Positions 1 to 64,000 of a DNA stretch of 64,000 bases are shown in pieces. The first letter of the stretch is position 1; each line of letters begins with the position of its first letter. The stretch lies in contig JAIXMO010000037.1 of NCBI GenBank assembly GCA_025677825.1, positions 62,001 through 126,000 on the forward strand, in the 5' to 3' direction. The translations under genes were made by a program, and so were the position numbers. The DNA is from Helicostylum pulchrum (lineage: Eukaryota; Mucoromycota; Mucoromycetes; Mucorales; Mucoraceae). The notes under the pieces were generated by a model that saw nothing but the letters and a program-made list of their open reading frames with translations, was not told the origin of the DNA and did no database searches.

Positions 1-811
1 CTATGCGTAGTTAAGAGTGGTGGTACTGGTATCAGTGGTATATGATTGGTTTTGATGTTTTCCGTAGGTGTTAGACTATCGCTATTACTTGTTTGAGCGG
101 GTACAAGATGGGTTGGATCGATTTCTCCATCGGCAATTTCGGTTGGTTCATTGTTATATTCCAGTCTTTGACTTGATAAATCTACTAGAAGAGAAGAATT
201 GGATCGGGTATGTTGTTGACTTGTATATGGCGTTACTTTTTCTAAATAAAATTTAAATTATTTGAGCGTCAATATTTATATACATATATATATCTTATTT
301 TACCTTTGTTGGATACAGATCGTTTTAACAATGGAGTAGTTACGGATGCAGTGGGTATAGGAGGTAATTTGGAAGTAGGTTTAGGTGGCAAGACCGGCTT
401 GCTAACATGAGTAGGTTTAGGTGGAAGAGGAGGAGCAATTTTAGTGCCAAGTGAAGTAGGTGAATGATACTCGATAATCTTTTCAATATGATCAACACAT
501 GTATGTAATATAGATAATAGCGCTGTAGCATTTTGTGGTTTCGAAACAATGGCTAATAATAAACTTAATATACACATTATTTTATTATCTTTTGCAATAA
601 TGGGACTTACAACAATGAACAAATTTTACGTCAAATAATGACTGCATAGTCATTTGAGCTGTTGATAAAAATGTAGTATAAGCATCCTAATTAAAAATAA
701 AATAAATTTGTTAAATTCTTGTCACATATACATATTAAGGAAACTCACTTTTATTTGACCATTGTCAAAATGGCGAGATGCAGTAGCTAATGAAGATTGT
801 GGATCTTCCAT
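1..811 (-). CDS. MIT-like / proline-rich protein, 5' part (runs off left edge)
   Basis: Unrecognised protein, only its N-terminal part in the window. Four exons join in frame: 811-749, 686-611, 552-304 and 241-1, all with GT-AG introns of 59-63 bp. The start is the ATG at 811 (MEDPQSSLATASRHFDNGQI). Residues 5-45 are helical and read like a MIT-type (microtubule interacting and transport) helical repeat. A proline-rich stretch with repeated PPxPPKP motifs follows (possible SH3 ligands), then a Ser/Thr-rich linker and IPLIPVPPLLTTH at the edge. MIT plus PxxP architecture would fit an endosomal or trafficking protein, for example one with a VPS9 domain beyond the edge, but that is inference. 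The exon structure is well supported; the function is not. Confidence 0.65.
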
Positions 812-817
812 ACGACT

Positions 818-849
<32 letters not shown>

Positions 850-3389
850 TTTTTATTTTGGTGATATTTATAAAGTCAATTGATAATCGTCGAGTACTAG
901 ACTTTTTTTTTTAAAAAAAAAAGGAAAGGAAGATATACAAATGTTTATAAACAAGAGAGAAAGAAGAAGTATCATTTTTTTTTTCTTTTTGTTTATTAAA
1001 AAGAGATTAAAAAAAAATCATTTGAATTCCGAAGATAAACCACAAATTGGTTGGAGAGACAAAGGTGATTGTTGTTGAAGTACATGTGTCACTGTTAATA
1101 TATAAATATTCCTCCTCCCCCTTTATTTTATGTTATTCTATTATTTTAATTAATTGATTATCTTTTTAGACATGAAATATACAAATATGATTACTTTTAT
1201 TTATTAAAAGTCATCAAGATCTTAACCACCAGATACCACTCCCCATATCATTAAAAATCCGACAATGATCCTCTCTCGATGTACAATGTCTCGTCAATGT
1301 CTTCAAGACACTTATCATCGGCCGGAACAACTTTATTTTCACTAACTTCACAAGAACAAAGCTACACAAACACTTACTTTTTGAATAACATATCCATCGT
1401 TATTCTCGGTCTGAGACTTTTTTTTTTTTTTAATGAACGATCCTTATTTCTACCTACCGAAAACTACCATTACTGCTCTTCTAGCTGAGCCCTTTCGTAG
1501 TAAGCGCAAGTCATCATCCGACTGTGGTACTAGTACTTGTAATCCACGTATCGTGGTTCCCGGAAGGCCATCTAAAACATCAAAAACGCGTTCTTTGTTT
1601 TATCATTAGAATAGGTTTATAACGCATAAAGTATCCGTAAAAAGTAGAAAGCTGATTTAATTAGCGTTAAAAAACAAAAAAAGCTAATGAGACGTCACTT
1701 CAAGCCGATTTTTACTTTTTGTGTATCTTGTTTGTTTATGATAAACTTCTTGACCGAGTATCGAGATTTTTTTTTTTGCCTCAATTATTAAACTTACGTA
1801 GCGCCACTCAACGCCTTTTAATCGATGCTGGGTACCATTTAGTTTAAAAGGGTTCCCTCGAGCTCTCGGGGGGACAGGCGGAAATTGCCTTTTTTTTTTA
1901 TTTTTTCAATTGACGATTTTTTTTTTTTTGAGTAACATCTCGAAAAAAAAAAAATTAGATGTTGCGCAAAAAAAACTTGGTATCATTTGATTCATGACCA
2001 AAAGAAGCACGGGGAGGTGGCTATATTCAAGGTTTTTTCTTCTTAATTGTGTGTTGATAAGACAAAAAAAGGTATTATACTTGTTCTCAGCTTGATACAG
2101 TTAAGATAAATACGATTCTTTCCGAGAATCTGTAACCAATGTTGAGGTCGTACTTTTTTTTTTTTTTTTTTTTTTGCTATCTGATGTGATTTGTAAATTT
2201 TGCATAAATTCTATATTAGAAAAAAGTGGCTTTTGCTTTTGTGTCCCGAAAAAAAAGAGAGTAGAACTTCTTTACGAAGAGCATCTTCTATAAAGACAGG
2301 TTTTTAGTTAATAACGCATTTATATTTAGAATTATATTTTACTAACCTTGTAATGATGACCTATTTAATTGTTATTTTCGTTTATCACAATGAAATTTTT
2401 TAGCCGAAAAATAAAAGTTCTAGGCCATTATTAATGAAAAGGAAACTTGTGTGAATCAAGTTTGAACGACAAGTGCGCACATATGTACAAAGAAAAATGA
2501 TTAACCACCTTACGTGAGTATTATAAAGAAAACTAGTGGTATAGATACGCCATGATGATGAGTGAATAGAGCACATGAGTAAAAGTGGCCCGCTATTTTA
2601 TTACAAACCTATATAGCTCTTCTTAGAGAATGTTGGAGCGTCGATTTCTAGTTACTAGGCAATCAAGGATTTATTCTTCTTAGAGTAGCTATTTCAGACC
2701 AAGAACTATGTTTTTGCATCGATGGAAAGATTTGATATTTATGCTAGCGGGGAAAACTGGAATTAGCCCAGGCTAAGGAATTAGTCAAAAAAGTGGCACC
2801 TGCTTTCGTAGAATCGACAAGAACTCTGGTTTATTATAACGGGTTTCTCTATATTCGTCCATCATCAAAATCATTTTTATTTGATTGTGCTGACAGCTTT
2901 CGCATTATATAGATATTATATCTTTAGAAAAAAAAACAAACTTTGGTAAGACATCCTTTGAGCGTGTACCAGTAATGTGCATCGGCTTAACAACTCTATC
3001 ATGTCTGAAAAGTGAGTACATATAGTACTTTATACAATACTACATATACATGATGATTAATACATATTAATCTAGTATTTGGTGCATACAATACTATTTT
3101 ATGTAGCTAAATCTGTCGATCAAAATTTAATAGAGTAAAAAACCGTTCTAGTTGTTCCGACTCGGCTTTTTTTTTAGCTTCTCTCATTTACTAGTATTAT
3201 TTTCCCCTCTCTCTATTCTGCATTTACTCGAGACTTATTAATGACATAATAACGTTGGTTAATTGTTAATTTTTCTTTTTGTTCATTACCCGGGTTTTAA
3301 TAAGGTGAGATATAATTTTTGTTTTCATTAAAAAAAAAAAAAAATTCAATAAGGATTTTTGTGTGTAACAACTAATTTTATTTTTTATT
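812..3389. other. Gene-free stretch with decayed repeats
   Basis: About 2.6 kb between two divergently placed minus-strand genes. It holds many A and T runs. A tract at 1478-1516 shares about 45 bp, including AGTAAGCGCAAGTCATCA, with 57828-57871. A degraded copy of the dispersed upstream module lies at about 2430-2640, with GCTCTTCTTAGAG at 2620. An open fragment lies at 2754-2912. No intact gene was seen. Confidence 0.6.
2754..2912 (+). pseudogene. Short coding-like remnant
   Basis: Plus-strand frame starting LELAQAKELVKKVAPAF and ending with a stop after about 50 codons. Residue composition is protein-like (amphipathic helix, then LVYYNGFLYIRPSS). Immediately upstream the same frame has stops. 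It follows a copy of the dispersed upstream module. I do not recognise the family. It may be the relic of a repeat-borne gene. Confidence 0.3.
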
Positions 3390-5795
3390 TTAGAATTTAA
3401 TTTGATCCTTGTAAATCATATATTCAGCGGGTTTAAGGCCTTCGGGGTAATGAGTAATCAAGTTACCGCTTTCAGCTAACACGGGCCAACCTACAATACT
3501 AAGTTCACCTTCAGTATCTGTCCAAGTATAAGCCAAAATTGTAATTTGATTGTCTTTTGCTTGAATTAAGTCATCGGGCAAGTAAAAGTCATGTTGAGGT
3601 CCGTCACCGTTACCGTAGTACCGAGCGATCAAGACATCGTTGATCGAAACCATGGCAGTCCAAGCACCATTCATATGAAGACGAAGAGGCACGTTGTAAG
3701 ACGAGCTTGCTTTCTTTAAGGCGTTATCGAATCGGAAGCGGAACCATTGTACGCCCTGAGATACGGAAATGGGAATTTTATAAACGTTTTCCTCTGCAAC
3801 CACTTGATCCAATTGTTTCCAGCCTGTGGTTTCTCCTTCATCTGGGAACCCTGTAGACATGAATGGGTTTGATAAGGTACGAATATCTACACCAGTAATT
3901 TCCCAGTCGGATTGTTCTTTTACGCCATTTAATTTAGCGTGCGTGATACCACGAGGGTTACGAATATCGTTCATGATAAATGCTTGACGATTTAAACCGA
4001 AACTTTCAACAAGTACAATTAATTCGTTTTCAAGTTGGTCAGTGTGAGAGAGATAAGGTGTGAGATCGTAAGTGTGTTTTCCCAAGAACCAAGGGTCTGG
4101 ACCGATTTTAGCGCCGGGCATGTAAAGTTGACGAGAGTATGTTGTATGACCTCCTACAACCTTACCATTGACAAGTACTGTTGCACGATGACGAGCAGTT
4201 AATGTTAAGATAACTTTAGGGTTTTCTTTACTGGGTGTTTTAAATTGGTTACGATACAAGACGTGTCCACTAAGGTACTGGTAATCAATAGCGTCAAATG
4301 ATACATAAACGTTCTTTCCAAAACGCCTCAAAGGTTCCCAAGGCATATCTTTAAATACAGCAGTACGGCTTTCAAACTTTTTAAAGCTGATGGTGACAGG
4401 TAAAGGAGATTTTGAGTCTTGATCATATTTGAATGTTTGGATAAAAGGAAGGTCATAAACACCAGTAGATTGTGTCATGCGAGTATCTGTCAAGGCTTCA
4501 AGAGAAAGAACATGTGCTTCAGTTTCAGAAGGACGATGGTTTACTTCAAGCTTTTGAGATTGTCTGTTAAAATAAAAGGTATCGGCACCCCAAGCAACAA
4601 AGGCAGGATATGTCTTTTTTCCGTTGTTCCAGTAAGGTTCTTGGAATTCAGCAAATAAAGTACTGGCATCGTGTTTGGTAAGACCAATAATGTAAATACT
4701 GCCAGTGGCAGACTCGAGTTTAGTCCAACCGTGATCTTTTTCGAAGGAAATAATGATAGCAGGACCATCGACACGTACTGTATTATCTTGCATGTTACCA
4801 GTCACCGTTACTTGCTTGTTCGTGAATGCCATAGCACCAACAAGATTAGGTTCAACAATCCAAATCTCTTGTTTGTTTTCTTTATCCACGATACGGCTTA
4901 AGATGGGAATGGTAGACATGATTAAATGAAGATCGTTTTGGGTAGCATAGTTACCGACTGCAATAAATGATGTCTTGTAAGGTAAATAGCATCCCATGGT
5001 AAGACTACCTTCTTGTTCATCAATAGTGACATCAAATGTTTCGCGCTTTTGACGGTCAAAGTTTCTAAAGAAGGTGAAGGTGACGGGTTGATCAGCTACA
5101 GATTGACGTTGTAAATTTAAAGTGTGAGGAATGGAGGTCTTGACGTTTGGATCGGTAACACGTTCTGTCTTGGTGAAATAGGGGTCGAATGAACGCGTAA
5201 GGAGTAATGTCTTACGAAGGTTTCGGCCTCTGGAAGAGAGCATACCAAATTCACGAATACATGCGGAATAATCATAAGAAGTATATACATCTCTATTATG
5301 GAAGTATGTAAGTATGTTATTGATATTTCTCCTTTTTTAGTATACTTACGGATCGCCAAGAGTACCCCAGTTGGTACCACCATAAATCATGTAAATACTA
5401 GCCATTGTTACACCTTGTGCTAAAGAAGTCTCGACAAGAAGTTTGGTATATTCTTCGCCGTAGAAATCAAAGATTTGATCATACGTGTGTTGAAGTTGGT
5501 AGTGATTAAACCAACCGCCTTGAAGTTCAGGAATAAAGATAGGTGACTAATGTATTTAATCAGTTTTTTTTTCTTTCTCTCTCTCTCTCCTCCCTTTTTT
5601 TTGTTGTTGTTGTTAGTGGTTTATACTTACGTCTTTAGCACCGCCTCCAAAGCTTCTGATTTTACTTTCCACTTTATCCATTGAGTTTTCCATGTTCTTT
5701 GGGTCCCACTCGTCCCAATCTCCAACAGATACACCACTGTTAATTAACCAAGATTTTGGAGAACTAGAAGGTGCAAAAACTAGATATATAATTCA

Positions 5796-5839
<44 letters not shown>

Positions 5840-6741
5840 TATTTAATCATTTCTATATTTGTAAATTACTTACTGACATATTTATCAAATCCATAAAGAT
5901 CAATACCAAATCTCTTTTTACCCTTCTTATGATCTAACTCGGGACGAGGTACCCAACCACCTTCTTCAAAGCCATCATTTGTAAACAAAGGCACGGTGAT
6001 CCCAGCATCTCTTGCAGCCTTCGCCAAGACTCTCATCTGATCATGAAGACCCACTGGCAGCATTCCATTCATTGTTTCAAACAACTCGTTATCAATCTGT
6101 ACGCCCAACACGCAACCTTTTTTATCGCCTTTATTTTCGGTGATTTGATGCTTAGCCAAAATGGGTAAGATAGCATCCATCCATTGAATTTCATAATTAG
6201 CAAACTTTGCATCATAGATACGCCACAACATCATAAAATTATGACGTATGTTCAAGTCTCGTTTAGCAACAACCCAACCAGGGTATCCACCTCCTTGAGT
6301 CTCTGCACAAATATAAGGACCGGGAGCCGCTAATACAAACAAACCGAGTTCCTCGCAAAGTGTTAATAAGTAGTCAATATCTCGGTTACCGTCGAAGTGA
6401 TAAACGCCATCAGCAGGGGAATGGTAACCCCAATGAAAGTAGATTCGAATCGAGTTGAAGCCAGCAGAACGGTATTGTTTCAAGATGGGCGACCAACGCT
6501 CTTTATCGGGTACTCTCCAATAATGAAATTCGCCAGATAGGATTTGTGTGGGCTCGCCTTCAATGGTAAGGGCGTATTTGTCCCAGTCAAGGAAATCATG
6601 GTAACGCGTACGGTTGTAAGCAACAGAAGTCGTGGTGATATCAAGTGAGCCTAACGTACGTTGGTGTGCGTAGTAGTAGAAGCCGCCCAGTATAACCGGG
6701 ATTATCGCAAATAGTGAAAATAGTGGAGCCATGACGGACAT
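3390..6741 (-). CDS. Beta-galactosidase, glycoside hydrolase family 35
   Basis: Releases terminal beta-galactose from glycans, probably cell wall or plant polysaccharide. Four exons join in frame: 6741-5874, 5779-5631, 5546-5350 and 5292-3390, giving 1038 residues, the usual size for fungal GH35. Residues 7-24 are a hydrophobic signal or type II anchor. The TIM barrel follows (GEFHYWRVP, AAPGPYICAE). VQIDNE places the acid/base at Glu219. IPELQGGWF, in exon 3, places the nucleophile at Glu346. GGTNWGTLGDPD is rebuilt only when introns 2 and 3 are removed, which supports these splice sites. The long C-terminal part holds the beta-sandwich (jelly-roll) domains. Intron 1 contains a (TC)n microsatellite. 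Secreted or membrane-anchored is inference. Confidence 0.95.
5799..5834. repeat. (TC)n microsatellite in intron 1 of the GH35 gene
   Basis: About 18 uninterrupted TC units, lying in the intron between exons 1 and 2. On the transcribed strand it is a GA repeat. A shorter TC tract lies in the next intron near 5576-5590. Confidence 0.9.
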
Positions 6742-9700
6742 GTAAACTGAATCTCTTTCTCTCTTTTTTTTTTTCTTTTACAAAAGAAGGAGGGAAATGT
6801 AAAAGAAAAAAAAGGGAAAAAAGAAAAAAGAAGTTTATGCGAGATTCGGGTCATCAAAAAAAAAAGGTGTACTATACCTTTTGAAAAGCAGTTTAAAATC
6901 TATAAGAATAAAGTGGATTAAAAAAAAGCATGTGTGTGTGCATTTGAAAAGTAGGTTATTGTTTGGGTCTAATGTACGAATGTTTTTTCTTTAACGCTAC
7001 TATTGTTCATTAGATGCAATTGCTTTGCCTTTTTGTTTGTTTGCAATGACATAGGGTGTCGTATAACATGTTTACGGTATTCACAGACCATTACCCATCC
7101 TTGTATTACATGAATGAACTGGCGTATCTTGGCAATGGCTCTTATTGCAGAGATTTAGAGAGAGTCTCTTCCCTTTCCGTTATTATTATTCGGCATTTTT
7201 TTTTTTTTAACGTGTAAATATACCTGTTTTAACCTAACGTGCTGTATTTATATTTAAAAGATGATGGTATTAAAACAACCGAGAACTGCCGTTATTTAAA
7301 TGGGCCAAGGTATTTACACAGAATTAGTCTCTCTTTACTACGCAGAGTAAAAGAAGCGATTGAAAGAGAGGGTTAGTCAATAGCACTTTGATGTAATGGA
7401 TATTCTCTCTTTTTTTTTTGTACGCGTATTAAATATATTGAGTCGTGTCTTTGGCAACATTTGTTGTAAGACACTTGGTAACATAGAACATCTGGCAGAA
7501 GGTGTAGAAGCGCTTCTCCGCAGATGTTCCTTTGGCGTGGTCAAAGAGGAAGTCTCGTTGTTACGCACACGAGTTATGATAGACGATTACGTTTATGTTA
7601 CTATTTGAACTTTTCGGTACTTTTTATTTTGCTCTTTGATGTTTACTCCAAGTGACAATTTGGGCATAAGCTTATACTTTTTTTTTTTACTATTACTATT
7701 TATCCTTATTTACATTATATATTATTCACTATTATGAGTAGAAGAAGCTTGAAGAAGCTTGAAGATTTACTTTATTGCTATAAAAATTTATTAAACATAG
7801 CAAAGCACAATAGGACCAGAGCACTATAGGTCCATATCACCATAAAAGGGTCGCACCAAGCACAGAGTGAGAGGATTTTTTTTAAAAAAAATATTGCTGA
7901 ATATTGCTCTCATAGACTATTTTCGACGACGAGAACTTTTTTAAGGAACATGACAATAGTTGGGCGGAGGTGTTATATGGATTATCATTCTTTCAAGAAA
8001 AGTGGATACTTACCAAAAAGGGTAGATGGATATAGCTTGCACCCAATAAATATGCAGGTACTTATTTTTTACATACATCTTTTAAACGAGCTTATATCTC
8101 GTATTTACTGTCTTTTATTTTCCTTTTGTCCTTATGAACGAATACAGTTCTTCTTAGAGCAACGGCCGTGCATAAAAGGCACTTGAAAAAAGATGCTTTA
8201 CACTTCTTTTTTTTTCTGAACGCGTAAATAGACTGTGTTTCAAGAGCCCCTCCTTTACCTTCTAATTTCATATATACATATACATGTATATTCGAAACCG
8301 GTCTACATAGTCAATTATAATGGACCACTCTTTTAAATTAAAACCCCATGAATAATGCGATAAAATACTGTATCAACAAACAAAATGATTAATTGATGAT
8401 GACAAAGACATCCATTTAAAGTAAGTTTATTTGCAAAGTTCTATATTTAATTATAACTGAAGAGCGTGATTGTAGGATAAAATAAAAGAATGGCTTATTT
8501 CCAGACTGCTGGTTACCGCTTATTGAAGTTCAGCGTCTTTTTTTGTCAAAAAAAAGAAGAAGCGTTGAACCAGACCTGTTGTTCAACCTGTCGTTACTGG
8601 TGAGCTAGAAAGAATACCGTCGGATATATCCGTAGAGCACCGCCCTCATCGTACTTGCGAGTACTCTCTTGCGCAAAACGAGCCAGATGAACGCTTTAGC
8701 ATGAAGAACACTATTACGCAATTAGGTAAATATGTTAACCCAACATAGTTATATGATATTTGTCTCCTTGTGTTAACTAATATTTATATTATATATAACG
8801 ACTTTGCGTCGTCTGTCAGCAAGCTCTCTGCAGAGAAATACGGTCACCCAGTTTAATCTTATTGGTTCCATATGTTCACTGTTACCATTCAATTGGTGCC
8901 GGTGCTGCCCCAAGTGTTACCCTTGTCTCATCTACCTCGTTAACCATCAGTGCAGCTGCATTTAGTAGTAGCGACAAGCGATGCTTAAGAGGGCTAGGTG
9001 TGTAACCAACACAACATTTTCTTCAAAGATAAATGTACCTTCATAGTAAAGTACTTGGTTACTGAAGATGAGAATTCTCGATCCAACATGAAGGTATCAT
9101 TTAGGATGAATAAACGAATATCCGATAATAATTGTGCACTGTACAATTGTAAAGTTGGGGCGAGACAATATCCGATACATACCTATGTACACCATTTTCA
9201 TCTTCACAATGAAACTCACATACTTTCAGAGAATTTACGCCACAGGTAGTTAAACTGGGGGGGGGGGCATCGTTGCCTTCATTTTTTTGTTTGTTTGCAA
9301 GCTTAACAAGATTCGATTCTACATATGAATTCTGTTCTGTATTGTTTGAAGTCGGCGATAAGAGCAAGAACACCTCACACTGCCAGAGAGATCGTGCAAC
9401 AAGAAGATAGGCTTGAATATGCCGCTGTTCTTTTGACGTGTAGCACGTTAAAGTGTCCAGCTTCACGTCCATTATTGGAGTGGTTATCGGAGAATGGTGC
9501 GTCCCTCTCTCATGTACCAAAAAAACAAAAAAATAAAGTTTTTATATTAGTTTCTTCATTAATACTAATTGTCAAAAGTATTTTCGATAGCCCTTTCCCC
9601 CCACATCTTAAAATAAAACATTTATTGGAAACACCATCTCATAATCTGGTACTTAAGAGAGAGCAATAGTACATTACTTACCTGAATTATACAATATTCT

Positions 9701-10834
9701 TACATGTGGACACTTTTTTTTCAGAAAAAAAAAAAAAATCTCGCTGATATTTATCATTTTAGAAAATGGTTAAGTTGAAACATGTCTTAACAAAATAAAC
9801 TTTTAGTTTATTTATGTCGTACGGACTCTTTTTGAGAATAGGGTCCTCGCATATAATCGTTACCTCCGCACCATAAAAGAACTTTTTTTTAAAAAAAAAC
9901 ACACGCACTATTGTTTCAGATGTAATTCACGATGTACGATAACAGACTTCACATACTAAAAAAAAAAGTTGATTGTAATAATAAATGATAAAGGATAATT
10001 GGCTAATGATTTTCGGCCCGGAAGAAAAACAGTAATTAGTGAAACGGGAAGCTTTATGATTTCATCTTACGAGATAAATTGAACAAAACATGAGCTAGTT
10101 AGGCTTGACAAAAAAAAAAAAAGAAAGAGGGAATGAAAAGCCAGCTTTCTATACAGTTGTATTTTTTTTTTTGAAGTAATGCATATTTGCCTTTTAGTTC
10201 AACGGTTTTAGAACTTACCGGGACGTCTTCAGTTTCGACGGTTAAACTGGCATTAGACCAAACAACGTCGACATTTTTTTTTCTGCACTTTGATAACTAT
10301 GCACCTGATAAAAACTTTTGTGATCTTTTTTTTTCAAAAACGAACGAAATCGTTCACTTGTTATATCAACAACACTGTTTATAGAGAACGGGTCCGGTGG
10401 GGGGGGGGGATACTATTGAGTTTTTATAGACATTTTTCTATTTGTTATAAAGTGATACTTAACGTGTGACCCCATATGAAAAAAATAAAGCAAAATGTAT
10501 TGATGTTCCGCTGGCACGAGCGTAACTGCTTTTCAAAAAATGGTACAATAAGCAATTAGTGCTGTAAACTCAGATATTAGTCTATTTGCACTTTTTTTTT
10601 ATTTTTTTTTGCAAGTAAATAATAAAAACAAGGGGAAGACTTTAAAGAGAATAAATCCACTGACAAACAAAAATATTAACAGTGTATTTTGTTGAAAATA
10701 ATGTTATGAACTTTAAATAATTTGGATGAAAAATCAACCGGGCTTTTTTTTTAAACTTCAGTAACCGTTTTTTTTTCTTTCTGTTTTGTACCTCTTTCTC
10801 TCTTTTTTTTGCAAAAAAAAAAAGTTTGAGTGAT
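6742..10834. other. 4-kb gene-poor intergenic region with decayed fragments
   Basis: Shared upstream space of the GH35 gene (-) and the Zn2Cys6 gene (+). It has many homopolymers and several short open frames I cannot assign: 7396-7608 on plus, and 9101-9520 and 9325-9669 on opposite strands. Part of the dispersed module is present at 8135-8270 (GTTCTTCTTAGAGCAAC, then CGCGTAAATAGACTGTG). A coding-like remnant lies at 8569-8723. No intact gene was recognised. Confidence 0.55.
8569..8723 (+). pseudogene. Coding-like exon remnant
   Basis: Open plus-strand frame reading PVVQPVVTGELERIPS and then EHRPHRTCEYSLAQN, ending at a plausible donor (ATTAG/GTAAAT). A TGA lies just upstream in frame. The composition is that of a real protein, but the surroundings are repeat debris and I cannot name the family. 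A matching acceptor near 8818 leads only to a short, doubtful continuation. Confidence 0.3.
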
Positions 10835-13250
10835 ATGTCTGATTCAACTAGTTCAGACAAGCAACTCAACTTGGGAGCTGCTTGTTTTCGCTGTCGCGGA
10901 TTCAGGTAAAAAGAAATTCAGTTTAACGAAAAAAAAAAAAAAAAAAAAAAGGATGATGATTAAGTATATATTTTTTTTATTGAAATGTAGACATGCATGC
11001 GATAGAAGAAAACCGTCGTGCTCACGGTGTTACCGACGAGGCATTAGCTGTGTGTACCCCGAAGCAGCACCTACACTTAAAAACCTCCAACAGGCTACCG
11101 AAACACTTGGAGACCGAATCAAGAAATTTAGCGATAAACTAGCGAGCCCAAGCACACCCGATAGTATTATTTCAACCTTTTCCGACCACGACCACGACGA
11201 CAGAGATACGATGAGTGAGAACAATGGACCCAAGAAAAGATCACGAGCGTACAGTAAAGTAGCCACTTCTTCTACGAGCAGCTTTTCAGTTTACCCCTGT
11301 ACCAAATGCTTTAAAGATCTACAGCAATGCGATTTGACATTACCCAATTGCAGCCGTTGCGAGTCGAATAATTTCGAATGTACTTTTAAAAAGAATGAAC
11401 CAAAGGCCAACCACGTATCACAGGTTTTGACCACCATGAATAAAGTGATGGATCAATGGCAAGATTCAATTGATCGTATAGCGCGAAAGACACGAGAATT
11501 ATCTTGCAAGGCTAATTTTATGCTGAGGTCCCCTCCTCCTCCTACCGCGTGGAGAATTAACAGCACCAAAAAAGGGTTGTCGATTGAAAGCAACGTCAAT
11601 TCGTATCATGATCTATCTACGATGGTGGATCAAGTAAAACAAACGGTTACAGTGACGCCCAAAATCAAGAACATGGAACGGAAGGGAAGTACGGCACCTT
11701 CTACACCTCATTTGATGGACGAACCGGTCATTGAGTTTGATGATACCAGTTCCATTCATACAGCGTCGGGTTTCGCTATTTGGAACCAGTGGTCTCATCC
11801 CACACACGCTATGCCGCAAGACTACCCCATTGATATATCTCAAGAACTAACAGATAATTTAGTCGAGCTTTATTTTCGCACACCGTGCTGCTCGTCTATA
11901 CGATTACCTATTATTGATTCGAAGGATTTTTTGGCACGGTATCGGGACCCTGATGCAACGAAACGTCCGTCGACCGTGCTGATTTATGCAGTGTGTGCCA
12001 TGTCTGCTCGAAACGCATTTCAATTACATGTGTGGAGTAAACGGCCTTCGTTTGGAGCCCCGCAATACAATATGGGTAAAGCGCTATCTGTTGCGTACTG
12101 TTTACGTGGTCGTGAACAGTTGGCAGATTGCTTTGATGAAGCAACATTTGATAATTGTCAAGCAGCATTTTTACTGTCTTACTGTAATTACCAAAACGGG
12201 TACCCTGGAGTGATTTATTTCTATGAATGGATTGCGTATACGATGGCGTTACAGTTGGGGCTTTATGATGAAGGGAAGGAATTGACGAGGTATGAGACGA
12301 TGCTGATTTGGTGTATTTATTATTGTAATGCGTGGTATAAGTCGTTACAGGGTAGCAATAACGGTAATAGCAATGGAGTGAGTCAGTGTAAACCAAAGTG
12401 TGGAATGCCAAGTGTGTTGTTGGATCGACCGGATGAAAGTTTGTTTGAGCAAGGAGGAGAACCGAATGAAGGAGTTGTTGATTACTATGTTTGGAATACG
12501 TGGGTGTACCTTATCAAGCTACAGGTGCTTCGTGATCAATCTATAGCTAAACTTGTTTCTTATCAAATGAATGGACGTTTAGATGGTAATTTACCACAGG
12601 ATTTATTGGGTATGCAGGAAACATTAAAGGAGTTTCATCAAAGTCTCCCTACGGAATGGCAATCACCTAATTTGGATGTCACGGACAACAAACATCAAGC
12701 TTCTTGTTCATCGACGACAGATTTAAACGAGACTACGTATCATGTTGATTTAAAATCATTTTCACAGTACTGTATTAATTTTGTTAGCTTACACTACAGT
12801 ACGAATGAAATTATTTTATATCAAGCGTTTGTACCACTGGGCCGACTTCCAAGTTCACCCATCTCTATTCAAAGCTTGGAAACCTGTTTGAACGCAGCTA
12901 GTAACATTAGCCAGATTTCGGAACTGATGGTGCAAGATTGCCATGTTCCATTGGTGGGTTTTTTGTTTGCAAGTATCGTTTATCGAAAGTTGCTAAGTTA
13001 CCCAAATGATCATTATTACGAATTAGGTAAATTCGCTTTATTACGGTCTGTCGAGACGTCGAAGGCGTCGATTAACTTCAAGTACGATTTTGAAATGGCG
13101 CAAACGCTGGTCGGTGTCATGGAACGAGATATACAGTTGGTTATTTTACATCGCGCGTCCAGTAGTATTATAGATTCTTCAGTGGATGGTTCTCCTTCTC
13201 CTTCTCCTCCTGATTATAATTCGCTTGGTCAAGCAATCAAAGAGTGGTAA
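10835..13250 (+). CDS. Fungal transcription factor with two Zn2Cys6 clusters
   Basis: Nuclear DNA-binding regulator of 776 residues. Two exons, 10835-10905 and 10991-13250. The 85-bp intron interrupts the first zinc cluster after its second cysteine. Cluster 1 spans Cys17-Cys44 and cluster 2 Cys127-Cys154. Both follow CX2CX6CX6CX2CX6C exactly. A short helical, coiled-coil-like segment (about 52-75) and an acidic/basic linker separate them. The middle region, roughly residues 300-520, looks like the fungal-specific transcription factor (MHR) domain: VELYFRTPCCSSIRLPI, YAVCAMSARNAFQ and MALQLGLYDEGKELTRYE. The C-terminal end is Ser/Pro-rich. The start was chosen because only ATG 10835 joins in frame to give the complete first cluster. 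Target genes cannot be told. Confidence 0.93.
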
Positions 13251-14442
13251 ACATTTCTCTTTTCTCTTGTACATACATATATATTTTTTTTTCTCTTATT
13301 TTTAATACCTACACTCGCTAATACTTTGTATCTTTTTAATGTAATTTCTACCCTTTATTACCCGCATATCACTTTTTTTCTCTTATAAACTAATAAAATC
13401 AATACACATGACAACACTAATATTCCCTGATAGAAAAATCTATTTTTATCAAAGGCATATGTTTGGTTACACCTCAAATAACAAACAATACATCAAAACC
13501 GAAAGAGATCTAAAGTATGTTCTTTTTCTTCTGTACATTGCATTGCGCATTTGTTTAAATCGAGCAGTCTTTTATTGATATGACACTAGGCGTCATTTAC
13601 TCTTAAAAAAAAAAGTGCATACTTTCTATTGACAAAAAAAAAAAAAAAAAAAAGGCTGAATGACATAGATATTTATTTTCTGCCAAAAACACGAACACAA
13701 AAAAAAAAAGTGCGCGCGCGGCGTTTAACGTAGTTATTTACAAAAAAGATGCTGTAAATTAAAAGAGTGTTTCAATTTAAAAAGAAGAAAGAAAAACAAA
13801 AAGTAATTTAGAGTCACTTTTATATAGCTCAAACTTGCTTTTTTTGTGTTTCACTGATGCTAAATCTGGTAAAAAAAAAAAAAACCATCAATGATTTAAA
13901 AAAGATAAAAGGAGTGGAATAGCGAACAAAAGTTATGCATACAATCAGGTGAGTAATCACTCATCGCTTTGAAATAATAAAATAGCAAAGCACACTCCCT
14001 GTGTTTAATGACAAGCCTTTTTGAAAGCTTATTAAAATCAAAAAAAAAGTGGCGAAAATATGCAAAGCACCCAAATTTATTAGCACACGCAAACACACAC
14101 AAGGCAGGTGAATTTAAATATAAATTTTTTTTATAGTGTGTTACCTCAAAACTTACATGATTTTTTGTTCTGGACCCAAACTCAAAAAATGCTGCCAATT
14201 AAGGTTTAGGCTGGTAATGAAAATTCAAAAAAAAAGTTCAAATGTCAAGTTTTCGTAATGTTTTAAAATAAAAAAGAGAACGTCGATCGCATTCGAGACC
14301 CTATTACGTTTTGTTCTGGGTTCTTTTTTTTTTATTATTATAATCCCCCCTTTTTTTTTCATAATTTTTTTTTTTTTCTTCTTCTTTCTCTTTCTCTTTT
14401 TTTTTTTTAACTTTATAACTTTTTTCACGTACTTTCGTAGTT
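13251..14442. other. Intergenic, low complexity
   Basis: 3' region of the Zn2Cys6 gene and 5' region of the F-box gene. A long pyrimidine-rich (T/C) tract at about 14323-14412 directly precedes the F-box ATG and probably belongs to its core promoter. No gene seen. Confidence 0.6.
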
Positions 14443-15798
14443 ATGGCAACCAACCATTTACTTTTTCGACCACCTAGTTTATTAGAATTACCACTTGAAT
14501 TATTACTGAAAATATCCGAATACCTTACATTTGCAGACCTTTGGTATTTAGCGACTGGTTCACATCATTGCAGAGCCGTAGCGTATCAAATTATTTGGCA
14601 TAGATACCGTATTGATTTATCCAGACCGCAGCTTAACGCCTTTAATCATATTGTACATGCAGCACTAGCATATATCAGTCGGCATGGCTATAACAAAAAC
14701 AACGTTATCGATCAAACGATTATTCAAAGCGTATCAAATAGATTAGCAGTGGAGATTTATGATCGGTCTCCTCTTAAAAATTGGGAGCCTTGTCTAGACT
14801 TTTTTCTTGACAAAACCCTCGGCATCATACTTGATCATGTGTTCCTTGATCCACTGCTTGATACAGTCCAAAAACACACTACATTTACAGATTTAATTAT
14901 TAAAAATCGAAAGACCACATCAGTTATTCTAGACCAACCAGTTATTACTAACCTCAGTAATAATAATCAACAACACTCATTAATCACTGAATTCTATCCA
15001 ACCAAAGTTGGCAGATTAATGACTAGTTTTCTTACCACTCTTTATCCAACCATGATTGCCTTGTTCGAAACTGAACCTACAACAGAGATACACCATAGGT
15101 TACTATTAAATCATATCAATCGTCATTTAGATAATCTATCTAGTCGCTACCATAACCATCACAGGCGTCGACTTGTATTAAATGCTTCCCCGAGGTCTGC
15201 CCGAGTTACGGCTTTGGCTGCCGTCCAACAGCATAACTTGTTCTTGCGCTTAAACTTTCGCATCTTGATTCGTCTTATTGGTACACTCGTTCAAACTGAT
15301 TTACTCTCGCCTAATGATTTAGAAATTATTACACGTCAACGTATCCAATTCTTCTTTTTGACATTTCAGCAAGTTGCACATACCAATGAACAAGTACAAG
15401 GTGATCCCATCAAGTCTGATACTAGTAGTGTGAAACCAATCATTCAACAACAACAACAACAACAAGTATCGTTTTACGATTCTTTAAAAAATAAAAGTCA
15501 CTACTGCTGGCAAATGTGGCTAGAAGAAATAGAATTTCAAATGGAAATCTTTTTGGATTTGACAAGAGCTGTATTGTTATTACAACAAGATCAAATTGAA
15601 TCATCTACTACTACCTCTAATAATACTTCTAATACTACTACTACAACTACCACAACTACTACCTCTACTCGATCGGGTGACCTAAGTACGGTTTCAACTA
15701 TGCTTGATAATACTGTTTCCGCCTTGATCTCTACAAGGTCTAATAATAATTATCAACAAGTACCTGTTGTTTTATCTCCTTCTACTTCCTCAGTATAA
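14443..15798 (+). CDS. F-box protein
   Basis: Intronless frame of 451 residues. An F-box sits at about residues 12-58: LLELPLELLLKISEYLTF, then DLWYLATGSHHCRAVA and IIWHRYRIDL. F-box proteins bind Skp1 and present substrates to SCF ubiquitin ligases. The rest is alpha-helical with no recognisable WD40 or LRR repeats, so the substrate is unknown. A poly-Gln run (about 340-347) and poly-Thr/Asn and Thr/Ser stretches (about 388-412) lie toward the C-terminus. The first ATG follows a T/C-rich promoter tract at the expected distance. F-box assignment is firm; pathway unknown. Confidence 0.85.
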   Translation: MATNHLLFRPPSLLELPLELLLKISEYLTFADLWYLATGSHHCRAVAYQIIWHRYRIDLSRPQLNAFNHIVHAALAYISRHGYNKNNVIDQTIIQSVSNRLAVEIYDRSPLKNWEPCLDFFLDKTLGIILDHVFLDPLLDTVQKHTTFTDLIIKNRKTTSVILDQPVITNLSNNNQQHSLITEFYPTKVGRLMTSFLTTLYPTMIALFETEPTTEIHHRLLLNHINRHLDNLSSRYHNHHRRRLVLNASPRSARVTALAAVQQHNLFLRLNFRILIRLIGTLVQTDLLSPNDLEIITRQRIQFFFLTFQQVAHTNEQVQGDPIKSDTSSVKPIIQQQQQQQVSFYDSLKNKSHYCWQMWLEEIEFQMEIFLDLTRAVLLLQQDQIESSTTTSNNTSNTTTTTTTTTTSTRSGDLSTVSTMLDNTVSALISTRSNNNYQQVPVVLSPSTSSV

Positions 15799-18700
15799 AC
15801 TTTTGTAAATTCAAAAAAAACTTATTTTGTAAAAATCTTCATTATGCCCCCTCCTCATTCACTTTGTAAATATTTTAATAATAAATCTTTCTATTTAATT
15901 TTATTTTTCTTATTTACTGATCTTTAATTCGACGTGGGTAACTCTTGCAAAAAAAAAAAATCCTCCCCCCTCTCTCTTCCCCTCTTCTATCTATCTTCCT
16001 GATTTTAAGTACCAGAAAAAGAAGAGGACTATATTTGGTAAGGCTAGTCAATTTACCTTTTTCATGTTTCATTTTGTAGTTTTTAGTTAGACTTGAGAGA
16101 GAGAAAAGTGTGTGGTGTGGGTGAATAAGGAGATCAAACGCCGATCGTATTTTTACGTAATTTCATCGGAGAGGTCATACAATTGGTAACAAAGAAGAAA
16201 CAAGTCTCGTTTCTGTGCGCTTATCACCAAGCAAAAACCCATGACCCATTACGCCTGTATATCGTGTGTTCCTATTTACTCATGAAATGTTTTAGCTTCC
16301 TTTTTTGATATTTTGATGGCTTTTTTTCTTTTACATGACAATCGCATGACCCTATATGTTGATTACGGCCTTTTCGCAAATTTAGTTTTTTTTTTTTTTT
16401 TTTTTTTTTTCGTGTTTTTTGTGTGTCTCTGTGCCTATTTATAAATAAACATGCAGAAAAAAAAACGTTTCCCCTTCAATCATTATTTTAAAGTATACAT
16501 GTTAAAAAAAAAATTTAACTCCATATAAAAAAAAAATTGGTGAGCCGGGTCGTGACATTTCTCGCACAACTTAAAAATTAAGATTGGTACAAAGATTGGT
16601 GTACCGATACAATTTTTTATATATATTTCCCTTGTCTAAATAGCGTCGACATGTGGAATTCATTTTATAAAAGCTTACTTGTAAAACAAACATCAAGAAC
16701 AAAACAGGTCTTTTTCTCTTTTTTTTTTATCGATGGTTCGGCACCATAATATGTATTTGTATTAATTTTGTTTCGGTTAAAAAAAAAATCACCCTTCTCT
16801 CTCTATTCTACCGCATTAAAATGTGGTATATCTGGGAAATACAAACTGCAAGTACGTGCAAAAAGATAAAATTCTGTAGATATGTATCAGCTTTTTTCTG
16901 GAAGTGTGCACAGTTCTTTTTACCTACTTACTTTTTACGGTAAAGTAGTGCTCAGACCCTTTTAGACCTAAAAAAAAATCAATGCGTTTTTTTTTTTTTT
17001 TTTTAGTTCCCAATTGTCAAACTAACCCAATAGTTTTTAAAATATTATATTGCTTGCCCTTTTTTTTGTATTTGCGTCAAAAAAAAAGATGGGTGTCTTA
17101 ATCAGTGCGATATATACATAATTTTAATTTAAAATATTATATTATTATTATTTTTTAAAGGAAAAGAACATTCTTTTTTTTAAAAAAGGTAGTGCAAAAA
17201 AATCAAAAAGTTACGGAATAGAAAAATGTTCCGGTAATGCTTTTTGTTGCCTACCAATGACTTGTTTAGAAACGTTTTGAGGAGGTTATTCAATAGAGAA
17301 CAAAATAAAATAAAAAATAGATCGACTAAAAAAAATAGGAGTAAGTTACGAAAAAATGACGTTCATGCGATCAAAACTCCTCAACAATAAAAAAAGAACG
17401 TTATACAGTCAAAAGAACTATAGCTCTCAGAATACAGTGGTGGTATTTGAACATCATTTTAGATGACAATATATATAATACAATCGATTGAAATATTTTC
17501 TGTTTTTAATTCTTTTTTTGTAGTTCGTTTAGGAGCAAAGAATTTTGTAGATAAACTACTTTTATGGCTATTTATCTCTCTTTTTGAAAAAAAAAAAAAA
17601 AAAAAAGAAGGTCTAAATGGACTGTCAGGTTCCAATCATTTACATAGTGCGTGAAATTTACTATATTGAGTAGGCCAATTTTTTCTTGTACAGATACAAT
17701 TTTGGATTATACATCTATCTCCCTGATTCCCCTAGATAATTTCAAGGGGCCCTAACCTTGTATACCCTTTTTTTGTTGTTCTTGCTTGGTTGTCTCGGAG
17801 AAGAAGAAGAAGAAGAAAGGCCAGATATTACGCCAAATTAATACCATGCACGTTAAGTACAGGATGTTTGCACTGTTTTTCGAAAAATGCTTCTCAGTAT
17901 GTCTTTTTTTTTTTAGAAAGTAATAAAGCTTATCTCAATGTTATAGACGGTTTTTTTTTTAATTAGTAGAGTTTTAAGTGCGTCCTCTCTCCTTGTACCC
18001 GTAGATAACAAAAAGGTTCAGTACAACAGGTATTTACTGGTTACCAGTATCTGAATCTTTGCGCGTTGCTCGAAAAGTTAAGAATGTAAGCTCAATAAGA
18101 CAATCATAAATCGAGCCTCTCTTTTTTGTGATATGCATACATTCTTTCCGTGTATAATTCTAGTTTACCTAACGACTCTTTTTTACTCTTCAACGCTACT
18201 AAGTATCCCTTGTTTTTTTTTACGGAAAATTGCTTACACTCCCAAGAGATTTTGTAGAATAATTATATATATATTTTATCTCTTACTAAAGAGTAAATTA
18301 TAGAGAAATAATCGGTTTAAACATTTTACCTAGTCTATCAATTTATATCGCCCTGTGAACAAAACGCATAGAAAAATCAATTCCGATTTGATAAAATAGA
18401 GACCCGCTTCTAAACCTTGTACATACGAGGCGTTTCTGCAAGCTAAAATATACCAACGAGAACAACCTGCGCGCAAAAAAAAAAAAAGAAGCTCGTGCTG
18501 ATATAATACTAGTAAAATAGATCCTTTACTATCGTCCATGTTTAACTATATACTTTGCATTGACAGCTGCTTCATGCAAATAATTTAAAGAAAGAAAGAA
18601 AAAGGTACCGAGACCCTTGATAATACGGAAAAGGTGTAATTTGAAGAAATCAATCTAGAATCTAAATATAAATTATTAGACTTTTTACCTATTCATTAAT

Positions 18701-20854
18701 TATACATTTTGTATCTGATCTCTTTTTTTTTTTGTGTGTAAAACGATAACATCTTTTGCAAAAAGTATTTTTTTTTTAAATACAAACAAAAACTTCGGTA
18801 GAATGTATCTTGCATTTGCTTTTTTTTAGCATTTTTTGACTTGGCTTTTGGGCGAAAGTCGGGGAACATTGGATAATAAGGGCTGATGTATTACATCCGT
18901 TTAATTAGGTTTTTTACTAACCAAATATTGTAGATTGCGTTACACGTCCCTCTGAGCATCTTTTTCTAAAATAACACGTACATTGAATATCCGATTTTTT
19001 TTTTAAAAAAGAACAAGATTAGATAATTTGTATATACAAATAATCAAGTACATCAATTTGCGCACATCTCTGTATATAAATAAAACAATTCAAGCGTCAT
19101 TCTTTATTATGAATAAAAATACCCTTTTAAAGGACTAGTCTAATTGAAATCCGAGAAAATAAACAAATGGTCTATTTCATTTTAAAGCCGTGATACAGAG
19201 AAAAGGTACCGGTGATTAACCTGACATCATAGATAATGAGTACACAGCTTGTAACTTGTACAAATATAATTATTCCCAAAGAACTAAAAAAAAAAACGGG
19301 AAAACAATGCGTTGTAACGACGGTACCTTAAAAAAACTGGTTTTTCTTGTAAGATGTATGGCGTATAGCTCTGTCGAACAGAAAAAAATTAACCAATCGT
19401 TAAAAGTTCAATTGTTGTTTGTAAGAACCAAGTGCAAATACTTTGACCCCCGGCGAGATACACTTCAAATATTTTACGCGTGACCTATTAGTAGAATACA
19501 TTTAGAAAAAAGACCGTATGATAATGCAATCATTTGAGCCGCGCGCAGCAGTGAGGCTACTAATGGGACCCGCAGAAGGAAAAAAAAAACGTCTTAGAAG
19601 ATATTAGACCAAATTACTATTCTGACAAAAAAAAAAAAAAATCCTTGCACAAGTTGACGATAAACAACAATAGAGTTGTTATTAAAATTCTCCAACCATG
19701 ATTTATCATAAAATACTAATTAAAAATGCATGAATTTTTTTGTTTTCTTTTGCCAAGTATACATTTTGAACCGTGTAGATAGCAAAAATAAAGCGTTACA
19801 ATACTTTATAGAGCAGTAGTGTCGTAAGGTTGAGACCAGGTTTTGTAAAATATACCTACAGTGTGATGAGTTAATTTCTACATTTAAAATGGCATAAAAA
19901 AAAGAGAGACTTGCTTCCTTATTGCCTACTATCTTTCCATTTACCGTTTGACGCGCGTAACATGGCGTTAGTGATTTTAAAACCATTCGCTCAGTCGTAA
20001 TACTCGCCTTTTTTTTTTTTTTTTTTTTTTACAACAATTAGTGCTCACGGTATCAATGGGCATATTTTGACGTTTAGGGTGATCTTAGGTGATGCTACCG
20101 TAAGTTATTAAACAATTAGAAACAATTCATAGCTTTGAAGCTTTATTAGTAATTTATAATCTGTTTTTATGATATGCATCTTTCAGCGACAAAGAAGCTG
20201 TACCAAACCGATCAAACAAAGATTTGTCTTTTTCCCTTGCTCGTAACATACTGTAGTGTTGGGCTGAGACCGGAATAAAAAGTAGTAGAGCGGATACAGG
20301 TAAAATGGGGGTTACATGTATCTGGCTCAAATAAAATAAATAACGAAATAAACTGATCTAGTGTGGGGTCGTATCAATAAGATGTATCTTGTCTGGTTCC
20401 AATTCTAAAAGTTATAAGTCTTTAAAAACTAGGATAGTTTAAAACTAACGCTTCACAAAATAGAAAATATAAAAATTATAGAAAGGGGGAAGGAAAGTTG
20501 TTTTATTTCAGATATATATTGCGAGATAGCTGTAGCCCTGATAGAGAGCACCAAGCTTCACCACAACATTGTACTATCAGGACTAACTTCTACCTCTATT
20601 GGCGTTACAATTAGGGGATCGTTCCCAACTCTTTTCGACAAAGATTTTTCTTTTTCTGCTCGTATAACCCACTCCATTATTTGCATATGCAATGGTCTTT
20701 TTCATTGATGATGGGTTTGAGGATTCAGTACATGATATTATTTTGGCGAATTGAATCTAATTGATTTACTATCAACACCCTGTTATCGAACAAATAGATA
20801 AGTACAATAGTATATATCAACTCTCTCTTACTCACTCTTGCGATTTTTGTTAGT
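15799..20854. other. 5-kb gene-poor region
   Basis: No gene recognised. Homopolymer tracts dominate. A repeat at 19920-20010 resembles 24138-24230. Another, at 20125-20240, resembles 21710-21790: both hold a TATAAYCTGTTTTTAT core followed by a protein-like frame (NLFLWYASFSDK versus NLFLLYAHFNDK). Short open frames at 18330-18539, 19256-19483 and 19720-19986 look like noise or relics. Confidence 0.5.
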
Positions 20855-21395
20855 TTCAAATGGATATCGTCATCCAGCTTATCTTGTGGTTTATATTCTT
20901 TGGATATGGTATCCCTTTAAAGACTGATGTTTTCTGTATCAATGTAATCTAGAAGAGAAGGGTCATATTCTCTTTCCTTGAATAATATTATGCCTTTCGA
21001 GGCGCTACAAGGACTGCTTGTTAAATATAGCCTTTTAATATATTTCTAGGCTTATGTACTTACAGTAGTTGGTGAGTATCCGTCCTTACAAAGAAGCCCT
21101 CCCTTTCTGGTTTTTGTTTACAAAAGTTTATGTACTTTTTAAGGGGTTCAACAACTTTGACACTGTTAGCAAGTACGTAAGTCGGTTGTTGTGGTGGCGG
21201 CATGGACGATGAAGATGATTCTCCGGTCGACGAACTTGGGATTTTGCCTACCATTTTTATTTTCAAACGCTTTGCTGCCTGTTTTGTTGACCTTGCTAAC
21301 GTTTTCGTGCCATTTTTGTAATGCTTTTTGAAGCCTGAGAATCTTCAAACTCAACAGATATATCAAAGGGAGAATTCTTGATACACGTTCAGAAA
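20855..21395 (-). pseudogene. Remnant of a multi-exon repeated gene
   Basis: Minus-strand coding-like segments. One exon-like frame is open from about 21350 to a GTAAGT donor near 21063 (AKRLKIKMVGKIPSSSTGES, then LANSVKVVEPLKKYINF). A second downstream block of about 21000-20855 reads REYDPSLLDYIDTENIS, stop, then SKEYKPQDKLDDDIHLK. The stop and missing start make it a pseudogene. Its upstream flank (21385-21690) is a diverged copy of the flank upstream of the pseudogene at 48181, so the two probably share a mobile or duplicated origin. Function not known. Confidence 0.45.
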
Positions 21396-21690
21396 AAAAG
21401 CGTGACGAATTGCTTTTTATTTACTTTTTTAAAGTACCATAAAAAAAAGGTACTTGATCTGATACCCGCACGGTATTACAGCCGGGTGGATCACATTTGA
21501 AGCTCTTTTTACGCGGCAGCTGCTTTAAGAAGAACAGTATCATTTTTTTTTTGTGGACATAAAAGGAAAGTACGTAAAAGAAAAAGTGGTTTATTTATTT
21601 TTTAAAAAAAAAAGATAAAGTACTTGGCGGGTCTATTTGCTCACGCGATCTTGCTAGTTAATCATTTTTATACAAGTATTTACAGACATT
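21385..21690 (-). repeat. Dispersed repeat, copy 1 (partner 48297-48620)
   Basis: About 300 bp align along their length in the same orientation with 48297-48620. Shared blocks include a GGGTGGA-CACATTTGAA stretch, GCTTTAAGAAGAACAGTATC, GTGGTTTATTTATTTTTTAA and GCGGGTCTA. Both copies lie upstream of minus-strand pseudogenes, so this may be an old promoter region carried with the gene. Confidence 0.7.
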
Positions 21691-22041
21691 TTTAACAAGT
21701 AGAAATAGCTTATAACCTGTTTTTATTGTACGCCCATTTCAACGACAAGCTGTTAGAGCGATCAAATAAGGATTATTCTTTAATTTTTTCGCAGCGTGTC
21801 TTAGGTACAAAAGGATATCGTTCTTCTTCAAGAAACCGCAGTGCATAAGAAAACTTGTTACGAACACTCTAATGTAGTCCAAAGGGGATGTAATATTTTA
21901 TAGAAAGAGTAAATAGAATATATCATAAAAATTCTCTCACACTGAGAAAAAAAAACTATACGAGTATAAACCATAATTTATAGCTGTAAAAAAAAAGTCG
22001 AAAAAAATAATAATAACTTAATTGTTTTTTTTCTGTAAAGT

Positions 22042-23845
22042 TCAAGTACATTTTGAACTATGTAAATGTAAACATCGATCACAAAAATGGTCTGTTTTAC
22101 ACTTAGTACAGGTCTTTTGACATTTACCGCACACGTTTCTTTTCACCATGCTTTTACTCGAGGCGCTTGATTTTCCTTGAATGACGATACATTTACAGTG
22201 CCCCAGATGAGCCTTTGTCACGCATTTGCGACACCACTGACCGTTGCAAGCAGCGGAGCAAGCACTTAGCTCACAGTGAGGACACGCTACCAGGCCACAC
22301 CCAGTGCATTGGTTTGATAGGTACGTACCGTCCAAGGTACGACACCGAACATGGTAAAGACGATGACACGATGTACAAGGTGTACGAGCCTCTTGACAGC
22401 TTGTGCTCGTTTCCATATTGCATAAAGCCAAGGTAGATTCGCATCTACCGCATCGAGCAATTTGAACTTTAATTTTCGGATCAATACAAGTATCTAATCC
22501 GCATGTTCGAGTACCGCACCTAATATATATATATATATTTTTAAAAAAAAAAATTACAATTTATCGTTAAAAAGAGTTCAAAAAAAAAGCTATACCTATC
22601 ACAACGAGGTGCACAAGCAACACACTTTTTTAAAGGTAAAATACCACAAGCAGCACATAGGAAAACTTGAGAGGCAGCGCCTAAATGACAATGACCACAA
22701 GTGACCACATCGAAATTGACATTTTTGTTTGATAGTTTGTTCAATGCCGCGTTCATAAACCACGCATCTTGTCCAAACGATTTACTGTCCAGGTTCACTT
22801 GTTCTTCTGCCGTGATGGGGCCACGGTGTAATACTTTACCTAGCGTCACTCGAGATATTTTGGACGGGTACTTGTGGGCGGCCGTTTTAACCAGCTGCGT
22901 TAAATCCGCAGCTAATTGGTAGCTGTATACGGCCCAGCACGATTCAATTGAAATCGAGTCAATATTTTCAAGGTATTTCACTGACAACAAAACAGACGCG
23001 CTGGTGATCGCCGTACTGTTGAGACAGACGTGACAGATGGATTTTTGTAAATGGCCTCGTTGTTGTAAATAAATAACCAATTGGTAATAGAATTTATCCG
23101 TGACCAAATGGTGGTAGGAGGGGTCGAATGTGATGGTGTTCCATACGTGTGGCTTGAATATAATTTGATGTAGTCTGCGACATAAAGTAGATAACCGAAG
23201 TCTGGATCGTACATCTAAATAGGCGCAAATAAGACCTAATAGTTTACTTGGCAGACTGCTGGCAAGGCTTTTAATAAGGTCGGATGATGTGGTGGTGGGT
23301 ATAGAGACGTGTCTTTTAAATTGGTCGGTGACAGAGGAAAAAGAAGGGTTGGGTATCATTTGAGCAGTTTCATCTTGGCTCATGTGATGTACATGCTGGT
23401 TTAAGCAAGAAGGTGTCAGCTCTTGCAATGGTTCTTCTTCGACACTTGTTTTGGTGTCGAAGTGTGTAGTGGGTGGTGTAGGTATTAAACTATCTTGTGA
23501 AGAGGTGTAAGAATGTGTTGTAGAAGTTGTTTCAAGTTTACTGATGGTGGAATCGGTGGTGAGGACCTTTGATTGCGTAGCGATAAATACAATGTCTTGC
23601 GGACACAGTAGATTTAAGGGGATGGCGATCACGACACCATTGGGTTTTCGAAGTTTGACTTTTTTGTCTCGGAATAGGCAGACGTAAGTTGCTTGAAGTC
23701 GGTATTTTCCGTCGTTTCCTATCCAAAGTCTTTCTACTGGCATTGGTTTCGAGGTGTAAAACAAAAGGGTTTTGGGCTCTTTCTTCTTTTGGGATTTTTG
23801 CTTTGATATTTTTTTTTTGGTGTTCCGCCTATTTTCGTCTTCCAA
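22042..23845 (-). CDS. SHD1 / F-box / Cys-rich protein
   Basis: Two exons, 23845-22596 and 22519-22042, make 575 residues. Residues about 35-90 match the Sla1 homology domain 1 (SHD1), an SH3-like fold: VERLWIGNDGKYRLQATYV, then KVKLRKPNGVVIAIPLNLL. After a Ser/Thr-rich linker comes an F-box at about 200-245 (SLPSKLLGLICAYLDVRS, HVWNTITF). The C-terminal 190 residues are strongly Cys/His-rich with CxxC pairs (CGHCH, CAACG, CTSCH, CGKCQKTC, CDRC), probably zinc-binding and B-box/RING-like in spacing. In endocytic proteins SHD1 binds NPFxD sorting signals, so this may be an SCF adaptor reading such signals; that role is inference. The splice join restores the Cys-rich frame. Confidence 0.85.
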
Positions 23846-24605
23846 ACAATAACATTTGTTGTTTTTTTGGGATATTTTTCTAGTGTAACTCTGTTTTTTT
23901 TACAAGGTATTTTTATCGTAGTAGAAAGGATAAAGAAAACACCTTGTACGTACCTGTTTAAATCTTACCCTCCCCTTCCCCTTTTTTTCATTTACGGTCT
24001 TTATGGGAAATGAAAATACTAACTGGAATCAGTACACGTTTTTACAAGTTCTGCAACCTGTTTTTTTTTCACAGAAAAAAAAAGACTTGTTTCTTTCTTT
24101 GTGCCCTAAATATGTTTTGCTGTGTTTTTTTAATTCCTTACTGCCTTTCCATTTTGACGTGTGTAACATGGTATTAGCATTTTTTTTTGAAAAAAACATT
24201 CGTTTGGTCATAATATTGCCTTTTTCAGATAAATAAGAGAGCGATATTTTTTAAGCCCGTTTTTTTTTTGAAAGGTACTGCAATTGTATTATTTTTTTTG
24301 GAGTGGTCCTTTATTACAGAACCAGCTAGTATTTTAAGAAGAAATAAAGAATCCGCATACTACCTACTTTTTATAACTAAAGATTTGTTATTATAAATTG
24401 TGAAAGAGGGGAGTTGTGCTTCTGTACTGTTGTTAATCGAAATGATAATGGGGTTTCATTGTATTCAAGGATATATAACCTTATTGATCTTTTCTCTCCT
24501 AAAAAAAAGCGTAATAAAAAAATGTCTGATAAAATTGGTTTCCCACAAGGTACTTTTTAACTTTTCTAAAAAAAAAACAATACTAACAAACAAAACAAAA
24601 AAAAG
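23846..24605. other. Intergenic with repeat relics
   Basis: The stretch 24138-24230 is a diverged copy of 19920-20010 (CCATTTtgACGyGTGTAACATGG-like core). Open frames here mirror that repeat and do not look like genes. Confidence 0.5.
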
Positions 24606-24768
24606 CAGGCAGAACAAGTTCTAAAAAACTATCTGCCGTAAGCAAGAAAAAAGTCAAAGACGGCCACAAAAAGATTAACAAAAAATGGACTCTAACTAGC
24701 GATAGAATTGTTGAAGAATTTATGTATACTTTTACAAAGAACTTTTTCTATGAACAGTAAGCGTTTTT
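24606..24768 (+). pseudogene. Fragment of a repeated gene family
   Basis: Open plus-strand frame reading AGRTSSKKLSAVSKKK, then KKWTLTSDRIVEEFMYTF, ending at TAA. No start and no upstream exon were found. The lysine-rich lead followed by KWTL-S-R-VEE resembles a family I recall as multi-copy in Mucorales proteins; that memory is not verifiable here. The copy ends just before the 98-bp miniature element. Confidence 0.35.
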
Positions 24769-24785
24769 TTTTTTTTTTTTGTATA

Positions 24786-24883
24786 CAGTGCATCCACTCT
24801 CAAATCGAACTCACTGGTACATTTTCCAAACTTAAACTGAAATACACCGTAAACATAAGTTCGATTTGAGAGTGGATGCACTG
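24786..24883. mobile_element. 98-bp miniature inverted-repeat element, TA target site
   Basis: Perfect 26-bp terminal inverted repeats beginning CAGTGCATCCACTCTCAAAT and ending with the exact complement, about 46 bp of unrelated centre, and a TA dinucleotide directly on each side (24784-85 and 24884-85). CAGT-type ends and TA duplication are typical of the Tc1/mariner superfamily. The same terminus bounds the 2.28-kb element at 56903-59183. Perfect arms imply a recent insertion. Confidence 0.93.
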
Positions 24884-25039
24884 TATCTACACCATTCACG
24901 ACATTGTATCTACGCTCGGTTGAACTTAGAAGTTTTATATTTCCTGGTAAATGAAAAATGTTTAGCTGGAAAATGATGGTTAATACTTGTTCATTTCGCG
25001 TTTGGGCTGTTACTAGATAAAATTCTCGCTGCATGATTC

Positions 25040-25330
25040 AAGTTAATTTTATCCGCATAAAAATCAGTCAAGTTGGGGCAACAAGTACACATACGTACAA
25101 TAAAAATGATTAACTAACGTATATACAAATACAAGTATTATCGGGCTAATGGCAGTATAATTACGCCATGATCAAATGTCCTCCTCTTCCTATTTTATCA
25201 TCCTTTTTTTATCATATATCAAAAGCCTGTCTTTTCGCGTTTTCCTTTTAAATAATTTTATAGTTACTAACTGATACTGTTCTTTTTAGAGCGCTGACCA
25301 TCCGTAAAGGTAAGTGAAAAATAACTTGAA
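25040..25330 (+). repeat. Dispersed upstream module, copy
   Basis: Closely matches 33313-33575: TTTATCCGCATA, ACATACGTACAATAAAA, TGATTAACTAACGTATA, TAATTACGCCAT, CTTCCTATTTTATCATCC and AAAGGTAAGTGAAAA in the same order. Related, more decayed copies lie at 2430-2640 and 57050-57300. The last block looks like a splice donor, so these are probably old promoter plus 5' leader sequences of a mobile gene family. Confidence 0.75.
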
Positions 25331-25492
25331 ACGTTATTTTTTTCGGTTAAACATTTTTCATGTACCAGGAAATATAAACCTTCCAAATTTATTTTTTTAA
25401 CTAATTCTTTTTAGACACGATATAAAAAAAAGCACTCATGCCATTGTAACATCTCTCCCAACCGGCTCTTCTTAGAACAAACGCCATACATA

Positions 25493-25527
25493 CAGTAGCG
25501 GCTCTATTTAGGGGCGACATGATTTAA
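25493..25527. repeat. Solo terminal repeat of a second TA-flanked element family
   Basis: After a TA at 25491-92 comes CAGTAGCGGCTCTATTTAGG and a further block, matching 52366-52399 at about 31 of 34 positions. No opposite arm was found nearby, so only one end remains. Confidence 0.65.
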
Positions 25528-25846
25528 AGGTAGGTTCGATTTAAGGGTGGATTACTTCCAGATTTTGGCCACTAATGTAGTTAATCATTTTTCTACATAT
25601 GTCTGCACTTGTTGTTCCAACTTATTTCATGCAATAAGTCCACTTTTTTTTTTAAAAAAATACTCGCGTTTTGCAAAACATGTAAATAGAATGTGTATCA
25701 AGAGTCCTCCAAAAAAGAAAAGTTCGTACGTAATTAGATAATACTGAGCATGATTTATTTAAAGATAAACTTTGTTTAAAGAAGAAAAGTAATGTTTGGT
25801 AAAAAAAAACATATCTCGCAAAGGTAAAATGGCTTATGTTATAGTT

Positions 25847-26838
25847 TTAAAACCTAGAAAGGGTCAATGGTTCGCCTGTTTCAATTACAGCTGCTAATGC
25901 TTCATCTCTGGTATCCGCGCCGACTGCTTTTACGAAAAACTGGAGAGAGGAAATATAAGATACGTATCTTACGGAAATCATTACAGGTACGTTCACATCC
26001 TTCCCGTCAAAAAGACCTTTAAAGTATACACCCTTAATATCGACACTTTGGCCAATTTTATTATCGAGGGAAAGCGTGCCGTTATCATTCATATAATTTA
26101 TCGTTTTAAATCTATATATCTCTAAAGTATGCAAATCAGCGTTAGTTACACATTAACATGTCATTATTCTGAACTATTATTACCTATACTAAAACAACAA
26201 AACATATCATTCTCTTGGTTCCGCAAATAAAAGGGTCTGTTTGTTCGAACATTACTTATTAATTCCCCTTTATTTAAAAAGGGGAAGACAATATCATTGT
26301 CGCATTTAATAGTTTCCGTATCTGTTATTTTTGATTTATATTGAGGACATGTTCCTTCGTATACAATTGGAGCTATACAAAAAACATAATTTCCACTGCA
26401 TACTTGCTGTAAGGCACCAATTTCGAAATATTTGTAGCATAAGGGCCGCTGTGAGATAACTGGCTGTAAGAGTTGGCTAAATAATTCTGGTACGAGCAGA
26501 CAGGATGTATCAATCCCTAACTCTAAATTAAAATCGTCGGCTTCCTCTTCTAGTACTTTTGAAAATACATACTGTAACTGCGGATTACTGCTGAAGCGTA
26601 TAAAGCTAAACATATAATCTATATTTACATAGTATCCAAAAAGTTCCTTATTTAACAAAGAGACAGATAGAATGCAGGTAATATCTTGTAAAACTGGAGT
26701 GAAAGAGACGTCTATAATATCAGCGGTTGTCAAACGTACTTTGCAGTTACAAGAACTATTTAATTTTACAGCATTTGTGTCGGTTGTGCTTTGCGAACAA
26801 GAGAAACGCTGGATTAAAAGCGCGGTTATTAATTACTT
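25847..26838 (-). CDS. Hypothetical protein, two exons, 5' end unresolved
   Basis: The exon ending at 26184 and exon 26121-25847 join in frame across a 62-bp intron with GTAATA donor, CTAAC branch site and TTTAG acceptor. The result is at least about 300 residues. The frame is open upstream to about 26838 without a convincing ATG, so the start is either a more distal exon or lost. Visible features: a Cys-containing N-terminal part, VFCIAPIVYEGTCPQYK, and a basic/hydrophobic C-terminal half (VYFKGLFDGKDVNVPVMIS). No domain recognised. It overlaps, on the opposite strand, a decayed family member (26672-27514). Good splice signals and even composition favour a real gene. Confidence 0.5.
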
Positions 26839-27514
26839 TCTGTTATTTGTCAACAGCCCAAAAATAAGTGATTATGGAAACGAACGAGATTTATTTGAAG
26901 AAGTTTACAAGTTTATTCGACAAAGTCAACATATCAATTTCACCGAACCTCAATCGTAAGAGTATATAACGTGTAATTTTACAAGCATTAAACGCATTTT
27001 TTTTTAATGAAAACTTTTGTAGTGATCAAGTAATAACCGAAAAAACCGAAGAGAGAAAAAAAAACCCCAAGAGTGCATAATTGATTTTGCTTGCCACGAT
27101 ACCGCACTAGGTTTTACAGAGGTGAATCTTCCCAAGTACCCAAAAGACATGTCGCAACAAGAACTGCTTGAACGGGACTGGGAAGTCCCTAAAATGCTGC
27201 GAAAGTTTCTTATCGCGCTTGCCAAGACCAGCGATGTGGACCACGAAAAGTCAAAGACGGCCGGTATTATCATAAACGGGTTCTTTATCTCGGTTGTGGT
27301 AGTCAGGCTGAAAGGGTCGGCGGCGGTGGTGACGACGTCGCCCAGACTGCAGATGCCTGTTTCCGTAGAGGAAATACCTCGTTTACTGCCGCGTGTGCTC
27401 AACTTGATTTATACGTACGCTATGACGATTAAGGATACCGTGGGGCTCTTAAAGAGTTCAGCAAGTATTGTAAAGTTAGAAGCTGAAGACATTTTTTTCC
27501 CTCCTCCTCTTTAA
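26672..27514 (+). pseudogene. Repeated-family gene with homopolymer frameshift
   Basis: Plus-strand coding in two blocks. Block 1, to 26956, reads KRWIKSAVINYFLLF, then ERDLFEEVYKFIRQSQ. A probable intron follows and ends TTTTGTAG at 27021. Block 2 begins DQVITEKTEERKK and then hits a run of nine A at about 27056-27064. The following frame (ECIIDFACHDTALGFTEVN, then WEVPKMLRKFLIALAKTS) is offset by one base and stays open to the stop at 27512-27514. Either the A-run carries a real frameshift or an assembly error. The D-x(n)-E arrangement in DFACHD...FTEV is faintly like a PD-(D/E)XK nuclease core, but the lysine is absent. Function unknown. Confidence 0.5.
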
Positions 27515-27603
27515 AAAAAAATCATGTATAGCAGTTTTTTTATTATTATTTTTTTTTTTTGCAAAAAAAAAAAAAAAAAAAATACTGCATAAATCACTTA
27601 AAA

Positions 27604-29495
27604 CTAATCTTTTTTGACGTCCATGTCATGATCTTCTTCGTTGTTGACCGGATCGCTCATTTCTTCGTCTTCGGCAGGTCCACTTGACTCGGGAAGAAGA
27701 GACGAAGGTTGAGGAGACTTTGGTTCTTCTTCTTTTACAGGTGTGGTCAAAGTAAGCAGCATCGGGTTCATACGCGAGTTCTGTTGTTGGTGTGCAGCAA
27801 TAGGTGGGGATAATGCAATTTTCGCTTCCAGGTCTGGAATATGATGATGTACCTGCTCACGATTGATATTTGCAAGCATTGGTAAATCTCTTCCTGGTTC
27901 TGTAATATCTCTATGTTCAATTGATTTTGCACGACTAGTATGCTATATAAAAAAATTTGATTTTTAGCTTTACAACAACTATTTTATATATGTATATGTA
28001 CCTGGGTAAATGGTAATGCACTTCCGCTTAGACTTGAGTTTGTGTTATTGTATTGACTTGGATTGACTACGTCTTGAGGTACAGGTGCAGAAGTTGTGTT
28101 TGAGGAGGAGGAGGAAGGACGTTTCAAGATATCGAGACGTTGCTTGATACGTGGGTTTGTAGGGTCTAAATCTTCCGCGCGTTGGTACGCGTCTAAAGCG
28201 TCTTGCACTTGGTTATTACATGTCTCGTACAGTGTGCCCAAGTCGTACCATACTTCGCTAATGTACGGGTTTAATCGGATCGCTTTGCTGTACGCGTCCA
28301 AGGCGTCACGGTACTGATTGATCTGGTAGTAGAGCACGCCAATGGAGCACCAAAAGGTGGGGTTACGCGCGTCGCGGTACACGGCTTGCTGGTACGACTC
28401 ATAGGCCTTATTGTAATTCTGATCCACCATGTAACACCTGCCTAACAAGTACCACGACTGAGCATCGTTACTATCGATCTTTAAGGACTTGTTCAGAAAC
28501 TGTACAGCTAACGGCTGGCTAAAGAAGGAAGTATCTTGTTGGTGGTACAACCAACCTAACTGCTGCAAGACTTTGGCATGATCCGGGTTCTCATTCAAGA
28601 CATGCTCGTAACTTTCTTTGGCGGCTTCGTACTCTTTCTTTTGCTCGTAGACGTGACCTGTTTGAAACCAGATGTCTGCTTCTGTCAAGGGTAAAGGTGG
28701 TGTGTGTAAGATGTAACGAAAACATTGAAGTGAGAGATCAAATTTACGTTGTTGTTTGTAGATGATGCCGAGGCGGAAATAAATTTCGTTGGATTTTTCA
28801 AAGTGGGCGTCCATTTTCATGACGGCGGAAAAGGCTTCTTCTGCATGTTCGAGTGAACCGTAGCGGTCGTAGAGGATACCGATTCCGTACCATAATTTAG
28901 GATCCTTTTTGAAATATGTTTTTATTTGGTTAGTTTCAAAAGAGTGTGTAATAGAAAGGGGGGTTATTACCTTGGGGTTGGATAAATGATACAGTGCTTG
29001 TTGGTAAGCTTGGTAAGCGTCTTGTAAATTATCCATCATCAAGTAACAGTGGCCTAATGAGGCCCATGTATCACCGCTGTTTTCTTGAATGACTAGAATA
29101 CGTTTAAAGAAATCGACAGCCTATACTATGTGTGGTAAATAGAATTGTCCTTTTTTTTTAATTTAAGTTTTTTTTTTTAATTTACTTTTGAAAATTGTTC
29201 TCTTCCTCTGCAGAGAGATGCAATTTGAGTTAAAGCAGGTACTGAGTATGGGTTATGTCTTAGTGCGGATTCATAACAATTGAGTGCTTTATCATAATCT
29301 GCCATCATTTCTGCAAGACTACCTATTTTAGGTTATTAAAAAAAGAGGGGTTAAAATATATTCTTACCCCATCTTGGTTTTTTTTTTTTTTTTTTTTTTA
29401 CCGATGGTTAGCCAAGTTTGTTCATTAACTGCAGCTAGCTTTTGAACTGTGTTGGGTTGTAGTTTCTGATGTTGTTGTTGTAAAAGTGTGTTCAT
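27604..29495 (-). CDS. ssn6: Ssn6/Cyc8 TPR transcriptional corepressor
   Basis: Partner of Tup1 in the general Ssn6-Tup1 corepressor, in the nucleus. Five exons, 29495-29402, 29322-29186, 29120-28971, 28904-28002 and 27942-27604, join in frame to 540 residues. The protein is a tandem TPR array of about ten repeats. Runs recognisable from yeast Cyc8 include AYQQALYHLSNP, LWYGIGILYDRYGSLEHAEE, NEIYFRLGIIYK, KVLQQLGWLY, NPTFWCSIGVLYYQI and AIRLNPYISEVWYDLGTLYE. A Ser/Pro-rich acidic tail with PVKEEEPKSP ends the protein, far shorter than the Gln-rich tail of yeast. The N-terminus has a short Gln-rich leader (LLQQQHQKLQ). Assignment is firm. Confidence 0.97.
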
Positions 29496-29808
29496 CTTGC
29501 AAGCGTTTTTTTTTAAAAAAAAAGATAGTATAAAAAGGAAAAGTAAAAAAAAAGGGAGATAAAAAAAAGAGAAACGTTTTTTTCTTTTTGGGTAAAAAAG
29601 CAACATTTAAGGTTAAAACTCAATATTTCTGACGCCGATCATTTTTTGCATGTAACAAACTGTTTTGCAAAACGTTCGGATACATCATCGGTCTCTCTTC
29701 ACGCCCCTTTTTTAAAATCGCATGAATTTCGTTTCTTTAAAAGCCTTTCTTTTTTTTTATTATTTGCTTTAAAGTAGTATAATACACATTTACATTTTTT
29801 TTTTTTAC

Positions 29809-30325
29809 TTATTCGATAATCAAGTTACAAACATCCCAATCCTCAAAAGTACCATCGGGTAAGAAACGTCTAACGATTAAAGGAATCTTCTTTTCTCTTA
29901 ATTCCTTCATGGCAATAGCCAATGCGTCAGACTCACCGTCGAGTTCAACCATGACAGGAGCATTTAAACTATGTACATGTATATAAGTAAAAAAGAAATA
30001 CTTTTTCATACACGTATATATCCTACCTAATTTGAAGTGCACGGGTACCTAAAATTCTGGCTCTTTCGTATCTGGTCATATAAGGTGTGGTTTGTCTAAC
30101 TTTACTTTCGGTAGCAGGAGTAGCTTCGCTTTGGTCAAGAATCATGACTGTATCTTCCATCTACACATACAAAAAAAAACAGTAACGTCAATTGAGTTGT
30201 CCTTTTCTTCTTTTCACTTTTTTTTTAAAAAAAAAAGAAACTTACAGTAGTACTACAGAGTAATAAAGTTAGTATTCATGTAAACAACAATGACCGCATG
30301 TAAACTAAACTTACTCTCCGTTCAT
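29809..30325 (-). CDS. rpb6: RNA polymerase I/II/III common subunit Rpb6 (RPABC2)
   Basis: Shared subunit that stabilises the polymerase clamp. Exons 30160-30027 and 29968-29809 carry the conserved core: [40 protein letters not shown], and [17 protein letters not shown], all hallmark Rpb6 sequence. The likely 5' end is two tiny exons: 30325-30315 (ATG, 11 nt) and a 7-nt microexon 30252-30246. Each is bounded by consensus GTAAGT donors and TAG acceptors, and joining them keeps the frame ([16 protein letters not shown]). This yields 103 residues, shorter than the 127-155 usual, because the acidic N-terminal extension is small. If the microexon model is wrong, translation would start at ATG 30160. 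The core is certain; the first two exons are inference. Confidence 0.93.
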
Positions 30326-30459
30326 TTTATTAAGTGTGTGTGTATATGTTAAAAAAATAAATAAATAAAATAAAATAAAAAATCATTCTTAAAAAAAAAA
30401 CAAGCCTTCAAAAAAAAAAAGACAAGTGACTATTTTTCATTTTATTATAATTTTACAAT

Positions 30460-32602
30460 TCAGCGGTTGTTATGAATCTTACTATAGATGCGTTTACCGT
30501 AAGGGGTATTACGGATAGAGGGTAATAAGGGACGAATGCGATCAATAAACTGGGCGCGTTGGTCTTGTTCTGCAAAGTCTAGGCATGTTTGAATGACATA
30601 ATTTGCATACGAATCTCGTAAGAATTTTTCCATTTGTGGGTGGTTGGTGATACCTGCAATCAGTTGGCGTTTTGTATCCCTTTCTGCTACACGGATACAC
30701 TATATAAAAAAATATATTAGCAAAAAAAAAGGCAAAGGGGTTTTTTTTAATAGGCTAACCTTTTCAATTACGTTGGAACTAAACTTTTGTACAGATAGTT
30801 CACGTATAGGATCAATAAATCGACGTATTAAATTATCCGAGTACTTGGCATCACCCAACTCTAATACATATTGTACAACGTAGTTTCCGAAAGGGTCTTG
30901 AACAAGTGGTAAAGCATGTTGTGTAATTACATTCACAAGTTGAGTCTAGTGCAAGGAGGAGAAGGGCGGGGGGGGGGGGGAGGGGAAAGGGAAAGAAGGG
31001 GGGGGGGGGAGAGTTAGTAATTTAGTTTTTAAAAGAGTATAAAGTATAAAAACCTTTTGTGTGGGTGTAGCGTGGTCAATACAACGTTGGTAGACACAAC
31101 ATCCATGTTTATGTGATGCAACTTCAATACAGTGCCGACTCACCGTATCATAAATAAATTGGTTATGTTCGGGACTTAATTTATGTAGGCATTTTTGTAC
31201 GACGTGGTTACCGTTCAAGTCTTTAATTAAAGCAACTACATTTGGTTCCAGGGCAACAATGACGGCCTGAATCTGATTAAATAGTTAGTAACTATTGTTG
31301 TGTGCGTGTGTCAGTAAAAAAAAACTTACTTGTCTTTTGGTAGAGAGAAACTCGATTAGCTTTTGTACGGCTCTTGTACCATGCATACTAAGACAAATCT
31401 TTAAAAATTGGGGAGCAATGACTTGAACAATACATGAGCGCTGAGTATCATCACACTTTTCCAACAACTTTTGACAGAGGTAATTACCAAAGGGATCAGT
31501 CATCAACTCGACAAAATGCAAGTGGATTTCTTTATAAATCATATCAACGTTTGATTTTGATTCTTCCAGTTTTAATTGCAAGAACCTACATCCATGTTGG
31601 TCTTTGCATAATTCAAACAACTTGTCTTGAAATTCAATTAATTGTAGTCCCGCAAATTTATTGTTGTTGTTGTTGTTATTAGTTACTGCAACATCAGAAT
31701 CAGATTTTTTTTCTTGTTGTGTATTACAAGTTGAGGAAGAGTTGGAGTATCGGAGTGAAGGCACAGATTCGGTAACATGTGAGTAGGTACAGGTGTCTTT
31801 GGTAGTACAGTAGCCATATTGACGAAATTGTTGACATGGCTCAGATGTGATATGGTATGCACTGAGTGCAGCAGTTGTCATTTGAAGATCACAATTGGAT
31901 AATATGGCCTTGTTGTTTGTAGTATTAGTAGAAGAAGTGGTAGTAGAAGCGGTGGTGGTAGGTGTGGATTGGTTTAGCCAACCGTGAGAAAACCTTCTGG
32001 CTGGTTGAGCATAAAATGCAGATTGTCCAATACTACTACTATTATTATCTGAGTAAGCTGAATTGTTCCAATTTGATTTACTTGCTTCCAACTCTAGATC
32101 CGATGTAGCAAACTATACATTAATAAAGAAATTAAAAAAAACATTTACATGTGTATGCGTAATTTCATATTACCAATCCATAGTTGGTATTGTTATTAAA
32201 CAAGTAACGTGAACGTAAATAATTATTTTGTTGAAATAAAGTAGTAGCTGCATTTAATAGTCAAAATTAAAACATACACATATATATATATATATATTTG
32301 GATTTACCTGTGGTGTTATCATCAAAGAATGATGATGATTGGCTATTGATTGAACCTACATCTATACTAAATGATCTCGAAGGTGGTTTCGTAAGGAAAT
32401 CAATAGGTGTATCATAGTGACTGAATGACTTTTCAAATAAACTATGTGTATAATCATTTGTTTTAGTTGAGGCAAAGTGAACGAAAAATTTCTTTTTTTG
32501 TTACCTTCTGCTTTCGTCGTTTGAATTACGACGTGATCCAGGTACAGAACGCGATGCTACATCTTCTGTAACATATTTTGCTTGTTTCTCAATAGTCATC
32601 AT
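30460..32602 (-). CDS. PUF-family RNA-binding protein with CCCH zinc finger
   Basis: Cytoplasmic post-transcriptional regulator that binds 3' UTRs. Seven exons, 32602-32505, 32441-32308, 32247-32174, 32112-31330, 31272-31054, 30945-30760 and 30699-30460, join to 577 residues. The N-terminal third is Ser/Asn/Thr-rich. A CX8CX5CX3H finger (CQQFRQYGYCTTKDTCTYSH) follows. Then come eight Pumilio repeats. Their recognition tripeptide regions, in order 1-8, are GCRFLQ, NYLCQ, TRAVQ, NHVVQ, CCVYQ, NYVVQ, SNVIE and NYVIQ. SNxxE in repeat 7 between NYxxQ repeats is the UGU-reading signature. The protein ends right after repeat 8, as usual. One donor (30972-31054 end, GTTTTT) is weak but the frame joins. 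The intron between exons 5 and 6 holds long G runs on the plus strand. Confidence 0.93.
30960..31012 (+). repeat. G-rich tract in PUF intron (potential G-quadruplex)
   Basis: Runs of 13, 4, 3 and 11 consecutive G separated by 1-6 bases on the plus strand. On the transcribed (minus) strand this is a C/T-rich tract immediately before the intron acceptor. Confidence 0.85.
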
Positions 32603-33312
32603 CTAAATAATAATACAAAAAAAAGGAAAGAAAGAGAGGAAGGTAAGAAATAAGAAAATAAAAAAAGAAAAAAAAGAGATACGAGATAAAAAAAAAAGGA
32701 GTTAAAACTTCATTTTTATCTATCCTTTTCTCTCTCTTTTTTTAAGGAGAAAAAAAAGGTTTTTTTTTTTTTTTGTAAAAAGACCAAGTATACATTTTTT
32801 AGAGAAAAGATGCAAGATCGACAGGGTTGTTTAAAAGGGAGCCCTTTATTTTATCTACTGGTAAAAAGAGGAGAGGAAAATAAAGAAAACGCAAAAAAAA
32901 AAGGAGATGCAGAAAGGGGTTTTATGTGACGGATATTGAATTGTTTTTTTTGCATTAATTTCAACCGTATACTAATTAAGACTAAATAGTTTTTTTTTTA
33001 GCCTACAGGTACGCCAAGTAAGCAGCAGCAGCAGTTTAAGATTTTAACTACTGTATTTTGTTATCGCGTAACTGAAGACGACTTGAATTATTTATTTTGG
33101 GGCAAGAAGGATACAGAAGAAGAAAAAAAAAGAAGAGGTATACCCTGATTTAGATACAAGCAATTTTACTCAACCCTTTTGTTAATAAAGGCAAGTGCTG
33201 AGAAGTAGATATTTTTTTTCTGAAAAATGTTTAGCCAAAAAAAGTGATGGTCATTTCATGTTTATTAAAATTCTTTGCTGCTGCATGATTTACTTACACG
33301 TTCAAACTTGGT
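32603..33312. other. Intergenic; one unassigned exon-like frame
   Basis: Upstream region of the PUF gene. After a T-rich acceptor (…TTTTTTTTTAG at about 33001), an open plus-strand frame runs to about 33150: GTPSKQQQQFKILTTVFCYR, then EDDLNYLFWGKKDTEEEK, and a stop. No partner exon or start was found. Confidence 0.35.
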
Positions 33313-33620
33313 TTTATCCGCATATAAAGGAAAACTTGCGTGCGAATCAAGTTGGGGGACAACATACGTACAATAAAAGTGATCAACTAACGTATAAATA
33401 TGTAAATACGAGTACTATGAAGCTAATGATAGCATAATTACGCCATAATTAGTGACTTCTCTTCCTATTCTATCATCCTTTTTTCTCATAATTTTTTTCT
33501 TTCTTCCTTATTTTATGTTTATGTAAACTGGTACAGCTCTTCTTAGAGCAATGTTAATCCTTAAAGGTAAGTGAAAAGTAACAGGCCATTTTTAATCGAC
33601 CATGCAAATTGAACCGTACA
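33313..33620 (+). repeat. Dispersed upstream module, best copy
   Basis: Partner of 25040-25330. Contains ACATACGTACAATAAAAGTG, TAATTACGCCATAATTAG, ACAGCTCTTCTTAGAGCAAT (a GCTCT/AGAGC hairpin) and AAAGGTAAGTGAAAAGTAAC, then ATCGACCATGCAAATTGAAC. It leads into the family remnant at 33640. Confidence 0.75.
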
Positions 33621-33639
33621 TGTTTTTATTTTTGAACGT

Positions 33640-34225
33640 AGACAAAATTGTGAAATGAAGATCCCTACCGTCAAGAATAATGACGCGTTAGTATGATGGG
33701 CTAAAGACTTGAAAATTCAGCCCCGTACTCTATTAAAGATTGTAAAATTATTAAAGATATTTTACAAGAAGCTGGTGTACGGCTAGTAGATTAAAGTAAT
33801 ATTTTTTCCTGATGCATTTGTGTATTAACGTGCTATCATTCAATTTTTAGGCCGTTGATAAAAATAATAACGACACTGATATCATCAAGAAAAGAAAAGG
33901 CTGTCAGTCTCCACGGCGAGTTCATTCAAAATAAAACGCTTACAGATAGGGAGAGAAAAATGATGCCGTAAGTTTTTTTAAAAAAAAAGTGTCAAACATG
34001 TACATAAATTCTAACGATATAACCATTATATAGTAATGGTCTATCGTCGATATTAGAATTTAATAACGGCTCCATTAACTCTCAAAGATCTCTTTTCGAT
34101 GATGATCAAGTGTGGAAAGATTCTAAGGCATGCTTTCCTTAAAAAGCATGCCATCAATATCAATGGTACTCCGTCGTCTCTGCGATCCTTTTGGAAAATA
34201 ATCACCGGCGTAAGTTAAAGATTTC
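33640..34225 (+). pseudogene. Remnant of a repeated multi-exon gene
   Basis: Broken coding blocks on plus: an ATG at 33655 (MKIPTVKNNDALV, then stop), VDKNNNDTDIIKKRKGCQS after an acceptor at about 33851, and SSILEFNNGSINSQRSLFDD, then QVWKDSKACFP and a stop at about 34036-34145. Each is followed by a GTAAG-like donor. Order, splice signals and the upstream module match the other decayed copies in this window. It lies just 3' of the Fanzor gene, in tail-to-tail orientation. Confidence 0.4.
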
Positions 34226-34484
34226 TTGACACATAAATACTTTATTGACTCATTTTTTATTCGTATAGTCGATTAAAAAATCAGGTGATTTGAACAGGGG
34301 ACTCAGGTATATCAACAGCATATAATATAATGTAGTTGAAGAAGATCAGTACATATTACACACCTGGTCATTTTTGTTTCAAAAAAGGCAAGTCAGTTTT
34401 TTTTTTCTTGAAATCAAAATTCTAGAATATAAACTTACAATGTAAACTTCTACTAGTTTTTAATACTAGGAAATGGTTTTTTTT

Positions 34485-37400
34485 TTATCTTCGAAAGATG
34501 GCAGGGACCTCTCCGGTAGCAATTACATTATACGATATATAATGCATATTTCTTGATGCATTTATGTCTCTTTGCCATAGTGTATTACACGTCTGATTTA
34601 GGCAGAGTAACACGCTGAACAAAGTAACATCATCAATTTCAACATTTTCAGTATCGTTTCTGGAGCAATTGGAGCAGGTCTATTTTTTATAATTATTATT
34701 AATTTATGAAAGTATATATTTAAAGCGTAATCAGTTACCTTGGAGGTCATGTATTCTGTAACAGGAACAGTTACTAGTAGTCCTTCACGCTCGGCAATCT
34801 TTAACTTCTTTACGAGACGTCTTGCTAATCCTGGAATGGTACCTTTCATCGAAGAAGGAAATACGGCGTCTCCAAGAGCAACTAGAGGGATCCGATAGTC
34901 TTGCTCAAATGGTTTTAGCTTTTTATTTCTTTTCTCTTCTTTAGCCTTTCCTTTTCCCTTTTGCTTGACTGTTTTTCTTTCTTCCCGACTTCTTTTCTTC
35001 TTTCTTTCTTTCTTGTTTCCTCTCTTATGATCCCTACCAGTTTGCTTAAATTCTCGTTTTAAATACTTTTTTCCACCAGTGACAAAAATATTCACCATCT
35101 CGGCGTCAGCGCGTTGTCTGCCTATGTAATTGAGAAACCTTAGAGAAGTAAAGCGATCATCATAGAATCTCACCAGAACATCGATATTATTTAAAACAGA
35201 ATGGATGTATAAAAGAAAGACTTCCATATTAGCTGTCTTGAAAGTAGCTATGTTCCTTTCCGCCTCCGAAAGTTGTTCATCACCATTTTTCAAGTTTAGA
35301 ATTGTTTTGTTTGATTTTTTAAAGCCTGCGCGGGTGTAGTATTCAGCAGTTGAGTATTTTTGAACCTGATGAGAGTCATTTCCGTGTCCATCAGAGGCAG
35401 TAAAAATGTTAGTTTGACCGGGATCAGCACCCCATAAACAAAAATTATCATTCAATTCACGTGGTGTAAAATCATTAAGATCCAAATCAGGGAGATTGGC
35501 GTCTGGATTTTTTGGACCTGCCAAAATAAAGTCAATACCATAGCCATCCGTTCGTACCATATTAGTGAACATCTGTTTTCCATTACTATAAAGCAATAAA
35601 AATTTAGCGTAAAGCTTTGTAAAACTAGAATTGTGGTTATACTTACTAATTAAGGTCAAGCCTTAGGCGTTCGAAATCGAATACTTGACTAAATAATAAC
35701 GTTGCCAGTTCATGTTTATTTTCATTATCGCCTTCGTTATTGTCATCATTATTTCTATTTCGATTTCGATTTAAACTATCCAATGTTATTCCGGTTTCTC
35801 TTTGAGCTTTAAGCAATAAAGACCTTAAATGTTTAATATCTATTTCTACATATTTGCGAGTGAATGAATACATTGGAACGAGAGAGAAAAGCTTGTATTG
35901 TTTTATAGATAGCGCCATATCTGGTCTGAAACAATCTTGAATTCTTGTGTTTAAACGATTCTCGTTATTTTCGTCTAGATAAATTTCGGAATTAATAATT
36001 TGGTTGCGAGTTGTTTGTATTAGATTCATAATGTATTCATATTGAGCAACGTCCAATTGTAAGGTATTCTCTAAGTTGATGTTGTCACGAAGAGATCTGA
36101 AAGCCAAGAATGACAACCTGTTTCTTTTTTTTCTGTTGAATACTTTAAAAAGATCATTTCCGCTCAAGACTTGCTTCATCCATGCATATGATGCTTCTGT
36201 CTGGACCTCGTTGAAAGTTCTAATATTGTCATTATTGAATCTTTCAAAATAGAGCAAAATTTGATACATATGTTGCAGAAAAAGTCCCGGATTAGTAGTC
36301 ATAAAAGTCATAGTGACAGGTTCGTTTGTAATTCTACTTGCGCCGATAATGGTGTTGACTAAAGCTATATTATTAGGCGTGTTTTGTATTGTTTCTGGCC
36401 ATGTTACACGCGTGGATGAGTTAACAGAATTATTTAAAACATATTGGCAGAGTCTATTAATATCACCTGCATTCAAATTCTAAGTAGAGCCATAAAATGA
36501 AAAGGTTAGCTTTTTTCTTTCTTTCTTTCTTTTCTATTAATATATGATACTTACAAAGACTTCCTTTAATCTGATTTTTATATAGTTTCGAAGTGTTTTT
36601 GTATAATTTTCAGAAACATGGTTAACTAAATTTTGAGCAGAAATATTGGCCATAGAAGCAAGTGCATTAGCATAAACATTTCTACCCGGCTCCATTGCGA
36701 CACGATTATTAAGAAACTGACCGTCATATTGTTCAAAAACTGCGTTAATATTTGCTCTCGGAAGATTTGGATTTGTATTTGTTATGTTTCTTCCTATAGT
36801 TCTCTGTATACATGCATAGAAAAAAGCTTGATGAAATACGATAGGTGGTAAAGATAAGTTTCGCGACAAACGGTTTCTTATATAATAGGAAGCAAATACT
36901 TGGGACTTAATTGCGACTTGGCGATAATCATCAACTAATTCTAATATTTTTCTTAAAAATACTTCTTTTACACGCTGTTCTAAAATAATTAAGTCTTATA
37001 AATCATGTTTTCTAATAAACCTTCTGTAACATTTGCCAACACTTTCTTCAATAAACTCGTCAGTACTTTGTACATGGCCGGGGCATAGAACGGATCTCCG
37101 AGAAGAATGAGGCGTTGCAGTGTCATAACGACCTTTTTTGGTATAGGTCGGACAAGGTTTTATAGGATTTGGGTTTCGAGTAGCTCTTCGACGGGCGTCC
37201 TTTCCAGCTGCTCGTGCTCGTCTGTTAGCGAGCTTTTGGGCCTCGGACAGAATATTTCTTACACCAGCTCTAATAGTTGCAGTGGTAGAACGGGTACCTC
37301 CAGAGGCTGGTATTGAGGTTGAAGTAGACGCAACAGCTGATGAGATAGAGCCTTGCTGAGAAGTAGATGAACCTGGAACTTCTTGTCTCTTTCGAGGGCG

Positions 37401-37627
37401 ACCTTCATCGGTATCGTCTTCTCTTTCCCTTTTTCTTGTAGGAGGAGTAGCTTTATTCATAAAAATAATAAATCAGATTAGTTGAAACGATATTTGTCAT
37501 GAAAATATATCGTTTTATATATGATAAAGAAAATTACCTGTTTTATTTGGGTCATACCTCTTGCTCCTTTGGCAAAGAGGGCTTCTTGCGCCCTTATGAC
37601 CAGGTTTACGACAACGTTTGCAGCGCT
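34485..37627 (-). pseudogene. Fanzor (eukaryotic TnpB-like RNA-guided nuclease), one in-frame stop
   Basis: Segments 37627-37538, 37450-36555, 36479-35647, 35585-34739 and 34679-34485 join in one frame of about 950 codons. The C-terminal half is a TnpB/Fanzor nuclease. RuvC-I is in LWGADPGQTNIF (Asp codon 35425-35423). RuvC-II is VPVTEYMTSK (Glu codon 34756-34754). A zinc finger follows (CSNC … CLNQTC), and RuvC-III is RDINASRNM (Asp codon 34568-34566). The motif across intron 4 reappears only after splicing. The N-terminal third has a CX2CX4H knuckle (CKRCRKPGH), a basic Ser-rich linker and a second Cys/His cluster. The frame carries a TAA at 36998-36996; either it is a nonsense mutation or a 48-nt weak-donor intron removes it. 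The 5'-most exon was not found. The nuclease identity is strong; the intact/broken state is open. Confidence 0.85.
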
Positions 37628-38496
37628 CTAATTATAATATAAAGTATAAGAAAAGGCTTTTTTTTTATTCGTAATATAGGCCAGATTAAGAAGTCTTTGC
37701 GCGTACGAAGGCATTGGTATTTAATTGAAATATTTAAAAGATAATAGAAATAGAAAGAGAGAGAGAGAGAAAAAGAAAATATATTTATATATGTTTGGGT
37801 ATTATTTAATCGGTAACAATGAAAGTAGATATATTCAGGGGAAAGTATACTGCTGTAAACAAACAAAGCAATAAAAAAAGGAGTTCCCGGATGTACTACA
37901 CCTTAAATGTTGATACTGAGCACATCTTTCGGTTTGCAAACTATAAAAAATAACTTTTTCTTTTTCTATGTTTGTATTTAAAAAAAGACTTGACAATTTT
38001 TTAAAAAAAAAGACTTATTAAAGAGTTTGGAAATGATATATTTGCTAATATATTATTAAGTCAATAAAATCAATAAAAGTAAAGCAAAATATTTTATTAT
38101 TTGAAGATTTCAATGACAGTTGAATCAGATGATGGTAAAATAGGGAGTTGTTTATAATAGTAATCATCATAACAAATATACAAGAAGTACCCCTTTTATG
38201 GAAGTGAACGAACCGAGTTGTATGTGGTATTATTTGAGTGAACGGATCACGATAAATAAGAATAGGTAATTTGCGTAACAGTGTCACGGACATCTTTTAT
38301 AAGGAAAATACACAAAATTCATTTTACTGGGTCTGATAGAGATCATGCTGACAATAATTTTGCTTCTGCAAAAAAAAAAAACTTACTGTCTGTGGTGGTT
38401 AAAAAATACTACAATTGATTTCCTGATATATACACGCTGTATATTCACATCTTTTGATTACTATTTTGAAGTCTGCTTTGCTGCTTTATTTGGCAA

Positions 38497-38525
38497 GTAT
38501 AGATTTACCTGTAGTAAATCTATAC
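38497..38525. repeat. Perfect 12-bp inverted repeat, 5-nt loop
   Basis: GTATAGATTTAC, loop CTGTA, GTAAATCTATAC. No U-tract follows directly. It may be a transposon-end remnant or a structured RNA element; nothing in the sequence decides. Confidence 0.8.
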
Positions 38526-38789
38526 CGCGTAGATATCACTGCTTTTAAATGCAGTTACGTCTGATCCACTACTCATCTCACCGTTCTCCCCCGAACAAAG
38601 TAAAAGAAAGGCTATTTTTTTTAACTTGAGATTTAAATTACAAAGTTATAAACACCCGGTTTTTTTTAGTTGGGAAGACTCTCTTTTGTAAATCTTTTTT
38701 ATTATTACAAATATAGTCAGACATATATTTTACTTTAAGATGAAGGAATGTATTCGTTACTAAAAAAAACTTATATATTATTTACTAGA

Positions 38790-39060
38790 ATGTACAGCTT
38801 TGACAGTTACGCCTTGGTAAGTTTTATTTATAGCTGAAATAACATGAAAGACAAACACTGATAAAGATATGCTTTTAGTTTAGACATCATCCATAAATTA
38901 TTATCCGAGGTAAGTAATCTAACATTTTATCTGTATGATTTATTCTTGTTCCTATTGCTAATTATTCCTTTCCTTGTCATAGTGTACATACTAAAAGTGC
39001 TCTAACAGTCAAAAGTGTGTCAAGCGTTTCTTACATGGTAATTATATACAATTCTAGCTA
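38790..39060 (+). other. Possible tiny multi-exon ORF
   Basis: ATG at 38789 region (MYSFDSYAL) runs to a GTAAGT donor. Candidate acceptor TTTTAGTTTAG and donor CCGAG/GTAAGT bracket a short exon, then TCATAG opens VHTKSALTVKSVSSVSYM, which ends at ATG/GTAATT. Together about 36 residues are in frame, but the next acceptor gives an immediate TAA. No family recognised; could be chance. Confidence 0.2.
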
Positions 39061-39578
39061 CATCTGGGTTAAATATTAACGATATTTGTGAATTTGGTTG
39101 GTTTAAGAAAACCGGCCATTTTTTTAACGTTTACAGTAAAGAGTACAGTGACAAACATCATTGCTGTCAATAATTTTCAGATAAAGTAAAAAAGTAAGTT
39201 CAACTGTACCAATTAAGACTAAAATCCTGTATTTCAGCAGTGCGGCGTAAAAAAGGTTAATTTACTTTTTTTTTCACCCTGACTTAAAAATTATAAAGAC
39301 TTGTAAAAACCATTCCTTTCTTCTTTATCTTTATATTTTCTTTTTTTTTTCATGTAAAAAAGCTTTTTTAATTTATATATTATTTCATTTTATTTGTTGG
39401 GGGACTTGTCCTTCCCCCCCCCCCCTTTATTTGTTGTTAATCCTATTGGCTTTAAATCATGGATGATGATTAAGGTCACGTTTTTAACAAGTCACGATAG
39501 ATGGCATAATAATCGTTTCTCTTTCTCTTTTTTTCCTTTTTTTTTTCTCTCTTTCTCTTTTTTTATAAGCAAAAAAAA

Positions 39579-42057
39579 ATGGAGCAATCAATACCTAATT
39601 TTGCAAAAGAAGCGTTTCAGAATTTAAAGACCAGTTTATTTCAAGGCGCAAGTAATCGTAGATATTATGCACAAATGGATCAAGAGTCGGAGAATGAAGA
39701 AGAAGAAAACATGTCTCACAGTCTGTTTTATTCTGTTCACCAGCAAAAACACAACATTAACGAAGACAGTATTCCATTAACTTTGTCAAATGCTTATTCT
39801 GACAGAAGTCAATTGTTGTTTGAACAATCAGAACATGAAGACTATGACCAGCATGATATTTCTTTTCATCATTCACAAGAGAGTCCTACTCCTCCTGTAA
39901 AAAAAGAGAACAAAAGCTTAGTTTTATTATCGTACTTTATTAACTCTTTCTTCTTAGAAACCTTCAGCTATATACCTTGACCCAGAAGAAAATACAGGCT
40001 TTCAATTTACAAACCCGTTATCTGAATCTTTATTACCCACTTCTGCTTCTGTAAAGTAAAAAATCTTTTTTTGATGTATTATTTGTTATTTACACCTTTT
40101 TTATTGTAGATTCCGCCGGGAATTACAAATGTAGACCGAAAATATAGAGACCCGTTGTTTGCTATACTGTATATGCTATCTATAGCAGTTTTCTTTTTAT
40201 CTGGTATCATTATTTTATTTACAACAAATGTAAAGAATTTTTTTTTATCTAGCCCCCAAAAAAAAGAGATTATTTATGATATTTCGTATAGAGTCGTAGT
40301 ATAGAAGATTATGTGAAAGGTTCAACGTTTAAAACCATAAAAGACAGTGCAGGTAAAAATATATACTTTATAGAGCTTGATATAGAACGAAAAAAAAACT
40401 AAGAAAACAAAAAAAGGTATATTATCTATTATAATTGCAACTGCTTTAATTATGGGTTCAGTGTGGATGTATATATTACGTACTTTTACAAAGGTAAAAA
40501 AAAATCAATTTAAAATATTATATATCTAAGGGGGAAAATGTAAAATTTAATATATCATTTTTACTGCGTGTAGAGTTTTGTGTGGGGTACAGTGATATGT
40601 ATACCCATCACTTTGACTGGTATTTTTATTTGGACACTAGTAGAATCTTTACAAAATAACTTTGTGTATGATGGAATAGAACGTACTGCGACAGACACAG
40701 GGTATTTTTTTTTAATGGTTTTTCTTGTGTGTGTAACTGATTATTTTCTTTATGTAAAAAAGGTTGACAGTCTTATCGTTTGTGCCATTAATTGTAAATT
40801 TGGTGTATATCAAGGTTGTATATGACGGTAGACATAGAATTAACAAGACAATTGCAGTGATCGAAGTAAGTGTTTTTTTTTTCTTGTTTCTTTTTATTAA
40901 TTACAATTTAGCTTGCATGTGATGTAATAAGGTGTAATCCTGGTATCATTCTTGTGTCCTTGATCTTATTGGTTGTTTTTATCTCGTTTTCTATCGTTTG
41001 GATCATTTTCTTTAATCGATTATGGCTGATTGGTCATTTGGGCGACGCTTCGTCACTTTCTGGGGCTATTTGGATCGTCAATAATTATGTTTATTCTTTA
41101 GCTGCGTTTTATGTGCTTATCTATATGTGGACAGCTAAACTATTGATTTATATGGAAAGGTAAATATATATTTTTTGATACATTGTAGAAGGGAGGGGGA
41201 TTTTTTTTAACAAAAATGTGTGTATTAGATTTGCATTATCTTCGATTACAGCACAATGGTATTTTCATAGGAATGAAGCATCACCCACTTTTGTACCTTG
41301 GAAAAACGCATTGACTAGAGCATGTACCAACTCACTAGGAACCATTGCATTTGGAAGTTTAATATTGGCAGTGATTCAGTTCCTTTCATTTTCTGCTAGA
41401 TCATTAAGAAAGGTACACAATATAATATACAGTAGGAAAGAGGATTTTTTTTAATTGAAACAAAAAAAAATAGTATACCAAAGTACCAAGACCTTTTTCA
41501 ACGCTGTTGACGATTATTCTAGGTTACATTGACGCTATGATCAGCACCTTTAATAATTATACCATTAGTTTGGCAGGTATTACAGGAGAGAATTTCTTTT
41601 CAGCTGCTAAATCTGCCACAAAGATCTTTCGACGAAATTTACTTACTGGATTATTTGGAGGTAAAATATATTACACTACAAAAAGGAAAAAAAGGAAAAA
41701 GTTTTAACGCGTTTTTTAAGATCTTTTGACACAATTGATTTTGTATATTGGAGCGAGTGTGATTGCATTATCGTCTGGGTTTGGAGCTTACATATATGCA
41801 ACGCATAATCTTCATTCGCCGCATGGATTTGTCGTAGGTTTAATAGCTACGTTAATGCCTTGGTACTTGTCACAATTCTTTTCGTATACTATGATGAGCA
41901 TGTGAGTCTTTTTTTTTAAAACTTTATTTCTTTTACCGAGTGTACTTATATGTCTTCTGTTAGTATTGATGCAAGTTTCTTGTGTTACGCTATTGATCTA
42001 GATACAGGAACAGTTCATCTTTCAGCGGCACATACTGCATTTTCTGGGTTCGACTAA
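39579..42057 (+). CDS. pns1: Choline-transporter-like protein (SLC44/Pns1 family)
   Basis: Polytopic plasma-membrane protein of the CTL/SLC44 family. Exons: 39579-39896, 39958-40050, 40110-40229, 40292-40352, 40417-40493, 40573-about 40733, about 40780-40865, 40912-41159, 41229-41412, 41474-41660, 41721-41901 and 41964-42057. Phases agree at all joins except the sixth intron, which is 34-47 nt and ambiguous; the frame after it must be LSFVPLIVNLVYI. The N-terminus is a long acidic cytosolic tail. About ten hydrophobic segments follow. Family-typical stretches are RKYRDPLFAILYMLSI, FYVLIYMWTAKLLIYM, ITAQWYFHR and the C-terminal LCYAIDLDTGT. Substrate (choline or other) cannot be decided. Many tiny introns are typical of this gene's surroundings. 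Confidence 0.85.
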
Positions 42058-42203
42058 ACGCCTCTCAAATTTTTATAAAATGCCTTTTTTTTCCATTTAT
42101 TTATACATCTATACTTATTTTTTTACACATATTTTAAAAATCAAATTATTTTTTATATCAAACATTTTTTTATTAAAAAAAGAGAAAACTTTTATTATTA
42201 TTA

Positions 42204-43439
42204 TTATTGATCAATGGAAGCAGCGATACGAACATTAGGCACATTATGATTATAAACGACATAATTATTCTTTAAAAAGGTATCACCGATAATGGAGAAA
42301 TCCAAATGGCTGTAACCGAAACCAGCGACACAGTAAGTCTCGTTTCGCTCAAAGATAAGTGAATCAGAGGGGACCTTGAAAGTTTTACCGTTCATTGAGA
42401 ACATCAAGGGCTTTAACTTGGAATCGTCACAAGAAATGGTGAAAGTACCGTCCATATTATCTGTAGCCTTGTACGCCTTTGCTAATTTTCTAGCAATAGC
42501 GTCAGGGAACACTAAAAGTGTAGTACCTGTATCCAAGATACCCTTGAATGAGCCGTACACTTTCTTAGTACCCACCTTGAGACTATCTACCTTTACGCCC
42601 CAGAATCCAGCAGAGTTATCAACGGGGACAGTGGCAAGCGCGCCCTTGAATTTCGTCGTGTTGAAGCCTCCGAATAAAAATTCACCACCGCCGTTTTTAA
42701 TGGCTTTACCAAGATGGACACCAAAGATGGGCGACTTGATCAGTTTTTTAGAGATCATGTTGTCCATGGGGGTCTGAACGCCCTTGACGGTAGTGATCTT
42801 GTTGAATCCAAGGCCCAAGAGTCCGTCGACGGGGTCAGCGGCAAAACTTTTTGATTGGAGTTTGGCAAGGCCAAAGGTTTGGTTTTTGATCAGGATACCG
42901 CCCAAATTGATGGTGTCACGGCCCAAGATACCGTTGGCGTGTGAACCGTCACCGTATTGAATTTCCCAGCGGCGGCCGTCTTCTTTGTATGTGCTTGATT
43001 TATTAGCGTTAAAACGTGTATGCGATTTACAAGAAGAGCACATGGTAGAAGCTACATATAAAGTATATTTTTAATACAATAAGTTTTTTTTTTATATAAA
43101 AAGTGTGTGTTGTTTACCTAACCAGAAATCAGAAGAACCGGTATCAAAATTTACTTTGAATTTTTGAGGTGGGTTGCCTACTTTGACAGTACCGTAATAC
43201 TGGATATCATACAGATGATCTACAACAGGCACGGAGCCTGTCTTGAGAGCTGTCATGGTGTTGGTCGAGTTGCCATGGTCAGTAGTAAATGGTTGAGTGC
43301 TGTATTTGGCATTGGCGCGATTAACTGCTCGTTTGGCGTTGGGTTTATAGTGAGAGTTCCTTTCAAGCGTAAATGATAAGTTGGATGAAGCTGTTACTGA
43401 AACCAAAAATAGAGATATGCAAGTAAGTGAAAATTTCAT
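42204..43439 (-). CDS. Secreted aspartic protease (pepsin family A1)
   Basis: Extracellular acid protease of the rhizopuspepsin/mucorpepsin type. Two exons, 43439-43118 and 43051-42204, give 389 residues. A signal peptide occupies about residues 1-18 ([15 protein letters not shown]). A basic propeptide with KR at 36-37 follows. The catalytic Asp are Asp99 (FDTGSSDFW) and Asp281 (ILDTGTTLL). The flap tyrosine lies in IQYGDGS (Tyr140). CSSC just after the first active site is the usual small disulphide loop. The C-terminal [15 protein letters not shown] matches the family. A TATATATA stretch at about 43486-43498 sits some 50-60 bp upstream of the start. The convergent neighbour is the SLC44 gene, ending 147 bp away. 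Confidence 0.96.
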
Positions 43440-45355
43440 TTTGAAGAAAAGGTAAAGGAAAGGAATGAGGTATGGAGGAGTAAAGAGGTATATATATTAT
43501 GGGTAATAAAAAAAAAATTGGTGTAAAATGTTTGCGTACCTTATATAGTTTTTTTTTAACGTTACGATGGGGTTGGTATAATATATATTTGAAGAAACGC
43601 TGTTAATTAATTACATGAAAATACTAGTTTTATAAAACACCAAGTGTTAAGATAAAGATGGTATATACTACACGTGAAAAATTTCCCGCTTCTTTTCACT
43701 AGCTTCGTATTCTATAATTAAAAAATCTGATAAAAAGCATTAAAAACGGTTTTTACAAGCGTCCTATTTGCTCGGACAAGGAAAACTTTTGCTCCCAGTT
43801 TTTTTATTACATTTTATTTTGCTTTTTTGAAACAAGATCTATTAGCTTACTCAATATTAAAAAAAAAAAAAGATCGCCCTAAACAAAAACACAAAAAAAA
43901 AACGTTGTTGTACAGAAATATAGTCAAATTAGTTACAGACGGTATAGTATCGTTTTTAAAAAGAAGTTTTTTTTTTTTTCGAGGTAAATAGGATAATCGT
44001 ACCGAGTTTTCTTTTAATAGAAATCAATTGATTAAATTGAACCTTGTTTCTTTTAAAAGAAAAGAAAAAAGTATCGTTTATTATCATCTTTTAAAAAAAA
44101 GGTATGTTTCGTTTATATTTATATGTAATAAACTAAAATTTATAAGCTAAGGTATAAGACCTAACAATTTATAGCTGGAATAGTGAGTATGTTATACCAA
44201 ATCTCTTGTCTCTTTTTTTTTTTTTTTTTTTTTTACAATGTGAATATCTTGATGGATGAAATTTAGCAAGAATAAAATTTCAGGACTGAGGTGACATACA
44301 TCCGAGGAGGTTTTTTTTTTTTTTTTTTTTTTTTGGTACTTGGATTTCGGATCCTTAATTTGGGTTTCAGATGTGTGTTCCTGAAAATACTTTTTAAACA
44401 GGAACATCTAAATTTTTTTTCTTTCATGAGCGTCGGTTCGTCAAAGTTAGGTGTCTACTAATGCAACGTTAGATTAGACATATATTTTCTGTATTACTAT
44501 TAAAATGTGCTGTCAATATGTTAAGTATTTGCGTACATTGAATGCGCATTCTTTGATATCGCAGATAAACATCATGAATGCGCACCAGAACTATAATTAC
44601 ATATATTTTTTCTTTTTTTAAAAAAAAAATGGTGACCTCGCCTTTTTTTTGTGGACAAGATGTTTACGGTTTATTATCTCGGGCACTCCAGTATTAGAAA
44701 CTGTCGGAAAACAAGGAAGTCACGGAAGAAATGCGTAGCTCTTTTTTTTTTTTTTGCGCTCATGACCAAGGTAACGGAAGCAAGTGAGAGAGAGATATTC
44801 GATTATGACTAGTTATTACCGCAGCAAAAAAAAATCAGTAAATATGTTGTACCGAAAGATACCGATCATAAAGAGTAATAAATATTCTTTACGCAGTATA
44901 CAAAAGTAATGAGGTCATCTTGCCAGTGCCACACTTGAGAAAGTCTAAAAAAAGATTGCAACTATTTTTTTTTTTTCCTTGTTTTGTAAATTTATTTCTT
45001 TATACAGTCCCCCATTTAATAAGGAAACATTAAAAAGCAGTGTGTCACTTACTAGCCCTTTTGTTGTTTAAAAGAAAGATACTTTAAATGGCAATATTCA
45101 GATGTGTCACTAAAGGTCAGGCATTAGACGCCACACTTGAAAATTGCTAAATATAGGTGTCTTGTGGCTCTCGAAAGTATAAATATAGATCAAGATAGAG
45201 AGTGCAAGAGAGAGAACAAGAGTGCAGTAGAAAGAGGCTCAAGCCCATATTTATCTGTATATAAAAAGAGGAGCATATCTGTCTTTTTATATCTTTACTC
45301 TTTTACAATTATTTACCACTTTTTTCTCTTCAACTAAAAAAACAAAAATATCACA
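43440..45355. other. Divergent intergenic region, protease / WWE-protein
   Basis: 1.9 kb shared upstream region of the protease (-) and the small WWE-like gene (+). Long T runs at 44215-44234 and 44311-44334. No gene recognised. Two GTGTCACTTA/GTGTCACTAA-like motifs occur at 45042 and 45106. Confidence 0.55.
45259..45268 (+). promoter_or_regulatory. TATA box of the WWE-like gene
   Basis: TGTATATAAAAAGAGG about 95 bp upstream of the ATG at 45356, a canonical TATA position for a short leader. A purine-rich GAGAG tract lies just upstream. Most other genes in the window lack such a clear TATA box, suggesting strong or regulated transcription. Confidence 0.6.
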
Positions 45356-45568
45356 ATGGGTTCTGTTCAATGGGTTTACGCTAATGGCTGCAATTGGATC
45401 ACACTCGATGGATCCGCTCAAAACCACATCGAAGCATTATGGAAGCAAAATACATCTGCTTGGGTATCATGTAAGGCTTTCCCTTCATCTGCTGTCTATG
45501 TCGATATAGCTCAAATGGCACTTTTCTGCAATGGATTCGCTTATACTATCGCTCGTCGTAGAAGTTAG
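45356..45568 (+). CDS. Stand-alone WWE-like small protein (70 aa)
   Basis: Single exon, 70 residues. The whole chain fits one WWE domain: Trp6 (VQWVY), Trp14 (CNWITLD), Glu26 (NHIEALW), then VYVDIAQM and a C-terminal YTIARRR strand, the same order and spacing as in WWE domains of PARP, Deltex and RNF146, which bind ADP-ribose chains or mediate protein contacts. Those families carry WWE as one of several domains; here nothing else is present. A good TATA box and a 3' A/T-rich region flank it. The protein could be a soluble ADP-ribose reader or an unrelated small structured protein. The domain call rests on pattern only. Confidence 0.65.
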   Translation: MGSVQWVYANGCNWITLDGSAQNHIEALWKQNTSAWVSCKAFPSSAVYVDIAQMALFCNGFAYTIARRRS

Positions 45569-46647
45569 ATCAAGGCAATTTTTTTTAAGTACCTTCACTC
45601 TATTTGTATTCCTTTCTTTTATTATATCACAACTGTATATATTCAAACATCACAAATTACGCGCAGACTTGTTTAGAATAGTCTCTTTTTTTTTTCTTCC
45701 CCCCCCCCCCCTATGTACATTATAACTTTTATGCAATACCCATATATGAACCAATTTTATAAATAAATAAAAATCAGTTAGAATATTTTCCAAAAAAAAA
45801 AAGTTTATTTTGATCGCTTTGAAATGTGTCTTTATGACAGGTATCGGAATGATAAGTTTCTACGTGAATTTCAGCTGCGGCTTCATGATTTTTTTATTTT
45901 GTGGGGTAATTCCGTATTTCGCACAATAATTTTAATAAACCCTATATCTCAATTATGCACAGTTTTTGTTTCAGGTTTTCTGAATCTCGCGTAAAGTAGA
46001 TGTATTTATTTTATACGTGTATATTTTACTTGGTTGGTGGAATAAGTGCCACGTTTGCTGCGACAGGCATTTTCCGTCTTTTTTTTTTCTATTTTCAGAC
46101 TCTTTTTTATCACTGTACACATTTTTTATATGCCTATAAATATCATTGACTATATTTTGGTGTTGACAGTGGTCATGGAAAAAAACATCGTTGTGTTGTT
46201 ATTGCTTGTGCACTGTCTTTGTTTGTACCTCTTGCCAAAAAAAGAGCGTTTGAAAAAAATGTATAAAAACATATGGGCTTGACGCACCACTAGCGGAGGT
46301 CATGTTCAAAACGAACTACTCTATATTTCATAGGTAACATTAACCAGAACACAAGTAAAAGATGATTTTGGTATATAATCATTATGCTCTCTCAGAAAGA
46401 GTGTTTACTAGTACCTCTTCAGTCAAAAAACTATACATTAGCAATAGTACTTTTGAAGTAAAAGCTCAGATAAAAGATGTCGCTACTATTATATAAATAT
46501 ATATATGTCTAACAGTATAGCTAAGAGTATAGCTTTTTAATTAAGTATGCAATTCTAGTTTTATTAAATAATGTTGGTTTAGGCACATTTGCAGCTGGGT
46601 TTGGTTTGGAATAATCCTTTCTTCACTTTTCTTCGCCATCAATTTAA
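45569..46647. other. Intergenic
   Basis: 3' region of the WWE-like gene and downstream flank of the family pseudogene. C11 run at 45701-45711. No gene seen. Confidence 0.55.
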
Positions 46648-48181
46648 TCATTTCCATCTTCTACAATTCCGGCTGACTTCCTCTTTGTATTCTTCGCCCT
46701 CTTCCTCGTCGTCCCAGTTGGACTTATTGTCCAGAATTGACAAGTCTGGCCACAAGATATTGGAATTACATTGCGGGGTTTCAGCAGCAGAAGTAGTACC
46801 TAGAATATCTTCGATTTTATTGATATGCTTTCTCGTCTTAGATCTGTCAATTTGGGACTTCATATCCAAATTAGATTGCTATAAAAATGTACAAATAGTT
46901 GAGTTAAACCGTATCATAATTAATAGCCATGCAATACCTTAACATAGGTTAGAACGTTGATAATTTGTTCAATACCGCCTTCATTTATTTGAGATACGGT
47001 CACAGGGTAAGAGATTGTAGCAATTTTTATCAACATATAGTGTTTGGGCTTAACCAATACAAGATGAAGCAAATGACACTCAAATCCTATTACTTGCATA
47101 AATGGTACATATAGGTCAGTAGGATCTACTTCCAAGTTTTTTTAACAATGAGTTAAGATGGAGCTTTGATACTAAAATGGGCTTGAGTTTATCAAGATAG
47201 TATTTTCGTGCAGTGCACCCCTTGACAAACTCAGTGATTGAATAGTCAAAGGATGCAGAGGCAGAAGTAATCCGAAGATCCATTTTTGAAGTAATGTTGA
47301 CTTCACTCAAAGAACCAGGAACAATATCCGCACGACCTTTACCAACGCCAACATCAGTCAATGCTATAAAGTATAATTAGCACTCATAGTTGAAATGTTA
47401 CTTTAGTTTCAGTGCACTGAAAAAAAGAAATTCATCTTTGCATACGACTTACCACTTGAGCTTGATATTAGTATAACCGAATACTTCTTCAAATATATGC
47501 GACCAAAATTTCAACTTGAAATCTTCCTCGGATTATTGATTGATATTGGCATTGTTGAAAAGAGAAGACTTTAACAGGTGTTGGTTGAGGCTTTAAAAAA
47601 AATACAAATAGTTGTTAGTAATCCGTTTAATTTTAACTACTAAAAAATACACTTACATGAAGCGAAATATTTCTTTTTGAGCTCTTTTTGAGTTGTTTGA
47701 AACATCTAACCTTTCGATTAAATTATGTTTAGCTTTTAGTATCCTCAATACCAAATTCTTTTTTAGGGAGCTGTTCAAACTCTAATTTGACGTCTGCTGG
47801 TAATTTATCACAGCTTTTGTCAGAACAATCGTAAACATGGTTCGCAGTAATCCTAGAGTGTAGTTTTAGTTAACAGTTTTGTCACAACGTTTTGAAAACT
47901 CTTATTACCATTTGAAGTACGTGTGTTTTTTTGTATTTTTTTGTTAGTGTTTTTGTATTTTTAAAAGGTTTGTTTCCTTTCGCTTAGCAGCTTCCTATAG
48001 TTTTTTATTTTTTAAAAAAAAGTTAATACACAACACAAAGTTTCATACATGTAAAAGAAAATAGTTATCGCTATCAATAGCATTGAATCTTACCTCGTTT
48101 TGTCTCCTTATTCTCGCTCTTCGGATGTTGATGTAGAGGGCTTGTCCCTCGTTCCATACTTCTTAAATTTTTCTTTGACAT
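46648..48181 (-). pseudogene. Decayed multi-copy family gene (partner of 57393-58719)
   Basis: Minus-strand multi-exon gene. Exon 1 is 48181-48094 (MSKKNLRSMERGTSPLHQHP). A later exon, after TACACTCTAG, reads ITANHVYDCSDKSCDKL and, after a frameshift, SKRAQKEIFRFM. The next reads SLNQHLLKSSLFNNANI, then a TAA, then EEDFKLKFWSHIFEEVFG. The next holds TSKMDLRITSASASFDYSIT and ARKYYLDKLKPILVSKLHLN, then a shift in an A7 run before EVDPTDLYVPFMQVIGFE. The last is an acidic tail (NWDDEEEGEEYKEE), stop at 46648. At least two frameshifts and one stop: a pseudogene. Each exon, and even intron sequence, is matched in the 57-58.7 kb copy. Biochemical role unknown. Confidence 0.75.
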
Positions 48182-48296
48182 TTTTGGAGATAAAGAGGGA
48201 CGTTGGCCTTATGTGACACATTATGTTTCGGGAATGATGAAACACATGAGGGGTTTTTGTCTTATTTCAGTTTATAGGTACACGTTCTATTTACAC

Positions 48297-48620
48297 ATTC
48301 AGAAAAAAATATGGCATATTGCTTTTTACTTACCTTTATTAAGTACCAAAAAAAGGATAGTCTGATATATGTATACTATCACAGTCGGGTGGAACACATT
48401 TGAACGTTCGTAACAAGCGCTCTTTTTCACAGGGATTGCTTTAAGAAGAACAGTATCCTTTTGTACGGACATAAAAGAAAGAAAGAAAAGTGATTTATTT
48501 ATTTTTTAAATAAAGAAGATAAAATGAAGAATAAAATAGCGGGTCTAGATATTTGTTCATGTGATCTATTTAATCATTTTTACATAAATATTTACATTTC
48601 TACAACTTGTTGTTACAACT
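48297..48620 (-). repeat. Dispersed repeat, copy 2 (partner 21385-21690)
   Basis: Diverged duplicate of 21385-21690, same strand and block order; see that entry. It lies directly upstream of the pseudogene starting at 48181. Confidence 0.7.
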
Positions 48621-48719
48621 TTTTTTACTCTATCAGAGTATGTTATTGATTGAGCTACAAGTTAGAAAATGAGAATTGTGGCACCCAGGGTGACAACCAA
48701 AGATACGTAGTTAAAAAGG

Positions 48720-49970
48720 AAAAGAAACGGAAAATGGCTTCAATATAAAAAAAATATGGGATACAGCAGACTGATAAAAAAGGGGTCTAATGGATTACTT
48801 CCAGAACGAATCTTTTATAAACCTTATAAGTTCATATATTTCAATTGGAAATTTCTTTTTTCAAGTTTATACAATTTTATGTTTTGGAAGATTCACACCG
48901 AATGGCAGCAACAATTATCAACAGCCAACATCGCCAAATGGCACAATAACATTCCGACACTCCCTTCTTATATCTGGAATTTCCTATAAGCTCCAATATA
49001 TCACGACGCAATCTATACTTTGATAACATCTGTGATAGTATTCGCCAGAACTGCATTATTCACCGACAACGTCAACTATCCTTCCGTGGTAGAGCCACAG
49101 TACTCAACACACTCATCTTTTCTCGCCTCTGGCATGTCTTGCGTTTTTTTATTTTTCCAAAACTCAACTCCAAACTATAAAAGGAATTGGATCCAAATTT
49201 ATTAACCATCGCCTATTTCCTAGATTTTTCTTTGACACCATCCACCTAAATCGGTCCAAAGGAGGACTCGGAGTATTAGACCCTATCCAACGACAAGCTG
49301 CTCTTCAATGGCGCTGGGTTCAACCGCTACTATCTTCTGATCAACCAACCTTCCACTCACGTCGTACTCTTACTTGCCTTCCAATTCTCAAATATGCATT
49401 TCATTGGTGTTACTCTTCCCCTCAATTCCCATCATAGCTGTATCCACTCTTATTCGCTAACTGCCGAGCTTCTCCTTGGGTGTCATCAAATTCGCCTAGA
49501 ATTAGTAATTTACTTAATTTAGATATCTTAACCAATTTTTTTCGACGCATTGATACGGTACCGAGATCATTTGATCAAAGTCATATTAACGCTTCCACAT
49601 GTCTCTCGCTACGGTCGAAACATCTAATCACTTTTTATTCGAATGCCCTGCAAAATACCCATATAGACACACATTATTTCCGTGTACATTTCTCCCACCG
49701 GTCCCCCCCCCCCCCTCTCAACCATATTTGCCTTTTTCCACGTCCTTCTGTCATAAACACTACCTGTTAATTTTGGGCGACATCCCTCCTTCACTCTCTG
49801 CTCACAATTAACCACATATCAGATTTTTGCCAGCACATTACTTGGAATATGACAAACATCTGGCGATTTATCTTTGACAATACGCCGTTCGTCCAACAAA
49901 ATGTTTTTGTCTCAATCACCAAGCACACCAACCGACTCAAATCTGAAATGCAACTTCTTGATGAATAATA
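48720..49970 (+). mobile_element. Dead non-LTR (LINE) retrotransposon, 3' part
   Basis: Several frames carry the C-terminal region of a LINE reverse transcriptase polyprotein: QLSFRGRATVLNTLIFSRLW followed by HVLRFF (about 49069-49155), then RSKGGLGVLDPIQRQAALQW (about 49255-49315), and the downstream ETSNHFLFECPAKY motif (about 49618-49660), a typical post-RT Cys/His segment. Stops and frameshifts break it throughout. The 5' part with the endonuclease and RT core is missing, as expected for 5'-truncated LINE insertion. No clear poly-A tail or target duplication was identified. Confidence 0.8.
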
Positions 49971-49979
49971 AAAGTATTG

Positions 49980-51079
49980 GAAGTTCGTATGAAGTCTCTT
50001 TTATTTTAATTTAATTTTTCTATCCTTTATTTTATACTTAATTTTTTCTTCCTCTTTTCACCGTTCCTTTTTCTTTTACAACTCTCTAAAAATACCCACA
50101 GTCCCTTATTTCCCTCAATATGACATTCAAATGTCTTAAATAAGAATGATATTTCGTTTCCCATACAAAAAAAAATGTTTTGGAAAATATTTTTTTAAAA
50201 CAAAAAATAATAAAGCTGAAGTATGTATATACGATAACAATTGTTTATTTCTTTTAGAAACGGTTGTTTTCTGATTATTCTTATTTATTTTTATAAAAAT
50301 TTATACACATATATCGGCATTTATGGAGGGGGGCCTCGATAAATTTTTACATAGTTTATACACGTCGCGCAAACATTTGTTGTCGTTGCAGGCACGAGTA
50401 TATCAAGATGGGTCAAAACAAAAAACACGGAATAGAATTCCGACATGTTTTTTTTTCAAGAGGCCCAACATTCAACTGAGTTACCGTCCCTGAGACGTAA
50501 TAAACTATCTGAAGCAATCTCCGATTGCTTCCCTATAAAAAAACATTCAACTGATGTTCTTAACTGGCTATTATACCCCCCCCCCCCACAAAGAGGGGAT
50601 CGTATAAGGAAAAGATAAATTTTGTAAAATATTGCAAGTCTCTAATCCCGCGACAATGCTACCGAGCGAAGCGAGGTTAGGCGGCTAGCTCGTTTATACA
50701 GGAGTTTTGGAAGTCAATTTACTCATACTTATACGTTAATTAATGAGAGTGAATAAACAAAACAAAAATATATCATGCTTTTTGGATCGACAATGTGTAA
50801 CCTAAAAGCAGAGAATTATTTTTTTGCTTGAGATACAAATAGCGTCCAATCACTTGCAAGCACTCAGATCGCTAGTACTCAGATGGCTAATTGACAGCGT
50901 ATCAAAGATGAAAAATAACCCCAGCCCCCTTTATTGGGTCATGTATTCTAGCAGATTTGTTTACTTAACCTTGTTTTTTTGATATAGAGCAACATGTGCA
51001 AAGTGTATTATGAGCAAGTCTTTTTTTTTTCGACCATAAATTAAAATGTTTTTTTTTCGTTTTTTATTATTTTATAAAC
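49980..51079. other. Intergenic
   Basis: No gene recognised. A C13 run at 50575-50587; a local palindrome CGAGCGAAGCGAG at about 50664. Upstream of the Sel1-repeat gene. Confidence 0.55.
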
Positions 51080-51907
51080 ATGTCTGAAAACACCAACAAC
51101 ACTGCACTTGCCCAAAGTAAGTACTTAAATTGCCATCTTACTATCTAAGTATTGTTTTATTTATTTAACGTACTTATACTTTTAGGAAAAACGGGAGAAG
51201 AATACTTTGAAACCGAAAAGAGAGCGTATATCGAACGTCACAGAAGACTTCTTTTGGCTGCTCCTACCACTGGCTACATTCACAGAAGCATTGGTTTTCT
51301 TAGAATGGTCTACGGTTTCAAATATCCTACATCTTCTCTCGAATACTATGAAAGAGAATTAGAAAACAAGAATCTCTTTGTAGTTTCTGACGCCAACTAC
51401 AATATAGGATTGATTAACCAATTTAAAGAAGATTATGTTACTGCCATTTACCATTATAGAAAGGCCGCTGCTGGAGGTCATGTCAAGGCTTGCGAAAAAC
51501 TTGGTCGTTTGTATTATAAAGGCCTCGGTGTTAATCAAAGCCATGCCGAATCAATTGAATGGTATAGACTTGCAGCTGCCAAAGGAGACGTCGAATCACT
51601 TTTTAGACTTGGTGTAATTTACAATGATGGCGAAAATGTTCCCCAAGACTACGCCGAGTCATTAATTCTTTACGCTGCTGCTGCTAGACGCGGTCATATT
51701 GTTTCTTCTTACAATATCGGGGTTCTGTTTGAAAACGGACAAGGTGTATATAGAAACCTAACAAAAGCCTTTCAATATTATGAGCAAGCTGCAGAACAAA
51801 ATGATTTTGAAGCTCAGGTAAAAATTGAATCATTACTTAGATCGGGTTACGGCAAAATTGAAAGAACCCACTCTCGACCACTTGCTTTTTTGCATGTCTA
51901 TGCGTAA
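51080..51907 (+). CDS. Sel1-repeat protein
   Basis: Two exons, 51080-51116 and 51186-51907, give 252 residues; the join restores RKTGEEYF. From about residue 90 the protein consists of Sel1-like (TPR-like) repeats of about 36 residues: AIYHYRKAAAGGHVKACEKL, LYYKGLGVNQSHAESIEWY, LAAAKGDVESLFRLGVIY and AFQYYEQAAEQNDFEAQ. Such proteins are adaptor scaffolds, for example in chitin synthase activation (Chs4/Skt5) or ER-associated degradation (Hrd3), but this one is too short for either and lacks a signal peptide or membrane segment. The N-terminal 75 residues are helical and unassigned. Specific role unknown. Confidence 0.85.
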
Positions 51908-52365
51908 CCACCATTCATATATCTAATATGGTTTTCCAGCATAAAGTAACGAAACACCTTACTTATTTTTTTTTAATAAACAATAATTTTCAGATATCTT
52001 CTTGTATTGAAATAAGCAACAGCCATATACCAATCTAAATTTTTATAATCTGTTGAGGGCCAAAAAAAAGTTACTTTGAGCAGTTGAATAAAACTTCATC
52101 GAACTCTCTTTAAAGACTTGTAGTTACGCTATGATATTGAGTAAAACGAAATCATATTTAAAGGTATAGTTAGCAGGTATATAGAAATGAAATAAAAATA
52201 AAAAGAAACGGATATGGAAGATCGATCTTCAAGTAAAAAAAACAGTAACCGGTTATTGGATTTTCTTCAAATAAGTACGTAAGAGTTGGGTACTTGTGTT
52301 AAAGTTATAATATAAAGGAATCAGGGGCCAATTTACACGGTCCATCCCAAATATATGATGTTCTA

Positions 52366-52427
52366 GAGTAGCGGCTCTATTTAGGGGTGACCTGATTTAA
52401 GGGATTTCTTAAATAGAGCCGCCAGTG
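52366..52427. mobile_element. 62-bp palindromic MITE, TA target site
   Basis: TA at 52364-65 and 52428-29 flank GAGTAGCGGCTCTATTTAGG … and its near-complement …TTAAATAGAGCCGCCAGTG. A 13-bp core, GCGGCTCTATTTA, is perfectly inverted. The left arm matches 25493-25527. Different terminus from the 24786/56903 family but the same TA insertion habit. Confidence 0.8.
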
Positions 52428-52812
52428 TATTTCGAGTGTGTGAGAAAAAAATTGAAGTTTAAATTAATAAAATATCTACTTCATTTATCTTCAACCTTTT
52501 TTTTTCTTTTTCCTTTTTTCCTTTACTTTTTTATCAATGAATTCATATACAAGCAAAGTATCCTTTTATATAGTCTGTCTACATCTTTTCAGAGGGAGAT
52601 TTTTCCTGTGGTATGGTGGTGTCGGTGCGAACGGATATGGCTCGCACTTTTTTAAACCGACCGTGTAATTTGACCGCGTATCAAGAATCCCCCCCCCCAA
52701 AATTGCTGCTTTGAGCCAAGTCAACGATATAATAGCCTCATATCGTTGACCCGTTTCATCGCTCGGCATTCTCAATCGTTGAAACGGCTACCTCTACAAG
52801 TGACGAAAGATT

Positions 52813-53948
52813 TTGAAACCTATAACAATGCCCCCTATTGTTTGGTTTGGTCCTTATTCCTTTCTCTTGATTGACATGAGTTGCTACTTTTCTGAAACTA
52901 ATTCGCAACAATGGTGTGTAAAAGATGCTTACCAAGAGTTGGAAAGAGAATTCCCTGCACTATCTGTGCGCGAGCTACATCGTCTACTAAAAGGAACCTT
53001 AGAAAAACTTTCTAATGACAGTAACTCTGAAAAAGTTGCAGCAGCTCTCAGTTTGTTACAAAAGTGGAGGGTAAGTTAAATTTTGGGAATTTGTTTATCG
53101 TACGCTAATTTATGACAGCTTATAAAAGAATGTAAAGTCAACTTTGAAAAAAAACAGAGAACGACTCTAACAACTCCAACGACTCCAGCGACTCCAACAG
53201 CAACTATGGAATTTCAATTGCCTATTCTAGTATCATTTTTTATAAAGAAGATTCTTCCTGTAAGCTTGTACCATGTTAAATATGTAATAAAATAAAAATG
53301 TTTAACCTATAAATTAGGGTGATAGTGAATCTACTGAATGGTCTTGGGATAGCTCGAGCAAATCAAAAAAAAAAAAATCAAAGCTATTAAAGGTTTACCA
53401 GAGTACGGATTATGGTGGGACGAATTTCCGCGGTACAGAAGATAAAAGTGATCTTCTAAAGTTTGTATTCAAAAGTGTGATAGTTACGAAACTTTTTGTT
53501 AATTTATATTTGTATGTAGTGAAACGTAAGCGGTATTGACATAACTGCAGTTCTTCGCAAGTTTCAAGAAACGTGCGTCCAGGGTTCTCTTATAAAAAAA
53601 AGCCTGTCAGAACGTCGTAAATTGTAAGTCATTATAATTTTCCCGGCTTTCTGATGGATTGATTTTACTTATTTTTCATTGATTAGAACGCTATCGTTTA
53701 TATTTTTAATTTCTAACAGCTCAAGTGTTCTTTCCGGATTTAGCCAAGATGAAAAGGTTTTAGTGATGGATAGTTTGGATCTCAACAAAAATTTGAAAGA
53801 TGTACCAGAAAGTACCGTCTTGACTTGCCATAAAATGTCAATGACGTTACAGAAGGGTAGTCTGAACGAAGATGAAACCAATAGCAAACTTGATGGTATC
53901 AGAATAAGTTGTACTAATCGTGGTGCTCGTATTGGTATTTTGGCATAA
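52813..53948 (+). pseudogene. Multi-exon gene of a repeated fungal family, probably decayed
   Basis: Exon 1, to 53070, reads CYFSETNSQQWCVKDAYQEL, then SVRELHRLLKGTLEKLS. Exon 2, 53119-53259, has IKECKVNFEKKQ and a TTPTTPATPT repeat. Exon 3, about 53319-53391, is acidic/basic (GDSESTEWSWDSSSKSK). Further coding blocks are SGIDITAVLRKFQETCVQG (about 53528-53580), LIKKSLSERRKL with a donor after it, and an open frame to the stop at 53946-53948 (SSSVLSGFSQDEKVLVMDSL, then VPESTVLTCHKMSMTLQ). Donors and acceptors are mostly consensus, but the middle joins are uncertain and the end is abrupt. Thr-Pro linker plus helical blocks resemble a family I recall as multi-copy in Mucorales. Function not known. 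It could be a working gene if the middle introns can be resolved. Confidence 0.5.
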
Positions 53949-54124
53949 GAGCACTTCCTCTTAAAATGTACTCCACTCGACTGCAATACTGTACAAATAT
54001 ATGGGCTCGTTTTTTTTTATATAAAGGTACGTGAAAAGTAATACACCACGCTTTCTTTTCTGAGCGTACCCAAAATCTAACAAAGTGTTTTTATTTTAAA
54101 AAAAATAATTGGGAAAATGTCACA

Positions 54125-54325
54125 GATTTTATTTTGTCTCCTTACTTTTTTCAAAGGCTAAAGGGGGAAAAGGTAGGTGAAGCATCTTCTGCCGCTGCCG
54201 AACTTTACTGGGAAAAAAACAATAAAAACTATCGTGCAGATACAATTGTCAAATGGGCAGAGCAATTTTTGAGTGAAGGCAAGCTCGTAACTCATGTTCG
54301 TAGTGCTTATTCCAAGAAAAAATGA
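54125..54325 (+). pseudogene. Fragment resembling a transposon-associated helical domain
   Basis: After a CTCCTTACTTTTTTCAAAG acceptor-like stretch, a frame reads RLKGEKVGEASSAAAELYWE, then YRADTIVKWAEQFLSEGKL, then a basic SAYSKKK end. The [AAxLYW..N...YRA.TI.KWA..FL..G.L] pattern is like the N-terminal DNA-binding helices of fungal DNA-transposon proteins; this is a pattern impression. No transposase core was found downstream. Confidence 0.35.
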
Positions 54326-54767
54326 TGTAATAAAGCATATAAAGACTTGTCAAGAGAATACTGGATTTATGTAAAAGATACGACTTCTATCACGGGGAGA
54401 ATGAGGCCTTTTGTCTAAGCATCTATCACTTCAAAGTTCATACTCAAATATATATAACAGCTTGAGTATTACTTATCTCTATGTGTATGTTTGTTTGTTA
54501 TTTGTTATAAACTTAAAATATGCCTCGTACTGCTTAATGCAATAAAGCTACAAAAAAAAACAAAGACAAATGTCAGTTGAGATACTAAAAGGACCATTTC
54601 TATTTAAATAATTTTAAAAGGAGTTTATTAGGTCAAAAGGTAACAGAAGTCCAGCAGCTACTGCATTTTAAGGGTATTATTGTTGTCAAAAGATGACCTA
54701 TTTAAAAAATCCAGGGCAAAAGTCTACGATATAAAAAAAAATTAGTTGTTATTGTGATAATATACTA

Positions 54768-55322
54768 TCAGTTGACTTTTTTATACCTGTAAGACTCGTT
54801 CATGTATTGTTGATAATCTACACCGAATCTATCCAACATCATTTGTTCCTCAGCTTGAATACGGAGAATATAAGCCCAGGTCATTAAAATAGTAATCATG
54901 AAAAACGAAATCCAGTTACTTGTAACCAAACCAAAACCTATCCAAGCCAACAAGAAAGCAAGGTAGCCGGGATGACGGATGGTTTTATAAGGACCATCGG
55001 TACAAATGTAATGATCATCAGTTGTTGCCATGGTGCGCAAGTAAAAAGGATTAACAAAAGTTGTCCAACGAAGTAAACTAATACCGCCTACAATAAAAAC
55101 AAGACCAACCCAACCTGCAGCCACAGACATGGTGGTGGCCATAAAGAGGATCCAGAATGGAGCGATTATAAGTGACATGAACCACATGATTAACAAAAGT
55201 CGAGTTGTACCGCGGTCATCAGCAGAGGTTTGTAAAGTAGTAGTGGTACGTGAAGACTCATAACGATACTCTAAATAAAATAAAACTGCCAACAAAATGT
55301 AACTAAACAAAAATAATATCAT
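54768..55322 (-). CDS. ICMT/PEMT-like integral membrane methyltransferase
   Basis: Single exon, 184 residues, four to five transmembrane segments: a first at residues 2-17, others around 43-63, 68-85 and 119-147. The C-terminal half carries the isoprenylcysteine carboxyl methyltransferase-type signature: GPYKTIRHPGYLAFLLAW (SAM-binding RHPxY) and AEEQMMLDRFG followed by YQQYMNESYRY. The family methylates prenylcysteines or phospholipids in the ER membrane. It is smaller than Ste14 (239 aa), and the N-terminal half is divergent, so the substrate may differ. A T-rich tract (55355-55377) upstream is typical of promoters here. Confidence 0.85.
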   Translation of the reverse strand: MILFLFSYILLAVLFYLEYRYESSRTTTTLQTSADDRGTTRLLLIMWFMSLIIAPFWILFMATTMSVAAGWVGLVFIVGGISLLRWTTFVNPFYLRTMATTDDHYICTDGPYKTIRHPGYLAFLLAWIGFGLVTSNWISFFMITILMTWAYILRIQAEEQMMLDRFGVDYQQYMNESYRYKKVN

Positions 55323-56902
55323 TTTATTTCTTATTTTTTATTTTATTGTATTTTTTTTTTTTTTTTTGAAGTATTGTTTGTGTGATAAACAAATGAATTG
55401 CTTTTTTTTTTCTTTTTAACATGTTCCCGAGACATCGAAACTAAAGTCACGTTATACGGAGTACTAAATACGAGGGAGGAAGGAAGTTTCTGATCATCCA
55501 CCCCCTCCTCCCTTTTTAATACTGTCCCCGCACAGCAACTTTTTCTATTACGGATTTCGCCTTTAAACAAAGAAAATATCTTGTCGTACACTCTAGGATT
55601 GGTGAGTTTTTTTTTTGTTCTCAGGACATAAAGTTGATATCACTGATTTACGGGATTCTTACAGGCACTTTTTTTTTTTTAAAAAAAAAAGTTACCAAAT
55701 GCAACTCCTCCTATTTTTACCTGGATAGAGTTTAGTTTCTGGGAATATAATATAATGCCGAAAAGGTAGAGTACGATAAACCGCAAATTTTGCCATAAAT
55801 ATAAAATTGGATTAGTTACTTTTTTTTTTTCAAGAAACAAGCTGTTTATTTCTTTTTTTATATTGTTATTTGTTACACACGAATATCTAATCTACAGTCC
55901 AGAACATTTTCATTTGTTTACACATAAAAAGCCCAAGCGCCTACAGAAAAACGCACGCGTCAAATCGGGATGCGTGATATGATCTATAAGATGAGTATGC
56001 CTATACCTTTTTTTTTTCTTTAGAAAAAGTAAAAATAATAATTAAAAAGAAAAGAGAGAGAGAGCGTGTCATTTTATTGCCAACCTTTAATTATACCTTG
56101 TTATTGCTATTATTACCTCTTTATGTATCTCTCCGTGGAAGTATGAATAGGTACAAAGGAGTCCAAATATCTCTGTCCACGATCCGCTAAAAACCGCGCT
56201 GAATGTAACAATACATCGGCTCATTTTTTTCTTTCCGTTTACCAGCATTCCACGGCACCGATGCTTTTCAATTACTAGGAATTTTTACTCACTATACCAG
56301 TCAAATGATCATATTTCATAATATCTAAAAATTAAGCAAATATTAGAAAGCAGCAAAGTAAAAAAATATAAAAAAAAAAGTAAGAGTAACAGAACAAAAA
56401 AGAAGCAAAAATTTAAAAACGCGATTGATTTTTTATTTCCATTTTTAGAAAACTGGCGACTTTTCGAGAACGCCAATTCAAAATAAGATGCATTCTCCCC
56501 TTTGATCACTTGGTACACTTCTTTTTTCTCTTTGGACGTTTAAGGTATCATTTTCTTCCTACTCTTAATAAAATATCATACCGTTTAGACGGTTTAAAGA
56601 AATCTGCTATAAAGCGGAACTCTCTTCTTCTTTTCGCCAAACTTGTTTTAATAAAGTAACGTGCATAAGCAATCCGTTCGCCCCAGAACCCAAAGGGAAA
56701 ATGAAGTATATTTGCGCGCTTTTAATAAATGATGACACTTTTACAGGGAGTCAGATGATATCATGACATTTATTTGGGGGGAGGGAGATACTATACGCGA
56801 TTGAAACTTTAAATATAAAAGGGACCTACATTCAGGAACTATATACATGCTTTCAAAAACTGAAGTATGAGATACACGAAAAAAGAGATAGCAGCGCAAT
56901 TA
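55323..56902. other. Intergenic
   Basis: No gene recognised. GA repeat near 56051-56064, long T/A runs. The open frame at 56309-56518 (-) is low-complexity and unconvincing. Confidence 0.55.
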
Positions 56903-59183
56903 CAATGCATCCACTCTCACATCGAACTTATTTGAACTTGATAGTACATTTTTTGAAAATAAAATAGAACATTTAACCCTCATTCGTTTCATTACACATG
57001 AAACGCGAATTCTTGATACACAGTTCTCTTTGCACGATCGATCCAAAAAAGTGCGCATAAAAAGGAATCATGTATAAAAAAAATGATTAGCTAACCTGTA
57101 AGAAACAAATAGTAAATATTACATTAGTAAATAGACCTATTTTATCATTCTTTCGTCACAGATGTTTATATCTTTTTTTTTTCTTTTTATGTTTTCGTTT
57201 TGCTTGCTTTTTGCTTTTTGTTTTTTGTTTTTTGTACAAACCGATACGGTTCCTCTTAAAGTGATGGTTCTCTTTAAAGGTAAGCAAAAAAGTAATATGG
57301 CACACTTTTTTTAATTGACCGTGTAAATCGACCGTGTATTAGGATTTCCCCAATTTCAAGACCACTCTTTCTCCTTAACCTGAATACAAGCCATGTCTAA
57401 AAAAAAATTGAAGAGCTCTTGGAGAACTCGCCGACGAATAGCAAAGGCTGTACATCAATATCCGTAGAGAGAAAATAAAAAAACAGAACGAGGTAAGATT
57501 CAATTGCTGTTGTATGATAACCACGATATCTCACTGTTTTTTTTTATATATAACTTAGATTGTAAATGAAAAAAAAACAGAAGGTTACAAAAAAAAAGGA
57601 AATAAACCTTTTAAGAAAAAATCAAAAAAAAATTGAATACTTCAAGTGGTAATAAGTAGTTTTCAAAACGTTGTAATAAAAATGATAATTAAATCTATAT
57701 TCTCTAGGGCTACTGCAAACCAAATTTATGATTTTTCCGATAAAGTCCTGATTCACACTTTGATAATCTAGGTCTGGGTAAACTTTTGAAATTTCATCGT
57801 GCTGGGGATAGAGCATTGTAATTATTGCTCTTCAACGAGGAATTCCTAGTAAGCGCAAGTCATCAGCTTGCGTTGATCACCACAAGATATCAAATGTGAA
57901 TTTGAGCAACTATATCAAAAAGAATCCAATGTCAAGAGTGCTGTTGCTCAAAAGTTATCTAATATTATGAACTGTTCTGATTCTTTACGCGATAAACTTG
58001 ACAAATTCGAAAAAGTAAATGCTGGCAATAATAATGAATGGGCTCAAAAAGAAATATTCAGATTTATGTAAGTATATTCTTTTAGCAGGTAAAATTGAAC
58101 AATTTATTTATGGTTGTTTGTATTTCTTTTTTAAAAAGTTTAAATCAGCACGTATATAAATCTTCCTTGTTTTCCAATGCCAACATCCGTAGTTATTCAG
58201 AGGAGGATTTCAAATTAAAGTTCTGGGCCCATATCTTTGAAGAGGTATTTGGATATAGTAGTATAAGTTTAAAGTGGTAAGTCTTCTCCAAAAATTAATT
58301 AGAATTAGACAAAAAACAAATTTCATTTTCATTTCAGTTATGAGTACTAATTATATACTTTAGGGGTGATACCGTTCCTAGCTCTTTGAGAAAGGTCAAT
58401 ATTATTTCTTCGTATTACTGCTGCCTCAGCACCTTTAGACTACTTCATGACTGAATTTTCCAAAGAATGTACCAGACGAAAATACTAGTACCTTTCATTT
58501 ACAAAAAAAAAATGATTTGATTCTGTTTGTTAAATCAACAGATTTGTTGATTATTGGCTAGAAAAAAAAATCCCGACTGGGATAAATGATGAAGAGGGAC
58601 AAGAATATGAAGATGAAGAGAAAGAGGAAGATGATAAAGCTGAAGGTGATGAAAGTGATGAAGGTGATGAAAGTAATGAAATTGATGAAAGTAATGAATT
58701 TGATGAAGAAGATTTATAAATACTTTTATAATTGCATGTACCATTTTAAACCAAATCGAGTTACGAATGTGCATAAACCGGTATTAAGTATTTTAATAAA
58801 AATAAGATTGCTCGCTTATTTTCCAAAGTTGCTCTTATAATGATAAAAACATAAACACATGTAATGACAGCGACATATTTTATTTAAGCTTTTACTTAAA
58901 AATTGCCAATGACTATTGCATATTTTTTGACGAGGAAACACTCTTACTGAGAGGACAAAGTAATCATACACCGACTCGCTCTTATTTTACTGTACCAGCT
59001 GCTGTGGCAGTGGCACATGTTTGAAAATAAAACGAAACAGTCAAATAATCACAATGTGTTCCAATTGAAGTTTGTGAAGTGTTCCAAAATAAGCTCAAAT
59101 TTATTTGGTTGAATTCTCCATTTTATTTTCGAGAAATGTACTACTAAGTTCAAAAAATGTACGATTTGAGAGTGGAAGCACTG
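56903..59183. mobile_element. 2.28-kb TIR element with TA duplication, carrying a family gene
   Basis: Left end CAATGCATCCACTCTCACAT and the complement of the right end CAGTGCTTCCACTCTCAAAT begin about 70 bp of imperfect inverted repeat, including a shared GAACTT-AGTACATTTyTyGAAAATAAAAT block. TA lies on each side (56901-02 and 59184-85). The terminus equals that of the perfect 98-bp element at 24786. Inside lie a dispersed upstream module (57050-57370) and a decayed gene (57393-58719). No transposase was seen, so the element is non-autonomous, or the carried gene is not the mobilising one. Confidence 0.85.
57393..58719 (+). pseudogene. Decayed family gene inside the TIR element
   Basis: Second copy of the 46648-48181 family. 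Exon 1 at 57393 (MSKKKLKSSWRTRRRIAKAV, then a TAG) ends at the same GTAAGATTCAAT donor. Later exons read ANQIYDFSDK, CEFEQLYQKESNVKSAVAQK, then AQKEIFRFM (donor GTAAGTATA), then NIRSYSEEDFKLKFWAHIFE ending at KW/GTAAGTC, then DTVPSSLRKVN with an internal deletion. The C-terminal tail is acidic (DEEGQEYEDEEKEED), stop at 58717-58719. An insertion of about 120 bp (57747-57870) breaks the second coding exon, and its end is the AGTAAGCGCAAGTCATCA repeat also at 1499. Intron sequences match the other copy (GGTAATAAG-AGTTTTCAAAACGTTGT), so duplication was recent relative to decay. Confidence 0.75.
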
Positions 59184-60212
59184 TAAATAAACTTTAGAAT
59201 TAAAGCAATACTCCCTCAATTTTACGAGTCTCCCTTATATACGCGTAGTCTAAGGAGAGTTATTAGCATATCAAATGAGCGCGTAATATTTTTTTCCCGT
59301 TTGCTATGGCTTTTAAGATTCCGAATGTTCCTTTTGCGGAACATTCGAAACCAATCTAGAAGCCTGAAAAAGAATACATTAGAAAAAAAAAAGGGGGGGG
59401 GGAGGCGCAACAAAGATCTCTTTATTCCGTAGTAGTGCTGGAAACAAAAAAAAAGAGTCACAATAAAAAAAAAATTGACAGAAAAAAACATTCTATCGCA
59501 AATGCTTTCTTTTTGAAATGATTTCTCGAAGAAAAGCTCAAATATGTTATAAGAAGAAGTAATCAAGTAAAAAAGACGTAATCAAGTTTCTAAATAAAGT
59601 AAGCGCAAGTTGGATTAAAGTTAAAAAGGAGAAACCTGAAGAAACCAAGAGGTTGGTAGCATTTTGATGCGGGATAGACACTTTTACATCGGTCGATAAA
59701 GTGCAAAATGTCGATTTCAATAAATTATTTCAAACGGCGGTTATTACTGCATTTGGAAAAATACATTTCAGTTTTCCCCCATTTTATTGCAGTGGTAAAA
59801 TTGCCCATTTTTACTGCGGAAAAACCTCAAAAATCTCAAAACGTTTACTAAATATCTCCTCTTTCTACGTCATGTCGGTTCATACCACCAAGATATACAA
59901 GATGGAATCGTTAATTGAAGAGGAATTTGTTGACGATCGAGTTGAAAAAAAAAAGAAGAAAAAATTTTGATTTCCTTTTATAGTAACTATAATAATTGAA
60001 AAAAAATTTGTATTTAAAGTGAGGTCTAAAATTCATTTTTATTTTTTTTATCCTTTATTCTAATTTTGATTAATACTCGATTAAAAAAAAAGAACTATTT
60101 ATTACCCTTAAAATTGACATATTTTTCTATTATATACATTATCACATCATTTCCCCTTTGTTCTTTTTTTTTTACCTTTTTTTTTACCTTTTTTTTTGCA
60201 TAAATATATACC
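59184..60212. other. Intergenic
   Basis: AGTAAGCGCAAGT recurs at 59599. The open frame 59701-59970 (HFSFPPFYCSGKIAHFYCGK) has no recognised relatives and two loosely repeated CCCATTTT…TGCGG/TGCAGTGG blocks; left unassigned. A long pyrimidine tract lies before the SAM-HMG gene. Confidence 0.5.
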
Positions 60213-60665
60213 ATGCAACCTATTCAACCTCATCAACTCTTATCTAAACAAGCTTCAGCTCAATTTGACTTTGGTAACCATCATCACCAGAGCGTAAGCA
60301 ATTTTTTGAACCACTGCCACCTGAATCAATACCTTGAAATCTTTTTGTTGGAAGGGTTTGATTCCGTATGCTCTGTAAGTTTCAAATTATCATATGCTAA
60401 AGATTTGTATCCTAACTTTTTTTTTTTTTTTTCATATAGCTTCTAGAAATCACAGAAGAAGACATGATTTTTATGAATATAAAACGCGGTCATAGAAGGG
60501 TAAAATACATATATTCGCGTAACATATTTATAGACATGGGGAAAGCTAAACCTTTTTTTGTTAGGTTATTCAAAGAGAAATTGCCACAGAAAAGGGGATT
60601 CCTCGTCACCAACCATTGGTTACCAATTTGATGGAGCCTAGTAAGTTTTTTTTTTTTTTTTCTTT

Positions 60666-60697
<32 letters not shown>

Positions 60698-62054
60698 TTT
60701 CTCTTTTTTTTTTTTTCTCTTTTTTTTTTTTTTACTAGCTCCCCATCGATTATATATTAAGCACTTAAATAGAATATGCATACGAAATGACATCGCCTGC
60801 ATTAAAAACTCCTATGAAAAATAATGAAAACCATTATGATAATAACGGAGACCAGTATAGTAATGCAGTGTTGAATAGCAATACGTCTGAGTCTTTATTC
60901 TCTGGTTTAATGAGTCCACATAGTATGAGTGGTACGGCTGGTGTCACAAGCGGCAGTAGTGGCAACAGTAGCTCAGGTCCAATCATCATGTCGCGATCTC
61001 GATTGCAACAACAACAACAACAGGGTAGAAATAATGATAGCGGTAACAGTAGTGGTGGCGAAAGTGGCACTTCGCAAACCAATCAAGCTCAAGCTACCAA
61101 TAGCGATAATAATACCAGCAGTATTTCATCTAATGATGATAATGACTCGATCGATACCAATGAATCCCTGCCTCTTAAACGAAAGTACAGAAGACACGCT
61201 AAACCGGACCGTAACGCCCCTGTTAAACCGCCCTCTGCATACATTATGTTCTCTAACGACTCTAGAACCGAACTAAAAGATCAAAATTTGTCTTTTGCAG
61301 AGTTGGCTAAAATTGTAGGAGAACAATGGAAAAATTTGAGTCACGTTGAAAAGCAAGCGTATGAAAGAATGGCCATGCGTGCAAAAGATGAGTATTTGGC
61401 AGATCTAGAACAGTACCGCCAAACTAGTCAGTTTAGCCATTATCAAGAATATTTGAATGATTTCAAAGCTAAACAAGATGCTGCTAATCGTCTTATTGGT
61501 AGATCAAGAAAGAGAGAAAAGACAAAGTCACCTGGAAGGTAAAAAAAAACATTCTTGAAAACAAATGTTACACGAATTTAATATACTAAAAAAAAAAAAA
61601 AAATAGTGGTAGTAATGCTGATGCTAGTTCCAATGGAAATAGTAACGGTAGTGGTAGTTCCGGTAGTGGGTCTGCGGACGGGTACGGCGATAAAGAGACC
61701 GTAGCGCATCGTCAAAGAAGACCTTCAGAAGACGAAGCGTTATATGGTAATAAGCATCCAAAGAACCACCACCATTATGATAGCGAAAGTAATAGTGTAC
61801 AGTCCAGACCTATCAATCAGCAATCTTCTGATAGTGGGTATACTTCACAAACTTATTATAACAATCATGATAAATCAGCTCAAACTTTACAGTGGAGTAA
61901 TCGGTCAAATCAAATTATGCGAGGTATGTTACCTGTTGAATTCGTTCCTACTAGCTTACACGAACAAGACGACGATGATGATGAACATAATTATGATGGG
62001 TCAAAGAGACGAAGTCCTCGATTTGGCAAATCTAATTCTACTATGACAACTTAA
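60213..62054 (+). CDS. SAM domain plus HMG-box protein
   Basis: Putative nuclear regulator of 503 residues. Exons 60213-60374, 60440-60499, 60565-60640, 60773-61538 and 61607-62054 are all in phase. A SAM domain spans about residues 27-82, built from three exons: VSNFLNHCHLNQYLEIFLLE, LLEITEEDMIFMNIKRGHRR, and VIQREIATEK. SAM domains mediate oligomerisation. After a Ser/Asn/Gly-rich linker with poly-Gln, the HMG-box covers about 240-310: RNAPVKPPSAYIMFSND, LSFAELAKIVGEQWKNLS, KQAYERMAMRAKDEYLADLE. The C-terminus is low-complexity with a poly-Asp run. The intron between exons 3 and 4 contains a T tract of about 90 nt; the acceptor at 60771-72 was chosen because the nearer one leads to a stop. 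Confidence 0.88.
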
Positions 62055-62459
62055 ATTGTTTCTTTATCTAAAAACACACACACAGTCTATTTAACTGTAT
62101 ATAATCCCCCCCCCCTTTTCATGCATCAAATCCCTTTACTTTACTAATAATTCATATGTTGAAATACCTTTCTTTTACCATGCTGTAAATTTTCCTTTTT
62201 TATATGATCCCCCTACACACGTACACAAATAAAAATTCTTGCCTACAAAAGGAATTATGCAATTAACCAATAAAACACTATATGATTAACAAACATGCCA
62301 TAAAATCATGTAAAAAAGTGGTGTGGCTTAAAACATGTGTGTATATTCTTAAATACGCCTATTTTTTTTTTTTAGCCTTTTTCTCCCTCGCCTCTTTTCC
62401 CCCTTTTTATATATATCTCTTTATCTCTCTTTTCTACATTCTTTTATTATTATTACAAC

Positions 62460-64000
62460 ATGCCTAACCAACACCCTTTTCAAAGTTCCTTTTGGTCACC
62501 TACTTCCTCCATTGACATTATACCAAACTTTTCGTTGGGCTTCAATGTACTTCATACCAAGTTAAGTCAATCGCAGTCAGAGAATAAAGTTATTCAAGAA
62601 TACATTCAAGAGCGTATTACTGCCGAAAAAAATCATGCGCAACAGCTTTCAAGTATTATACCCACGACACGTCCATTTGATATGGATATTGGCGGCGGAT
62701 TGAAACGGTGCTTTGAGGTGGTTTACTCTGAAAGCCAAGAGTCTTGTAAAGAGCATCAGATACGAGCAGAGAATTTGAACACGACTGCATTAGATCCATT
62801 AATTCAGTTCAGTAATCGATACGAACGTATTATTTCACAAGCGAAATTGACAGTGGAACGGCAGATGAGTCAGTTTGATGCTGTGTGTAAACACATGGAA
62901 CAAATGAAACAGTATTATCAAAACAGGTGTAAGACGTTGCTGGTGCTTCAACCTGATTACAGACACACGATCAAGGTGGGAAAACTCGAGTTTGGTACAC
63001 GTGAAGACGCCTGTATTTGGCTGCAGCAGGAATTAAAGGACAAGACGCCAAGGGATAAGGCATTAAGCTGGCTAGATACACAATCTGAGAATGATGATGC
63101 AAATGCTATGCTTCAAACGTTGGAGCAGTTGGAATTTCTAAAGATAGTCGATGGGTTGGTTGAAATCAATTCAAATGCACCAGTTGGAAATCCAAAGGGG
63201 TTTGCAGGGTTTTTAGGAAGGTGGGGGAATTCAGGACAGCATATGAAAAAGGAAGATTTGGTGACCGAAATGCTGGAAGCTGATAAAAGTTATCGAATCG
63301 CCGTGGAAAAAGTAGAATTGATGCGTACACAAATTGAACAAATGCTATTTGTGCATTATGAAGAAATGGAAATGCTGGAATTAGAACGGATTCAGACCAT
63401 CAAGCATGTCTTTATTAGTGTCGCTGCTTCCTTATCAAATACAATTCCTCGGTCAAAGGAAACGTTTGATAATATGATGCTGTATCAAGAGACGTTGGAA
63501 CCAGATAAGGATGTACAGTTTATTGTCGAGCAGTATAGAACGGGACAGTATAATCCAAGGCCCGTCTTGTATGAGAATTATTTTGATGGCACTGCAAAAG
63601 GTATTTTTTTAAAAAAAAAAAAGAATCGCGCTGACCCTGAATTTGTTATTAATGCACGTTTTATAATTAACAGATCAGCTCTTTGGTGTACCCTTAGATG
63701 AAATTACAAGAACACAATCCTCATTGGTACCACAGCTGGTTTCGCAAGGATTATCGGTTATTGAATCAGGTGAGAACTATAAACAACAGCACACAAAAAA
63801 AAAAAAACGTGTAAAAACCCAAGACTGACTAATTTTTTGATTGTATAGCATTATTAAAGTTACATGATGAAGGTAAAAAAAAACTTATTTTTAACATATC
63901 GCTTCTTGAAAAAATAACTCTTTTTTTTTTATAAAAAAAAATATAGAAAAGAGACTTGTTTGGACAAAGAGTATACCTCTTGATAGAATATATGAAGCTA
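62460..64000 (+). CDS. F-BAR / DEP / RhoGAP protein, Rgd2-like (runs off right edge)
   Basis: Rho/Cdc42 GTPase-activating protein acting at membranes in polarity and cytokinesis. Exons 62460-63600, 63674-63769, 63849-63872 and 63947 onward join in frame. Residues about 10-110 and 270-360 make the F-BAR domain (FSLGFNVLHTKLSQSQSENK; YIQERITAEKNHAQQLSSI), split by an inserted DEP-like region around 150-230 (FGTREDACIWLQQELKDKTP, then LEQLEFLKIVDGLVEIN). That insertion is the Rgd2 architecture. The RhoGAP domain begins QLFGVPLDEITR and continues past the window edge (SIPLDRIYEA is the last sequence seen). The catalytic arginine finger region starts only a few residues in and is incomplete. A TATATATATC and pyrimidine tract precede the ATG. 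Confidence 0.9.

Follow-up and report, generated by a model that had tools for sequence, protein, structure and literature searches.

A decayed Fanzor1 copy in a TA-ended DNA transposon of Helicostylum pulchrum and its right end, dispersed in the genome with and without Fanzor genes

The Helicostylum pulchrum locus described here very probably holds a decayed Fanzor1 copy inside a DNA transposon with TIRs that end in TA. In intact relatives of this element, an omega RNA from the right end would guide cutting of the empty site at a predicted TAM, HCTA, and repair would restore the element. The window, a stretch of 64,000 nucleotides (C100:62001–126000; the assembly has 168 contigs and totals 32.2 Mb), carries the Fanzor locus on its minus strand, flanked by a PUF-repeat frame (31288–32112) and a frame with an aspartyl protease domain (42207–43070).

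Conserved residues in the last two exons, in the order TDG, DPG, Glu, CxxC-x20-CxxxxC and RD, mark the minus-strand gene as a Fanzor1 of this Mucorales fungus. The WED TDG lies in VRTDGYG, the RuvC-I DPG in GADPGQ (from 35425), and the RuvC-III RD in QRDINASRN (from 34571), while the RuvC-II Glu (34756, EYMTSK) stands exactly six residues ahead of the first zinc-finger Cys (E-YMTSKT-C; Ealt). In the available text of PMC10711439, DPG and a relocated Glu form the Fanzor fingerprint and TDG is characteristic of Fanzor1. The gene also fits the Fanzor1 motif D-X(125,275)-[TS][TS]-XX-C4 zinc finger-X(5,50)-RD as defined in the available part of PMC3627910. Its zinc finger, CxxC-x20-CxxxxC, falls outside CxxC-x(12,18)-CxxC, the pattern with which PMC10711439 searches for bacterial relatives. 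The initial annotation had listed DPG, the Glu of EYMTSK, the zinc finger, and RD as an ordered core with every catalytic residue in place; all are there, along with the TDG, which it had not listed.

Homology points to the same family. Relatives include P0003 from Mucor flavus, with 70% identity to the window gene model, and P0001 from H. pulchrum, which covers 80% of that model at 94% identity. The Pfam domain Cas12f1-like_TNB is above cut-off in P0001 (1.7e-7), P0003 (5.5e-7), and P0006 (5.1e-7), and the last window exon alone stays under it (19.5 vs 26.3 bits). A profile of 14 relatives (A3) matched two solved chains, SpuFz1 (4.5e-17, the match starting in WED and reaching the C terminus) and GtFz1 (3.3e-4); its matches to LaTranC (6.7e-6), Cas12g (~5e-4), and TnpB-like chains (~0.015) were confined to the zinc-finger end. 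These significant matches to solved Fanzor1 chains, obtained with the 14-relative profile, bear out the Fanzor/TnpB-type assignment of the initial annotation. A profile from seven close relatives had no Fanzor among its structure-chain matches and a PDB search with the window model alone matched nothing, so we regard the window protein as a divergent subfamily. In single-sequence PDB searches, P0016 matched nothing of the Fanzor kind and P0012 matched only LaTranC (0.066). An AlphaFold model of P0003 built from 14 sequences, in line with the fold test suggested by the initial annotation, was too poor for a fold search (pLDDT 48.9, pTM 0.29); we take the profile match to solved Fanzor chains to answer the same question.

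The gene and the element are both larger than the interval 34485–37627 given in the initial annotation. An MPSY piece at 37714 places the start of the gene further upstream, and the limits of the element are 39061 and 34357. The parts of the gene are as follows.

37658–37714, minus strand: N-terminal piece MPSYAQRLLNLAYITNKKK, frame -2 (tblastn of P0003, E 2.7e-4)
37539–37628, minus strand: zinc-knuckle piece ERCKRCRKPGHKGARSPLCQ.., frame -1, out of frame with the N-terminal piece (tblastn of P0003; predicted 3' splice boundary)
36555–37448, minus strand: coding stretch TPPTRKR..LKEVF, broken by an in-frame TAA (relatives and tblastn)
36996–36998, minus strand: in-frame stop TAA (alignment A1 and the C132 copy)
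36554–36480, minus strand: intron (splice sites predicted from GT/AG and relatives)
35647–36479, minus strand: exon, N-terminal/REC region (splice sites predicted from GT/AG and relatives)
35646–35586, minus strand: intron (predicted splice sites)
34739–35585, minus strand: exon with WED TDG, RuvC-I DPG (35425), and RuvC-II Glu (34756) (predicted splice sites)
34738–34680, minus strand: intron preceding the last exon
34485–34679, minus strand: last exon, with zinc finger CSNC..CLNQTC and RuvC-III RD (34571) (motif reading)

Splicing does not yield the single open gene that had been proposed. Alignment A1 comprises seven relatives (gene predictions), the seventh of which begins downstream of the TAA site; the six that span it (P0001, P0002, P0003, P0004, P0006, and P0007) all read through the TAA at 36998–36996, and the DNA of the C132 copy has no stop at this position. 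Relatives such as P0003 start with MPSY and a zinc knuckle, followed by uninterrupted coding. In the window, the MPSY piece and the knuckle lie in different frames with fewer intervening bases than P0003 requires, and the C132 copy is ~97 bp longer at window 37663–37660, judged by match coordinates. The stop and the N-terminal frame change interrupt the frame that a working Fanzor1 would need. It is very unlikely that the gene works nonetheless, with the stop inside an unannotated intron (e.g., 37042–36980) and translation starting past the broken N-terminal part. A model with this intron does yield a single 905-aa frame, and P0001 is annotated from an identical internal start, MNKATPP, in the same species; yet the same six relatives code straight through the 37042–36980 stretch, the C132 copy does without the stop, and the intron's donor was picked solely because it removes the stop. 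Intron 1 of our first gene model (donor after 37043) was rejected because relatives code continuously across it. We read the window Fanzor as a broken copy with its reading frame disrupted in at least two places; together with the missing left transposon end, this speaks against the working RNA-guided nuclease that the initial annotation had placed at the locus.

Decay extends to other family copies in this genome. Eight of them were compared over 114 to 912 codons from 37448 onwards, and every one, C132 included, has a stop, an indel that shifts the frame, or both. The C132 copy is nearest to intact: it is free of stops and has lost 20 nt at one place, in a Lys/Glu-rich stretch that is omitted from some relatives' gene models. 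Values of dN/dS against the window range from 0.29 to 0.48 for all eight copies, which is compatible with past selection on the Fanzor protein but is not a formal test. A low-complexity Lys/Glu-rich insert lies between RuvC-I and RuvC-II of the window gene (~34895–35040); P0003 has a similar stretch, the P0001 and P0002 gene models lack it, and several copies have indels there.

The surrounding element was delimited by homology to the other copies.

34357–39061, minus strand: Fanzor1 element copy, left-truncated, right end present (limits of homology to other copies)
34357–34471, minus strand: conserved right-end block of 115 bp, putative omega RNA scaffold (recurrence in the genome)
34357–34370, minus strand: right TIR (..TGACCAGGTGTGTA), ending in TA (inverse match to left ends TACACACCCGRYCA)
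34337–34356, minus strand: predicted native guide, formed by the host DNA that adjoins the right TA (by analogy with SpuFz1 architecture in the available text of PMC10432273)

Matches of eight other Fanzor copies stop at 34355–34357 on the right, where flanks vary from copy to copy. On the left, homology ends at 39060–39061, and the copies on C113, C115, and C150 run ~250–310 bp beyond, up to the TIR. No left-end TIR was found in the window at ≤1 mismatch; allowing 2 mismatches gives two matches, as many as chance would produce. We rejected 37891 as a start of the element because it reflects the edge of our DNA query. Complete copies start with TACACACCC or nearly so and typically end with GGTGTGTA; they have TIRs with TA at both ends, as in Tc1/mariner-type elements, and the window copy has the right end only. 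A cognate DDE transposase was not found in the 14 of 17 long window frames outside the Fanzor gene that were scanned with Pfam. No empty site that would show a TA duplication on insertion was recovered among the seven joined flanks searched. A repeat makes up the left flank of the C115 copy; as read at three other places, it does not run on into the right flank of that copy, so it reveals no empty site. The C132 copy carries the stretch at window 38312–38530 in the opposite orientation to the window copy.

The first base of the 115-bp block lies 14 positions beyond the end of the stop codon, so the block (34471–34357) sits where the initial annotation had expected an omega RNA, at or just past the 3' end of the gene. 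That annotation is partly supported: its family assignment, the catalytic residues it lists, and the position it predicts for the omega RNA are upheld, and a working nuclease at this locus is not. Structural predictions for the block gave no support for a structured RNA. In a consensus fold of right ends (alignment A4, built without four divergent right ends), none of 12 predicted pairs changed on both sides, fold energies were no better than shuffles in six of six right ends tested (z 0.32 to 1.66), and Rfam had no match within the window. Centroid folds of right ends L003 and L021, from divergent groups, place a hairpin of different letters near the position of the first hairpin, which is no more than suggestive.

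These fold energies and the covariation result leave room for a different cause of conservation, in which the block, which ends in the TIR, is kept for transposase binding instead of RNA coding. We consider this unlikely, since the left end is conserved over a far shorter stretch. Fanzor copies carry two types of left end (L029/L031 vs L028) whose outer parts beyond the TIR have no mutual match at 1e-6, yet their right ends are shared over ~115 bp, as are Fanzor-free ones. The block also begins just past the stop codon, as it does in SpuFz1 loci with sequenced omega RNA in the available text of PMC10432273. We therefore retain the block as a putative omega RNA scaffold.

DNA to the left of the elements is not random. 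Among all 32 exact left-end matches (matches with one mismatch were left out), C precedes the left TA at 23 sites (flanks 18% C; p 3.7e-11), and G is never found one place further out from that C (0/32). The C is present in 10/10 left ends of the GATCAGAAAAGTTA type, 10/13 of the GGCCA type, 1/5 of the AATCGTG type, and 2/4 of the rest. Window-family copies have the GATCAGAAAAGTTA type on C113, C140, C150, and C166 (one mismatch) and the GGCCA type on C115 and C132; all six of these copies with a readable left end show the C, five as TC and one as AC. G follows the right TA at 12 of 40 right ends, a count that omits seven stretches without a recognisable end in one set of 20, as well as L043, L050, L053, L054, and L056 (no clear end) and L046 (repeats the L045 flank). 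The bias is one-sided (23/32 vs 12/40, Fisher p 8e-4), as a left TAM would give, and we therefore predict HCTA as the TAM. It is quite possible, though we lean away from it, that this C belongs to the element or reflects the sites that the transposase prefers. At 30%, G following the right TA is commoner than G in the left flanks (13%), and a palindromic target preference of the transposase may therefore account for part of the flank bias. Against this, the motif changes while the TIR stays the same: A precedes TA in 4/5 left ends of the AATCGTG type vs 0/10 of the GATCAGAAAAGTTA type (p 0.004; small sample), and TA itself precedes the AATCGTG-type end in 4/5. The C24 member of the AATCGTG type (L128, C24:653900–657900) has the TIR TACACACCCGATCA followed by a PpFz1-like Fanzor (1.9e-47 to PDB 9cf0); such a protein is shown for this member alone, with a weak hit at C162. 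We had considered the C24 element as a transposase carrier and rejected this because it encodes the Fanzor. A search for an unoccupied target of the predicted window guide gave no clear candidate: at ≤3 mismatches there were 15 matches vs 11 in a control, and the top match was the locus itself.

With HCTA retained as the predicted TAM, the following mechanism can be proposed for intact relatives. The right end would be transcribed, and the Fanzor protein would bind the resulting omega RNA, encoded by the 115-bp block after the stop codon. This RNA would run on into the flanking DNA, the source of its guide. The complex would then cut an empty site where the TAM precedes guide-matched sequence, the TA of HCTA being common to the TAM and the element end. 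Repair of the cut empty site would copy the element back, and the transposon might be retained in this way.

Right ends also occur apart from Fanzor genes. Besides the gene-matching copies, our first DNA search found the 115-bp block alone at 25 further places (73–96% identity, some partial), 21 of which lie in 20 stretches fetched for reading. Eighteen of these stretches have no Fanzor similarity at 1e-3, and in the other two (L048 and L049) a Fanzor stretch lies on the strand opposite to the right end. Four stretches with two ends measure 258, 962, 1733, and ~1790 bp (the last, L043, with an unclear right end), and their longest frame is ≤106 aa. A 19-base core motif of the block occurs 41 times in the genome, without mismatch in 25 cases and with one in 16; relaxing the limit to ≤3 mismatches gives 115 matches vs 20 for the reversed pattern. 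Sixteen of the 41 lie ≤2.5 kb downstream of a same-strand Fanzor hit and 25 do not, although some of these 25 may still have a Fanzor because the hit set can miss exons and lineages. One of the orphan motifs, at C92, belongs to a ~285-bp 3' piece of the window's family. The core motif is also found just downstream of Fanzors only 26–36% identical to the window's (L003, L021, L023, L072, L073, L078, L080, and L081). By these matches, the window right end is one of a widely dispersed group, in which some ends are linked to a Fanzor and others are Fanzor-free.

A 39-bp piece at L091 (C57:544493–544566), with TC before it, joins a left TIR to a right TIR and looks like an element reduced to its ends. 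L046 (C98:323032–330145) has two Fanzor-free right ends, inverted, ~1.4 kb apart, and with nearly identical outer flanks; a third copy of this right end at L045 (C145:85456–90569) marks them as a duplication.

The right end at the window locus could supply RNA usable in trans by other Fanzors. We extend this very tentatively to a reading that we hold to be rather unlikely as a whole. One TIR and right-end RNA platform would be common to several Fanzor1 lineages and to Fanzor-free elements (down to 258 bp, with a 39-bp remnant), and dozens of dispersed right ends of ghosts and pseudogenes, including the window's, would provide the few intact Fanzors with guides in trans. The TAM (HCTA vs TATA) would follow the Fanzor lineage while the TIR stays constant. 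One possibly working Fanzor of another lineage is L002 (C158:321664–324849), a stop-free 476-aa frame 36% identical to P0012, at which no right end of the window type was recognised. In Thamnidium elegans, P0015 (INT48_002413; 727 aa) combines about ten Myb repeats with a segment that matches 24% of the searched region at 75% identity to the Fanzor, which may be a fusion, an insertion, or a gene-model error.

The system is of a known kind, as both the Fanzor family and ghost loci have been described. We found no account of the window Fanzor family in H. pulchrum in the literature searched, which included few subscription papers. The available text of PMC3627910 describes other families in Mucor circinelloides (MuDr-type MCi-4 and unclassified MCi-2 and MCi-5). 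Like the Mariner-type Fanzor1 elements with TA target duplications in that text, the H. pulchrum elements have TIRs with terminal TA, and Fanzor1 is their sole recognised gene; unlike them, they come with no transposase in the window frames scanned, and their TA duplication is putative.

The nearest parallel is SpuFz1 and its element Spu-1 in Spizellomyces punctatus, for which we rely on the available text of PMC10432273. There too, a Fanzor1 lies between inverted repeats and a conserved right-end region runs from the stop codon to the right repeat. That text reports 42 Spizellomyces loci with full or partial Fanzor genes and 134 ghost loci that keep the ends and lack the gene, and many H. pulchrum copies likewise have element ends and no Fanzor gene. 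A conserved dinucleotide precedes the left repeat in both, CA in Spu-1, where the TAM is CATA, and HC in H. pulchrum. The SpuFz1 omega RNA has a 75-nt scaffold and a 14–15-nt guide, and ghost RNAs were functional in human cells; the H. pulchrum block is 115 bp, its RNA and cutting are predicted, and the window copy is broken. Unlike SpuFz1, the window protein represents another Fanzor1 subfamily, linked by profile only.

PpFz1 of Parasitella parasitica (PDB 9cf0) is, in the available text of PMC11423790, a Mucorales Fanzor1, as is the window protein, and the PpFz1-like protein at C24 stands behind the same TIR as the window family. The window protein nevertheless belongs to another lineage, PpFz1 being absent from the PDB matches of the window protein and its profile. 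The H. pulchrum genome adds to the fungal examples in which the right end of a Fanzor element has spread in the absence of the nuclease. It also has two Fanzor lineages behind the same TIR, which allows them to be compared in a natural setting. With these two features one can test whether the left-flank motif is set by the Fanzor and not by the transposase, and whether guide RNAs work in trans.
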